Assembly (NCBI GenBank): GCA_016933335.1
Contig: JAFGBD010000074.1
Coordinates: 22,353 to 86,352, forward strand
From: Bacteroidales bacterium
GTDB taxonomy: Bacteria > Bacteroidota > Bacteroidia > Bacteroidales > UBA10428
Direction of reading: 5' to 3'
Length of the DNA stretch: 64,000 nt
A program made the translations under genes and the position numbers. Below are positions 1 to 64,000 of the stretch, in pieces (position 1 is the stretch's first letter; each line of letters starts with the position of its first letter). The notes below the pieces were generated by a model. The model was not told the DNA's origin. It ran no database searches and worked only from the letters and a program-made list of their open reading frames with translations.

Positions 1-287
1 GCTTTCCATGTAAATGGTTTTTAATTGTCAGATCTGATTTTTCATCTTTAAAGTGTGGTTTTAAATTGCCGTACCATTCGCTTTTCAATTTCAGGAATGA
101 AACGTACATGATAAAATAACCATTGTTTTCTTATAAGGAATGATTATTGACTATAACAAAAATTAATTACATGAAGTATTGATTGTTAACAGTGTGATTG
201 CTGAATTGTTAATAACTTGTTTAAAAAACGAAACAAAATGTTTACAAAAGAAAAACGCCTGAAAAATCCTGTTGATTTATTAAATAG

Positions 288-295
288 TATTTTTG
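288..295 (+). promoter_or_regulatory. Candidate Bacteroidota -7 element (TATTTTTG) upstream of parA
   Basis: TAnnTTTG match ~64 nt before the ATG at 359; no well-spaced -33 TTTG. Confidence 0.35.
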
Positions 296-358
296 AGATT
301 CCAATTAAATAAAATTACTTATCATTGCATAAATCTTAGCTTATTTAAATACTCACTA

Positions 359-1159
359 ATGGCTAAAATAATAGCACTGGCAAATCAAAAAGGAGGGGTG
401 GGCAAAACTACCACAGCCATTAACCTTGCTGCAAGTCTGGCTGTTCTGGAAAAAAAAGTTCTGCTGGTGGATGCAGATCCTCAGGCAAATGCAACGTCAG
501 GTTTGGGCTTCGATGTTAAGAATGTTAAGACCAGTATTTATGAATGTCTGATTGATGAAACAAATCCGAATGATATCATACTGAATTCTGAGATCGAAGG
601 ACTTGATCTGATTCCATCCCATATTGATCTGGTAGGTGCAGAGATAGAAATGCTCAATATGCCCAGCCGGGAAAGAATATTGAAGACTGTCCTGGAGAAA
701 ATTACACTCCCGTATGATTACATGTTAATTGACTGCTCTCCTTCACTGGGACTGATAACAGTAAATTCTCTTACTGCAGCTGATTCGGTTCTGATACCTG
801 TGCAATGTGAATATTTTGCACTTGAAGGATTGGGTAAGTTATTAAATACCATAAAAATCATCCAGGGACGACTGAATACCAATCTTGAAATCGAAGGTTT
901 TGTACTTACCATGTACGATTCCAGGCTCAGGTTATCCAACCAGGTAGTTGAAGAGGTCAGAAAACACTTCCACCAGATGGTTTTTGAGACCATAATACAG
1001 CGAAATATCAAGTTAAGTGAGTCTCCAAGTTTCGGAAAACCAGTTGTCATGTATGATGCAGAATCAAGAGGCTCTATAAACTATTTGAACCTTGCCCGTG
1101 AACTGCTTCAAAAAAACAATGCTACCAAAATGAGTAATCACGAAAAAATAATCGAATAA
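359..1159 (+). CDS. parA: ParA/Soj chromosome partitioning ATPase
   Basis: MAKIIALANQKGGVGKTTTAINLA deviant Walker A; ORF track start (293, TTG) trimmed to ATG 359. Confidence 0.95.
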   Translation: MAKIIALANQKGGVGKTTTAINLAASLAVLEKKVLLVDADPQANATSGLGFDVKNVKTSIYECLIDETNPNDIILNSEIEGLDLIPSHIDLVGAEIEMLNMPSRERILKTVLEKITLPYDYMLIDCSPSLGLITVNSLTAADSVLIPVQCEYFALEGLGKLLNTIKIIQGRLNTNLEIEGFVLTMYDSRLRLSNQVVEEVRKHFHQMVFETIIQRNIKLSESPSFGKPVVMYDAESRGSINYLNLARELLQKNNATKMSNHEKIIE

Positions 1160-1166
1160 ATTCATT

Positions 1167-2051
1167 ATGGCCAGAAAAAACGCATTAGGCAGAGGATTAG
1201 GTGCATTAATAGATAATGATGAAGAAAGGGACCTTGTGCACAGCAGAATGAGTACAGGAATAGAAATCCCTGTTGCTCATATCAACACAAATCCTTTTCA
1301 GCCGAGAACAAGATTTGATAATGATTCTCTGGAGGAACTGGCTGATTCTATGAAGCAAATCGGGATCATACAACCTATTACAGTCCGTGAAACACCAGAT
1401 GGTTACTACCAGTTGATTACAGGAGAACGCAGGTTACGTGCAGCTAAAATAGCGGGGATAAACAAAATTCCTGCCTATATCCGCGGAGCCGATGATAATG
1501 ATCTGCTGGAAATGGCTCTTGTGGAAAACATTCAGAGAGAAGATCTGGATGCCATTGAAATAGCTATCAGTTTTCAAAGACTAATTGATGAGTGCAATCT
1601 GACACAGGAAGATCTGGGCCAGCGTGTCGGTAAGAAAAGGGCCACGGTATCCAATTATATCAGGCTTCTGAAACTGCCTGCCGAGATACAACTTGGTATA
1701 AGGGAAAAGAAAATATCGATGGGACATGCGAGGGCTATCATTAATATTGAAGATCCAAAAGAGCAGCTTGAGCTGTTTTACAGGATTATCAAGCATGATT
1801 TGTCTGTCAGGAAAGTTGAAGCAATTGTCAGGAAACTGACAGAAAAAAAAGAAGAGCCGGAAACACCTGATGGCGAAAAAACCCCATTATCCCAATCATA
1901 CGAGGAGCTCAAAAACCATCTTTCAGAATTTTTTAAAGCCAGTGTCGATTTTAAACGCAATAATAAAGGAGCAGGAAAAATCGTTATACCTTTTGTCTCA
2001 GATGATGATCTGGAAAGAATCATCGCCATTTTTGACAGTCTCAGGACCTGA
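1167..2051 (+). CDS. parB: ParB/Spo0J chromosome partitioning protein
   Basis: GRGLGALI N-terminus, ParB N domain (NPFQPR, GERRLRAA, ALVENIQREDL), HTH; adjacent to parA. Confidence 0.95.
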   Translation: MARKNALGRGLGALIDNDEERDLVHSRMSTGIEIPVAHINTNPFQPRTRFDNDSLEELADSMKQIGIIQPITVRETPDGYYQLITGERRLRAAKIAGINKIPAYIRGADDNDLLEMALVENIQREDLDAIEIAISFQRLIDECNLTQEDLGQRVGKKRATVSNYIRLLKLPAEIQLGIREKKISMGHARAIINIEDPKEQLELFYRIIKHDLSVRKVEAIVRKLTEKKEEPETPDGEKTPLSQSYEELKNHLSEFFKASVDFKRNNKGAGKIVIPFVSDDDLERIIAIFDSLRT

Positions 2052-2075
2052 CTGCATATTTAAAATACACAAGTT

Positions 2076-2639
2076 TTGACCGGCAGCAGATTAAGATATT
2101 TGATATTCTTATTGTACGCTTTATCCTTCCTTTCTGTTAACAGCGTTTGCCAGGAAGATCAGGCTCCTGATGACTCGTTAACCGCCGGGTACCATTCTCC
2201 TGCAAAAGCTGTAATTATGTCGGCAATTGTCCCGGGACTTGGTCAGATCTACAATGGAAGGATCTGGAAATTACCTGTCTTATACGGAGGTGAGATGGCT
2301 GCCATCTATTCATACCATTTTTATCAGGTCCGGTATAAGAAAGTACTGAACATCCTGAAGGAAGACATCGGAACAGGACAGGACAGATATGAGGTCTATG
2401 GAAGACAAATAGCCGGTACCTCAATGGAACGGGCAAGGGATTTTTATCGCAGATACCGTGATTACAGCGGTTTGGTCATTGTGGGTCTTTATGCACTGAA
2501 TATTATTGATGCAATGGTGGATGCACATTTCTATGAATACGATATATCTGATGATCTGAGCCTGAAAATACAACCTGGTATCCTGCCGTCTGACTTCCAT
2601 TCCGGAGGCATAGGTCTGAATATATGCATGAGATTTTAA
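2076..2639 (+). CDS. DUF5683 domain protein (probable membrane protein)
   Basis: Signal-like N-terminus, 'AIVPGLGQIYNGRIWKLPVLYGG' motif; conserved position after parB in Bacteroidota; TTG start. Confidence 0.75.
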   Translation: MTGSRLRYLIFLLYALSFLSVNSVCQEDQAPDDSLTAGYHSPAKAVIMSAIVPGLGQIYNGRIWKLPVLYGGEMAAIYSYHFYQVRYKKVLNILKEDIGTGQDRYEVYGRQIAGTSMERARDFYRRYRDYSGLVIVGLYALNIIDAMVDAHFYEYDISDDLSLKIQPGILPSDFHSGGIGLNICMRF

Positions 2640-2816
2640 CGGGAAGTATTCATTATTGATATACAGCTGAATTATTATATATTGATAGTAAATAAGTTAC
2701 GGGATATATCCCTTAAATTGTTAAGAAATTTAATGACAATTCTTTGTGAAATTTGTTAATATCGCAACTGGTTTTATTTGAATTAAAGGGTTTATAACTA
2801 AAATGGGGAAAAGATA

Positions 2817-4400
2817 ATGAAGGGAATTGAAAGAATTGTATTGAATTTTATCCTCTTTCTGATATTTACCGGAAATACATTTGCGCAGCTAACAGATTCC
2901 ATCGATATTGCCTTTGACGATACCATTGGAATTGAATCTAATTTTAATGCCAATCTGGACAGTGTTGCCAACCTCTGGTATGTTGGTGAATCTGTTGATA
3001 CCATTGAGGCGGCCACTGAGATAGAAACAGTTGTATCTGGTCTTTCGGATGAAATATTGATTGATCGTATCAACAGCATACCCGGCATCATCCCGTTATC
3101 TTACAATACCATAGTTAGGCGCTATATAGAGATGTATACAGGCAGGAGAGCCGAACTGGTCTGCAATATGCTTGGTCTGGCTGAATATTACTTCCCGGTT
3201 TTTGACCATATTCTGGATTATCACGGACTGCCAAATGAGCTGAAATACCTGTCTGTCATAGAATCTGCCCTTAATCCCAGGGCATATTCAAGGGCCAGGG
3301 CTGCTGGAATATGGCAGTTCATGTACGGTACCGGAAAAATGTACGGATTGACCATCAATTCACTTGTTGATGAGAGGCTGGATCCGTTTAAGTCAACACA
3401 CGCAGCTGCAAGGTTTCTGAAAGATCTGTACGGGAAATACAATGACTGGATACTGGCCATTGCAGCTTATAACTGCGGTCCCGGTAATGTCAACAGGGCT
3501 ATCAGACGATCCGGAGGAAAAACCAACTACTGGGATCTGTACTTTTATCTTCCCAGGGAAACACGCGGCTATGTTCCAGCCTTCATTGCCGCCATGTATG
3601 TTATGAACTTTAACGCTGAACACAACCTGTACCCGAAAAGCATTGATCTTTCACTGCTCAATGATACCATCATGGTAACAGACAAACTTCATCTTGAACA
3701 GGTTTCCAAAGTATTGAATATACCGATGAAACAGCTCAGGGATATGAATCCCCAATACCGTGCAGACATCATTCCGGGATCTGCCGCACATCCTTTTGCC
3801 CTGAGGTTACCCGAACCATATACATTAAAATTTATTGATTACCACGATTCAATTTTTGCATTCAACGATTCGGTTTATTTTAACAACGACAAGCTGTTGA
3901 CCAGTCCCACTTATTACACAAAATCCTCATATTATCATGAACCACCGTCAGGTAACATGAGCAAGCTTTATTACACTGTCAAATCAGGTGATAATCTCGG
4001 GTATATTGCAGAGTGGTACCATGTCAGGGTATCTGACCTGCGCTACTGGAATAATATCAGAAGGAACCTTATACGTTCGGGTCAGAAGCTTGTTATTTAT
4101 GTTCCCAGGAACAAGGCTGCCGGGTACAGTAAGATCAATAATATGACTTTTGCCGAAAAACAAAAGATGATTGGCAAAGATGTCACCAGTGCAGCCCGGT
4201 CTTCTCCGGACATTACCGCATCGACCGGTATAAATTTTGACAATTTTATTTATTATACTGTCAGAGAAGGAGATACACTCTGGGATATAGCCAAAAAGTA
4301 TCCGGGAATTTCAGATGATGATATCAAACGTTTGAATAACATCAATGATGTCAGTAAAATAAAACCTGGACAAAGACTGAAGATCAAGCCAAAGACCTGA
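2817..4400 (+). CDS. Membrane-bound lytic murein transglycosylase (MltD-like), SLT domain plus two LysM repeats
   Basis: SLT signature 'VIESALNPRAYSRARAAGIWQFM...AAYNCGPGNVNRAI'; LysM 'YYTVKSGDNLGYIAEWY' and 'YYTVREGDTLWDIAKKY'. Confidence 0.92.
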   Translation: MKGIERIVLNFILFLIFTGNTFAQLTDSIDIAFDDTIGIESNFNANLDSVANLWYVGESVDTIEAATEIETVVSGLSDEILIDRINSIPGIIPLSYNTIVRRYIEMYTGRRAELVCNMLGLAEYYFPVFDHILDYHGLPNELKYLSVIESALNPRAYSRARAAGIWQFMYGTGKMYGLTINSLVDERLDPFKSTHAAARFLKDLYGKYNDWILAIAAYNCGPGNVNRAIRRSGGKTNYWDLYFYLPRETRGYVPAFIAAMYVMNFNAEHNLYPKSIDLSLLNDTIMVTDKLHLEQVSKVLNIPMKQLRDMNPQYRADIIPGSAAHPFALRLPEPYTLKFIDYHDSIFAFNDSVYFNNDKLLTSPTYYTKSSYYHEPPSGNMSKLYYTVKSGDNLGYIAEWYHVRVSDLRYWNNIRRNLIRSGQKLVIYVPRNKAAGYSKINNMTFAEKQKMIGKDVTSAARSSPDITASTGINFDNFIYYTVREGDTLWDIAKKYPGISDDDIKRLNNINDVSKIKPGQRLKIKPKT

Positions 4401-4417
4401 AAGCCATTTGGTATTTT

Positions 4418-5920
4418 ATGAAACCCTTACGCATATTGTTGTTTGTTGTTTCTGTTTTTCTGGTCCTTTTTGCCATTGCATTATACTTCCCTGAAGAGGG
4501 CATTGTATTAACCGGAAACCTGAAATTACATTTTTTTACAGCATCGGATATTTTCAGGAAAAATGCTGTTCAATATGCTGATATATCAGGGATAATCAAT
4601 CGGAATAAGTTATTAAACGACTCTGTGATTTCAGCTCTTGTAGCCACTGCAGAGGAATCAGATGATATGGTTGCTTTTGATACTGTTCGTGCAAATGCTG
4701 ACAGTCTGAGAAGGAGCATCACAAGGATCGAATTTCCTGAAAATGACAGGGCCATTTTATTTGGTGTATTTGATGCCCTTAACAGGGTGAGATATAAAGG
4801 AGGCCTTGTCAGGATCATGCATTATGGTGACTCGCAGATTGAAGGGGACAGGATGACCGCTTTGATAAGGAACAGGCTCCAGAAAAAATTCGGGGGTCAT
4901 GGGGTCGGACTTGTACCTGCATCACAACTTTATGATTTTTCTTTTTCCATTTTGCAGGAGTCATCAGATAACTGGTCCCGTTACCCGTTATACGGTAACC
5001 GTGATACAACTTTGCAGCATTCAAGGTATGGTCCGTTTGCCAGTTTCTGTATGTTTACACCTGCAATCCGGGAGAAAACAGCAGAAGAATCTTCAAACCA
5101 CATTGCGTGGATCTCATTCAGAAAGTCACCATATTCATATTCAAATACCAAAACTTTCTCTCAATGCCGGATATTCTATGGTTATAACAAAGAACCGTTC
5201 CTTAATGAAGTATTTATAAACAATCAAAGGTATGATGCCGACATCATCTCACCATCAACAAAACCCGAGGAGATCAGGTGGATATTCAATGAACCCCGGG
5301 ACGAGCTCAGGGTGGTGTTCACAGGCAGATCAAGTCCCGAAATCTATGGCATTGCACTTGATCCGCTCAACGGTGTGGTGGTTGACAATATTGCCATGAG
5401 GGGATGTGCAGGAAATTATTTTACTTCAATTGATGCAGGCAATCTGAAAGCCATTTTTAAAAAGCTTGAGGTTAAGCTCTTCCTGCTTCAATTTGGAGGC
5501 AATGTTGTGCCCCATGTGGTTGAAGATTACGGATATTATGAAAAGTGGTTCTACCGGCAGATAATGTGTATCAGGGAAGTCTGTCCAGGTGCGTCGGTGA
5601 TTGTTATCGGACTTTCTGATATGTCGGTTAAGAAAAAGAACAGGTTCGTTACTTATCCGAATCTTGAAAAGGTGCGGAATGCTTTAAAAAATGCGGCTTT
5701 CGAAGCAGGTGCAGGATACTGGGATATGTATAAGGCGATGGGCGGTTATAATTCAATGCCAAGCTGGGTATTTGCCGAACCCCCTCTGGCAGTTAAGGAT
5801 TTTGTTCATTTCAGTCCGGAGGGGGCAGACATAATTGCACAAATGTTTTATAATGCCTTTTTGTATGAATATGACAGGTATGAGAACCACCTCCTGACGG
5901 GTCAGATGTTAAGGAAATAG
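4418..5920 (+). CDS. SGNH/GDSL-type hydrolase/acyltransferase with N-terminal membrane anchor
   Basis: N-terminal TM; block I 'HYGDSQIEGD', block III-like 'LQFGGN', block V 'VHFSPEGAD'. Confidence 0.75.
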   Translation: MKPLRILLFVVSVFLVLFAIALYFPEEGIVLTGNLKLHFFTASDIFRKNAVQYADISGIINRNKLLNDSVISALVATAEESDDMVAFDTVRANADSLRRSITRIEFPENDRAILFGVFDALNRVRYKGGLVRIMHYGDSQIEGDRMTALIRNRLQKKFGGHGVGLVPASQLYDFSFSILQESSDNWSRYPLYGNRDTTLQHSRYGPFASFCMFTPAIREKTAEESSNHIAWISFRKSPYSYSNTKTFSQCRIFYGYNKEPFLNEVFINNQRYDADIISPSTKPEEIRWIFNEPRDELRVVFTGRSSPEIYGIALDPLNGVVVDNIAMRGCAGNYFTSIDAGNLKAIFKKLEVKLFLLQFGGNVVPHVVEDYGYYEKWFYRQIMCIREVCPGASVIVIGLSDMSVKKKNRFVTYPNLEKVRNALKNAAFEAGAGYWDMYKAMGGYNSMPSWVFAEPPLAVKDFVHFSPEGADIIAQMFYNAFLYEYDRYENHLLTGQMLRK

Positions 5921-5928
5921 ACTAAAAA

Positions 5929-7587
5929 ATGCCCGGGTTTCTTAAAGAGATATTCATTTACGACCAGGATACACCACTGATATTTACCCGGTTTTTATTC
6001 TGGGGTTTTTATGCGGCTGTTCTTGTTATATATTCCGTGATATACAAGAAGAAGGCCTTGAGGAATGCTTATCTTTTTCTGGTGAGTCTTTTCTTCTATT
6101 ACAAGACAGGTGGTCTTTTCTTTTTCATCCTTGTTTTTTCAACTTTAACCGATTTCTTTATCGGACTGGCAATATACAATTCGAAAAACACGCTTACCAG
6201 GAAATTGTATGTTGCCCTGAGTGTTTTTCTGAATCTGGGGGTGCTTGCTTTTTTCAAATACGATTATTTTTTCACCGATACTATAAATGCTGTGTTTAAG
6301 ACCAATTTCGAGGTGGTTACTCATGCAGCCAAGTGGTCAAATCTTTTCCTGGGAACCCATTTCGACCTGGGTAAAATACTCCCGCCTGTCGGCATCTCCT
6401 TTTTCACCTTTCAAACCATCAGCTATTCGGTTGATGTCTACAAAGGGAAAGTTGAACCGGTAAGAAGCATCCTTGATTTCGGTTTCTATGTCTCTTTTTT
6501 CCCGCAACTGGTTTCCGGTCCCATAGTCAGGGCAGCTCATTTTATCCCTCAGCTGTATAAGGACTTTGCCCTTTCAAGGCAGGAATTCGGGCAGGCCGTA
6601 TTTTTGATTCTGAACGGACTGATGAAAAAAATGTTTGTCGGCGATTATATTGCCGTGAACCTGATCGACCGGGTATTTGCCAATCCGCATACCTATACCG
6701 GCTTTGAAAACCTGATGGCATTATACGGGTACTCCGTACAGGTGTATTGCGATTTTTCGGGGTATACGGATATTGCCATAGGTATTGCCTTGCTTATGGG
6801 ATTCTATCTTCCTGTCAACTTCAACTCGCCTTACAAGGCAAAAAATACGGGTGAATTCTGGAAAAGGTGGCATATATCACTCTCATCGTGGTTAAAAGAT
6901 TACCTGTACATTCCGATGGGAGGAAACAGAGAGGGTTCATTTTTTACCTGGATAAGTTTATCGACCATCCTGGTATTTGTTATCATGCTTGCCGGCAAGC
7001 TATGGCTTGCGCCTTTTTTTGCAGCTATGATACTTGTTATCTGGTTGCTTTCCAGGTTGTTTCCGGCACTGAAGAAAAATATCACAACCAATATAAATAT
7101 TATGCTGACCATGTTGCTTGGAGGTTTGTGGCATGGTTCCGCCTGGACTTTTGTCATGTGGGGGGGATTGAACGGGATAGGGGTTATTGTGTATAAATAC
7201 TGGCGTAAGATCAGTCCCTATGAGAACAGCAACCACTGGGCAGTGAATGCATGGAAGATATTTCTGACATTCAACTTCATCACCTTTACCCGTATCTGGT
7301 TCAGGGGTGAGACATGGAAGGGGACCATGGACCTGTTGCGCCAGGTTGCAGCCGGTTTTGGAGGCAACCAGGTACCTGGAATGGTTGCCGCATACTGGAA
7401 AGTTTTTCTTATGATGGCATTCGCAATGGTGGTGCACTGGCTGCCTTCCCCGGTAAAGGACTGGTACCGTGAATGGTTCATACGGACTCCTCTCTGGCTC
7501 AAGATTCTTATTTGTGTCGTCGTTGTGGTTTTGATATACCAGGTTGTTTCAGCAGGCATACAACCGTTTATTTATTTCCAGTTTTAA
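5929..7587 (+). CDS. MBOAT-family O-acyltransferase (AlgI/PatA/DltB-like)
   Basis: Multi-TM; 'FWKRWHISLSSWLKDYLYIPMGGNR' and 'LLGGLWHGSAWTFVMWGGLNG' catalytic His motif. Confidence 0.92.
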   Translation: MPGFLKEIFIYDQDTPLIFTRFLFWGFYAAVLVIYSVIYKKKALRNAYLFLVSLFFYYKTGGLFFFILVFSTLTDFFIGLAIYNSKNTLTRKLYVALSVFLNLGVLAFFKYDYFFTDTINAVFKTNFEVVTHAAKWSNLFLGTHFDLGKILPPVGISFFTFQTISYSVDVYKGKVEPVRSILDFGFYVSFFPQLVSGPIVRAAHFIPQLYKDFALSRQEFGQAVFLILNGLMKKMFVGDYIAVNLIDRVFANPHTYTGFENLMALYGYSVQVYCDFSGYTDIAIGIALLMGFYLPVNFNSPYKAKNTGEFWKRWHISLSSWLKDYLYIPMGGNREGSFFTWISLSTILVFVIMLAGKLWLAPFFAAMILVIWLLSRLFPALKKNITTNINIMLTMLLGGLWHGSAWTFVMWGGLNGIGVIVYKYWRKISPYENSNHWAVNAWKIFLTFNFITFTRIWFRGETWKGTMDLLRQVAAGFGGNQVPGMVAAYWKVFLMMAFAMVVHWLPSPVKDWYREWFIRTPLWLKILICVVVVVLIYQVVSAGIQPFIYFQF

Positions 7588-7886
7588 GTTATAAAACCAG
7601 AAAGTCTCATGGAATCCATCCTGAAATAATCTTGGATAAAAACAGGTTCTTATACAGATTGATTCTGAGTTTTGATGACCAGGAGAACATTGTTTATGAA
7701 ATATGTATTAGCAATAAATAAATCTGGCAATATTTTTTATTGTTTTTTATTCAATTAGTTTTAACAATTAATTGGTTTGGGAAAATCATGAATCATTTTA
7801 CCATGCTTCAAAATACTGATTGCTTCGATTAAGATCAAAGCAAGAATAATAAGACAGGATAAAATATATTATTCAATTCTGCCAGG

Positions 7887-9077
7887 ATGAATGCCATGCT
7901 GTATAAATATATCGAGCGGATACACTATGCAATTCCGACCTGTATAAGGTCGAGATATATGTATGTTGTGAACCTTATTCGGGAATTAAAATACTTAATG
8001 TTACCCGTTATAGTATATAAAGGAAAGGAAAAAGGCAGCGGTGAATTGCTAAGTATCATATATCTTGGATGGGATAACCGGATTGGTTCTTACTGGGCAA
8101 ACAGGTTATTGGATGAATTCCTGATGATGAAAAAAAGTAAGAAAATACCCGTATGGAGAATATTAAAATACCTTGGTGAAAACAAGGAAAACAATGATCT
8201 GGTTCTGGCAGAGATGAATTCGCTGACAAGGAGGTTCGTCACATACAATCACGGCTTTATGCTGCCCAGGTGGCTTGAAATGCAGCTTATTGCTGAAGAC
8301 ATGGTAAATGGTAAGGCGAAGAATGATATTTTAAGACTTGTCAGAAAGCATTCACTTACTTACAGGAAAGGACTTCCTGAATCGGAATTTAAATTTTTCT
8401 ACACTAGAATGTTCATGCCAAACCTTAAATGCAGACACGGTGACTCGGCAGTATACAGCAAATACGGATATATGCTCAGTCAGTTCAGGAAGAAAGGATC
8501 GCAACTTTGTTTTGTGTATAAATATAATGAACCTGTTGCCGGATTGCTCACCGAACTAAAATTTAAAAAATGGCGTTTGAGGTCAATCGGCATACTTGAC
8601 GGGCGTGAGGATCTTTTAAAGATGGGAGTAACAGGTGCAATTTATTATTTTGAGATGCTTGACAGTTTTAAAAAAGGAATCAAAGCAGTCAATATCGGGG
8701 GAACAAGCCCTGTTCTTACAGACGGACTTACCAGGTTTAAGCTTCGACTGGGCGCTATGGCAGAAGATATTAAATTCTTCGATGATCTGACACTGATGCT
8801 CAGGATACTTAAAGACTCTTCTGCAGTGAGAAGCCTGCTGAAATTAAATCCCTTTGTTTACAGAAATAAAAAGAAACTTTACCGGGCGATGTTTGTCGAT
8901 CCGGATGATTATGAAGATAAATATGAGTTTCTTAGGTTTTTTAGACATACCCAATGCAAAAACATACAAGGCACAAAAATCTATTGTTTTGACAAACCGG
9001 AAAAGATAACAGGATGGATTAAAGAAGAGGATGATCAGAACATACAGGTATTTAGCTATTATGATCTCATTATTTAG
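7887..9077 (+). CDS. Putative GNAT/FemAB-like acyltransferase
   Basis: Overall resemblance to the FemAB/GNAT-like family ('LCFVYKYNEPVAGLL', 'AVNIGGTSPVLTDGLTRFKLRLGA'); no catalytic motif verified. Confidence 0.45.
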   Translation: MNAMLYKYIERIHYAIPTCIRSRYMYVVNLIRELKYLMLPVIVYKGKEKGSGELLSIIYLGWDNRIGSYWANRLLDEFLMMKKSKKIPVWRILKYLGENKENNDLVLAEMNSLTRRFVTYNHGFMLPRWLEMQLIAEDMVNGKAKNDILRLVRKHSLTYRKGLPESEFKFFYTRMFMPNLKCRHGDSAVYSKYGYMLSQFRKKGSQLCFVYKYNEPVAGLLTELKFKKWRLRSIGILDGREDLLKMGVTGAIYYFEMLDSFKKGIKAVNIGGTSPVLTDGLTRFKLRLGAMAEDIKFFDDLTLMLRILKDSSAVRSLLKLNPFVYRNKKKLYRAMFVDPDDYEDKYEFLRFFRHTQCKNIQGTKIYCFDKPEKITGWIKEEDDQNIQVFSYYDLII

Positions 9078-9137
9078 CATTGGCCTGTTGGTGTGATGGA
9101 TGAAACCAACATCAGGTTCTCAATACAGTTTTTTATT

Positions 9138-10247
9138 TCAAAATCCCTGTATATCAAGATTTGTCAGTCCGGCTTCTTTTGCCCGGCTGACGGCATTGCG
9201 GTATTCCTCTGCAGTCAGCCGGCGTGAGATATCAGGATAATCAGAAGCCCTGTAACATGGACGGTATTGCGACATCAGGTTCAAATAGGTGTCTTTTGGC
9301 AGGTTCTCTGCAATCCACCGTATGACATTTCCGGTGCCGCTGACTCCGTTAGGCATGACCAGGTGTCTTATCATCAGTCCCCTGTACATCAGTCCGTCAT
9401 CTGCAGGCCTGGCAACCCCCACCTGACGGTTCATTTCAATCAAGGCTGCTTTGGTCACCTCGGGGTATATGCCGGCTTCTGAAGAGTATTTGAACGCCAT
9501 CTCTTTATCATAATACTTAAAATCCGGGAGATAGATGTCCACAATCCCGTCAAGCACTTCCAGTATGCCTTTTTTTTCCCAGCCACAAGTGTTATAAACC
9601 AGGGGCAGCCGCAGCCCTTTTCCGGCAGCTATATCAAGTGCAAGCAGAATATGGGGGGAATAGTGTGTTGGTGTGACGACATTGATATTATGACATCCGG
9701 TTGCCTGCAGGTTCAGCATCATGCTTGCCAGCTCATTGATGGTTCTGTATGTACCCTCCCCGCCAATACTGATATCCCAGTTGATACAAAAAACACAGCG
9801 CAGGCTGCAGTGCGAAAAAAAGATGGTACCCGAGCCACCTTTGCCAACCAACGGGCTCTCTTCACCGAAATGAGGATGATACGAGGCAATCTTCAGCCGT
9901 GAGGTTGCCATGCAGGTACCTTTAGCGCCTTTGAGCCTGTTTTCTCTGCATTCCCTCGGGCACAGGATGCATCGCTCCATGACGTTCCATAATTCCTCTC
10001 CTCTTTTTTTCAGCTCCCCGCTCCTGTGAAGCTTCAGGTAAGAGGGTTCGAAATCTGGTCTGACAGATTGGTTGTTCATCATATCCTTTTGATTTACATT
10101 TCGGGTTTTGCTGTAACTAAATCCCTGGCTTTTGCCAGGTCTTAATAGATGAAAGATCCGGCTGAAAGGCAAAAAAAATAAGCTCAGAAAGGATGATGTT
10201 ATCATCCTGATTGTATCCCGTCGTGTTCTCTTTTCAGCATGCAACAT
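9138..10247 (-). CDS. Radical SAM protein, PflA/PflX-like
   Basis: 'CSLRCVFC' CxxxCxxC cluster; extra N-terminal 'CILCPRECRENRLKGAKGTC' Cys cluster. Confidence 0.8.
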   Translation of the reverse strand: MLHAEKRTRRDTIRMITSSFLSLFFLPFSRIFHLLRPGKSQGFSYSKTRNVNQKDMMNNQSVRPDFEPSYLKLHRSGELKKRGEELWNVMERCILCPRECRENRLKGAKGTCMATSRLKIASYHPHFGEESPLVGKGGSGTIFFSHCSLRCVFCINWDISIGGEGTYRTINELASMMLNLQATGCHNINVVTPTHYSPHILLALDIAAGKGLRLPLVYNTCGWEKKGILEVLDGIVDIYLPDFKYYDKEMAFKYSSEAGIYPEVTKAALIEMNRQVGVARPADDGLMYRGLMIRHLVMPNGVSGTGNVIRWIAENLPKDTYLNLMSQYRPCYRASDYPDISRRLTAEEYRNAVSRAKEAGLTNLDIQGF

Positions 10248-10361
10248 GACGCGAATATTTTAGTTACGGCTTATAGGCGAATCCTCTGACTAAGAGTCTG
10301 CCTGCGTATCCTCTGGCTAAATTACGATAATAATCCATGATTTTGGTTCAACGGCCGGAAT

Positions 10362-10387
10362 AAAAAAACCTGCCCGGGAGCAGGTTT
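10362..10387 (-). terminator. Rho-independent terminator downstream of gdhA
   Basis: AAACCTGC-CCGGGA-GCAGGTTT 8-bp stem with a T run when read on the minus strand. Confidence 0.8.
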
Positions 10388-10437
10388 AAATGATTGAAAC
10401 AAGTGTAGGACAGGGTGGTAAAAACCTGTAATTCTGT

Positions 10438-11790
<1,353 letters not shown>

Positions 11791-11921
11791 TTATAAACCT
11801 CCCTGTTTTTGGCTGCTAAAATAAAGAACTTTGAGGCATGTTATCCATGCAGGTCTGATAATTCCGTGTTTTACTGATAGAATTAAGTGGATTGCTTAAT
11901 GAGAGACATGAAGCAGAAGAA

Positions 11922-12575
11922 CTACATCTCGATCAGGTTGTTCTTAATGGCAAATTTCACCAGATCAACAACGGTTTTGAGATTGAGCTTCTGCATGATA
12001 TGATTTTTATGCGATTCAACTGTCCTCACGCTGATAAAAAGTTTATCGGCAATTTCCCTGTTTGAATGGCTTTCTCCCCACATTTTGAGAATCTCGGTTT
12101 CGCGTGAACTCAGGCTTTTAAGACTGTCAAAATCTGAGCCTTCCCTGGATTTAAGGTTACTGATATATTTGTTGAGCAGCAAATGGGTTATGGATTTGCT
12201 GTAAAAATCATATCCGTTGCGGATGGTATAAATTGCTTCAATAAGCTCATTTCTGCCGGTATCTCTGGCCAGAAATCCACTGGCTCCGGCTTTGATGATC
12301 TTCAGGATAAATTCTTCTTCATTATGCACTGACAATACCAGGATCTTTACCCCCGGAAAGCTGATCATAAGCTGGCTTATCAGATTATGGACAGTCACAT
12401 TCAGTGTATGTATATTTACAATCAGAATGTTTACCGCATTTTTTTTCAGGCTCTCTATCAGATGAGCTTTTTCATCAGATTTTACAGCAATATGAATATC
12501 ATCAACATCTTCAAGCAGGGAACTGACACCTTCCTGTACAATTTTATGCTCATCGAATATGCCTATTTCTATCAT
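11922..12575 (-). CDS. NarL/LuxR-type regulator with a degenerate receiver domain
   Basis: C-terminal LuxR HTH 'LSSRETEILKMWGESHSNREIADKLFISVRTVESHKNHIMQKL'; receiver acceptor position is N54 ('ILIVNIH'), conserved Lys is R104 ('GFLARD'). Confidence 0.9.
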   Translation of the reverse strand: MIEIGIFDEHKIVQEGVSSLLEDVDDIHIAVKSDEKAHLIESLKKNAVNILIVNIHTLNVTVHNLISQLMISFPGVKILVLSVHNEEEFILKIIKAGASGFLARDTGRNELIEAIYTIRNGYDFYSKSITHLLLNKYISNLKSREGSDFDSLKSLSSRETEILKMWGESHSNREIADKLFISVRTVESHKNHIMQKLNLKTVVDLVKFAIKNNLIEM

Positions 12576-12594
12576 ATTTGTTCTTGTCTTTCAA

Positions 12595-15500
12595 TTAAAT
12601 CTGAATAACCGAAATCATGCTTTTACCGTCCATTGTGATGGTGAGAGGATTCTCAAACCGAATGTGCCTGAAATGATTTGTACGGTGAATTGTTCTCTGC
12701 CTGTCAAGCAGCTTCCATTGGATATAGTCGGTTGAAGAACTGTCCCTGACAGATAAATAGCCCACATTCATTGATGTGAGGTTATGGAAGAAATGCGAAC
12801 CCAGAGATGAATCCAGGGGAAAGTCCGGGAGACTGATTTCCACAATAACCTTGGCATTGCTGATCTGAGGCCAGATTACCGGGATTCCCAGAAACTGATC
12901 GCGTGTTCCCCATCTGCCCGGACCAATAAGCACATATTGCTTGTTTTGTCTTGACATAAAATGATTTAACTCTTCAATCTCATTTACCATCTCAAGCGTT
13001 TTAAGCTTGCTGAATTTATCAACATCCACATAGATCACATCACGAATGTTTTTTATTTTACCATTTCCCAGACTGGATGTTGTATAAAGTAAGATTCTGG
13101 ATTGATCAACTTTGTCCGGGTCAATGACATAATGAGAAAGATTTTCCACCAGGGGTTTGATTTGCAGAAGGTAAAATGAAGGCAGGTCATTGATTGTCTT
13201 TGTAAGATCAACTGCGTATTCTAGTTCCACGGGTGAACCCAGGGCTTCTTTCACGGTATGAAGCATGATGTCAATTGTCTCGGCAAGCGGAATATAATTG
13301 TGTTTTAGGATATCTGCAAAATTGAGGATACGGGGGCCTTTTGAAACCAGTCCTTCTTCAATCCTGTCGTTATCAGAATTATAAACGGATGCAAGATGTT
13401 TTAATGTTCCGTGTTTTTCAGCAGCGCTGATTTCAAGCAGAGCCAGAGAAGCTTTATCGCCATATTTCATCAGATCGATAACCTGTTTTGATAAATCGAC
13501 CGCGTAAAAGTCAACTTGTGTACTGTTCAGTAAGTCACGTGTTGAAAACATCTCTATATTCGGATATTTCGGAGAAAACCTGAATGCTTTGCCGCCCTCC
13601 ACTACATAGGAACCCAGTCCCAACGCTGCAATGGCAAAACCTTCTTCAGGTTTCATGTGTGACACAGGGTAATAGTTGTGCGAATTGGCAATACCACTTA
13701 TATGCGGGTAATAATAATCTTCAAATTGCTGTCCTGCCAGTTCCTGCAGGACTATAGCCATTCGCTCTTCCTCTACTTTATGGTTAATGGCCTTGAAATA
13801 TGTTCTTGCATAACCTGAATACACAGATGCATATACAAGTTTGATGGCATCCACGAGATTCTGAAACCGTAAAAATTTGTTGGGATGATTATTGGGTATG
13901 ATAATGGTATCAAATACACCTGCAAAGGGTTGTGTAATGGAATCTTCTGAAAGGCTTGATGATCTGACGGCAATGGGTCTGGAGATCTGATCGATAAACA
14001 CTTCAAGCTTTTTCATCAGCGATCCTGAAAGCTGTGCCTTATAAAAATATTCCCTTATTTTCTGATAAGGTAATTCAGGGTTGAAAATTCTCTCATAAAG
14101 CCTGTTCTTTTCTATGAAAATTTCAAATTCATCGATTCCTATGATTGCTGTTTTTGGTGTCCTGATGTTGATATATTTCGATAATGCAGAGAAATCAATG
14201 TTATATATCAGTGTATTGATGAATGCAAGTCCCCTGCCTTTCCCACCCAGTGATCCGCTTGAAAAATTGACAATATTTTTTTCATCAATATCTGTGGATT
14301 CATCAAATCCGAGAACCTTGCCTTTTTTCTTCTCCTCGAGATATTTTTTAATGGTTTGAATTAGAAAAGTCCTGATATCATGGATATTAGGAAAATCCGT
14401 TATTCTTAACGGATTAAGGATTTTTGCCAGATGTATCTCTCCCCGCCCCATGATCCAGAGCGAAAACTGATTTTCATTGGCATGGGTATATAAAGATTCT
14501 TCAGGAATGGTATGAAGAAGTGCAAGAAACTCGTTCAATGAACGGGCTACGGCAATCTGTTTGCCTTCTTTGTTCCTGAAAACAAAATCTCCGAAGGCCA
14601 GATTTCGGGTGAGAAAATTCTTCAGATCATTCAGAAGGCTTTCGGAGTTTTTATTTACAAAACCCACACCGAGGTTTTGTGCTATTTTTTCATTTTTGGT
14701 ATCGGCAGATTGCAGAATGATTGGCAGGTTTTTAATATTTGATTTTGCATATTTGATGAAATTGATACCTGCAGTTTTATCAAGCCTGCCTTCTTTCTCA
14801 AATTCAACATCAGAAATGATGCAAAGAAGGAAATCCTTATACTTGTGAAACAGGTATATGGCATCTTCGTAATTTCTTGCCAGAAGAATCTTTGGTCTTG
14901 ATCTCATTTTACAGATCTTATCCAGTTCGTTTTTTTCCACTTCGACAAGGGTTTGCTGCACCTGTCCGAACACAATGGAGTAAAGAATCGGCAGGTATTT
15001 TGAATAATACTGGGCTGAATCTTCAAGAAGCAGTATCACCCTTACAAGACCTATCCTGGTATCATTTTCAACATTTGCCTTATCTTCAATGGACTTAACG
15101 ATGGCAAAAAATATCTGTGAATCCCCGTTCCATACGAACAGCTTGTCGATTATTCTTGAAGCGGGCAGAATATCCTCAAAATACTGGATATTGCTTTTCT
15201 GGTTCAGCAATAAATATATGGGTATATCAGGCTTTCTTTTTTTGATTTTTTTAGCCAGTTCAAGGGGATAGTGCTGATCAATTCCTGCCATCAGAATAAT
15301 CAGATCAAAAGAAGTTGTTTCCAGCAATTCCATTGCTTCTTTGGCAGAAGTGACACCGGTAATCCTGGGGAGTGAGAAAAGGCTGTACTGGTATATCTCA
15401 CCCATGAACTGTTCAAAGAAGTGATCTTCATTTTCAAGTATAAACGCATCATAAAGGGTCGCAACAAACAGTATTTCCTTGATCTTGTATTTCATCATAT

Positions 15501-17199
15501 CGAAATAGATGTACTTATCGATGATCTGTTTGTTGAAAAAGAGCTGCAGGGGTTGTTTGTCTTTTATCAGTGATTTTCTGTATTCTTCGGCTTTATGTGA
15601 TACAGCAGGTTTGAATAAAGAACGTCTGTATATATCTCTGCCTTTCAGATTGTTAATATATCCACTGATTAATTTCGCGATATTTATCAATAATTGTCTC
15701 TCTTCCCTCATAAAAGGGCCTTCATAGTCCTGGGGAAATTCTTTCAGATAACATATTTCTATGGTGCCTTTTTTATTATCGATGGTAACAAAACTTTCTT
15801 TCTGCATCCATCGTGTTACCTTGAATTTGCGGCTGCAGTATACTTTACCTTCAAATCTTATCCGGGTGACCGTGGAATTCGGATATTGCCAGGCTTTCGG
15901 AAGGATGTTGCAGATTTCCTGTAATGTTTCTTCAAGCGATTTGCCTTCGGCGATGATCCGGGATGTCAGGTTGATTCCTTTAAGCTCTTTCAGTCTTTCC
16001 CTGTTTTCAGATAACAGTTTGTTAAAAATATCCTTTGTTGCTGATCCTGCTATGAGGTTTGCAAGGTTTATCAGCAGGTTTCTTTCTTCTTTTAAGAACG
16101 GGCCTTCATCTTCCTGCGGAAATTCCTTCAGATAAAAGACTTCGATTAAGCCCTGTTTGTTTTTTGGCGCCTCAAAGGTTTGCGTTTGGGTCCAGGGTGT
16201 TTCTCTGAAATTCGGGCTGACAAATACCTTTTTTTCGAATGTTATCCGTACTGCAGTAAATTCGGGATACTGCCAGGCATCAGGAAGAATGGAACTGATG
16301 AGCTGCAAAGATTCTTCGAGGGTGCGGTTTTCTTTTAAAATTGCCGAAGTCTGGTTGAGACCGTGCAGCTCTTTCAGTCTTTCGGTGTTTTGGGCAAGCA
16401 GAACCTGCAGGTTATTCCTGGAGACAGACCCGGAAATCAGAGCCGCAAGGTTGTCAATCAGGTTCCTCTCTTCTTTCAGAAACGGACCTTCATCTTCATC
16501 AGGAAATGCTTTAAGGTAAAAGACCTCAATCAGTCCCTTCTTATTATCAGGTGTCTCGAATGACTGTTTCTGACACCATCTGGTCTCCATGAAATTCTTA
16601 CTGGTAAATACCTTGTTTTCATATCTGATCCTTGCAACTGTGTGTTCGGGGTATTGCCAGGCCTCGGGTAGAAAGGAACAAATCTCCTGAAGGCTTTCTT
16701 CGAGTGTCTGGCTGTCTTTCAGCATTTTAGTGGTAAAATTGATTCCCATTAATTCCTTCAGCCTTTCTTTTATATCATAATGGAGATCTTTTAACTGTAT
16801 TCTGGAAATGGCACCTGAAACGATTGTGGAAACATGGTCTAAAAAAGAATCTTCTTTAAAAAGAGGTTTTTCATCTGCTTGACCCGCAAAATCATGGTCG
16901 AAAAACAGCTGGATAACACCTTTTTTATCATTGGGAATCTCAAAGTTCCTTTTTTTCACAAAGGCGGTCTCGGTAAAATTTTTGCTTGTATACTCGTTAC
17001 CGTCAAATATGATTCTGGCATAAACATTTTCAGGTTGCGCATATACTTCAGGTAAAAGGCTGCATATGAGTTGTAATGAATTATCCAGATCAGGTTCTGA
17101 AGAAAGAATCTCCAGTATTTTTCCAATGGTCCGGTATTCATTGAGATTCATTTCTTCAAAGATGATCTCATTGTTTTTATTTTCAGTCTGTCTTGCCAT
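12595..17199 (-). CDS. Multidomain protein: 4x N-terminal repeats, two REC-like domains, PEP/pyruvate-binding (PpsA N-terminal) domain
   Basis: Repeats '(I/L)LP.AWQYP..T..RI.FE.KVF.S.NF..T.W.Q...F....NK.GLIEVFYLK.FP..DEGPFLKEERNL'; REC2 'VILLLEDS...CIISDVEF...FVNK'; PPDK_N 'FSSGSLGGKGRGLAFINTL', 'PIAVRSSSLSEDSITQPFAGVFDTI'; no TSHxA swivel or C-terminal PEP-utilising barrel seen. Confidence 0.88.
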   Translation of the reverse strand: MARQTENKNNEIIFEEMNLNEYRTIGKILEILSSEPDLDNSLQLICSLLPEVYAQPENVYARIIFDGNEYTSKNFTETAFVKKRNFEIPNDKKGVIQLFFDHDFAGQADEKPLFKEDSFLDHVSTIVSGAISRIQLKDLHYDIKERLKELMGINFTTKMLKDSQTLEESLQEICSFLPEAWQYPEHTVARIRYENKVFTSKNFMETRWCQKQSFETPDNKKGLIEVFYLKAFPDEDEGPFLKEERNLIDNLAALISGSVSRNNLQVLLAQNTERLKELHGLNQTSAILKENRTLEESLQLISSILPDAWQYPEFTAVRITFEKKVFVSPNFRETPWTQTQTFEAPKNKQGLIEVFYLKEFPQEDEGPFLKEERNLLINLANLIAGSATKDIFNKLLSENRERLKELKGINLTSRIIAEGKSLEETLQEICNILPKAWQYPNSTVTRIRFEGKVYCSRKFKVTRWMQKESFVTIDNKKGTIEICYLKEFPQDYEGPFMREERQLLINIAKLISGYINNLKGRDIYRRSLFKPAVSHKAEEYRKSLIKDKQPLQLFFNKQIIDKYIYFDMMKYKIKEILFVATLYDAFILENEDHFFEQFMGEIYQYSLFSLPRITGVTSAKEAMELLETTSFDLIILMAGIDQHYPLELAKKIKKRKPDIPIYLLLNQKSNIQYFEDILPASRIIDKLFVWNGDSQIFFAIVKSIEDKANVENDTRIGLVRVILLLEDSAQYYSKYLPILYSIVFGQVQQTLVEVEKNELDKICKMRSRPKILLARNYEDAIYLFHKYKDFLLCIISDVEFEKEGRLDKTAGINFIKYAKSNIKNLPIILQSADTKNEKIAQNLGVGFVNKNSESLLNDLKNFLTRNLAFGDFVFRNKEGKQIAVARSLNEFLALLHTIPEESLYTHANENQFSLWIMGRGEIHLAKILNPLRITDFPNIHDIRTFLIQTIKKYLEEKKKGKVLGFDESTDIDEKNIVNFSSGSLGGKGRGLAFINTLIYNIDFSALSKYINIRTPKTAIIGIDEFEIFIEKNRLYERIFNPELPYQKIREYFYKAQLSGSLMKKLEVFIDQISRPIAVRSSSLSEDSITQPFAGVFDTIIIPNNHPNKFLRFQNLVDAIKLVYASVYSGYARTYFKAINHKVEEERMAIVLQELAGQQFEDYYYPHISGIANSHNYYPVSHMKPEEGFAIAALGLGSYVVEGGKAFRFSPKYPNIEMFSTRDLLNSTQVDFYAVDLSKQVIDLMKYGDKASLALLEISAAEKHGTLKHLASVYNSDNDRIEEGLVSKGPRILNFADILKHNYIPLAETIDIMLHTVKEALGSPVELEYAVDLTKTINDLPSFYLLQIKPLVENLSHYVIDPDKVDQSRILLYTTSSLGNGKIKNIRDVIYVDVDKFSKLKTLEMVNEIEELNHFMSRQNKQYVLIGPGRWGTRDQFLGIPVIWPQISNAKVIVEISLPDFPLDSSLGSHFFHNLTSMNVGYLSVRDSSSTDYIQWKLLDRQRTIHRTNHFRHIRFENPLTITMDGKSMISVIQI
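15655..17136 (-). repeat. Four tandem intragenic ~128-aa domain repeats (aa ~22-133, 145-260, 272-387, 400-515)
   Basis: Direct reading of the translation; repeats 2-4 share long identical stretches. Confidence 0.9.
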
Positions 17200-17358
17200 G
17201 GTAGTGAAGCATTAATTAACAGCGAAAAAATCCGGTCAGTTTATCCAATATTCATTCAAAGAAAACCAAATGAAGTCTTTAAGGCAAATTTATTATGAAA
17301 ATATGAAGAACCTAAGAAAAATGCATTAGAAAGTGAAGGTCAGATCTTTTCAACCGGA

Positions 17359-17389
17359 TTGAACAAACCTGATAATTATTCTATATTTG
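17359..17389 (+). promoter_or_regulatory. Bacteroidota-type promoter TTG-N20-TATATTTG
   Basis: TTG 17359-17361, 20-nt spacer, TATATTTG 17382-17389; overlaps the TTG chosen by the ORF caller. Confidence 0.5.
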
Positions 17390-17406
17390 AATTAAATTCG
17401 CACGAA

Positions 17407-18156
17407 ATGAGAATCTTATACATATTATTCTTTTTTTCTGTATATCAATATGATGTGGATAAGCCGTTGAATATTATGATCATCGGAGATTCAAACGGAG
17501 CCAGTGAAAAAGGCTGGGTATACCAGCTGGACAAACTGAGGCATGGTACTGACCATCTGATCAATTATTCAATAGGGGGGAACACCATAGGCTTTGATAA
17601 CCTTGGCAGGGACACCCTGAATACGCTTAAAAATATCAATGGTTACATCAAAAATGCAGAAGACAGTCTTCAATACCTGGATAAAATATTGATTTGTCTT
17701 GGAACAAATGATTGCAAGGCTGTTTTTGACACACTGCAATCTGAGGTGCCGCTGAACCTGGAAAAGCTGATTTTAATTATCAGGGATCATCCCTTTTGTT
17801 CAGATATAATACCCGATATCGTATTGATCACTCCTCCTCCGGTTGCCGTTGATTCACTTCTGTTGCCCAAGTATTTCGGAGGGAAGAAGAGGCTTGAAAA
17901 GCTGCTGCCTCATTACAGGATCATCGCAGATAAGTATGGCTGCCTGTATGTTGATATTTATCATCCCCTGTCTGGTGATTTCACCTCATATACGGTGGAC
18001 GGTATCCATCTTAACGAAGCAGGGTCCATAAGGGCTGCAGAAATTATAAATGAGATGATAATGAATCCATCTCAGGGCAACAACAAGAAAATTACAGATG
18101 CCGGATATAAAAGAATGAATGATCCTGTTCTTAAAAATGATGATGCTTCATTGTGA
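17407..18156 (+). CDS. SGNH/GDSL hydrolase, likely exported
   Basis: 'IMIIGDSNGAS', 'LGTNDCKA', 'DGIHLNEAG' blocks; signal-like MRILYILFFFSVYQ; start moved from TTG 17359 to ATG 17407. Confidence 0.8.
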   Translation: MRILYILFFFSVYQYDVDKPLNIMIIGDSNGASEKGWVYQLDKLRHGTDHLINYSIGGNTIGFDNLGRDTLNTLKNINGYIKNAEDSLQYLDKILICLGTNDCKAVFDTLQSEVPLNLEKLILIIRDHPFCSDIIPDIVLITPPPVAVDSLLLPKYFGGKKRLEKLLPHYRIIADKYGCLYVDIYHPLSGDFTSYTVDGIHLNEAGSIRAAEIINEMIMNPSQGNNKKITDAGYKRMNDPVLKNDDASL

Positions 18157-18194
18157 ATGATTTTATGAATCAGCCTTAAAACAAACAGTTACTT

Positions 18195-19337
18195 GTGAAA
18201 ATAATTGATAAAGAGATTCTTTCGGTTGACACCCCAAGGGTGCTTATAGATTACGATGTCTTAATGTCCAATATTCATATGGTACACGGGTATGCCGAAC
18301 GTTATCAGGTGGATGTCAGACCGCATGTGAAATCACATAAAAGCCTGGATATTGCCGCAATACAACTGGAAGAAGGAGCGAAAGGACTGACAGCTGCCAA
18401 GGTGGATGAAGCGGCAGTGTTTTTCAATACGGCGACGAAATCATTCACACTGGCATATCCGCTGACAGAAGAGCACAAGATTCAAAGGATACTCAGCAGT
18501 ACAAGGCAGTTCAGTCTTGACATGAATCTTATCGTTGACAGTGAAGAAGGTTACGAGGTTGTTGCTTTGATGTGTAAAAGGCTTGGTATAAAGCTGAAAA
18601 TCTATATCAAGATTGATGTCGGGTTGAAAAGATGCGGACTTCCTCCAGGGGATCCCCGGATTTTACGCATTGCCAGGAAAGTATTATCTGACGGCCATCT
18701 TGAGCTTGCCGGTCTTCTCTCGCATGCCGGTCATGTATACAGGGCCGGAAATATCGATGAGGTCATACGTATCGCCCGGGATGAATTGAAAATATTGTTC
18801 AGGGTCAGAAAGTACCTGCTTGATTACGATATCGAAACAAAAAGAATTTCAATCGGCTCAACACCTTCATTGCTGGCCGGTATCGATTTACAGGGAATAT
18901 CTGAGATAAGGCCGGGGAATTATGTTTTTATGGACAGGATCACCTGGAAACTCGGATTAATTGCTCCGGAGCAGATAGCATTAACCGTTATGTCAACCGT
19001 GGTGAGCAAAAACAAGAATCATTTTATCATTGACGCCGGCTCAAAAGTGCTGAGCTCCGATACCGGTGCACATGGCTCAAAGATTCTTGAGGGTTACGGA
19101 CTGGCATACCCGGCTGAAAAGTATCTTGAAGAGGATTACAGGATGAAAATCATCTCATTATCAGAAGAGCACGGGTTTATTGAACGTCCGGATTTTGATC
19201 TGCCGCTCGGGACAAGGATAAGGATCATCCCCAATCATGCCTGTCCTGTTGTTAACCTGACGGATTCACTCGTCGTTCACAGCAGGAATATCATCAGGCA
19301 TGTATGGAAGGTACATGCCAGGGGAAAGGTATTATAA
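18195..19337 (+). CDS. Alanine racemase N-domain / D-threonine aldolase (D-serine dehydratase-like) PLP enzyme
   Basis: 'DVRPHVKSHKSLDIAAIQLEEGAKGLTAAKVDEA' PLP Lys region; C-terminal 'IIPNHACPVVNL' metal-binding motif; GTG start. Confidence 0.82.
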   Translation: MKIIDKEILSVDTPRVLIDYDVLMSNIHMVHGYAERYQVDVRPHVKSHKSLDIAAIQLEEGAKGLTAAKVDEAAVFFNTATKSFTLAYPLTEEHKIQRILSSTRQFSLDMNLIVDSEEGYEVVALMCKRLGIKLKIYIKIDVGLKRCGLPPGDPRILRIARKVLSDGHLELAGLLSHAGHVYRAGNIDEVIRIARDELKILFRVRKYLLDYDIETKRISIGSTPSLLAGIDLQGISEIRPGNYVFMDRITWKLGLIAPEQIALTVMSTVVSKNKNHFIIDAGSKVLSSDTGAHGSKILEGYGLAYPAEKYLEEDYRMKIISLSEEHGFIERPDFDLPLGTRIRIIPNHACPVVNLTDSLVVHSRNIIRHVWKVHARGKVL

Positions 19338-19362
19338 TTTCATTTATTTTAGTTCATGGTAT

Positions 19363-19391
19363 AAAAAAAGCTATCCGGTCACGGATAGCTT
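19363..19391 (-). terminator. Rho-independent terminator downstream of eno
   Basis: AAGCTATCCG-GTCA-CGGATAGCTT 10-bp stem, T run on minus strand. Confidence 0.85.
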
Positions 19392-19414
19392 CTGCATTTT
19401 AAGTTATAAACCGA

Positions 19415-20734
<1,320 letters not shown>

Positions 20735-20875
20735 CTAACTGATTTAGCGAATGAAATGAGCGATCTCATAAGCCCACCTAATAAATAATATATATTCTTG
20801 ATAAAAAAGGGACAGAGAAAAAATGCTCTTTATCCCTTATCAGATACTTTTTTTAGGATCAATGCGAAGGATTTT

Positions 20876-21766
20876 CTATGCTTTCTTTTCTTCATCTTCT
20901 GCATTATCCTCTTTTTTTTCTTCCTTTGTTTCAGGCTTATCTTCATTAACATCTTCTTTCGCGGCTCCGGCAATTTTTTCAGCAGAGGCTTCGGTGGTTT
21001 TTTCAGCTGCAGGTCCGGCAGCAGGTTCTGCTTCGGCTTTTTCAGCGGAGACTTCGGCAGCATCTTCAGCTTCGGCTATTTCTGTTTCAGCTTTTGCAGT
21101 TTTATCATCTGCCTGGATGTCTTGGTCCTTTGTTTCGGGGGACTGTGATGCGGTATCCTGTTTTGCTGTTCCCGCTTCCTTTACAGGGGTTTCGGTTGCC
21201 GGCTCTGAAGCTTCTGCAGCGGCCTCCTTCTTTGAAGCTTCCGTGACGGTCTTTTTCTCGGCGGCCTGCGTTTCAGTACCCTCTTTTACGATTCCGGCTT
21301 CCTCTGTTGCAGCTTTTGTTTCAGTTTCTTCCTTTTTCTTCCCGCCACCTCTTCTGCGGCGTTTCCCCGTCCTGCCTTCTGCTTCTGACCTGGCAGCCAG
21401 CATGTTTTCATTGTAATCAACAAGTTCAATGACACACATGTCAGCACTGTCGCCTGCGCGATATCCGGTCTTCAGAATTCTGGTATATCCGCCCGGCCTT
21501 TCCAGGATTTTCGGGGAGATTTCCCTGAACAATTCAGAAACAGCATCTTTATTCTGCAGATAGCCAAAAACAACCCTCCTGGAATGTGTTGAATCCTCCT
21601 TTGATTTGGTAATCAAAGGTTCGATATAGGTTCTTAATGCTTTGGCCTTTGCTACAGTGGTTTTTATCTTTTTGTGCATAATAAGCGAGGTTGCCATGTT
21701 GGCAAGCATAGCCTTACGGTGATTACTTTTTCTCCCTAAATGATTAATTTTCTTACTGTGTCGCAT
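20876..21766 (-). CDS. rplQ: 50S ribosomal protein L17 with a ~170-aa low-complexity acidic/Ala/Lys C-terminal extension
   Basis: L17 core '[29 protein letters not shown]'; E/A/K/T-rich tail from ~aa 128. Confidence 0.95.
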
Positions 21767-21781
21767 CTCAATTAAAAATTT

Positions 21782-21799
21782 AAGACCTGTACAGGTCTT
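21782..21799. repeat. Perfect 18-bp palindrome AAGACCTGTACAGGTCTT between rpoA and rplQ
   Basis: Direct reading. Confidence 0.9.
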
Positions 21800-21815
21800 T
21801 TCACCTAATGATTAT

Positions 21816-22817
21816 TTATTCTTTTTCAAGCTTGTACTTTGAGACATCCATTCCGAATGACAGATTCATACCCTCCAGAAGTTCATCCAGCTCTGTAAGT
21901 GATTTTTTACCAAAGTTTCTGAATTTCAGGAGATCGTTTTTATTGAATTTGACCAGGTCTCCAAGTGTTTCAACCTCGGCTGCTTTAAGGCAATTAAGTG
22001 CCCTGACCGATAGATCAAGATCAACCAGTTTTGTTTTAAGCAGCTGTCTCATATGCAGAATTTCTTCATCAAATTCTTCATTTGTTGAACCTTCCTCAGA
22101 ATCGAGAGTAATTTTTTCATCTGAAAACAGCATGAAATGATATATCAGAATTTTAGCCGCTTCCTTTAGTGCATCTTTCGGATGAATGGAGCCGTCGGTC
22201 AGAATTTCAAACACCAGCTTTTCATAGTCGGTTTTCTGTTCCACCCTGTAGTTTTCAACAGCATACTTTACATTCTTTATGGGTGTAAAAATGGAGTCGA
22301 CAGGGATGACACCAAATTCAGCATCAAGGGGTTTGTTCTCTTCTGCAGGAACATATCCGCGACCTTTATTGATACTGATTTCCATGTTGAACTCAACATC
22401 AGACTCCATGTGGCATATTTCCAGATCAGGATTCAGTACTTCAAAACCGCTGAGAAATCTGTTAAGATCACCTGCTTTAAATATTTCCTGTCCCGTTAAC
22501 TTAATAAACACCTTTTCGTCTTTGATGTCTTCGATCAGTCTTTTAAACCGGATTTGTTTCATATTCAGGATGATGTCAGTAACATCCTCAATAACACCGG
22601 TTAGTGTAGAGAATTCATGTTCAACACCGTCAATTTTGATAGTGGTTATAGCATATCCCTCCAAAGATGACAGAAGGATTCTCCGGAGGGCATTCCCGAC
22701 AGTAATGCCATAGCCCGGTTCCAACGGACGAAATTCGAATTTGCCGAATTTGTCGTCCGATTCTATCATAATGACTTTATCGGGTTTCTGAAAAGCTAAA
22801 ATTGCCATAAAATTCAA
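21816..22817 (-). CDS. rpoA: DNA-directed RNA polymerase subunit alpha
   Basis: '[30 protein letters not shown]'; C-terminal '[27 protein letters not shown]'. Confidence 0.98.
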
Positions 22818-22826
22818 TTATTTTTA

Positions 22827-23432
22827 TTATTTAGAATACAATTCTACGATCAGTTGTTCCTTAATATTTTCAGGAATGTCTTCACGTGACGGGAGATTAA
22901 GGATCTTTCCTGTCATAAGACCTGAATCCCACTCCAGCCACGATGAACTGGTTTTTCTGCCAGATAATGAGTTGTTTATAACTTCAAGTGATTTCGATTT
23001 TTCCCTTACACCGACAATGTCTCCCGCACGCAGGATCATGGAAGGGATGTTCACAACATCACCATTTACAGTGATATGCCGGTGGGTTACAAGCTGTCTT
23101 GCAGACCTTCTGGTTGGAGCTATACCAAGCCGGTAGATGACATTGTCAAGCCTTGATTCAAGAAGCTGCAGCAGTAATTCTCCGGTGACACCTTTGCTGC
23201 TTTGTGCTTTCTCAAAAAGATTTTTGAATTGTCTTTCAAGCACTCCATAGGTGTATTTGGCCTTTTGCTTCTCTTTCAGCTGCAAGCCGTATTCTGATAA
23301 TTTTCTTCTTTTTTTATTGATACCATGTTGCCCGGGAGGATAATTCTTTTTTTCAAAATGCTTATCAACACCGTAGATGGGATCACCAAATTTTCTGGAA
23401 ATCTTTGTTGTTGGTCCTGTATATCTAGCCAT
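22827..23432 (-). CDS. rpsD: 30S ribosomal protein S4
   Basis: '[19 protein letters not shown]', S4 domain. Confidence 0.98.
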
Positions 23433-23465
23433 TTAGAATATATTTAACAGTTTTCAAATTAGGAA

Positions 23466-23855
23466 TCAGACTCTTCTTCTTGCCGGTGGTCTGCAGCCGT
23501 TATGTGGCAGAGGAGTCACGTCAACTATTTCGGTAACTTCAATTCCCGAGCTGTGGATAGTCCTGATAGCTGATTCACGTCCGGCACCAGGTCCCTTGAC
23601 AAATACTTTAACTTTACGCAAACCATTATCATATGCTATCTTGGCACAATCTGCCGCTGCCATCTGTGCAGCATAGGGCGTGTTCTTTTTGGAACCCTTA
23701 AAACCCATTTTGCCGGCTGATGCCCAGGATATTACCTGACCCTGGTTATTTGTCAGGGTTATGATGATATTATTAAATGATGCATGAATGTGAGCCTGAC
23801 CAACCGGATCAACTTTAACAACTCTTTTTTTTGATGTTCCTGTTCTTTTTGCCAT
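23466..23855 (-). CDS. rpsK: 30S ribosomal protein S11
   Basis: '[39 protein letters not shown]'. Confidence 0.98.
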
Positions 23856-23865
23856 AATCTGATTC

Positions 23866-24243
23866 TTATTTTGTAGCCTTCTTCTTATTTGCTACCGTTT
23901 TTTTCCTTCCTTTTCTGGTGCGGGCGTTGTTTTTTGTACTTTGTCCCCGCACAGGCAAGCCAATTCGGTGTCTTACTCCCCTGTAGCAACCAATGTCCAT
24001 TAATCTTTTAATGTTAAGCTGTACCTGGGATCGAAGCTCGCCCTCAACCTTGATATTTTCGTTAATGATTTTTCTTATCAAGGTAATTTGATCGTCTGTC
24101 CAGTCTTTAACCTTGATATTATACTCGATGCCTGCCTTTTTAAGTATGTTTCTTGCAGTACTTCGACCAATTCCGAAGATATAGGTAAGACCTATTTCTC
24201 CTCTTTTGTTTTTTGGTAAATCGACACCTACGATTCTAGCCAT
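23866..24243 (-). CDS. rpsM: 30S ribosomal protein S13
   Basis: '[26 protein letters not shown]', '[27 protein letters not shown]'. Confidence 0.98.
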
Positions 24244-24283
24244 AAGTCATTCATTTAAATGTTTTCAGATTCTGAATAAATTA

Positions 24284-24400
24284 TCAACCCTGACGCTGTT
24301 TTAATTTAGGGTTTTTTTTATTGATGACATAAAGCCGCCCTTTTCGGCGGACAATTTTACAGTCTGAACTTCTTTTCTTTACAGATGCCCTTACTTTCAT
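24284..24400 (-). CDS. rpmJ: 50S ribosomal protein L36
   Basis: Manual translation [38 protein letters not shown]; absent from the ORF track because of its size. Confidence 0.95.
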
Positions 24401-24415
24401 ATTATGTGTTCTTCT

Positions 24416-24634
24416 TTATTTATATCTAAATGTAATTCTTCCTTTCGTCAGATCATACGGCGACATCTCGATCCTGACTTTGTCTCCGGGCAATATTTTA
24501 ATGTAATGCATTCTCATTTTTCCTGAGATATGTGCTGTAATGATATGCCCGTTTTCAAGTTCAACCCTGAACATGGCATTTGATAATGCTTCTTTGATAA
24601 CACCATCTTGTTCAATTGAAGGTTGCTTTGCCAT
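24416..24634 (-). CDS. infA: Translation initiation factor IF-1
   Basis: [30 protein letters not shown]...; ORF start trimmed. Confidence 0.97.
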
Positions 24635-24638
24635 ATAT

Positions 24639-25439
24639 TTAAATTTTGAAATGCAAATACATGTTGTTTTCCATTTTGTTTTCAATGTATTCAAAGGTCG
24701 ACAAGACATTTGCCCTGTCTTTGTCAATTGCTACAGCATGCTCAAAATGTGCCGAAGGTTTATTATCCGCTGTGCGGATGGTCCATCCGTCTTTTTGCTG
24801 AATAATCTCTTTTCTTCCCAGATTGATCATCGGCTCTATGCAGATCACCATTCCTTTTTTTAACTTGATGCCTTTGCCCCGCTTCCCGTAATTGGGTACC
24901 TCAGGTGCTTCGTGCAGGTTTTTTCCCAACCCGTGACCAACCATTTCCCGCACAACTGATAATCCGGCATCCTCACAATGCTTTTGTATTGCGTAACCCA
25001 GGTCTCCAAGTCTTTTTCCCTCTATAGCCACTTCAATACCTTTGAACAGAGATTCTTTTGTTATTCTCAGCAATTCAGCAACTTCATCATCAATTTCACC
25101 GATTGCAAAAGTATATGCGGAATCACCATAATATCCGTCATAAATGATGCCGCAATCAATTGAAATGATATCTCCTTCCTTTAATTCGTAATCTGAAGGG
25201 ATTCCATGTACTACCTGGCTGTTTACAGAAGTACAAAGGGTATTAGGGTACCCTTTGTAATTTAAAAAACCGGGGATTCCCTTGTTATCACGAATATATT
25301 CCTCTGCATGCCGGTCAAGACTTAATGTTGTTATTCCAGGTTTAAGTATTCCTGCAATTTCAGCAAGTGTTTTGGAAACCAGCAAGTTGCTGTTTCTGAG
25401 CAGCTCAATCTCTTCTTCTGTTTTAATAAGAATCATCAA
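24639..25439 (-). CDS. map: Methionine aminopeptidase type I
   Basis: '[25 protein letters not shown]', '[17 protein letters not shown]'. Confidence 0.97.
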
Positions 25440-25456
25440 AGAACGTGTTACGGGAA

Positions 25457-26782
25457 TTACATTGCCGAAGCAATCCCTCCGGCTCTTCCCTTTATTCTGC
25501 CTGACTTCATAAGTCCGTCATAATGTCGCATCAGCAGGTGACTTTCTATTTGCTGAAGGGTATCCAGCACAACACCTACCATAATAAGTAACGAAGTGCC
25601 ACCATAGAAATATGCAAATCCCGTTGAAATTCCGGCCATCATGGCAAATGCAGGCATAATTGCGACAATTGCCAGAAACAATGAACCGGGAAGCGTAATT
25701 CTTGACATGATGGTATCAAGAAATTCTGCCGTTTTTCTGCCGGGCTTGACACCCGGAACAAATCCCCCGTTTTTCTTCATGTCCTCCGCCATCTGTGTCG
25801 GATTTATGGTGATGGCAGTATAGAAATAGGTAAATAAAACGATCAGCAGCGCATTGGTAAAATTATACCAGAAACCGGTAGGGTTCGCAAAGGCGGCAAT
25901 GAATCCGGATGCGCTGTCAGCTGTTACGTTTCTTGCAAAGGAAAGCGGTAACATCACAATTGCCTGCGCAAATATAATGGGCATCACTCCGGCAGCATTA
26001 ACCTTAAGAGGTATATACTGCCTGACTCCGCCGTATTGTTTATTGCCAACAATCCTCTTGGCATATTGTACCGGTATTCTCCTGGTACCTTGCACCAGTA
26101 AAATACTGACAACGAAAACAAGAAACAGAAATATGATTTCTACCAGGAACATGACAAGTCCGCCACCGGCCTTTTCAAGGCGTGATGTTAATTCTGTCAC
26201 AATGGCAAACGGGAACCGGGCAATGATACCAATCATAATGATCAAAGATATACCGTTTCCTATTCCTTTATCGGTAATACGCTCGCCCAGCCACATGATA
26301 AACATGGTACCTGAGGTGAGAATAGTTACAGAGAGGAACAATCTCCAGAACCTTGTGATAGTGGGGATCCATGCATTATCCGGAATAATTGTCAGGTAGG
26401 AAGGTGCCTGTACCAGCAATATTACAATTGTTAACCACCTGGTAATCTGGTTGATTCTTCTTCGACCACTTTCGCCTTCCTTCTGTAATCGCTGAAAATA
26501 CGGAACCGCAACTCCTAATAACTGGATGACAATTGAAGCAGATATATAAGGCATAATACCCAGTGCAAAAACAGATGCCCTGGAAAAAGCACCTCCGGAA
26601 AATATATCAATGATTCCAAGTACACCTTCGGTCTTAATATCCAGCAGTATGGGATCCACTGTAGGTAATACGATATGAGCCCCCAAACGGTATATGACCA
26701 GGATCATTAGGGTATACATAATCCTTGAGCGTAGTTCCTCAATCTTGTAGATATTTTTTAAGGTTTCAATGAGAGCTTTCAT
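25457..26782 (-). CDS. secY: Preprotein translocase subunit SecY
   Basis: 'MYTLMILVIYRLGAHIVLP', 10-TM SecY family motifs. Confidence 0.98.
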   Translation of the reverse strand: MKALIETLKNIYKIEELRSRIMYTLMILVIYRLGAHIVLPTVDPILLDIKTEGVLGIIDIFSGGAFSRASVFALGIMPYISASIVIQLLGVAVPYFQRLQKEGESGRRRINQITRWLTIVILLVQAPSYLTIIPDNAWIPTITRFWRLFLSVTILTSGTMFIMWLGERITDKGIGNGISLIIMIGIIARFPFAIVTELTSRLEKAGGGLVMFLVEIIFLFLVFVVSILLVQGTRRIPVQYAKRIVGNKQYGGVRQYIPLKVNAAGVMPIIFAQAIVMLPLSFARNVTADSASGFIAAFANPTGFWYNFTNALLIVLFTYFYTAITINPTQMAEDMKKNGGFVPGVKPGRKTAEFLDTIMSRITLPGSLFLAIVAIMPAFAMMAGISTGFAYFYGGTSLLIMVGVVLDTLQQIESHLLMRHYDGLMKSGRIKGRAGGIASAM

Positions 26783-26786
26783 TTAA

Positions 26787-27233
26787 TTATATTTTTGTGG
26801 CACTTCCCTGCAATGCTTCTATAGCAGAACTGGCTGACCTGGAAAAGGCATGTGCTTTGACATCCAGTTTCAGGGTAAGTTTACCATTGCCCAGTATTTT
26901 AATTAAATCGTTTTTAGATGCAAGTCCGGCTTTAACTATGGTTTGAACATCAATAGAATCAGTCTTGATCTTTTCAGCAAGTTTCTGAAGTGTATCCAGA
27001 TTGATTCCTTTGTATTCCTTTCTGTTGATATTCTTAAAACCATATTTTGGAATTCTTCTCTGCAAGGGCATCTGACCTCCCTCGTGTCCGATCTTTGTTT
27101 TATACCCGGAACGGGATTTAGCACCTTTATGTCCTCTGGTGGCAGTTCCTCCTTTTCCGGATCCCTGGCCCCGTGCTATCCTTTTTCTGCTTTTAAGCGA
27201 TCCCTTTGCTGGTTTCAATGTACTCAAGTCCAT
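26787..27233 (-). CDS. rplO: 50S ribosomal protein L15
   Basis: 'MDLSTLKPAKGSLKSRKRIARGQGSGKGGTATRGHKGAKSRSG'; start trimmed to M7. Confidence 0.97.
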   Translation of the reverse strand: MDLSTLKPAKGSLKSRKRIARGQGSGKGGTATRGHKGAKSRSGYKTKIGHEGGQMPLQRRIPKYGFKNINRKEYKGINLDTLQKLAEKIKTDSIDVQTIVKAGLASKNDLIKILGNGKLTLKLDVKAHAFSRSASSAIEALQGSATKI

Positions 27234-27261
27234 ATGATCATGATTATGCAATTGTTCAAAA

Positions 27262-27441
27262 CTATAATTCTTCGACAGTTATCAGATGGCTCACTTTTTT
27301 TACCATACCCAGAATCTGAGGTGTTGCTTCAAGTTCACGGGTACTGTTAAGTTTTCTGAGACCGAGTGCCTGAAGTGTTCTCTTCTGTCTTTCTGTGCTT
27401 CCTATCTTACTTTTTGTATATTTAATTCTGATTTTGGTCAT
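27262..27441 (-). CDS. rpmD: 50S ribosomal protein L30
   Basis: MTKIRIKYTKSKIGSTERQKRTLQALGLRKLNSTRELEATPQILGMVKKVSHLITVEEL; start trimmed. Confidence 0.96.
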   Translation of the reverse strand: MTKIRIKYTKSKIGSTERQKRTLQALGLRKLNSTRELEATPQILGMVKKVSHLITVEEL

Positions 27442-27460
27442 AAATTTATGTTTTTCAGAA

Positions 27461-27979
27461 CTAACCGTTAAACACTTTTGTAATATTAACACTACGCTGC
27501 TGTGCAATCGTATATGCATCTCTGAGTTCAAGCAGGGCCATAAAAGTTGCCTTAACCAGATTGTGAGGATTTGATGATCCTTTTGATTTGGCAAGGACAT
27601 CTTTTATCCCCACGGTTTCAAGAACTGCACGCATTGCTCCGCCTGCTTTAACACCTGTTCCGCCTGAGGCCGGTTTGATAAACACCTGTGCACCTCCGTA
27701 TTTTGCTATCTGTTCATGTGGAATGGTGCCATTGATGACAGGAACTTTAATCAGGTTTTTCTTGGCATCTTCCACTCCTTTTGCAATAGCAGTTGTGACT
27801 TCACTGGCTTTACCAAGTCCGTAACCAACAATGCCGTCCTCATTTCCGACAACAACAATTGCCGAAAAACTGAATGTCCTTCCGCCCTTTGTGACCTTGG
27901 TAACTCTCTGGATACTTACCAGACGGTCTTTAAGGTCCAGGTCTATTGTTTTAACTTTTCTGATGGTTGATGTTGACAT
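27461..27979 (-). CDS. rpsE: 30S ribosomal protein S5
   Basis: '[42 protein letters not shown]'. Confidence 0.98.
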
Positions 27980-27985
27980 GATACT

Positions 27986-28345
27986 TTAAAATTTTAAACC
28001 TGCTTCTCTGGCTGATTCTGCCAATGCTTTAACTCTTCCGTGGTACAGATAGCCATTCCGGTCAAAAACCACGTTGGTAATTCCTGCTTCTTTCGATTTT
28101 TCAGCAGCAAGTTTACCAACAAGTTTTGCCTGCTCAGACTTGTTAATATCCTTCTTTTCTGCAATACTCCTGTTCAGTGATGATACCGACAAAAGTGTTT
28201 TGCCTTCGTTATCGTCAATGAACTGGACATATATTTGTTTATTGCTTCTGAATACTGACATACGGGGCCTTTCTTTTGTGCCCGAAATATGCTTCCTGAT
28301 TCTGTGCTTTATTCTTATTCTTCTTCTTTGTACTGTAAGAGTCAT
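27986..28345 (-). CDS. rplR: 50S ribosomal protein L18
   Basis: L18 family sequence and conserved operon position. Confidence 0.97.
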
Positions 28346-28362
28346 TTTACAATGATTTAAAA

Positions 28363-28920
28363 TTATGTTGCACTGGCAGTTTTTCCGGCTTTTTTCCTTA
28401 TTTGTTCACCGACAAACCTGATGCCTTTCCCTTTATAGGGTTCAGGTTTCCTCAAAGAGCGTATTTTGGCTGCAACCTCGCCCAGCAGCTGTTTGTCGGC
28501 ACTTGTCAGCGTGATCACCGGATTGCTTCTCTTTTCAGTTTTTGCTTCAATTTTTATTTCCTTGGGTACCATGATATGTATGTCATGAGAATAACCCAGG
28601 CTCAATTCAAGTATCTGACCTTTTACTTCGGCTTTATATCCAACCCCGACCAATTCCTGTTGTATGGTGAATCCTTGTGAGACACCCGTTATCATGTTAT
28701 TGACAAGAGCTCTGTAAAGTCCGTGCATACTGCGGTGTCTTTTCTGGTCGGTTGGTCTCTCAAACGACACCTCACTGTCATTTACCTTCACAGTGATGTC
28801 CCGGTCTACTTTGCGTGTCAGTTCACCTTTCGGCCCTTTTACTGTAACAATGTTATCCGGACTAACAGTGACTGTTACGCCTTCAGGAATTGTAACTGGC
28901 TGTTTTCCTATTCGTGACAT
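28363..28920 (-). CDS. rplF: 50S ribosomal protein L6
   Basis: '[17 protein letters not shown]', '[12 protein letters not shown]'. Confidence 0.98.
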
Positions 28921-28936
28921 TTGTTATTCCTCCGGT

Positions 28937-29332
28937 TTAATAAACATAACATAATACTTCTCCTCCGATATTCTGCACCCTGGCCTCCTTGTCTGTCATC
29001 ACTCCTTTTGATGTGGACAGAATCGCAATTCCCATACCATTGAGTACTCTGGGTACTTTCTTTTTGTCAACATATTGTCTTAATCCGGGTCTGCTGATTC
29101 TCTCAAGCGATTTAATGGCCGGCAGTTTGGATTCCGGATGATATTTCAGTGCGATTTTGATTTTGCCCTGAAGCTTATCGTTTTCAAATTTATAATTCAG
29201 GATATATCCTTTATCATAAAGAATTCTTGTAATATCTTTCTTCAGGTTTGAAGCCGGAATTTCAACAATCTTATGCTTTGCCATGATTGCGTTTCTGATT
29301 CTGGTCAGATAATCTGAAATTGGATCTGTCAT
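28937..29332 (-). CDS. rpsH: 30S ribosomal protein S8
   Basis: '[19 protein letters not shown]', '[21 protein letters not shown]'. Confidence 0.98.
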
Positions 29333-29352
29333 ATTTTACCTTGTATTATAAA

Positions 29353-29622
29353 TTACCAACTCGCTTTCTTAATACCCGGGATCAGTCCCTGCGAAGCCAT
29401 CTCCCTGAAACAAATCCTGCTTATACCAAATTGCCTGATGTATCCTTTGGGCCTGCCTGTAAGCTTACACCGGTTATGGAGTCTTATCGGGTTTGAATTT
29501 CTGGGCAGCCTGCTGAGGGCCTGATAATCACCTTCCTTTTTAAGTCTGGCTCTTTTTTCTGCATATCTTGCAACAAGTTTTGCCCTTCTTATTTCACGGG
29601 CTTTCATTGATTCTTTTGCCAT
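29353..29622 (-). CDS. rpsN: 30S ribosomal protein S14 (zinc-independent type)
   Basis: [31 protein letters not shown]...; start trimmed. Confidence 0.97.
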
Positions 29623-29623
29623 G

Positions 29624-30184
29624 TTAATTTCTTTTAATATTTTTAAAGGGTAGTCCGAATTCCCGCAAAAGGGCAAATCCTTCTTCATCGGTATTTGCAG
29701 TTGTCACAAATGTTATTTCCATCCCGATTATTTTATTGATCTTATCAATATCGATTTCGGAGAAAATGATTTGCTCACTTACTCCCAGGGTATAATTGCC
29801 CCTGCCATCCAGTTTGTTGTTCACTCCCTTGAAATCCCTTATTCTGGGCAGTGCTATGCAAATAAGCCTTTCAAGGAATTCGTACATTTTATCCTTTCTC
29901 AGGGTTACTTTTACTCCGATCGGCATCTTTCGGCGCAACTTGAAATTGGAAATGTCTTTTTTAGACATCGTCTGGATTGCTTTTTGACCGGCAATCAATG
30001 CAAGCTCCTCCTGTGCAATGTCAACCATCTTCTTATCTGCCACTGCCTGACCCACGCCCTGGTTGATTATTATTTTTTCCAATCTGGGCACCTGCATAAC
30101 TGTCTTATAGCCAAATTCTTTCATCAAAGCTGGCACAATTTCGGATTTATACCTGGTTTTTAAATTTGGTTCGTAAGCCATCAC
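29624..30184 (-). CDS. rplE: 50S ribosomal protein L5
   Basis: '[15 protein letters not shown]', '[32 protein letters not shown]'. Confidence 0.98.
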
Positions 30185-30510
30185 TTGATCTCCTCCCCTG
30201 ATTTTTTAGAATATCTGACAAGTTTATTGTCTTTATTTAGTTTTCTGCCTATTCTGGCAGGTTTACCCGAAGAAGGATCAAGAAGCATCAGGTTTGAAAT
30301 GTGAATGGTAGCTTCTTTTTTTATGATACCTCCCTGGGGGGCTTTTGCATTAGGTTTGGTATGCTTTGATACCAGGTTGATACCCTCAACAATAGCTCTT
30401 TCAGAATTTTTTAAGACTTCAAGAACCCTGCCTTTCTGTCCCTTATACTCACCGGTGTTCACATAGACTGTGTCACCTTTCTTGATGTGCAATTTCTTAT
30501 GCATTGACAT
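30181..30510 (-). CDS. rplX: 50S ribosomal protein L24
   Basis: '[26 protein letters not shown]' KOW motif. Confidence 0.97.
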
Positions 30511-30516
30511 TTGTTT

Positions 30517-30882
30517 TTATAATACTTCAGGTGCCAGTGATACAATCTTCATATACTTATCCCTCAGTTCCCTCGCTACAGGTCCGAAAATACGTGTACC
30601 TCTGAGTTCATCAACGTTGTTCAGCAGAACGCATGCATTATCATCAAACCGGATATATGAACCGTCATTTCTTCTGATTTCTTTTTTGGTTCTTACAACA
30701 ACTGCTTTGCTAACGGTTCCTTTTTTGATATCTCCTGAAGCAATGGCACTTTTGACAGTCACCACGACTTTATCCCCGATACTTGCATAGCGTTTGCCTG
30801 TTCCTCCAAGAACACGAATACAGAGAACCTCCTTGGCTCCGCTGTTATCGGCAACTGTTAATCTACTTTCCTGTTGTATCAT
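30517..30882 (-). CDS. rplN: 50S ribosomal protein L14
   Basis: '[27 protein letters not shown]'. Confidence 0.98.
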
Positions 30883-30884
30883 GA

Positions 30885-31142
30885 CTATTTGGCTCTTTCA
30901 ATGATTTCAACTAATCTCCAGCATTTATTTTTGCTTAAAGGACGGGTTTCCATAATGCGCACAAGGTCACCGACATTGCATTCATTCTTTTCGTCATGTG
31001 CCATGAACCTGGATGTCCTGTTTACGAATTTACCGTAAATAGGATGTTTCATCTTCCGTTTTTCAGCAACAACAATTGACTTGTTCATTCCGTTACTTAC
31101 TACAATACCAATCCTTTCTTTTCTAAGATTCCTTTTTTCCAT
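30885..31142 (-). CDS. rpsQ: 30S ribosomal protein S17
   Basis: S17 family sequence and operon position. Confidence 0.97.
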
Positions 31143-31152
31143 TTATCTTTAA

Positions 31153-31362
31153 TTAGCTTTTTTGCAAATTTTCCTGCATTTGTTTTTCTTTCAGAATGGT
31201 CTTCAGTCTTGCAAGATTACGTCTTGATGCCCTGATTTTCATAGGATTGTCAAGAGGAGAAATGGCATGGTTCAACTTCTGTTTGGTAATGAAGTTTTCT
31301 TCATTTTCAATTCTCTCAATGATTTCATTTAATGTTAATTCTCTGATCTCTTGAGGTTTCAT
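31153..31362 (-). CDS. rpmC: 50S ribosomal protein L29
   Basis: 'MKPQEIRELTLNEI...ASRRNLARLKTILKE'. Confidence 0.95.
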   Translation of the reverse strand: MKPQEIRELTLNEIIERIENEENFITKQKLNHAISPLDNPMKIRASRRNLARLKTILKEKQMQENLQKS

Positions 31363-31437
31363 ACCTATCTATATTTTGTCTTTTATGTTCCTGTTTAATT
31401 CTCCCCGAATTACCGGGATTTGTCTCATGCATGTTTT

Positions 31438-31860
31438 TTAAACTTCGGCAAAGTCGTGCCTTACAACAAATTTTGTTGTAATAGGCAGTTTTTGTGCTCC
31501 CAGACGCAAAGCTTCCCTGGCAATGTCAAAAGGTACACCTTCTATTTCAATCAGTATTCTTCCTGATTTAACAGGTGCAACAAATCCTTCAGGTGCGCCT
31601 TTACCTTTTCCCATACGTACTTCAGCCGGCTTTTTGGTAATAGGCTTATCAGGGAAAATCCTTATCCAGATCTGCCCTTCACGTTTCATATGACGTGTGA
31701 CAGCCTGACGGGCGGCCTCGATTTGCCTTCCTGTTACCCATGTTGACTGCAGGGCCTTAATTCCAAAAGAACCAAAGGCAAGCTGGTTACCTCTCTGGGC
31801 ATTGCCTTTCATTCGCCCTTTTTGCTGTCTTCTGTATTTTGTCTTTTTTGGTTGTAACAT
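31438..31860 (-). CDS. rplP: 50S ribosomal protein L16
   Basis: '[37 protein letters not shown]'. Confidence 0.98.
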
Positions 31861-31881
31861 CTCTATGGATCAATTACATTG

Positions 31882-32589
31882 TTATGATGATTTATTCCTT
31901 TTTTTCCTGAAACCGCCCTTTACCTTCTGAGCTTTTGCTTCAATGTTGGGTGAAAGATCCCTGTGACCGTATATCTCTCCTTTACAAATCCAGACTTTAA
32001 TTCCTATCAGACCAACTTTTGTAAGTGCCTCGGCAAGTGCAAAATCAATATCTGACCGGAATGTATGCAATGGTGTTCTTCCTTCTTTATACATTTCTGA
32101 TCTGGCCATTTCAGCTCCACCGAGTCTGCCTGATATCAATACCTTAATTCCTTCTGCTCCCATTCTCATGGTAGAAGCCATTGCCATTTTGATAGCCCTG
32201 CGATATGATACTTTGCCTTCAACCTGGCGTGCAATATTGTTGGCAACAATGGTGGCATCAAGTTCGGGTCTTTTGACTTCAAAAATATTGATCTGTACTT
32301 CTTTATTTGTTATCTTTTTCAGTTCTTCCTTTAGTTTGTCAACCTCCTGTCCTCCCTTACCAATAATAATACCCGGACGGGCTGTATTAACCGTTACAGT
32401 GATCAGTTTAAGTGTCCGCTCAATAACAATTTTTGATATGCTTGCCTTTGCAAGACGGGCATTCAGATATTTTCGAATCTTATAATCTTCAGTCAGTTTT
32501 TCAGCGTAATTATTGCCCCCATACCAGTTGGAATCCCAACCTTTGATGATTCCCAGTCTGTTGCTTATCGGATTTGCTTTTTGTCCCAT
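31882..32589 (-). CDS. rpsC: 30S ribosomal protein S3
   Basis: KH domain '[19 protein letters not shown]', '[27 protein letters not shown]'. Confidence 0.98.
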
Positions 32590-32594
32590 TAATA

Positions 32595-33014
32595 TTATTT
32601 TGTTTGACTTTCTGTTACTTCTGTTAAGCTATCAATGATAACCGTTACATGATTTGATCGTTTACGTATCCTGTATGCCCTGCCCTGGGGCGCCGGACGC
32701 AGTCTTTTTAATGTTCTGCCCTGGTCAACAAAAACCTCTTTAACAAACAGACTGCTGTCTTCAAGCCGCTTTTCCTCATTTTTATTCTGCCAGTTTGAAA
32801 TAGCGGAAAGTAGCAGTTTTTCCAGTTTTCTTGATGCTTCCTTGTTATTGAATTTTAACAGATCGAGAGCACGGTTTACTTCCTGTCCCCTTATCATGTC
32901 AGCAAGCAACCTCATTTTGCGTGGTGAGGTCGGGCAATTCTTTAAGACCGCCATGTATTGCTCTTTTTTCTCTGTTTTTCTCTGTTCGGCTTTATTTCTT
33001 TTCCTGGCACCCAT
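32595..33014 (-). CDS. rplV: 50S ribosomal protein L22
   Basis: '[26 protein letters not shown]', '[20 protein letters not shown]'. Confidence 0.97.
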
Positions 33015-33042
33015 TTTTTAATACTTTATAATCTACAAGATG

Positions 33043-33309
33043 TTATCTCTGTTTACCTCCATGACCTCTGAATATTCTGGTAGGCGCAAACTCTCCGAGC
33101 TTATGTCCGACCATGTTTTCAGTAATGTAAACAGGAATAAATTTATTTCCGTTATGCACTGCTATGGTATGTCCTACAAAATCAGGAGATATTTCTGATC
33201 TTCTGGACCATGTTTTTGTTACAGATTTTTTATTTGTTTTATTCATTTCAAGAATTCTCTTCTCAAGCTTGAAATCGATAAACGGACCTTTTTTAACTGA
33301 TCTGCTCAT
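33043..33309 (-). CDS. rpsS: 30S ribosomal protein S19
   Basis: '[12 protein letters not shown]', '[46 protein letters not shown]'. Confidence 0.98.
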
Positions 33310-33323
33310 AGTTTAATTTTCTT

Positions 33324-34145
33324 TTACTTTCTCTTTTCAATGATGTATTTATTTGAAAGCTTTTTCTTTGACCTTGTCTTGTATCCTTTGGCAGGAGTCC
33401 CATTCCGCGATCTGGGATGTCCTCCGGATGCACGTCCTTCTCCGCCACCCATGGGATGATCGACAGGATTCATGGCGACTCCCCTTGTCCGGGGTCTTCT
33501 GCCCATCCATCTGGTACGTCCTGCTTTTCCTGATTTTTCAATGCCGTGATCCGAATTGGAAACCGTTCCTACTGTTGCCCTGCATGTGGTAAGTACCATG
33601 CGTGATTCCCCTGACGGAAGTTTGATGATGGCATATTTTCCGTCACGTGATGTCAGCTGGGCATATGAACCGGCACTTCGTGCCATCATACCTCCCTGCC
33701 CGGGTTTCAGCTCAATATTGTGGATCAGGGTTCCCAGGGGGATTTCTGATAATGCAAGACAATTTCCGATTTCAGGAGCAATGCCGTTACCCGAACGGAC
33801 AGTCTGTCCTATTTTTAATCCGTGAGGTGCAATAATATACCTTTTCTCACCATCTTCGTAAATCAGCAATGCAATGCGTGCTGTGCGGTTCGGATCATAC
33901 TCAATGGATTTCACTACTGCTGCAATCCCATCCTTATTCCGGTGAAAATCTATCAGTCTGTACTGCCGTTTATGACCACCGCCAATATATCTCATGGTCA
34001 TTCTGCCGGAATTGTTTCTGCCACCGGATTTCTTTAACGGTACCAGCAGCGATTTTTCAGGAGTACCTGTGCTGATATCGTCAAATGTCGAGATTACTTT
34101 GTGTCTTTGACCTGGTGTTACAGGTTTTAATTTTCTTACAGCCAT
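33324..34145 (-). CDS. rplB: 50S ribosomal protein L2
   Basis: '[21 protein letters not shown]', '[21 protein letters not shown]'. Confidence 0.98.
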
Positions 34146-34151
34146 TTTATT

Positions 34152-34448
34152 TTAGATATTGCTATAAAAATCAATCGAATCACCTTCTACTAATGTCACA
34201 ATTGCCTTTTTGCAGGAGGATGTCTTTCCGCTGATAATTCCTGCCCGCGTGTATCTCATTTTTCGTTTCCCGGGATAACGCATTGTATTGACCGAGGCAA
34301 CTGTCACACCATAAAGTTCTTCAATAGCTTTCTTTATCTGAAGCTTATTAGCCCTTTTATCAACGACAAATCCATATCTGTTCAAATCTTCAGTTTGAGC
34401 AGTGGCTTTTTCTGTTACTATGGGCTTTATAAGTATATTCATCTTCAA
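34152..34448 (-). CDS. rplW: 50S ribosomal protein L23
   Basis: 'LIKPIVTEKATAQTEDLNRYGFVVDKRANKLQIKKAIEELYGV'. Confidence 0.97.
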   Translation of the reverse strand: MKMNILIKPIVTEKATAQTEDLNRYGFVVDKRANKLQIKKAIEELYGVTVASVNTMRYPGKRKMRYTRAGIISGKTSSCKKAIVTLVEGDSIDFYSNI

Positions 34449-34450
34449 TA

Positions 34451-35077
34451 CTAATTAAGTATGTTTTGTAAAACTTCAAGTGAGCTCTCTACAAATACAA
34501 GAGATGAACAGTTCATTATGTCGTATGTAGTTAATTCAGAAACTGTTACAACCTTTGTTCCGGGTATATTTCGGGAGGACAAATATATATTTTTATTTGG
34601 TTGATTTAAAATAATCAATGACTTTTTGTCCTGAACCTTTAGATTGTTGAGGATATCGGCATATTCTTTTGTTTTCGGGGATTCAATGGAAAAGTCCTCA
34701 ATGACCTTGATACATTTATCTTTTGCTTTATAAGCGAGAGCTGATTTTCTGGCCAGCTTTTTTACTTTCTTGTTCAGCTTGAATGAATAGTCTTTCGGCT
34801 GAGGTCCGAAAGCGCGTCCTCCTCCCCTGAATATGGGTGATTTGATGTTACCGGCACGTGCAGTTCCTGTACCCTTTTGTCTCTTTATTTTTCTGGTACT
34901 GCCGACGATCTCCCATCTTTCTTTTGTCTTATGCGTACCCTGGCGTTGATTGGCCATGTATTGTTTTACGTCAAGGTATATGGCATGATCGTTAGGTTCA
35001 ATACCGAAAATGGTGTCTTTCAGTTCGATCTTTTTTCCGGTATCCTCGCCGGTGATATTCAATACATTTAATTTCAT
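34451..35077 (-). CDS. rplD: 50S ribosomal protein L4
   Basis: '[56 protein letters not shown]'. Confidence 0.97.
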
Positions 35078-35092
35078 TCTCTTTCAGTTTTA

Positions 35093-35722
35093 TCAGGTTC
35101 TGTCCGGACTCTCAATTATCACGTACGATCCCTTGGATCCCGGGACTGATCCCTTGAGAAAAATCATATTGTTCTCAGGTATTATTTTAACTATTTTAAG
35201 ATTAAGTATTTTAACAGTTTTATTTCCTGTCTGTCCCGCCATTCTCATACCTTTAAAAACCCTTGAAGGATAAGAGGAAGCACCCATCGAACCAGGATGC
35301 CTGGCCCGGTTATGCTGTCCGTGTGTTGCATCATTGACACCCCTGAAACCGTATTTCTTGACAACTCCCTGAAATCCCTTTCCTTTAGACTGCGCTGTAA
35401 CATCAAGCCAGATGTCGTTTTTAAAATATTCCACGGTAATAATGTCACCCGGTTTCCAGTGCCTGACAAATCCTTTCAGTTCAATGAGTCTTCTCTTGGG
35501 TGGTGTACCGGATTTCTTAAAATGACCTATCATGGCTTTGGTGCTTTTCTTTTCCTTCTGATCATCATAGGCCAGCTGAATGGCATCATATCCGTCTGTT
35601 TCTTCAGTTTTCACCTGTGTAACAACACATGGTCCGGCCTGCAGTACGGTGCATGGAATATTGTTTCCGTCTTTGTCAAAAACAGAAGTCATTCCTATCT
35701 TTTTTCCTATTAATCCGGGCAT
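35093..35722 (-). CDS. rplC: 50S ribosomal protein L3
   Basis: '[15 protein letters not shown]', '[15 protein letters not shown]...[16 protein letters not shown]'. Confidence 0.98.
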
Positions 35723-35739
35723 TTTTCCAGGTTTTTAAT

Positions 35740-36045
35740 TTAGACTTTAATTTCTACTTCAACTCCACTGGGCAATTCAAGTTTCATCAGTGCATCTATC
35801 GTTTTTGGTGTTGAGCTGTATATATCCAGTAGTCTTTTGTATGATGAAAGCTGGAATTGTTCCCTTGATTTTTTATTTACAAATGGTGAGCGTAAAACAG
35901 TGAACACCCTTTTGTGAGTTGGCAGCGGAATGGGTCCGCTGACTACCGCGCCTGTGGATTTCACGGTTTTAACAATTTTTTCCGCTGATTTGTCCACCAG
36001 GTTATGATCATAAGATTTCAATTTGATTCTGATTTTCTGGCTCAT
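35740..36045 (-). CDS. rpsJ: 30S ribosomal protein S10
   Basis: '[39 protein letters not shown]'. Confidence 0.98.
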
Positions 36046-36056
36046 TGTATTAATTA

Positions 36057-38165
36057 TTATGCAAATGCTTTGGTTCCCTGAATCTTTTCAATGACTTGTT
36101 TTAAAACATCCGGCGGAACCTCTTCATATTGATAAAACTCCATTGTTGATGTTGCCCTTCCGGATGAAAGAGTACGCAGTGCAGTTACATATCCGAACTG
36201 TTCCGAAAGCGGCACTTTTGCCCTGATAACCCTTCCCCCGGCTTTGCTTTCCATTCCCTCAACCTGGCCCCGTCGTCTGTTAAAATCAGCAATAATATCA
36301 CCCATGTATTCTTCGGGTGTGACCACCTCGACTGACATGACGGGTTCAAGCAGGATGCTTTTGCTTTTTTTTGCTGCATGTCTGAAGGCATGTCTTGCTG
36401 CAATCTCAAATGACAGTGAATCAGAGTCAACCGGATGGTAATCGCCATCCTTTAAGATGACTTTCAGATTGTCAACCTGGAAACCGGCAAGTACACCATT
36501 GCGCATGGCCTCCCTGAATCCCTTTTCGACTGACGGGATATATTCTTTCGGTATTCTGCCACCCCTGATTTCGTCGATAAACTGCAGTCCGTGCCTGCCA
36601 TCATCAGCAGGTGAAAGAATAACGGTGATATCGGCATACTTTCCCTTGCCTCCGGTTTGTTTCTTAAACAATTCACGGTGCATCACTGTTGTTGTAATTG
36701 CTTCCTTATATGAAACCTGTGGTATTCCCTGGGTGCAGTCTATTTTGAATTCTCTGCGAAGTCTGTCAATAAGGATTTCAAGGTGCAGTTCTCCCATGCC
36801 GCTGATAATGGTCTGGCCTGTCTCCTCATCTGATTTTACCCTGAATGTAGGATCCTCTTCTGCAAGCTTATTAAGGGCAATTCCAAGTTTATCAATATCG
36901 GCCTGGGTTTTTGGTTCAATTGCTACACCAATTACCGGTTCTGGAAATGTCATCGATTCAAGATATATAGGTTTTCTGATATCGCAAAGCGTGTCTCCTG
37001 TAAAAAGATTTTTCAGTCCGACAGCCGCACAGATATCTCCTGCTTCAATTTTTTCACGCGGATTTTGTTTGTTTGCATGCATCTGGTAAAGCCTGCTGAT
37101 TCTTGATTTATTTCCGGTACGCGGGTTCAGAACCAACATACCTGACTGCAGATACCCGGAATAGACTCTGAGAAATACCAGCCTTCCGACAAACGGATCT
37201 GTTGCAATTTTAAATGCAAGTGCAGAAAGGGGTGCATTGCTGTCTGGTTCTCTTTCAGTTTCATGATCATTATGAGGATTTTTTCCCTTAACAGCTCCGA
37301 TATCTATCGGACTTGGCAACAGGCCACAAATACCGTCAAGCAGTCTTTGAATGCCTTTGTTTTTGAATGCTGCACCGCAAAATACCGGTACTATTGTCCT
37401 GTTTATTACTGCCTTCCTTGTAGCTGAAAGAAATTCTTCCACAGTAATGGCTTCGCGGTTTTCAAAGAATCTTTCAAGAAGTTCATCATCTGATTCGCAG
37501 ACTGCTTCAATCAGTTTTTCGCGCCATTCTTCTGTGAGTTCAACAAGATCTTCAGGTACCGGTTCATACTGGTACTTGATGCCAAGGGTTTCATCTTCTT
37601 TCCAAACGATGGCTTTACGCTCAATCAGATCGATTACTCCGATAAAATTGTCTTCGGAGCCAATAGGAATCTGCATGGGTAGCGGATTGGCTCCAAGTTT
37701 ATCTTTGATTTGTTTCACCACACCAAAAAAATCAGCCCCCACTCTGTCCATCTTATTTACGAATGCAATGCGAGGCACCTTATATTTATCGGCCTGTCTC
37801 CAGACAGTCTCAGATTGGGGTTCTACTCCGCCAACAGCGCAAAAAACTGCCACGGCACCATCAAGGACACGCAATGATCGTTCAACCTCAACGGTGAAAT
37901 CAACATGTCCCGGAGTGTCAATGATATTGATCTTATATTTTTGATTGTTGTATGTCCAAAAGGTAGTGGTAGCGGCAGAAGTGATTGTAATTCCCCTTTC
38001 CTGTTCCTGTACCATCCAGTCCATCTGAGCCGACCCGTCATGAACCTCTCCCATTCGGTGTGTGATACCGGTATAAAAGAGAATACGCTCGGTAGTCGTT
38101 GTTTTACCGGCATCTATATGCGCCATGATCCCAATGTTCCTGGTATAGTTCAAATCAAAACTCAT
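36057..38165 (-). CDS. fusA: Elongation factor G (canonical)
   Basis: '[22 protein letters not shown]', '[12 protein letters not shown]', 'DTPGHVDF', 'NKMD' intact. Confidence 0.98.
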
Positions 38166-38221
38166 TATACTAATTATCAGCTAGCAACTATAATTATAAT
38201 CCCAAATGTCAAATACCCTTG

Positions 38222-38698
38222 TTAGAAACGGAAATGTGCAAACGCTTTGTTTGCTTCTGCCATTCTGTGAGTATCTTCTTTCTTTTTAAATGCTCCGCCT
38301 TCGTTATTATAGGCAGCCAGTATTTCTGCTGCAAGCTTATCACTCATTGATTTTCCTGCCCTCTTACGTGCAAATAAGATCAGGTTCTTCATGCTGATTG
38401 ATATTTTCCGGTCTGGTCTGATCTCGGTGGGTACCTGAAAAGTGGCACCACCCACACGGCGGCTTTTAACTTCAACCTGCGGAGTGATGTTTTCCAGTGC
38501 TTTTTTCCAGATTTCCAATGCTGAACCTTCAATATCCTTTGATTTGGATTCAATAATATCGAGCGCATCATAAAACAATTTGTATGCAACTGACTTCTTA
38601 CCTTTCATCATCATGTTGTTCACAAACCTGGTTACCAACTGATCATTATATTTCGGATCAGGTAACATCACTCTTTTTTTTGGCCTGGTTTTCCTCAT
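38222..38698 (-). CDS. rpsG: 30S ribosomal protein S7
   Basis: '[38 protein letters not shown]'. Confidence 0.98.
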
Positions 38699-38716
38699 TT
38701 CTGCTAGTAAATATTT

Positions 38717-39091
38717 TTATTTTTTAGGACGCTTTGCACCGTATTTTGATCTTCTTTGTGTTCTTCCTTCAACTCCCGAAGTATCCAGAGCTCCGCGGAT
38801 AATGTGGTATCTTACACCAGGCAAATCCTTTACCCTGCCTCCCCTGATGAGCACAATGGAGTGCTCCTGCAAATTATGGCCTTCACCAGGAATATATGCA
38901 TTTACTTCTTTACCATGAGTCAGCCTTACACGGGCAACCTTACGCATCGCTGAATTTGGCTTTTTAGGAGTGGTTGTATAAACCCTGACACAAACCCCTC
39001 TTTTTTGCGGGCAGGAATCCAATGCGGGAGACTTGCTTTTGGAAATTACCCTCGACCTTCCTTTTCTGACCAGTTGCTGTATTGTCGGCAT
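38717..39091 (-). CDS. rpsL: 30S ribosomal protein S12
   Basis: '[12 protein letters not shown]', '[25 protein letters not shown]'. Confidence 0.98.
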
Positions 39092-39135
39092 ATATTAGCT
39101 TTATTTTCGATGTATATTTTTCTCAAATTGGTGTG

Positions 39136-39165
39136 CAAAGGTAGATTTTTTTTTAATAAAAACAA
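39136..39165 (-). promoter_or_regulatory. Bacteroidota-type promoter for the rpsL (str-S10-spc-alpha) operon: TTG-N19-TACCTTTG
   Basis: Minus-strand TTG (plus CAA 39163-39165), 19-nt spacer, TACCTTTG (plus CAAAGGTA 39136-39143), ~45 nt upstream of the rpsL ATG. Confidence 0.75.
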
Positions 39166-39354
39166 CAGGATGAAAAAATTAATTTATTGATTTTGCTGTC
39201 AAATGTTGTATTGTGACACTTTTTCACACTAACCTTAATAAAACATAATACTTTTATTTATATCTGTTATTTTAATAAATGGAAACCCAAAGCAGAAATT
39301 AAAATCATTGGATTTCGGGAGGTTTTTTGTTTTTGTATAATCAGTTTATTCATC

Positions 39355-39384
39355 TTGCTACTTGATAAAAAATTGTTATTTTTG
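39355..39384 (+). promoter_or_regulatory. Bacteroidota-type promoter for the EF-G paralog: TTG-N19-TATTTTTG
   Basis: TTG 39355-39357, 19-nt spacer, TATTTTTG 39377-39384; ~60 nt before ATG 39445. Confidence 0.72.
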
Positions 39385-39444
39385 CAATTCCTTGAAACAG
39401 GGCAGTCATCATACATAAGTAATTATAAAACAAATCAATTAACA

Positions 39445-41595
39445 ATGAAGACTTATTCGACAGAGCAAATCAGAAATATATTTTTTATCGGTAATTCCGG
39501 TTCGGGAAAGACGACCCTGGCAGAAGCAATGGCATTCAACGGAGGGATTGTTGACAGAAGGGGAGATGTTAACAGCAAGAATACCATTTCTGATTTTAAA
39601 GAGATTGAACAGGTAAATGAAAACTCAATTTTTTCTGCACTATTATACAGTGAATACAATCAATGTAAAATCAACATACTGGATTCACCAGGTCTGGATG
39701 ATTTTATAGGCGGGATCATATCATCCATGCAGGTAGCCGATACAGGTGTAATGGTTTTAAATGCACAAAATGGTGTTGAGGTAGGGGCTGAAATCCATAA
39801 CCGGCATCTGACCAAAGCCAACAAGCCTATGATAATTGCCGTGAACCATCTGGATCATGAAAAGACTAACTGGGAGAAGACAATTGAAACCGCCAGGGAA
39901 AGGTTCGGTCATAATGTTACCTTGATTCAGTTTCCTGTTGAAACCGGATCCGGTTTCAATTCCCTGGTGGATGTGTTAACAATGAAATTGTATCAATATT
40001 CCGGTGACAGTGGAAAGGCTGAAGTCTCTGATATACCGGCAAATCTTATTGACCAGGCAACCGCACTTCATAACGAACTGATTGAAAAGGCAGCTGAAAA
40101 TGATGAAGCCTTAATGGAGCTTTTCTTTGCCAATGATACCCTCACCGAGGAGGAGATGCGCAAGGGGATTACTCTGGGATTAATCAACCGGGGAATATTA
40201 CCTGTATTTTGCATCTCAGCCAGGAAAAACATTGGGGTTTCAAGACTGATGGAGTTCATCAGCAATGCCTGTCCTTCACCGGCAGATATGCCCCCTTCAA
40301 AAGCCGGTTCAAAAGAAATCAAATGTGATAAATCAGGACAGCCTTCACTTTTTGTATTTAAAAGTTCGTATGAGCCTCATGTGGGCGAAATCGTCTATTT
40401 TAAGGTGATGTCAGGAGAGGTCAGGGAAGCTGCAGATCTCGTTAATACCAGTACCAAAAACAAGGAAAGAATATCACAGATTTTTGTAACAAGCGGAAAG
40501 AACCGGATAAAAGTTACTTCAATGATTGCCGGCGACCTTGGTACTACGGTAAAACTGAAAGCAACAAAAACGAACCATACCCTGGCATCTTCTGCAGATA
40601 TTAAATTTGAACCTGTTCAGTTTCCGGAACCAAAATACAGGACGGCCATTAAACCATTGAGTGAGGGTGATGAGGAGAAACTGGGTGAAGCCCTGCAAAA
40701 AATGCGCGAGGAAGATCCGACGATCCTTGTTGAGTATTCAAAGGAACTTAAACAAATCATATTGTCAGGCCAGGGAGAATATCATCTGAATATCCTGAAA
40801 TGGCATCTGGATAATGTGTATAAACTCGGAACAGAATTTATTAAACCCAAAATACCTTACAGGGAAACAATTACCAAAGCAGCACAGGCTGATTACAGGC
40901 ATAAGAAGCAATCCGGCGGTGCGGGGCAGTTTGGTGAAGTTCATATGGTTATTGAGCCTTACAAAGAAGGCCTGGCAGATCCAACCATGTTTAAACTGGA
41001 AGGCAGGGAACTTAAAATCTCTGTAAGGGGCAAAGAGGACTATGATCTGACATGGGGTGGAAAACTGATTTATTATAATTGTATTGTAGGCGGATCAATC
41101 GATGCACGTTTTATGCCTGCAATATTGAAGGGTATTATGGAAAAAATGGAAGAGGGTCCGCTCACAGGATCTTATGCAAGGGATATCAGGGTATGTGTAT
41201 ATGACGGCAAGATGCATCCTGTTGATTCAAACGAAATTTCTTTCCGTCTTGCCGGAAGAAACGCTTTCAGTATGGCTTTTAAAAAGGCCAGCCCGAAAAT
41301 TCTTGAACCGATATATGAAGTAGAAGTTCTTGTGCCTTCAGACAGGATGGGTGATGTGATGAGTGATCTGCAGGGAAGAAGGGCTATTGTGCAGGGGATG
41401 ACCAGCGAGGCCGGTTTTGAAAAAATCACCGCAAAGGTACCTCTGGCTGAAATGGACAGATATTCAACCTCTCTCAGTTCTATCTCGGGTGGAAGAGCCA
41501 TGTACTCCATGAAATTTTCTGAATATGCACAGGTACCCGGGGAAATACAGGAGGAGCTTCTTAAAGCCTATGAAGCGGAAGAAAAAGAAGAGTAA
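39445..41595 (+). CDS. Elongation factor G paralog (EF-G2-like) with degenerate G motifs
   Basis: EF-G domain order incl. 'YRETITKAAQADYRHKKQSGGAGQFGEV'; G1 GNSGSGKT intact, G3 DSPGL, G4 NHLD; start trimmed from TTG 39355. Confidence 0.93.
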   Translation: MKTYSTEQIRNIFFIGNSGSGKTTLAEAMAFNGGIVDRRGDVNSKNTISDFKEIEQVNENSIFSALLYSEYNQCKINILDSPGLDDFIGGIISSMQVADTGVMVLNAQNGVEVGAEIHNRHLTKANKPMIIAVNHLDHEKTNWEKTIETARERFGHNVTLIQFPVETGSGFNSLVDVLTMKLYQYSGDSGKAEVSDIPANLIDQATALHNELIEKAAENDEALMELFFANDTLTEEEMRKGITLGLINRGILPVFCISARKNIGVSRLMEFISNACPSPADMPPSKAGSKEIKCDKSGQPSLFVFKSSYEPHVGEIVYFKVMSGEVREAADLVNTSTKNKERISQIFVTSGKNRIKVTSMIAGDLGTTVKLKATKTNHTLASSADIKFEPVQFPEPKYRTAIKPLSEGDEEKLGEALQKMREEDPTILVEYSKELKQIILSGQGEYHLNILKWHLDNVYKLGTEFIKPKIPYRETITKAAQADYRHKKQSGGAGQFGEVHMVIEPYKEGLADPTMFKLEGRELKISVRGKEDYDLTWGGKLIYYNCIVGGSIDARFMPAILKGIMEKMEEGPLTGSYARDIRVCVYDGKMHPVDSNEISFRLAGRNAFSMAFKKASPKILEPIYEVEVLVPSDRMGDVMSDLQGRRAIVQGMTSEAGFEKITAKVPLAEMDRYSTSLSSISGGRAMYSMKFSEYAQVPGEIQEELLKAYEAEEKEE

Positions 41596-41658
41596 ACAGG
41601 AATGATTGATTTTATCCGTACCCCCCTGTGAGAAAACTTTCAAACACTTAATTCTCCG

Positions 41659-41693
41659 GAGGATAGACTGACTTTTGATACATCCTCTTTTTT
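41659..41693 (+). terminator. Possible Rho-independent terminator after the EF-G paralog
   Basis: GAGGAT ... ATCCTC + TTTTTT; short stem, long loop. Confidence 0.4.
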
Positions 41694-41731
41694 AATGATT
41701 CCTGATGTATCTTCCAGTATCAATGAACATG

Positions 41732-43111
41732 CTATTCATTTACACTATCATCTCCGATAAACAGGTATACAAATCCGGATCGTTGTTTTTTATTGTTGTA
41801 TGATTTGACTTTTATCCCTTCCTTCTCAATATACTCAAATGCAATAACGGCATCCACCACATAGTAATATATTCCTTCTGATGCTCTTCGCTTTGAGTCC
41901 ATGATCCTGCCGTCCCAGCCTTCCCAGTCGCGGATATTACCTGAATACTCATGGACTTTCTTCCCATACCGGTTAAATATAACAATGGATATACTGTATA
42001 TTGAAATATCATGTATCCTGAAATAATCATTGTCTCCGTCGCCGTTAGGAGTGAAAACATTCGGGAACACAAGTGAATCAAAAGGATTTGCTATGGTACG
42101 TTCAATAAAGGTTGAATCAACACATTCAAGGGGTTTGGGTGCATAAGTGAAGAGTACTGCTTTATATGTCCCGGGGAAATAGTATTCATGTATTATGGTA
42201 TCATCGGCGCTGTAAAACGTTGTATCCTCATCGTCGCCAAAGTTAAGGTAATATTTTGCAGTATTTCTTGAGCCGTTGTCAAAAAATTTGAATTTTGCAG
42301 GACCGGGATACTCTCCTGCCTCGAGAGTGTTGTAATACCTTGTACCATAATAATTACCATAATTTTCAGGATAATAATCACTGTTATACAGCGCAACGGT
42401 GTCAATGCCAAGTTCAGCCTTTGAGCGAATGGCAATAAAATATAAACTGTCAGTGCGCTCAAGTCCGAACCTGGTATCTTTCAGTTTTTGAACATAGGTT
42501 GTATTCTCGTACGGAGGATTGGTAACGAGTGCATTGATAAACCTGGATGCGGGATAAGATCCTTCCTCCGTATCCTTTTCCCAGGAGATCTGGTAAGTGG
42601 TTGTGATGGTGATTGTTGAATCGTAGCCGGGAATATAATAATAATAGCTGCCATAAGGTTCAAAAGATGTAATGCTGATGGTTGAACAGGTGAAATTAAC
42701 ACCATTGACAGTATCAATTTCAGCCTTATAATCATGAAAGATGACCCAGACCTGCGATGTGTCTGTAATAGCTCCCTTGCTTCGGATAACCCTGTAACCG
42801 GCAAAGGTTGTGATGGTGTCTACCTCTGATCTTGTTCCTGATGTAGCAAGGAAACCGGTATAATCAAGAAGTGCGGTATCGTATTTTGACCAGACAAAAG
42901 CCCATCCGTCAGTGCTGTTAGGTGATTCCACAGCCAGTGTTATGGATATTCTGTCGCCGTAATCCGGTTCGTTAAATACAAAAACCGAGTCTTTAAAGGG
43001 ACTGTATTGTACGGTATCGCTGTAATGCGGATCTGGACTGTAAATCTGTGCAATACCAGGAATAAATATAAGGAATGATGATATAATGTTTAGAATTATT
43101 CGTACCGGCAT
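41732..43111 (-). CDS. Secreted PKD-like protein with C-terminal T9SS type B (CHU_C/gliding motility) sorting domain
   Basis: 'FPNVFTPNGDGDNDYFRIHDISIYSISIVIFNRYGKKVHEYSGN..WDGR' ; PKD-like 'YLNFGDDEDTTFYSADDTIIHEYYFPGTYKAVL'; signal peptide; start trimmed to M8. Confidence 0.85.
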   Translation of the reverse strand: MPVRIILNIISSFLIFIPGIAQIYSPDPHYSDTVQYSPFKDSVFVFNEPDYGDRISITLAVESPNSTDGWAFVWSKYDTALLDYTGFLATSGTRSEVDTITTFAGYRVIRSKGAITDTSQVWVIFHDYKAEIDTVNGVNFTCSTISITSFEPYGSYYYYIPGYDSTITITTTYQISWEKDTEEGSYPASRFINALVTNPPYENTTYVQKLKDTRFGLERTDSLYFIAIRSKAELGIDTVALYNSDYYPENYGNYYGTRYYNTLEAGEYPGPAKFKFFDNGSRNTAKYYLNFGDDEDTTFYSADDTIIHEYYFPGTYKAVLFTYAPKPLECVDSTFIERTIANPFDSLVFPNVFTPNGDGDNDYFRIHDISIYSISIVIFNRYGKKVHEYSGNIRDWEGWDGRIMDSKRRASEGIYYYVVDAVIAFEYIEKEGIKVKSYNNKKQRSGFVYLFIGDDSVNE

Positions 43112-43647
43112 ATGATTAGTGTAAACTCTCAATATGAAACAAATTATTTAGCAAAATATTATGTCAGAATGCTCTTATCACTGATATTACCATGATTATT
43201 TATCAAGCATCAGGATGGCATTAATCTCTGCAATTTTAATAAATATTCCCAACACAAGGAAATATATCTTTTGTTATACCGGATTATCATGTGTTCTTTA
43301 TTTCAGATTGCTTATTGAAATGACGCAATCAGTCAGAAAATCAAAATTCCGGATTTAAAATACTTCAGAAATTTTATCATTGTATTCAAACCACAGTCGT
43401 GCAAATGCTTTGTTATATAATCCGGCTTCATATCATCATTCAGGTTTAAAAAAAACGCTTTTCTTATTTAGGATTATATATTGCTTATTGTAATTTTGGG
43501 ATTCATCGGTCGCGGCGAGGTTGTATGTTTGATTATTCAATTCATGCACAGGCATTTAACAGTGTTTTTTAATATCTGATCGAAAAAGCACCCGCAAAGA
43601 GACACCTGAACATTTGTAACAATGAAGGATTATAAACCGGAATCATT

Positions 43648-45930
43648 GTGGAGAAAGATTTTTTAAAAGATTTAAACGAGGCTCAGCACACAGCAGTAGT
43701 CAATACAGAAGGACCAGCACTGGTAATTGCCGGGGCAGGTTCTGGCAAGACCAGGGTGCTGACATACAGAACAGCCTGGTTACTGAATAAAGGGATCATG
43801 CCCGGCCAGATCCTGGCACTGACTTTTACCAACAAAGCTGCAGGAGAAATGAAAGAGCGGATAGGAAAACTGGTAGGGGAAGATCTTGCAAGATATCTGT
43901 GGATGGGGACATTTCATTCTATTTTTGCCAGAATTCTGAGGTTTGAAGCTGAATTTCTCGGATACGACTCAAGATATTCAATATATGATAATACCGATTC
44001 AAAGAGCCTTGTCAAATCGATAATCAGGGAACTCAATCTTGATGAACAGGTTTATAAGCCAGGAGAAGTGTTTGGCAGGATATCTTCAGCAAAGAACAAT
44101 CTTATTACTGCACAGGCTTATAACAATAACCAGCAGATCACAGACCGTGATCGTGCTGCCAGAAAGGAGCGCATCGGAGATATTTACCGTATTTATGCAA
44201 GTCGTTGTAAAAAGGCCAATGCGATGGATTTTGACGATTTGCTGTTAAATACAAATATTTTATTTCGTGATTTTCCGGAGGTGCTTCAGAAATACCAGTC
44301 GCGATTTTCATATATCCTGGTTGATGAATACCAGGATACCAATTACTGCCAGTATCTGATTGTAAATAAACTTGCTGCTGTTCACCGGAATGTTTGCGTG
44401 GTTGGTGATGATGCACAGAGCATTTATTCATTCCGGGGTGCAAAGATTGAGAACATCCTGAATTTCAGAAATGATTATCCGGCATATCATCTGTATAAAC
44501 TTGAACAAAACTACCGTTCAACCCAAACCATTGTCAATGCCGCCAACAGTATTATTGCAAAGAACAAGGGACAAATTCACAAAAAGGTATGGTCGAAGAA
44601 CGATCTGGGTGAGAGATTAAAAATCGTTGAGACACTGACTGATCATGAAGAGGGTTTTGTTATATCCAATTCTATTCTGGATACTCAGCTGACGGATAGA
44701 GAGCTGTACAGTGATTTTGCCATCTTGTACAGGACCAATGCCCAGTCACGTATTTTTGAAGAGTCGCTTCGCAAGAAGAATATTCCTTATAAAATATATG
44801 GCAGCATATCATTTTATCAGAGAAAAGAGATAAAGGATGTGCTGGCCTACCTGCGCCTGATTGTCAATCCGCTTGATGATGAAGCCCTGAAGCGAATCAT
44901 CAATTACCCTGCCAGAGGTATAGGTCATGTTACACAGGAAAAACTGGAAAGTCAGGCGGCACAGGCTGGCATTTCCATCTGGCAGCTACTTGGCCGGATA
45001 GACTCATCACAACTGGCTTTAAACAGCGGCACCGTTACAAAGCTGAAACATTTCAGAAGCATGATCGAAGAATTGCAATCAATGTCGCAGGAGCTTGATG
45101 CATACGATCTGGCACAAAATGTGGCTTCAAAGTCGGGCATATTGAAAGATTTGTATAACGGGCAGACTGTTGAAGAAAGAAGCAAAATTGAGAACATAGA
45201 AGAATTGCTGAATGCCATCAGGGAATTTGCGGAAGAAGCACAGGAAAATGATGAAAAGGCCGGTATTGATAAATATCTTGAGAATGTTTCATTACTGACC
45301 GATATGGACAATGAAAAAGAAGAGGACAAAAACAAGGTGACGATCATGACCATGCATTCTGCCAAAGGTCTTGAATTTAATAATGTGTATATTGCCGGAT
45401 GCGAGGAAAGACTTTTCCCTTCATTGTTATCAATGGATAATCCGCAGGATCTGGAGGAAGAAAGGAGACTATTTTATGTGGCAGTCACAAGGGCCAGAAA
45501 GAAAGTGATGATAACATACTCCAGGTCAAGGTACCGCTGGGGTGTACCGACAGATTGTGAGCCAAGCCGGTTTATTTCTGAGATTGACTCGCAGTATATT
45601 GACTGGCCTCAGCAAAAAAGACCTGAAGCGTTTATTTTTAATGAAGCCGATGAACTGCAGAAACCTTATTTCAGGAAAAGAGCGGACGGATATAAAAAAG
45701 AAAGGACATGGACTCAAAACCTGCACCATAAACCTGATCCTGGTTTCAGGCCTGATAATCCGGATTTGATACAGATCGGAATGAAAATTGAGCATCAGCG
45801 ATTCGGCTTTGGTAAGGTAATACATCTGGAAGGATCATCCCAGGATAAAAAGGCCACGGTTTTTTTTCAGTCATTGGGTCAGGAGAAGCAGCTCCTGCTG
45901 AAATTTGCGAGGCTGAAGATCGTAAAGTAA
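43648..45930 (+). CDS. UvrD/PcrA-type superfamily 1 DNA helicase
   Basis: 'LNEAQHTAVVNTEGPALVIAGAGSGKTRVLTYR', 'VDEYQDTNYCQYLIV', 'TMHSAKGLEFNNVYIAG'; GTG start. Confidence 0.96.
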   Translation: MEKDFLKDLNEAQHTAVVNTEGPALVIAGAGSGKTRVLTYRTAWLLNKGIMPGQILALTFTNKAAGEMKERIGKLVGEDLARYLWMGTFHSIFARILRFEAEFLGYDSRYSIYDNTDSKSLVKSIIRELNLDEQVYKPGEVFGRISSAKNNLITAQAYNNNQQITDRDRAARKERIGDIYRIYASRCKKANAMDFDDLLLNTNILFRDFPEVLQKYQSRFSYILVDEYQDTNYCQYLIVNKLAAVHRNVCVVGDDAQSIYSFRGAKIENILNFRNDYPAYHLYKLEQNYRSTQTIVNAANSIIAKNKGQIHKKVWSKNDLGERLKIVETLTDHEEGFVISNSILDTQLTDRELYSDFAILYRTNAQSRIFEESLRKKNIPYKIYGSISFYQRKEIKDVLAYLRLIVNPLDDEALKRIINYPARGIGHVTQEKLESQAAQAGISIWQLLGRIDSSQLALNSGTVTKLKHFRSMIEELQSMSQELDAYDLAQNVASKSGILKDLYNGQTVEERSKIENIEELLNAIREFAEEAQENDEKAGIDKYLENVSLLTDMDNEKEEDKNKVTIMTMHSAKGLEFNNVYIAGCEERLFPSLLSMDNPQDLEEERRLFYVAVTRARKKVMITYSRSRYRWGVPTDCEPSRFISEIDSQYIDWPQQKRPEAFIFNEADELQKPYFRKRADGYKKERTWTQNLHHKPDPGFRPDNPDLIQIGMKIEHQRFGFGKVIHLEGSSQDKKATVFFQSLGQEKQLLLKFARLKIVK

Positions 45931-45951
45931 GTGTAACTAATTAAAGAAACT

Positions 45952-45983
45952 TTTGATTGCTAACTAATTTTCAATTAGTTTTG
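45952..45983 (+). promoter_or_regulatory. Bacteroidota-type promoter TTTG-N20-TAGTTTTG for DUF4290-murA, overlapped by an inverted repeat
   Basis: TTTG 45952-45955, TAGTTTTG 45976-45983; AACTAATT-TTC-AATTAGTT 45962-45980. Confidence 0.65.
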
Positions 45984-45997
45984 CTAAAAACAAATTC

Positions 45998-46588
45998 ATG
46001 AGCTACGACTATAACACACAAAGAAACAGGTTGGTTCTTCCCGAATATGGCAGAAATATTCAAAAAATGGTTGAATACATCATTAATGTTGAAGACAGGG
46101 ATGAAAGAAACCGTCTGGCAAAAGCAATTATAGCCATTATGGGAAATATGAATCCGCATCTGAGGGATATCAGTGATTTTAAGCACAAACTATGGGATCA
46201 CCTGGCCATCATGTCTAATTTCCAGATTGATATTGATTCACCCTATGAAAAACCAACACCCAAAATACTTACAGAAAAGCCGCGGAGAATATTTAAACAA
46301 TCAGTGGGTATCAGATACAAACACTATGGCCGTGTCATTGAACTGATGATTGAAGAGGCGATCAAAATGCCTGAAGGTAAGGAGAAAGAAGAACTGACCA
46401 AGATCATCGCCAACCATATGAAGAAATCTTACCTGACCTGGAACAGGGATGTGGTTGATGATGAAGTCATACTTAATGACCTTTCAAAACTTTCTGACGG
46501 AAAACTCCATATTGTTGAAGGCACCAAACTCAATGACTCCAGGGAGATTTTTAAAAGCAAAAGAAAGAGGATGCAAAAGAAAAAATAG
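45998..46588 (+). CDS. DUF4290 domain protein
   Basis: 'YDYNTQRNRLVLPEYGRNIQKMVEYI'; conserved upstream of murA in Bacteroidota. Confidence 0.85.
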   Translation: MSYDYNTQRNRLVLPEYGRNIQKMVEYIINVEDRDERNRLAKAIIAIMGNMNPHLRDISDFKHKLWDHLAIMSNFQIDIDSPYEKPTPKILTEKPRRIFKQSVGIRYKHYGRVIELMIEEAIKMPEGKEKEELTKIIANHMKKSYLTWNRDVVDDEVILNDLSKLSDGKLHIVEGTKLNDSREIFKSKRKRMQKKK

Positions 46589-46621
46589 AAGAATTCACTG
46601 TTCGGTTTTTTTACATAGACA

Positions 46622-47926
46622 ATGAGTTCGTTTAAAATCAACGGAGGAAAACACCTGAAAGGAGAACTGGTGCCGCAGGGAGCCAAAAATGAAGCCTTAC
46701 AGGTGATTTGCGCTGCACTGCTTACTCCAGACAAAGTCATCATCAATAACATACCTGATATTCTCGATATAAGAAATCTCATAGGTTTGCTGAAAATAAT
46801 GGGAGTTGAAGTTGAACAAACTTCAGGCCATCAGTATACATTTTGTGCGAGGAATGTCAATACGGAATTTTTACTGTCTGATGAGTACCGTGAGAGAACT
46901 GCCAGCCTGCGCGGTTCCGTCATGATCATCGGGCCGCTGCTGGCAAGGTTTAAAAAGGGTTATATTCCGAAACCCGGAGGTGATAAAATCGGCAGGAGAA
47001 GGCTTGATACGCATTTCAACGGATTGGTCAGCCTGGGTGCCAGGTTCAGGGTTGATCTGAAGGATGATTTTTACCGTATTGAAGCCAATGAACTTCATGG
47101 AAGTGACATACTGCTTGAAGAAGCTTCGGTGACTGGCACAGCCAATATAATCATGGCAGCTGTTCTTGCAGAAGGAACAAGCATCATATACAATGCCGCA
47201 TGCGAACCATATATTCAGCAGCTCTGTAAGATGCTCAACAGGATGGGAGCAAAGATCTCGGGAATTGGATCAAACCTCCTGACAGTTGAAGGGGTAAAAT
47301 ACCTGAAGGGGTGCGAACATACCATTCTGCCCGATATGATTGAGGTGGGAAGTTTCATTGGCCTCGCTGCCCTGACCGGATCAGAAATCACCATTAAAAA
47401 TGTTTCATATCAAAATCTCGGAATAATCCCGAGGGCATTCAGGCGCCTTGGAATACAGTTTGAAAAAGTCGGCGATGACATATGTATACCCGCACAGGAT
47501 CATTATGAGATAGAGACTTTCATTGACGGTTCCATAATGACCATCGATGATGCGCCATGGCCGGGACTGACCCCGGATCTGTTAAGTGTTATACTGGTGG
47601 TTGCCACCCAGGCAAGGGGCAGCATCCTGATACATCAGAAGATGTTCGAAAGCAGGTTGTTTTTTGTGGATAAGCTCATCGATATGGGAGCACAGATCAT
47701 TTTGTGTGATCCCCACAGGGCCACAATCATCGGTTTGGACAACCAGATAAAGCTCAGGCCTACCACCATGACTTCCCCTGATATCCGCGCCGGTGTTGCC
47801 TTGCTTATTGCAGCCCTTTCGGCTGAAGGAACAAGCATCATCCACAACATCGAACAAATCGACAGGGGGTATGAAGATATCGACAAGCGGCTAAGTGCAA
47901 TAGGAGCTGAAATAACCAGGATTTGA
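46622..47926 (+). CDS. murA: UDP-N-acetylglucosamine 1-carboxyvinyltransferase
   Basis: 'GGKHLKGELVPQGAKNEALQVICAALLTPDKVII', EPSP-synthase-like fold motifs. Confidence 0.95.
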   Translation: MSSFKINGGKHLKGELVPQGAKNEALQVICAALLTPDKVIINNIPDILDIRNLIGLLKIMGVEVEQTSGHQYTFCARNVNTEFLLSDEYRERTASLRGSVMIIGPLLARFKKGYIPKPGGDKIGRRRLDTHFNGLVSLGARFRVDLKDDFYRIEANELHGSDILLEEASVTGTANIIMAAVLAEGTSIIYNAACEPYIQQLCKMLNRMGAKISGIGSNLLTVEGVKYLKGCEHTILPDMIEVGSFIGLAALTGSEITIKNVSYQNLGIIPRAFRRLGIQFEKVGDDICIPAQDHYEIETFIDGSIMTIDDAPWPGLTPDLLSVILVVATQARGSILIHQKMFESRLFFVDKLIDMGAQIILCDPHRATIIGLDNQIKLRPTTMTSPDIRAGVALLIAALSAEGTSIIHNIEQIDRGYEDIDKRLSAIGAEITRI

Positions 47927-47971
47927 TAACCCTGGGAGCTGTTTTCTGAAATTCACCGGATTACATGACAG

Positions 47972-49381
47972 CTACTGCCTGAGTTCCATAAGTACCACAT
48001 TCTCAATATGATGGGTATGCGGAAACATGTCTACCGGCTGTGATTTTTTCAGGCTGTATCTTTCTGACAACAGTTGAATATCCCTTGCCTGGGTAGCCGG
48101 ATTACAGCTTACATAAACGATTTTGCCAGGCAGCAGTTTTAAAATCCGGTTAACAACACCGGCATGCATACCGGCCCGCGGGGGATCAATTGTCATGACA
48201 TCAGGTTTTCCGTGAAAGGCAATGAATTCATCGTTTAAGACAATTTTAATATCCCCTGCTGAAAAGTTAACATTGACTATTGAGTTTAATACAGCATTTC
48301 TCTTTGCATCTTCAATTGCCTCAGGCACATATTCTATACCGACCACTTTTTTGCAATACCGGGCCAGAAGCAACGCAATGGTTCCTGTACCGGTGTAAAG
48401 ATCATATACTGTTTCATTGCCCGTTAATCTTGCAAAATCCCTGGCAGTCCTGTAAAGCATTATGGCCTGCAGGGTATTGGTCTGAAAAAAAGACTTCGGC
48501 CCTATTTTAAACCGGAGGTTTTCTATTTCTTCAATGATATGATCACTCCCGCTGTACAGTTGCATATCCAGATCATGAAAAGTATCATTTCCTTTGGGAT
48601 TGATGACATAAAACAGGGAGGTTATCCGAGGGAACTCTTTAAGAATAAATTCCATCAGATTCCTGATCATACCGGTGTTATCCTCAAAAAATGAAAGGAT
48701 GACCATTACCTCTCCTTTCAATGTGTTTCTTATTGTAAGCGTTCGGAGAAATCCTTCCTGTCTGGTATGATCGAAGAATCTGTATTTATTGCGAAGTGTA
48801 TATTCTTTGACAGCCATGCGAATCCGGTTGGACGGTTCAGCCTGAAGGTGACAGTGACTGATGTCAAGCACGCGGTCGAATCTGCCGGGGATATGAAATC
48901 CAAGCGCTTTTCTTTCAGTTATTTCAAGACCGCTGTCAACTTCATCTTCTGTCAGCCAGCGGTTCTCTGAAAAGGTATATTCCAGTTTGTTTCTGTAATG
49001 AACCAGGTGATTTGACGGAATGACAGGCATCATTTCGGGTATTTCGGCTTTTGCAATACGTTCAAGATTGTCTTTTACCTGCTTTTGCTTATATCGCAGT
49101 TGTTCAGGGTAGGGTAGCTGCTGCCATGTACAACCCCCGCAAACTCCGAAATGCTCACAAAACGGTTCAACTCTTTTTTCAGCGTATTTTTTAACATTGA
49201 TTACGACGCCTTCCATGTATTTTTTGCGTTTCCGGATAATCTGAACGTCCACCACATCGCCCGGCACTGCCTGAGGCACAAATACGATCATTCCTTCATA
49301 CTTTCCTATTGCTTTGCCTTCGGCAGCGACATCAATGATTTCAAGTCCGTTAAGCCGCGGGTATTTCTTTTTTCTTCCCAT
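47972..49381 (-). CDS. 23S rRNA (uracil-5-)-methyltransferase, TrmA/RlmD family
   Basis: TRAM domain; Fe-S 'CEHFGVCGGCTWQQ'; 'YDLYTGTGTIALLLA', 'DPPRAGMH', 'YVSCNPATQARD'; start trimmed. Confidence 0.93.
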   Translation of the reverse strand: MGRKKKYPRLNGLEIIDVAAEGKAIGKYEGMIVFVPQAVPGDVVDVQIIRKRKKYMEGVVINVKKYAEKRVEPFCEHFGVCGGCTWQQLPYPEQLRYKQKQVKDNLERIAKAEIPEMMPVIPSNHLVHYRNKLEYTFSENRWLTEDEVDSGLEITERKALGFHIPGRFDRVLDISHCHLQAEPSNRIRMAVKEYTLRNKYRFFDHTRQEGFLRTLTIRNTLKGEVMVILSFFEDNTGMIRNLMEFILKEFPRITSLFYVINPKGNDTFHDLDMQLYSGSDHIIEEIENLRFKIGPKSFFQTNTLQAIMLYRTARDFARLTGNETVYDLYTGTGTIALLLARYCKKVVGIEYVPEAIEDAKRNAVLNSIVNVNFSAGDIKIVLNDEFIAFHGKPDVMTIDPPRAGMHAGVVNRILKLLPGKIVYVSCNPATQARDIQLLSERYSLKKSQPVDMFPHTHHIENVVLMELRQ

Positions 49382-49546
49382 GATCCCGTTTCTGAGTTGC
49401 AAAGATAGAAAATTGTTCATTGTTTAAGGCTCCGGGTTTATTACTGAGCGGATCATAAGAAAGGCGTTTACAACAGTCAGTGCTTAAAATAATCATGATT
49501 TTTAATCAACGGTTATTTGCGGTCGGGCACTTATATTTTTTTTCTG

Positions 49547-49577
49547 TTTGTGTATTGAAATATCACAAGTATATTTG
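49547..49577 (+). promoter_or_regulatory. Bacteroidota-type promoter TTTG-N19-TATATTTG
   Basis: TTTG 49547-49550, TATATTTG 49570-49577, ~40 nt before ATG 49618. Confidence 0.7.
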
Positions 49578-49617
49578 TGTACCTGAATTAAACCGGGAGA
49601 AAAAAGTCAAATAATTA

Positions 49618-51138
49618 ATGATGAAAATAATACATGTCGTTCTGTCTTCAATGGTCTTTTATGTTTTTTCAGCCGGTATGATTGCCCAGCCATATTATGT
49701 AGCGCTGAATGGCAACAATGACTATGACGGATCTGAGACAAAGCCCTTTGAAACAATTGAAAAAGCAGTAAGTGTGGTGAAAGCAGGTGAAACCATCTAT
49801 GTAAGAGGGGGGACCTATGAATTACTTGCCACGATAACAATCGGTATCAGCGGGACCACCGATTCCATGATTTCATTGCATGCATATCACGGCGAACGTG
49901 CTGTTCTTGATTTTTCAGGTCAGGAGCTTGGCGGCAGTAACAGAGGCATTAAATTAACAGGGAGTTACTGGCATATTAAAGGGATTGATATTACAGGAGC
50001 CGGTGATAACGGAATGAAAATAGAAGGGGGTAGCAATAATATCATTGAAAACTGTGCTTTTTACAGGAACAGGGATTCGGGTATGCAGCTAGACAACGGG
50101 GCTTCCAACAATAAAGTCATCAACTGTGATTCTTATTACAATGCCGATCCAGCTGATTATGGTGATGCTGATGGTTTTGCACCCAAGCTGAGTGTCGGCA
50201 GCGGCAACCATTTTTATGGATGCAGGGCATGGAAAAACTGTGATGACGGATGGGACGGATATCTCAGAGGGGCCGATGATGTCAGTAATTCAGCTGAGAA
50301 TTGCTGGTCGTTTGAAAACGGTTACCTCGAAAACGGAACTGATCCCGGACCACAGGCTAATGGAAACGGCTTCAAGATGGGAGGCAGCGATGATAAAACC
50401 CTGAGACATAATTTTACCCTGAAAAACTGCCTTGCTTTTAAAAACAAGGTGAAAGGATTCGACCAGAACAACAATAAAGGTTCTATGATCTTATACAACT
50501 GTACGGGCCATAACAATCTGACTGCAAACTTCAGAATGACCCAGGAACTTGCAGCCGGAAAGGTCCTCATAGTAAAAAACTGCGTCGATCTGGGCGGTTC
50601 TGCAGAGATAGCGACTTTTGCCCAGCAGGAGAAAAACAGCTGGATGAGCCCGTTTGTGGTAACCGGTGAGGATTTCTTAAGTATTGATGATATATCGGCC
50701 TATGGCCCGAGAAAAGAAGATGGCAGTCTGCCCGATATTGCTTACATGCATCTGGCACCGGGCAGTGATTTAATAGATGCAGGTGTGGATGTCGGTTTGC
50801 CTTTTGCGGGATCATTGCCTGACCTTGGATGTTTTGAAGCAGACATCACTGCCATACATGATCGTACCATTTTGACAGGGGTGGTTTGTTATCCCAATCC
50901 CATAAGAAGTACAGGATTTTTATCTTTAAATCTGCCGGAAGGAGGCCATTGTGTGATGAGGCTATATGATGTTTCGGGCAGGTTCGTCAGGACGCTGCCA
51001 GACATCAATGTAAAGGCAGGTGAGCAGCAAATTTCTTTTGACGTTGGGGATCTTCAGGATGGCTTTTACTTTCTCAGGATGACTTTGGACAACACTCCTG
51101 TTTTTGTCATCAGATTATTCAAACAATCTGAATTTTGA
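49618..51138 (+). CDS. Right-handed beta-helix (pectate lyase-like) secreted protein with C-terminal T9SS type A sorting domain
   Basis: 'YYVALNGNNDYDGSETKPFETIEKAVSVVKAGETIYVRGGTY'; repeated 'NNIIENC..', 'NNKVINC'; C-terminal 'CYPNPIRSTGFLSLNL...MRLYDVSGRFVRTL'. Confidence 0.88.
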   Translation: MMKIIHVVLSSMVFYVFSAGMIAQPYYVALNGNNDYDGSETKPFETIEKAVSVVKAGETIYVRGGTYELLATITIGISGTTDSMISLHAYHGERAVLDFSGQELGGSNRGIKLTGSYWHIKGIDITGAGDNGMKIEGGSNNIIENCAFYRNRDSGMQLDNGASNNKVINCDSYYNADPADYGDADGFAPKLSVGSGNHFYGCRAWKNCDDGWDGYLRGADDVSNSAENCWSFENGYLENGTDPGPQANGNGFKMGGSDDKTLRHNFTLKNCLAFKNKVKGFDQNNNKGSMILYNCTGHNNLTANFRMTQELAAGKVLIVKNCVDLGGSAEIATFAQQEKNSWMSPFVVTGEDFLSIDDISAYGPRKEDGSLPDIAYMHLAPGSDLIDAGVDVGLPFAGSLPDLGCFEADITAIHDRTILTGVVCYPNPIRSTGFLSLNLPEGGHCVMRLYDVSGRFVRTLPDINVKAGEQQISFDVGDLQDGFYFLRMTLDNTPVFVIRLFKQSEF

Positions 51139-51469
51139 CAATATCAGCTGATGACAGAAAGCATGGATAAATGCCGGGAGATTTTAAGCAGACTGCTGAG
51201 CATGTGAGAATATCATCGCTTGTCTGCAGCTGTATCAATTTAAGCTGATATTTCAATACTTGTCAGACATGCAGGACGTTAGTCCGGAAGGATGATTGTA
51301 TTTCAGCCGGACAATGAATGACTTGCTGATGAAACCAATTTTCAAATTTTACGTAATTTCAATTATATCAGTTATTTTAGCATGAGATATCGTCTGACTT
51401 CGGCATATATTCTGATTTCTGTATAAATTTTGATTCATAATCGACCACCAAACCTTTAATATATTAGCA

Positions 51470-53137
51470 ATGAAAAAGTTAGTTTACCTGTCAATAGGCC
51501 TTATAGTGGCAGTTTTTGTATTATCATGCGAGGATGAATTTCTGTTTCCACGCATTCACGATGATGATAGTGAAATTACAGATACTACACAACAGACCAG
51601 TAACCTGCAGGATACCTTGTTTATCAAGAATTTGTCAGGTTATGTGCAAAAAGGCCCTTTTATCAATGGCAGTTCCATCACCATTTCAGAATTAAAAGGC
51701 AATTTAGCTCCAACGGGGATCAACTATAATACCCAGATCGTTGATAACAAAGGTACCTATGGCATCAAAGATATCAAGTTTACATCGGAATATATTGAAC
51801 TGAAAGCAACCGGTTTTTACTTCAATGAAGTTGCCGGTCAGAAATCTTCTGCACAACTTACATTATATGCTTTATCAGATTTAACAGATACAACCAGCCT
51901 GAATGTAAATGTATTGTCCAATCTTGAAAAAAGACGGGTGGAATATCTTGTCTCTGAAGGCCATTCATTTCGTGAAGCCAAGCAGAAAGCCCAGCAAGAT
52001 ATTCTCGCAATTTTCAGCATTGATCCTGACACCATCAGAGAGTCTGAACTTCTTGATATATCAAAAGATGGAGAGGATAATGCCATTCTGCTCGCTATCT
52101 CCGTTATACTTCAGGGAAACAGATCGGAAGCAGATCTGAGTGAGCTGATGGCCAATATCAGCACAGATATAAGGGAAGACGGGATTCTAAACAGTGAATC
52201 CACTGGCTCTGAACTGATCAACCATTGCAAATACCTGGATTTGGGCACTATAAGACAAAATCTCGTTAACAGATACAATAACCTGGGAACGGAAGCTGTC
52301 ATACCCGATTTTGAAAAATTCATCCTGAAATTCATTGACAGTACTGAGTTTGTATTCACAAATGATATTGAATACCCTGAATTCAGCAGTTACGGGGAAA
52401 ATATCCTTTTTGCCGGAAAAGACACGTTTGTTGCTCGCAAAGATTATAGCATGGCTGCCGATTTACCAGTCGGAACTTCACTGAAAATTGTTATGAAAGG
52501 AGGGATGTGGTATTATAACGTGATGCCAAACGGACCGGTTAACTGGAATATCACCACCTATGATTTTTCAAGCCGGATGCAGACTTTCACTGCTGTTGAA
52601 GACGGTAAAAGTTGTGATCTTACCATCATGTTTGACCCACCTGAAAATCAGGGTGATTTAACAATAGAATATTATGAAAATGGTTCTCTTACGCCGACAA
52701 AAATTAAACACCTGACCATTACCAACAGTGACGGGCAGGTACCTGTTCCGCCGGAAAACGATTCAACCCTCTACCCATTCAGAACAGAAACCGGACTCAA
52801 TATTCTCTCCCCTTTAAATGACACATTTTATGTAGATACAACATATGTCATGGCATTTAATATTGCAGACATGGATACAATACATTTAACCTTGACCGGG
52901 GGTACCTGGGAATATGAATATATCCCCGGAGCGCAAGCACTTTGGTATGCCACAGATTATGACAGTAATACAAAATCGCAGAGGTTTGTATTTTCCGGAC
53001 CCATCATGGAGGGATATGAAATACGGTTCAGGTTTACGGGTACAGAATACATTGAACCAGTCAATATTGAATATACAGAATACATTAATCGCAATGTGTA
53101 TATATGGAGCAGATCCGTAACCATTCTTCCATATTAA
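51470..53137 (+). CDS. Lipoprotein of unknown function with two similar C-terminal beta-type domains
   Basis: Lipobox-like 'VFVLSCEDE'; tandem domains at ~52.4-52.7 kb and ~52.8-53.1 kb. Confidence 0.8.
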   Translation: MKKLVYLSIGLIVAVFVLSCEDEFLFPRIHDDDSEITDTTQQTSNLQDTLFIKNLSGYVQKGPFINGSSITISELKGNLAPTGINYNTQIVDNKGTYGIKDIKFTSEYIELKATGFYFNEVAGQKSSAQLTLYALSDLTDTTSLNVNVLSNLEKRRVEYLVSEGHSFREAKQKAQQDILAIFSIDPDTIRESELLDISKDGEDNAILLAISVILQGNRSEADLSELMANISTDIREDGILNSESTGSELINHCKYLDLGTIRQNLVNRYNNLGTEAVIPDFEKFILKFIDSTEFVFTNDIEYPEFSSYGENILFAGKDTFVARKDYSMAADLPVGTSLKIVMKGGMWYYNVMPNGPVNWNITTYDFSSRMQTFTAVEDGKSCDLTIMFDPPENQGDLTIEYYENGSLTPTKIKHLTITNSDGQVPVPPENDSTLYPFRTETGLNILSPLNDTFYVDTTYVMAFNIADMDTIHLTLTGGTWEYEYIPGAQALWYATDYDSNTKSQRFVFSGPIMEGYEIRFRFTGTEYIEPVNIEYTEYINRNVYIWSRSVTILPY

Positions 53138-53276
53138 AAAGGAATCCGTAATTAAGATTTGTGATAATGTTGCAAGTTTCGAAGGTCATAATTCTATTTC
53201 ATATCCCATAGCAATAATCCCAATATGCTAAACTATCCTAGCACCTGTTTGAAGGCAGGAAGGCTCATCCTGCCTG

Positions 53277-55634
53277 CTATTCGTAACGGAGTGCTTCTAC
53301 CGGATTCCTGCTTGCTAACCTGAAGCTTTGCCAGCTAACTGTTAAAAATGCAACCAATATTGCTGCCAGGCCGGCTGCCAGAAACACCCACCACTTTATT
53401 TGCGTATGATAGGCGAAGTTCTGAAGCCATTTATTCATGGCATACCAGGCAACCGGACTGGCCAGTAAAATTGAAATCATTACCCATAACAGAAACTCTT
53501 TTGACAGCAACGTGAAAATTTCATACTTTCCAGCCCCGTTTGTTTTTCTGATACCCACCTCTTTTCGGCGGCGTTCTATGATATAGGACGATAATCCTAT
53601 CAGTCCGAGACATGATATAATAATTGCCAGTAAAGAGAAATAGTTGAATATTTTTTGCATTCGTCTTTCTGCGCGATAAAGATTGTCATACTCCCTGTCA
53701 AGGAAATTGAAGTATAGGGGTGAGTCAGGATCCAGCTTTTTAGCTGTCTTTTCGATGTAATCCACTGTGGCCGTTATATGATCAGGATTCATGCGGATGA
53801 AGCAAACATAATACTGATCAGGATTCATATACATCACAAGTGGTTCAATTTTATTATGTACGGATTTAAAATGAAAATTTTTAACCACTCCGATAATTTT
53901 TGTTTTATCTTCCCATGCTGACAATGTTTTACCGATCGGTTCTTTAAAACCTATTATCTCCGCAGCCTTTTCATTGATAATTGTGGATGATGAGTCAGAA
54001 GGATAATCCGCTGAAAAAAAACGTCCCTCTGATAATTCAAGTTCAAAAGTCCTGATATATCCTTCATCCACGTTTACCATATGAAACAAGATATTATCAT
54101 CCGGATTTTTACCCTCCCAACCAAAACCATCCGTAGAGTTTATGATATATGTAGGCAGTTGATTGGAAAAGCATGCACTTTGGATATCAGTATTTTTAAG
54201 TAGCTCATTCTTCAGTGTATTTCTTTTTTGTCTGAGTTCGGGTCCGACATAAAAGTAGCCGATGTTATCCTTGTTCAATCCGAGTTTTTTGTTTTGCATA
54301 TACCGCAGTTGGCTGCCAATAATCATCGTACAGATAATAAGAAAAACAGAAAGAGAAAACTGAACAATCACCAGCACGCGTCGAAGTCCGCTATTACCGG
54401 GATTTTTATTGAGTACTCCTTTAAGCACATTTACAGGTTTGAAAGCAGACAAGTAGAATGCCGGGTAACTGCCTGCCAGCAGTCCGGTAAAAATAACAAG
54501 CGCCAGCAGGCAGACATATAAATGCAAACTCCGGTAATTTATATCCAGTTGTTTTCCAGCAAGCTGATTGAATGTTGGTAATAAAATCTCTACCAGTATC
54601 ATGGCGATGATATGGGCAACAAATGCAATTAAAATGGTTTCTCCGATAAACTGAGTGATCAGTTTTCTTTTTCCGGCACCGGCAACCTTGCGCAGTCCAA
54701 TTTCTTTAGCTCTCCTGGCCGACTGGGCAGTAGAGAGGTTCATAAAATTGATGCATGCTATTAAAAGAACGAATATCGCTACTATGCTGAAGATTCTGAC
54801 ATAGGCAATATCACCGTGACCTCCCAGATCAGCTGCAAATTTTCCGGAAGAATAAAGATGAATTTTTTTTACATTCTGAAGAAAGATTTCAGTTGTGGAA
54901 CCTTCATGATATTTTTTACACTGGTCTTTTATTTTCTCATTGACTTTTTTACTGTCAGCATCCTTCTGAAGCTGAACATAAGTGTAATGTGAATTATTAC
55001 CCCAGTCATTGATATCGGTTCCTGTTTCTTTCAGATAAATGAAAGGCATAAGGAAATTAAAATCCAGATGGCTGTTCCGGCGTGGTTTTTTTATCACGCC
55101 CGTCACTTTAATCAGGTGCCCTTTATTAATATCTAATGTACTTCCAATGGGATCTTCCAATCCAAAATATTTTTCTGCCATCTCTTCAGTAAGTATCACT
55201 GAATGGGGTTCAACAAGTGCAGTTTGAATATCCCCCTTAATAAACTGAATACTGAACATCTCTAAAAAGTCCTGGTCAACATTCTCAAACCTTTCAGTGA
55301 TGTAGCCATCATCTTTTTGTACAAGCCAGTAATTTGACTTGTACCTTGCTGCCCTGATGATTTCAGGAAAATCTTCTTTCAGCGCAGGGGCTAATCCGCT
55401 GGGTGTTACAGCCACAGGGAATATTTCTTCTCCGGCATAATGCTGGTTTTCAAGCACACGATACAGATCACCGGCATTTTCATAAAACTTATCATAACTG
55501 ATTTCATCCTGTACCCAAAGAAGTATCAGAAACGTACAGGTCATACCGATGGCAAGGCCGCTGATATTTATGAATGAATATGCCGGAAACCGTCTGATAT
55601 TACGAAATATTATTTTAAGATAGTTGATGATCAT
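53277..55634 (-). CDS. ABC transporter permease, MacB/FtsX type (two FtsX modules)
   Basis: 'FINISGLAIGMTCTFLILLWVQDE', 'NFMNLSTAQSARRAKEIGLRKVAGAGKRKLI', second 'RRRKEVGIRKTNGAGKYEIF'. Confidence 0.93.
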   Translation of the reverse strand: MIINYLKIIFRNIRRFPAYSFINISGLAIGMTCTFLILLWVQDEISYDKFYENAGDLYRVLENQHYAGEEIFPVAVTPSGLAPALKEDFPEIIRAARYKSNYWLVQKDDGYITERFENVDQDFLEMFSIQFIKGDIQTALVEPHSVILTEEMAEKYFGLEDPIGSTLDINKGHLIKVTGVIKKPRRNSHLDFNFLMPFIYLKETGTDINDWGNNSHYTYVQLQKDADSKKVNEKIKDQCKKYHEGSTTEIFLQNVKKIHLYSSGKFAADLGGHGDIAYVRIFSIVAIFVLLIACINFMNLSTAQSARRAKEIGLRKVAGAGKRKLITQFIGETILIAFVAHIIAMILVEILLPTFNQLAGKQLDINYRSLHLYVCLLALVIFTGLLAGSYPAFYLSAFKPVNVLKGVLNKNPGNSGLRRVLVIVQFSLSVFLIICTMIIGSQLRYMQNKKLGLNKDNIGYFYVGPELRQKRNTLKNELLKNTDIQSACFSNQLPTYIINSTDGFGWEGKNPDDNILFHMVNVDEGYIRTFELELSEGRFFSADYPSDSSSTIINEKAAEIIGFKEPIGKTLSAWEDKTKIIGVVKNFHFKSVHNKIEPLVMYMNPDQYYVCFIRMNPDHITATVDYIEKTAKKLDPDSPLYFNFLDREYDNLYRAERRMQKIFNYFSLLAIIISCLGLIGLSSYIIERRRKEVGIRKTNGAGKYEIFTLLSKEFLLWVMISILLASPVAWYAMNKWLQNFAYHTQIKWWVFLAAGLAAILVAFLTVSWQSFRLASRNPVEALRYE

Positions 55635-55743
55635 TTGTTCGCTTTTTTACTGTAAATATCGTAAGGTTAAACAAGGAATACCATGGCAAATTTTTGATAC
55701 AGGCATGGCACTGAAATTGGTACTGAAATTACTTTTAAGAATA

Positions 55744-55758
55744 TGCAATACCCGTGCC
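55744..55758 (-). promoter_or_regulatory. Sigma-54 (-24/-12) promoter upstream of the ABC permease
   Basis: Minus strand AGGCACG-GGTA-TTGCA (plus TGCAATACCCGTGCCT); GG-N10-GC spacing exact; one mismatch to TGGCACG-N4-TTGCA. Confidence 0.72.
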
Positions 55759-55800
55759 TAAAAATATTGTATATTGTATATCAGATAATTAAGATTGTTC

Positions 55801-55840
55801 TTTAGACATCATGGTTGTTTATATGTCTAAAATTTGGACA
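55801..55840. promoter_or_regulatory. Upstream activating dyad array (TTTAGACAT ... ATGTCTAAA, plus TTTGGACA)
   Basis: 9-bp perfect inverted repeat 55801-55809/55823-55831 and a third half-site 55833-55840, between divergent genes. Confidence 0.6.
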
Positions 55841-55944
55841 ATTGAAAGCTAAATTTTGTACATTTAACCGTTATTTAGTCATTGTCAATCTTTGCTTTCA
55901 ATGACTTAAAGCAGGCGGATTTGCGATAAACAAATTTCATTGTC

Positions 55945-57309
55945 ATGAGATCCAGTATACTAATAATTGACGATCATAAATCTGTACTGAAAGCGCTTGC
56001 GCAGTTACTTGAACAGGAATTTGATGAGGTCACGGCTATTGCCAATCCCAACCAGATACCCAGTCTGGTTAAAGAAGATAGTTTTGATGTCGTATTGCTC
56101 GACATGAATTTTTCTGCGGGGATCAACACGGGGAACGAAGGGATATACTGGCTAAGCCGTATATTGAAGATTGATCCCCTTGCAGTCGTAGTGATGATAA
56201 CCGCATATGGGGATGTTGAACTGGCTGTAAAAGCTATGAAAGAGGGAGCTACTGACTTTGTGATGAAACCATGGGACAATCAGAGGCTGATTGCTACGAT
56301 TCAGTCTGCATACAAACTAAGGAAATCGAAAATTGAGATAAAAAATTATCAGGAAAAACAATCACATCTCATTGAAGAGATTGACAAACCTTTCTGCCGG
56401 CCCATTGGCAAGTCGCCTGTATTTTTAAAAATTTTGAACGAGGCCGGAAAAGTTGCCGGAACCGACGCCAATGTTCTCATACTTGGTGAAAACGGAACCG
56501 GGAAAGAACTAATTGCCCGCGAGATCCACAGGCAATCCGGAAGATCGCGACAACTTCTGGTTAATGTAGACATGGGATCAATAACAGAGACACTGTTTGA
56601 AAGCGAAATGTTCGGCCATGTCAGGGGAGCATTTACTGATGCCAAAACTGACAAGGCAGGAAGATTCGAAATAGCTTCGGGCGGCACACTATTTCTCGAT
56701 GAAATTGGAAACCTATCCCTTTCTATGCAGGCAAAGTTGTTGACAGCCATAAATAACAGGGAAATAATCAAGGTCGGTGCCACCAGGCCATTACCTGTTG
56801 ATATCAGGCTCATTTGTGCCACCAACAGAGACCTGAAAAGCATGGTAACCAGTGATCTCTTCCGTGAAGATTTGTATTACCGTATCAATACAATCGAAAT
56901 TACACTGCCGCCACTGAGGGAAAGGACAGAAGATATTGAATTGCTGGCCGGACATTTTCTTCTGGAATATGCTTTAAAGTATAATAAACCAATGTTGAGA
57001 TTCAGTCCAAAAGCCGTGAATAAGCTGCAAAAGCATTATTGGCCGGGTAATATAAGGGAATTAAGACATACTGTGGAAAAAGCAGTTATTTTAACAGAAT
57101 CGGATATCATCCGTCCGGAGGATTTTTTATTGTCAACACAATCAAGGCAGCCACTTCTTTCCACAAAACCGATTTCCCTGGCAGAGATGGAAAAACAGGC
57201 CATCATCAAATCACTGGAAAATAATCGTGGAAATGTTCTGAAAGCAGCTAAAGAGCTGGGACTGGCCAGGCAGACATTGTATAATAAAATGGGGAAATAT
57301 AATCTTTGA
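55945..57309 (+). CDS. Sigma-54-dependent response regulator (REC-AAA+-Fis)
   Basis: REC 'DVVLLDMNF'; 'GENGTGKELIAREIH', 'FGHVRGAFTDAKTDKAGRFE'; Fis HTH 'NVLKAAKELGLARQTLYNKM'. Confidence 0.96.
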   Translation: MRSSILIIDDHKSVLKALAQLLEQEFDEVTAIANPNQIPSLVKEDSFDVVLLDMNFSAGINTGNEGIYWLSRILKIDPLAVVVMITAYGDVELAVKAMKEGATDFVMKPWDNQRLIATIQSAYKLRKSKIEIKNYQEKQSHLIEEIDKPFCRPIGKSPVFLKILNEAGKVAGTDANVLILGENGTGKELIAREIHRQSGRSRQLLVNVDMGSITETLFESEMFGHVRGAFTDAKTDKAGRFEIASGGTLFLDEIGNLSLSMQAKLLTAINNREIIKVGATRPLPVDIRLICATNRDLKSMVTSDLFREDLYYRINTIEITLPPLRERTEDIELLAGHFLLEYALKYNKPMLRFSPKAVNKLQKHYWPGNIRELRHTVEKAVILTESDIIRPEDFLLSTQSRQPLLSTKPISLAEMEKQAIIKSLENNRGNVLKAAKELGLARQTLYNKMGKYNL

Positions 57310-57361
57310 GTCAGGCTGTCAGAATTTATATCATTGCAGAAGACTATCAAACCACATCAAA

Positions 57362-58720
57362 ATGATCCTCAAAAAATATTACATAAACATTACCATCCGT
57401 GTAGCACTGATAGTGATAACATGTTATTCCTTTTCACTGTTCCTGCAGAAAATCGGTGAAGAATATTATTATACAGTTGCAGGCATCGCTTTTCTTATCA
57501 TTTTACAGGGAGTATTGATGGTGAAGTATTTAAACAGGATAAACCGCGATCTGGCCCTGTTTCTCAATGCAGTTAGAAACCACGATTCTTCTCTCGTATT
57601 TCCGCCTTTAGCAAAAAACAGATCTTATAAGGAATTGCAAAACGGTTTGAACGATGTTAATAAGATCATACAGCAAATCAAAACCGACAATGAAAAGAAA
57701 AGTATGTATTTAAGAAATGTCATCGATCATGTGGATGTCGGATTACTTGCTTTTAACCAGGATGGTGATATTGAATTTTTCAATCATGCCGCATCAATCA
57801 TAACAGGAGTTCAGCAGATAAAGAATATTCATGATTTTGGAAAATGGAATCAGGATTTTCTAAATACACTTTGCTCAATCAAGCCCGGTGAAACTAAAGT
57901 ACTAAAAACCTCCTTCAGCCAAAATCAATATGATCTAGCCGTAAAAGCCAGTATGTACAGATTTGAGGAACAGGAAATAAAACTATTATCTTTTCAGAAT
58001 ATTAAATATGAACTTGAAAGGAGAGAACTGGAATCCTGGCAAAAATTAATCCGTGTGCTCAACCATGAGATCATGAATTCCCTCAGCCCGGTTATATCAC
58101 TGACCAAAACCCTGATAGACTATTTTAAAAATTGCGATAATTCAACAAAACCGATGACAGCCATTAATGAAAAAATCGTTCAGAAAACGTTAAACGGTTT
58201 GTCTACCATTGAAGAAACAGGGACAGGCCTGATCGAGTTTGTAAATCACTACCGTTCCATTACTTCATTACCAAAACCAATCCTGAAAAAGGAAAGGGCA
58301 GATGTGTTATTTCGAAATATACTGACCTTGCTGAATGAACAGGTGAAATCAGAAAAAATTGACATAAAAACAGAAATTATTCCGGACGATTTAGTGATTG
58401 CTGCTGATATCAACCAGCTGTCCCAGGTAATCATTAACCTCATTTTTAATTCGATTGAGGCATTAAAAGATACAGACATGGGAATGATTAAGCTCAGTTC
58501 CTTTAAAGATGAAAGTGGAAGGATTATCATCGAAATTATGGACAACGGCCCGGGTATTTCTTCTGAGATAATTGAAGATATTTTTATACCCTTTTTTACC
58601 ACAAAAGAAAATGGATCAGGCATTGGCTTAAGCCTGGCCAGACAGATCATGAGATTGCACAACGGAACAATTCATGTCCGATCCCTGCCCCGAGAGACCA
58701 TATTTACCTTAAAGTTTTAA
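57362..58720 (+). CDS. Sensor histidine kinase (membrane, PAS-like, HisKA/HATPase)
   Basis: Two N-terminal TMs; H-box 'LNHEIMNSLSPVISLTKTL'; 'IIEIMDNGPGIS', 'FFTTKENGSGIGLSLARQIM'. Confidence 0.94.
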   Translation: MILKKYYINITIRVALIVITCYSFSLFLQKIGEEYYYTVAGIAFLIILQGVLMVKYLNRINRDLALFLNAVRNHDSSLVFPPLAKNRSYKELQNGLNDVNKIIQQIKTDNEKKSMYLRNVIDHVDVGLLAFNQDGDIEFFNHAASIITGVQQIKNIHDFGKWNQDFLNTLCSIKPGETKVLKTSFSQNQYDLAVKASMYRFEEQEIKLLSFQNIKYELERRELESWQKLIRVLNHEIMNSLSPVISLTKTLIDYFKNCDNSTKPMTAINEKIVQKTLNGLSTIEETGTGLIEFVNHYRSITSLPKPILKKERADVLFRNILTLLNEQVKSEKIDIKTEIIPDDLVIAADINQLSQVIINLIFNSIEALKDTDMGMIKLSSFKDESGRIIIEIMDNGPGISSEIIEDIFIPFFTTKENGSGIGLSLARQIMRLHNGTIHVRSLPRETIFTLKF

Positions 58721-58841
58721 AGTGTATTATGCGATATGTTCTTTGCCTGCCTTCCTGAATACCCTGCTCAGCAATATTCCCGATACAGGAGGAGTGTTAA
58801 TGGCAATGCCGGATGGCAGTGTTCAAGTGCATAAAAAGCAG

Positions 58842-61232
58842 TCAGAAAGTTATCCGGTACAGGATATCAGGAGTCATACCAAATCCGAGCTTTTTTAATT
58901 TGCCGGTTTCCGGATCGTATCTGATATCAAAAGGATTCCTGCGGTTAGTCAGGTTACGGATGTCAATTGCAATTTCCTGGGTTGATCGTTTTCCGCTGAA
59001 CTTCATTCCTGCTCTTAGATCTATACTGAAATATGCCGGTAGCTGTTCCGAAAAGGGATTGCTGAGATCGCAGACGGTTGAACCAGCTTCTGCTGAAGCA
59101 TTTAAATCGACAGGAGTATACCGCATGCCGCCTGCCCGGTTGATCTTAACATCGATCAATAGTTTTTTGATGAACCTGGCATTGCTTTTTCCCATGCCAA
59201 GCTGAAACTCTTTACCTCCAAGAATATTGAAGACATAATGACTGTTAAAAGCTGTATTTCTCAGTATGCCGTCACTACCACGGTATTTCGACTGGTAAAG
59301 AGACAGGGTGGTGAGATAATAGGTGCCGTGATTCATAAACTTCTCGGCAGTGAGCTCAATCCCATAGTTATAACCGGTACCATTATTTACAAGTGCACCG
59401 ACATTATCGATGATGTAGGATCGGCGGTTCAGCACCGAGTAGGTGCCGGAATCCTTTTCAACGGCGGCACTGGTAATGTATTGATAATAGATCTCAGCTT
59501 TAATGCGTGTCTTTCCTGAAAATATTTTATCATATCCGGCCACGAAGTGATGACTTTTTATAAAATCCAGCGCTTTGTTGGGAGTGCTGTATGTATGGTT
59601 ATCAATCAAAACCTTCTGGTTAACCAGATCGATTGGTGCAGCCATTGAATGCAGTCCGTATCCGATATTCAGGGTATTTCCGGGTAAAAATTCCCAGCTG
59701 AAACCGGCACGTGGTTCAACCGACCAGTTGCTGTTCGGGGTTTGAAAAAGGGAGCTGATGCCAATATTAAGCTGCATCCTGCTGTTGAACCTGTGCCTGA
59801 GCTGGACATAGGGCTGCCAAAGCATGTCTGCACCATCATGATTTCTTAAAACGCGGTGTTGTTGGATTCCTCCGTCGTAGATACTGTCCAGCAGGCTGAA
59901 AAACTTTTTCTCTATGGTTATTCCGGTTCGCATGGTGGTTTTGCTGCTGAGTTTCTTATTGAGGTAAAATCTGGCCATCAGTCTGGTACGTTGAAAATCG
60001 GAATAGTATTGCAGTGTGGGCTGCCTGTTTTCCGTGCTTAACGAATCCCATGAATTGAAGTTCCGGATGGTGGAAGCTGAGAGGATCAATTTCGTATAAG
60101 CAGTGGTTCCGATTGTAAAGGAGTGTGACAGACCGATTGTCCCGCTGCAGTTACTGTTCTCCAGGTCCATCTCATAATCTGATTCATAAGGCATCTGTTG
60201 CCTGGACTCTGTAGTATCCCTAGTGCTTTCAAGCATCTTGATCCTGCTGATCCCTCCCAGTCCAAACAGCGATATAGTCCCGTATTTCCGTCCGGGGAAA
60301 TTCAACTTAAAGGAAAGATCCTGGTAATCCGGTGTCGCAGAACCCATCACATTAAATCCTAACCTGCTGAGTGCTTTCAGGGATGAATACCGGTAATTGA
60401 CCAGATAAGATGAGCCTGTTTTCGCTGAGATCGGACCCTCGGCCCCGAATTCATAGCTGATAAGTCCTGCCTGTACAAGAAACTCATGTTTTTCATTGTT
60501 GCCGTTCCTCATATGCAGGTCAAAAATCCCGGAAATGGCATTGGCATATTCAGCCGGGAAAGCTCCGGTCAGGAAATCGGAATTGGAAAGCACATTGTTG
60601 TTCAGCATGCTGACAGGACCGCCGGTGGTGCTGCCATCACCAAAATGGCTCGGATTCGGTATATCAGCCCCGTCGAGCCTGAATACCAAACCAAAGGGCG
60701 AATTACCCCGTATGATGATTTCGTTGGTTGTTTCTGCAAGCATTTTAACACCGGCTAAGTTCATTGCCATGCGTGAAACATCATTGCCCGATCCGGCATA
60801 GCGCTGTGATTCCTCAACGGCAAAAGTGCGTGCGCTGATGGCGGCAAATGTGTTTAAGGTTTTTTCTTTCCTGTCAGATAACCTGATGGTGACTTCATCG
60901 ATCTGAATGGTGCTTTCTACGAGTTCAGCATATACCACCATTTCTTTTCCCATGATCACATCGAGGTTATTGATATTCATGGACTCATAACCAACTGAGC
61001 TTATCCGTAGAGAAACCCGTCCGACCGGGACCTTTTCAAATCTGAAATATCCGTTTTCATCTGAGATGACTCCTTTGTTAATGGCTGTACCTGTCAGGGT
61101 AATGGTAGCAAAAGGAACCGGGGCATGTGATTCTTTGTCAATAACACTTCCCCTGACTGTCTGGTGGTATTCCTGCGCATTCAGGACACATGACAGGATG
61201 CATGCCAATGAAATAGTAAGCTGTTTCTTCAT
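58842..61232 (-). CDS. TonB-dependent receptor with N-terminal carboxypeptidase-regulatory-like domain
   Basis: 'VRGSVIDKESHAPVPFATITLTGTAINKGVISDENGYFRFEKVPVGRVSLRISSVGY', plug 'RMAMNLAGVKMLAETTNEIIIRGNSPFGLVFRLDG'; start trimmed to M61. Confidence 0.9.
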   Translation of the reverse strand: MKKQLTISLACILSCVLNAQEYHQTVRGSVIDKESHAPVPFATITLTGTAINKGVISDENGYFRFEKVPVGRVSLRISSVGYESMNINNLDVIMGKEMVVYAELVESTIQIDEVTIRLSDRKEKTLNTFAAISARTFAVEESQRYAGSGNDVSRMAMNLAGVKMLAETTNEIIIRGNSPFGLVFRLDGADIPNPSHFGDGSTTGGPVSMLNNNVLSNSDFLTGAFPAEYANAISGIFDLHMRNGNNEKHEFLVQAGLISYEFGAEGPISAKTGSSYLVNYRYSSLKALSRLGFNVMGSATPDYQDLSFKLNFPGRKYGTISLFGLGGISRIKMLESTRDTTESRQQMPYESDYEMDLENSNCSGTIGLSHSFTIGTTAYTKLILSASTIRNFNSWDSLSTENRQPTLQYYSDFQRTRLMARFYLNKKLSSKTTMRTGITIEKKFFSLLDSIYDGGIQQHRVLRNHDGADMLWQPYVQLRHRFNSRMQLNIGISSLFQTPNSNWSVEPRAGFSWEFLPGNTLNIGYGLHSMAAPIDLVNQKVLIDNHTYSTPNKALDFIKSHHFVAGYDKIFSGKTRIKAEIYYQYITSAAVEKDSGTYSVLNRRSYIIDNVGALVNNGTGYNYGIELTAEKFMNHGTYYLTTLSLYQSKYRGSDGILRNTAFNSHYVFNILGGKEFQLGMGKSNARFIKKLLIDVKINRAGGMRYTPVDLNASAEAGSTVCDLSNPFSEQLPAYFSIDLRAGMKFSGKRSTQEIAIDIRNLTNRRNPFDIRYDPETGKLKKLGFGMTPDILYRITF

Positions 61233-61440
61233 TTTTTTTCCGGTTAACTGTTCATTTTCTCCTGACAAAATTCCGGAATTGATTAACATGCATCGCCCGG
61301 GAATGAAGGAACGGACATCTGTATCATTTTCAGATACTATAAAATACAGAATTACAATAATATAAGAAAGAGCAGCCGGGACAAGACAGCTGGTTCGAAA
61401 ATATTGGCGCACCGGTCACCTGATACCTGACTGGTTGAAA

Positions 61441-63234
61441 TTAATCCGGTTTTTTAAAATAATCAGTGGGTGTTTTGCCTGTTATTTTTTTGAAAAAAGC
61501 ATTGAAAGTGGTCTTGGAGTTAAAGCCACATTCATAGGCCAGCGAGAGCAGTGTATAGTTCCTGTATTTTTTTTCCCTGCTTAGTTTCAGGAAATGGTTC
61601 AGCCGGTAACTATTTATATAATCATAGAAATTTTTACCGGCATGTTCGTTTAAAACCTGTGACAAAAGATTCGGAGTGACATCAATTGATTCAGCCAGGT
61701 CAGAAAGGGTCAGTGTCTGGTTCAGCCAGGGCAGTGTCTTTTCCATGTAAGCACTTAATGTTTTCTCCGTTTCAATTGCCTGTTGCCGGCTGAGGTTTGA
61801 TTTTTTATATTTTTTCCTTTCTTCCTCCATCTTTACGTCTGGCCGGGTGAATCTGATCTTTTCTATGGCCTGTAAATACCTTGGATGGTTCCTCAATGGC
61901 TCCCACAGGTTATCGATCCGGATAAAGAGAAGAGGTGTTGAAACATGATTCAGGCCAAATTCAAGGTAATCCAGCGCTTTGCTTTCCTCTCCCAGCATGA
62001 GATAGATTGAACAGAAGAAGGCAGCATCAGGAACACTTGCCTGTGCTCTTTTTTTTAAATCATTCTCCATGATTTCAAGCTGCCTGTGGGCTTCATCCAT
62101 GTCGCCCCTGCTGGCATAATAATAACCTTTAAGCTCTGCAACAGATAAGGGTGAGTTCGGATCATTTTCCAGCATACGGATGACGGACAAGGCTTCATCA
62201 TATCTTTTCAGTTTGCATAGAGCCTCGACCTTTGTCAGATATTGTGCATACCAGTATGGACAGATGCTGATGTTTTTTTCGACATACTCCAGTGCTTTTA
62301 AGGGTTCGCCGGTAAGGTTATAAATCATTCCGATACATGCATTCACCTGATCCGACAACGGATCCAGCCTTTCTGCCTGGAACAGGCAGTCAAGTGCTTC
62401 TTCAATCCTGTTTAAAGCTGCAAGAATCAATCCCTTGTCAAGGAGCGCTGTCGGGTAGCTGGGTTTCAGCTTAAGCGCCTTGCTGATGTTTTTCAGTGCG
62501 AGCGGAATATCCCAGTCTATCCAGAAATTCCTCAGGGCAGCTGCTTCATACACTTCAGGAAGATCTTTATTCAGTGCCGTAACTTTTTCAATATAGTATT
62601 CCACTTTCTTCTGCGCAGTAGTGGGATTTGCAAATCCTGTTGATCCCAGCCAGACATAAACATTGCACAGTCCGATATAAGCTTTGATGAAATTTGGATC
62701 CAGGGCGATGGCTTTTTCAAAGTTTTCTATGATGTTCTTCCCCTGGTTAAAATCCCAGGTATTCAGCAAATATTTTCCCTTTAGATAGAAATCCAGGGCA
62801 TCGGTATTTTCGATGATGTAATCTGTGGTACTGACTTCGAGCCTGATTCCTGCATGTATTTTTTCGGCAATGATGGCTGCTATTTCATCCTGAACGATAA
62901 AAATATCTTTCAGCTCCCTGTCCCAGTTATCCGACCAGACATGATAGCCGTTGTCTGACCTGGTGAGCTGGGCCGCTATCCTGACGGTATTGCCCGATTT
63001 CCTGATGCTTCCTTCCAGGATCAGTGAAACATTCAGCTTTCTGCCGATTTCCTTGATATCGATGTGCTTGTTCTTGAAGGCAAATGAGGAAGTCCGGGCC
63101 GTGACATGCAGTCCTTCGATTTTTGAAAGGGCATTCAGAATTTCTTCGGTAATGCCATCGCTGAAATACTCGTTCTCTCTGTCGGAACTCATATTTACAA
63201 AGGGCAGTACCGCTATGCTGTATTTTGATCTCAA
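61441..63234 (-). CDS. TolB_N-like / TPR / AraC-type HTH regulator
   Basis: 'SIAVLPFVNMSSDRENEYFSDGITEEILNALSKI' N-domain; TPR array; C-terminal AraC HTH 'SLAYECGFNSKTTFNAFFKKITGKTPTDYFKK'. Confidence 0.88.
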   Translation of the reverse strand: MRSKYSIAVLPFVNMSSDRENEYFSDGITEEILNALSKIEGLHVTARTSSFAFKNKHIDIKEIGRKLNVSLILEGSIRKSGNTVRIAAQLTRSDNGYHVWSDNWDRELKDIFIVQDEIAAIIAEKIHAGIRLEVSTTDYIIENTDALDFYLKGKYLLNTWDFNQGKNIIENFEKAIALDPNFIKAYIGLCNVYVWLGSTGFANPTTAQKKVEYYIEKVTALNKDLPEVYEAAALRNFWIDWDIPLALKNISKALKLKPSYPTALLDKGLILAALNRIEEALDCLFQAERLDPLSDQVNACIGMIYNLTGEPLKALEYVEKNISICPYWYAQYLTKVEALCKLKRYDEALSVIRMLENDPNSPLSVAELKGYYYASRGDMDEAHRQLEIMENDLKKRAQASVPDAAFFCSIYLMLGEESKALDYLEFGLNHVSTPLLFIRIDNLWEPLRNHPRYLQAIEKIRFTRPDVKMEEERKKYKKSNLSRQQAIETEKTLSAYMEKTLPWLNQTLTLSDLAESIDVTPNLLSQVLNEHAGKNFYDYINSYRLNHFLKLSREKKYRNYTLLSLAYECGFNSKTTFNAFFKKITGKTPTDYFKKPD

Positions 63235-63613
63235 GATTTGACTGGTTGAGCAATGAACAAAAATATAAAATCATGAGATGAAAGAAGATATTTATTAAGT
63301 TTTTAATGGAATTTACTCTTGTTTGACAGATGGCTTCTTTCAGCTGATTGTATTCTTATGTTTTAAATGAATCAAATCATTGTTATCCGTTCAATTGCTT
63401 TTTAATAATCAATTCTGTTATTTATCAAATTTTATAAAATGTTTAATATATTATATTAATATGTTAATCAAGAAAAAATATTTAAAAATATAAAAAATTG
63501 TATATCAAATATATAAAATAAATTATTAATAAATATGTATAATAAATTAACAAATCAATTAAACAAAAATATAATAATAGTTGTTTATTTCTCGAACCAT
63601 AAAAAATAATATT

Positions 63614-64000
63614 ATGAGAAAAATGAGACTTTTTTACACTTTGATTTCTCTGTTCTTCTTACAGAGTATGTTCCTGAGAGCTGGAACTGTGGTTGATATT
63701 ATTGTCAGCAGTGCCGATCACGACACTTTGGAAGCAGCAGTAATTGCTGCTGAACTGGCCGATGATTTGTCAGGTGAAGGACCGTTCACCGTATTTGCTC
63801 CGACCGATGCAGCCTTCAAGGCACTACCGGCAGGTACGCTTGAGACCCTTCTGGCCGATCCGACCGGACAGCTGGCAGAAATTCTTCTGTACCATGTCGT
63901 CAGCGGCAAGGTGATGTCAGGAGATCTGTCCGACGGCATGATGGTTGAAACCCTTCAGGGCAAGGACATTGAAGTGGAGATTGACGGCAGCAATGTATAC
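63614..64000 (+). CDS. Fasciclin (FAS1) domain secreted protein, truncated by window end
   Basis: Manual translation [76 protein letters not shown]...; open at the edge so missing from the ORF track. Confidence 0.9.

Follow-up and report, generated by a model that had tools for sequence, protein, structure and literature searches.

Comparison of genomes shows that a large protein of 1534 amino acids, here called BIG, and a LuxR-HTH regulator of 217 amino acids form a conserved gene pair, and on balance the two are likely to act as a module that controls the glutamate/2-oxoglutarate node. In the window, meaning the whole stretch of 64,000 nucleotides that was analysed, BIG (12595..17199), the regulator (11922..12575) and gdhA (10438..11790), coding for an NADP-glutamate dehydrogenase (GDH) and predicted to be the target of the regulator, are all located on the minus strand. 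ORF reading confirmed the 19-nt gap that the initial annotation had placed between BIG and the regulator. BIG displays four GAF-like repeats, a pseudo-receiver, a receiver, a DUF5752-like segment, a PPDK_N ATP-grasp and a C-terminal domain; a sequence search against solved structures gave no match. Its ORF is not an artefact, because orthologues with 60-76% identity over almost the whole length occur in most family genomes. As had been stated before, no histidine kinase gene was found among the flanking ORFs read, in contrast to a two-component system with its cognate kinase adjoining the regulator; this check covered the flanking ORFs, and a kinase may lie at another site of the genome. Divergently upstream of BIG, a GDSL-hydrolase and a D-serine-dehydratase-like gene are found (17359-19337, plus strand), a neighbourhood that was not seen to be conserved in relatives.

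The proposal that the two genes belong together was borne out by a co-occurrence survey of the family. BIG is present in 20 of 23 family genomes, a regulator orthologue in the same 20, and both are missing from the other three. BIG and the regulator adjoin each other in 19 of the 23, and the twentieth carrier (G021) has them at ends of contigs. In the genomes that lack the pair, two of the three being incomplete, a close (at least 80%) relative of this gdhA was not found either, and gdhA stands beside the pair in 13 of 14 contexts of relatives. The partner of BIG depends on its length: the regulator comes next in 23 of 24 loci with a BIG of at least 1250 aa and in none of 55 with a shorter one, 37 of which have a 990-aa paralogue in this position, although the loci share descent, so that these and the other locus counts overstate independence, and draft genomes break some contexts. 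In our reading, the regulator took over the position of the 990-aa paralogue. Some Bacteroidales-like BIG loci carry Spirochaetaceae or Chlorobiota labels (L095, L117, L155), and may come from mislabelled or contaminated MAGs.

According to Pfam, the regulator consists of a receiver plus a LuxR-type HTH, the NarL/FixJ layout. Its residue 54 is Asn, and the earlier suggestion that this receiver is no standard phospho-acceptor holds for the whole group, the acceptor Asp being absent in 33 of 33 BIG-linked regulators and present in 10 paralogous ones. This contrast between linked copies and paralogues marks the loss of phosphorylation as a stable trait. Receivers without the Asp form a recognised class, the aspartate-less receivers or ALRs (PMC4395418), and by the definition given there, Asp missing and conserved as such, the regulator belongs to it. 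The sequences thus support a regulator that would be unable to use Asp phosphorylation. Like ALR regulators such as RitR (PMC4395418), it joins a receiver without phosphorylatable Asp to a DNA-binding output, but unlike RitR it has an HTH of the NarL/LuxR type and is paired with a PPDK_N sensor protein.

That gdhA might be a target had been mentioned as a possibility, which gained weight from a conserved dyad in the gap between the regulator and gdhA. This gap measures 131 bp in the window, where the predicted operator is the 19-bp dyad TCAGTAAAACACGGAATTA (11859..11877, minus strand), its family consensus being TACGTAAAACACGKAATTT. A weaker tandem copy is located 21 bp from the first (11880..11898, minus strand), and in ten loci a second copy occurs at exactly this distance. 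A promoter-like block, AAAGTT..TATTTTAG, lies at 11816..11832 on the same strand; its AAGTT begins 46 nt from the operator start in the window and in six other genomes, a distance identical in seven loci, with AAGTT mostly followed by TAnnTTT. Expectation-maximisation found TACGTAAAACACGKAATTT in 17 of 17 regulator-gdhA gaps with a score of 186, compared to 56-69 for shuffled sets. Among gdhA upstreams without the regulator, 27 of 28 scored below 6 bits for the dyad; 30 controls were taken at first, two of which proved to be regulator loci that bear the motif and contain an additional ORF or a gap, leaving 28 true controls. In one genome, where gdhA was relocated to another contig, the dyad is still found in front of it. 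Genome-wide searches with at most one mismatch returned one match per genome in four genomes, namely this site, while the reversed-pattern control gave 0-2. The dyad was not found upstream of the paralogous gdhA of the window genome and, apart from one weak shared site in L147, not upstream of BIG, where it would have indicated autoregulation.

Together, co-occurrence, placement and specificity of the dyad make gdhA a probable direct target, and we consider that the regulator very probably acts on it via the predicted operator, motif and regulator being paired here by their co-occurrence. It is highly likely that the regulator binds this dyad independently of Asp phosphorylation and probably activates gdhA; activation is the probable outcome because the dyads sit at a fixed distance upstream of the promoter-like block. 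The best reading of these sequences is a phosphorylation-independent transcription factor that would be dedicated to gdhA. A larger regulon was considered and rejected, as genome matches with two mismatches were no commoner than those of the reversed-pattern control. Two further sites deserve mention: a near-perfect dyad upstream of nfnAB-type genes (L076:4992-5014), in a genome with gdhA moved away, suggests a small regulon in some species, and a strong dyad precedes a dihydroorotate dehydrogenase-like gene by about 80 nt (L088:5009-5027).

The four N-terminal repeats of BIG that were noticed initially could be mapped by phmmer to aa 19-515, all on the minus strand: repeat 1 (aa 19-132, 16804..17145), which was matched with repeat 3, repeat 2 (aa 144-262, 16414..16770), repeat 3 (aa 266-390, 16030..16404) and repeat 4 (aa 401-515, 15655..15999). 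Pfam models gave no match to any of the four, and "GAF-like" is a descriptive label chosen in this analysis. In relatives, the domain of repeat 3 is also part of sensor histidine kinases (L082 aa 117-230; L083 aa 207-316) and of a PPDK_N protein of 1057 aa, which makes a sensory role of the repeats likely.

An AlphaFold2 model of residues 560-1534 (mean pLDDT 83.9, pTM 0.69) revealed both of the receiver-like folds that had been described for BIG, with PleD and PorX among the best Foldseek matches; only one of the two folds reached the Pfam cut-off, as a weak match. Receiver fold 1 (aa 573-717, 15049..15483, minus strand) has no acceptor Asp, the family showing Met or Thr at this position. Receiver fold 2 (aa 721-867, 14599..15039, minus strand) is intact and retains E726, D727, D797, S831 and K850 in nearly all relatives, being the only one to keep the acidic pair, acceptor Asp, Ser and Lys across the family. 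Two receivers in tandem are also known from PleD-type proteins, but PleD has a diguanylate cyclase as output, whereas BIG continues with an ATP-grasp and an unnamed domain. Pfam places a DUF5752-like helical segment between receiver fold 2 and the ATP-grasp (aa 885-959, 14323..14547, minus strand).

The PPDK_N ATP-grasp of BIG (aa 983-1351, 13147..14253, minus strand; Pfam E 4e-32) showed rifampin phosphotransferase 5hv3 as top Foldseek match (E 3.6e-13). K987, R1079, E1325, E1327 and Q1346 line up with those of the true PPDK that this genome encodes, and these ATP-site residues (Lys, Arg, two Glu and Gln) are invariant in 43 relatives. Thus, of the PEP/pyruvate-binding ATP-grasp domain in the initial annotation, the ATP-grasp with its ATP site stands and the PEP/pyruvate site does not: PPDK_N is the ATP/AMP-binding part of PPDK, and the pyruvate/PEP site lies in the C-terminal barrel (PMC12636432), which is missing here. 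For the same reason, the idea that the pair couples PEP/pyruvate state to transcription was abandoned; since PPDK_N binds ATP, sensing of PEP or pyruvate is without support. BIG shares the ATP-grasp and its conserved ATP-site residues with PPDK and PEP synthase, but differs from them in having neither the PEP-utilisers swivel PF00391 nor the C-terminal PEP/pyruvate barrel, for which Pfam gave no match. The only PF00391 match in the whole genome belongs to the one ordinary PPDK, encoded at another place. That BIG is no PEP synthase, as proposed earlier, is therefore supported.

Instead, the protein stops after a C-terminal domain of 183 aa (aa 1352-1534, 12598..13146, minus strand), which no Pfam model matched, which none of the libraries searched names, and for which Foldseek found no PDB fold match of significance. 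It is compact in the structure model (pLDDT 88.9) and displays the invariant residues R1429, D1434, E1454, H1469 and N1473 as well as the invariant motifs GxGRWGxxD and SxGxHFFxN. In all matches obtained (20 of 20 in six genomes), it was accompanied by PPDK_N.

The linkage to GDH extends far beyond the window. Our neighbourhood set comprised about 80 named orthologues of BIG, nearly all from Bacteroidales, and an even draw of 149 Bacteroidota genomes served as phylum survey, the BIG family being present in 20 of them. Counting contexts with a GDH within three genes (and, for the phylum, at least 2.5 kb on both sides), linkage was found in 16 of 18 at the level of the phylum, 9 of 10 at that of the family and 16 of 42 at that of the order; by our own rough estimate, based on about three GDH among some 3,500 genes, chance would give less than 1% per context. 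GDH, 2-oxoacid oxidoreductase or nfnAB was present in 31 of the 42 order contexts. Three subfamilies related to BIG adjoin several GDH subfamilies. Comparison of these neighbourhoods shows that the wider BIG family adjoins GDH genes across the phylum; such linkage indicates shared function, but not its direction or mechanism.

Among the named orthologues, a short BIG is followed by the 990-aa paralogue and then often by gdhA, and in many Bacteroidales (e.g., L148:5335-8203) the alpha and beta genes of a 2-oxoacid:acceptor oxidoreductase lie directly upstream of it. Family members without a GDH neighbour are often found beside a 2-oxoacid:ferredoxin oxidoreductase, and loci flanked by korAB usually have no adjacent GDH. 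One genome revealed several pairs (L211: 990-aa protein, gdhA, 990-aa protein, GDH), and nfnAB of the NADPH-dependent glutamate synthase type is near BIG at six family loci and one distant locus. A second GDH locus of the window genome (G000 contig C25, L066:7037-13274) encodes a different GDH of 428 aa, followed by PPDK_N proteins of 581 and 1057 aa. The 1057-aa protein, with a GAF-like domain, PPDK_N, a relative of the BIG C-terminal domain and a nucleotidyltransferase, recalls modifiers of the GlnE/GlnD type. These links to GDH and other 2-oxoglutarate/glutamate enzymes, along with the C-terminal domain with its invariant His and the intact receiver 2, go beyond the initial annotation.

The closest known parallel to BIG among the systems compared is VadK (Rv1127c) of Mycobacterium tuberculosis, described in a preprint as a barrel-less PPDK that autophosphorylates and interacts with methylcitrate-cycle enzymes (PMC12636432), reportedly tuning flux through them without acting on transcription of that pathway (PMC12636432). 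Both are PPDK relatives that kept the ATP-binding domain and lost the pyruvate/PEP barrel. VadK has a catalytic swivel His (His422), whereas BIG has no detectable swivel and its invariant His1469 lies in another kind of domain; its GAF-like and receiver domains, as well as the linkage to GDH and a transcription factor, further set BIG apart from VadK. We favour a role of BIG in regulating the glutamate/2-oxoglutarate node in an ATP-dependent manner, with VadK as the comparable case. It would sense small molecules via the GAF-like repeats, possibly take a phospho-signal through receiver 2, use ATP in PPDK_N with the help of the C-terminal domain, where His1469 may take part, and act on the regulator, GDH or both, changing their state through direct contact or by modifying them, much as VadK does with methylcitrate-cycle enzymes. 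Taken jointly, we regard the arguments for and against this chain of sensing, ATP use and action as evenly balanced.

A direct VadK-like dikinase, in which the C-terminal domain would have diverged extremely from a swivel and be phosphorylated at His1469, appears improbable. The domain occupies the usual place of the swivel, its invariant His begins a helix in the model, and the motif and the order of strands and helices looked swivel-like by eye. Yet hhalign gave it a probability of 0.1-0.2%, compared to 98-99% with which three groups of true swivels, used as positive control, found each other, and the PDB fold search was without significant match. Detection of a swivel by HMM had been named beforehand as a finding against the initial reading, as had a lack of co-occurrence of the two genes; neither HMM search nor profile comparison detected a swivel, and the genes do co-occur. 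We also deem it unlikely that PPDK_N and the C-terminal domain form a metabolic enzyme that acts on 2-oxoglutarate, glutamate or pyruvate in an ATP-dependent step, with the receivers tuning it; the metabolic genes next to BIG and the invariant ATP-site and C-terminal residues would suit such an enzyme, but the receiver and GAF-like domains suggest signalling, and the long BIG has a dedicated DNA-binding partner next to it.

A purely transcriptional module, in which BIG acts on the regulator alone and proximity to GDH elsewhere reflects shared expression, is somewhat less improbable, though still rather unlikely. Operator and regulator co-occur, and the regulator comes after the long BIG, as this explanation would predict. 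However, such a regulator is missing beside most GDH-linked paralogues, with regulator-like genes near only 5 of 18 phylum contexts of the BIG family, and a dyad scan of GDH-linked paralogue loci without regulator revealed no site. The strong GDH linkage at loci without the regulator makes it likelier that the BIG family ancestrally acted on the GDH protein itself and that the regulator joined later as a partner.

In the open-access literature we found no published account of GDH control in these bacteria or of a link between BIG and GDH. Our most far-reaching suggestion, which we put forward tentatively and with some doubt, is a phylum-wide class of GDH partners, in which an ATP-grasp fused to a new, obligate catalytic domain would modify or allosterically set GDH under receiver and GAF-like inputs, some members having recruited a phosphorylation-blind gdhA factor. 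If true, this class would represent carbon/nitrogen control apart from PII, GlnE/GlnD and known GDH or GOGAT regulators. BIG would also show that PPDK relatives outside actinobacteria have lost the barrel and acquired a regulatory role, by a route differing from that of VadK. For the Bacteroidota, the analysis offers a candidate GDH regulator, a defined predicted operator and a protein family with a genetic link to GDH.
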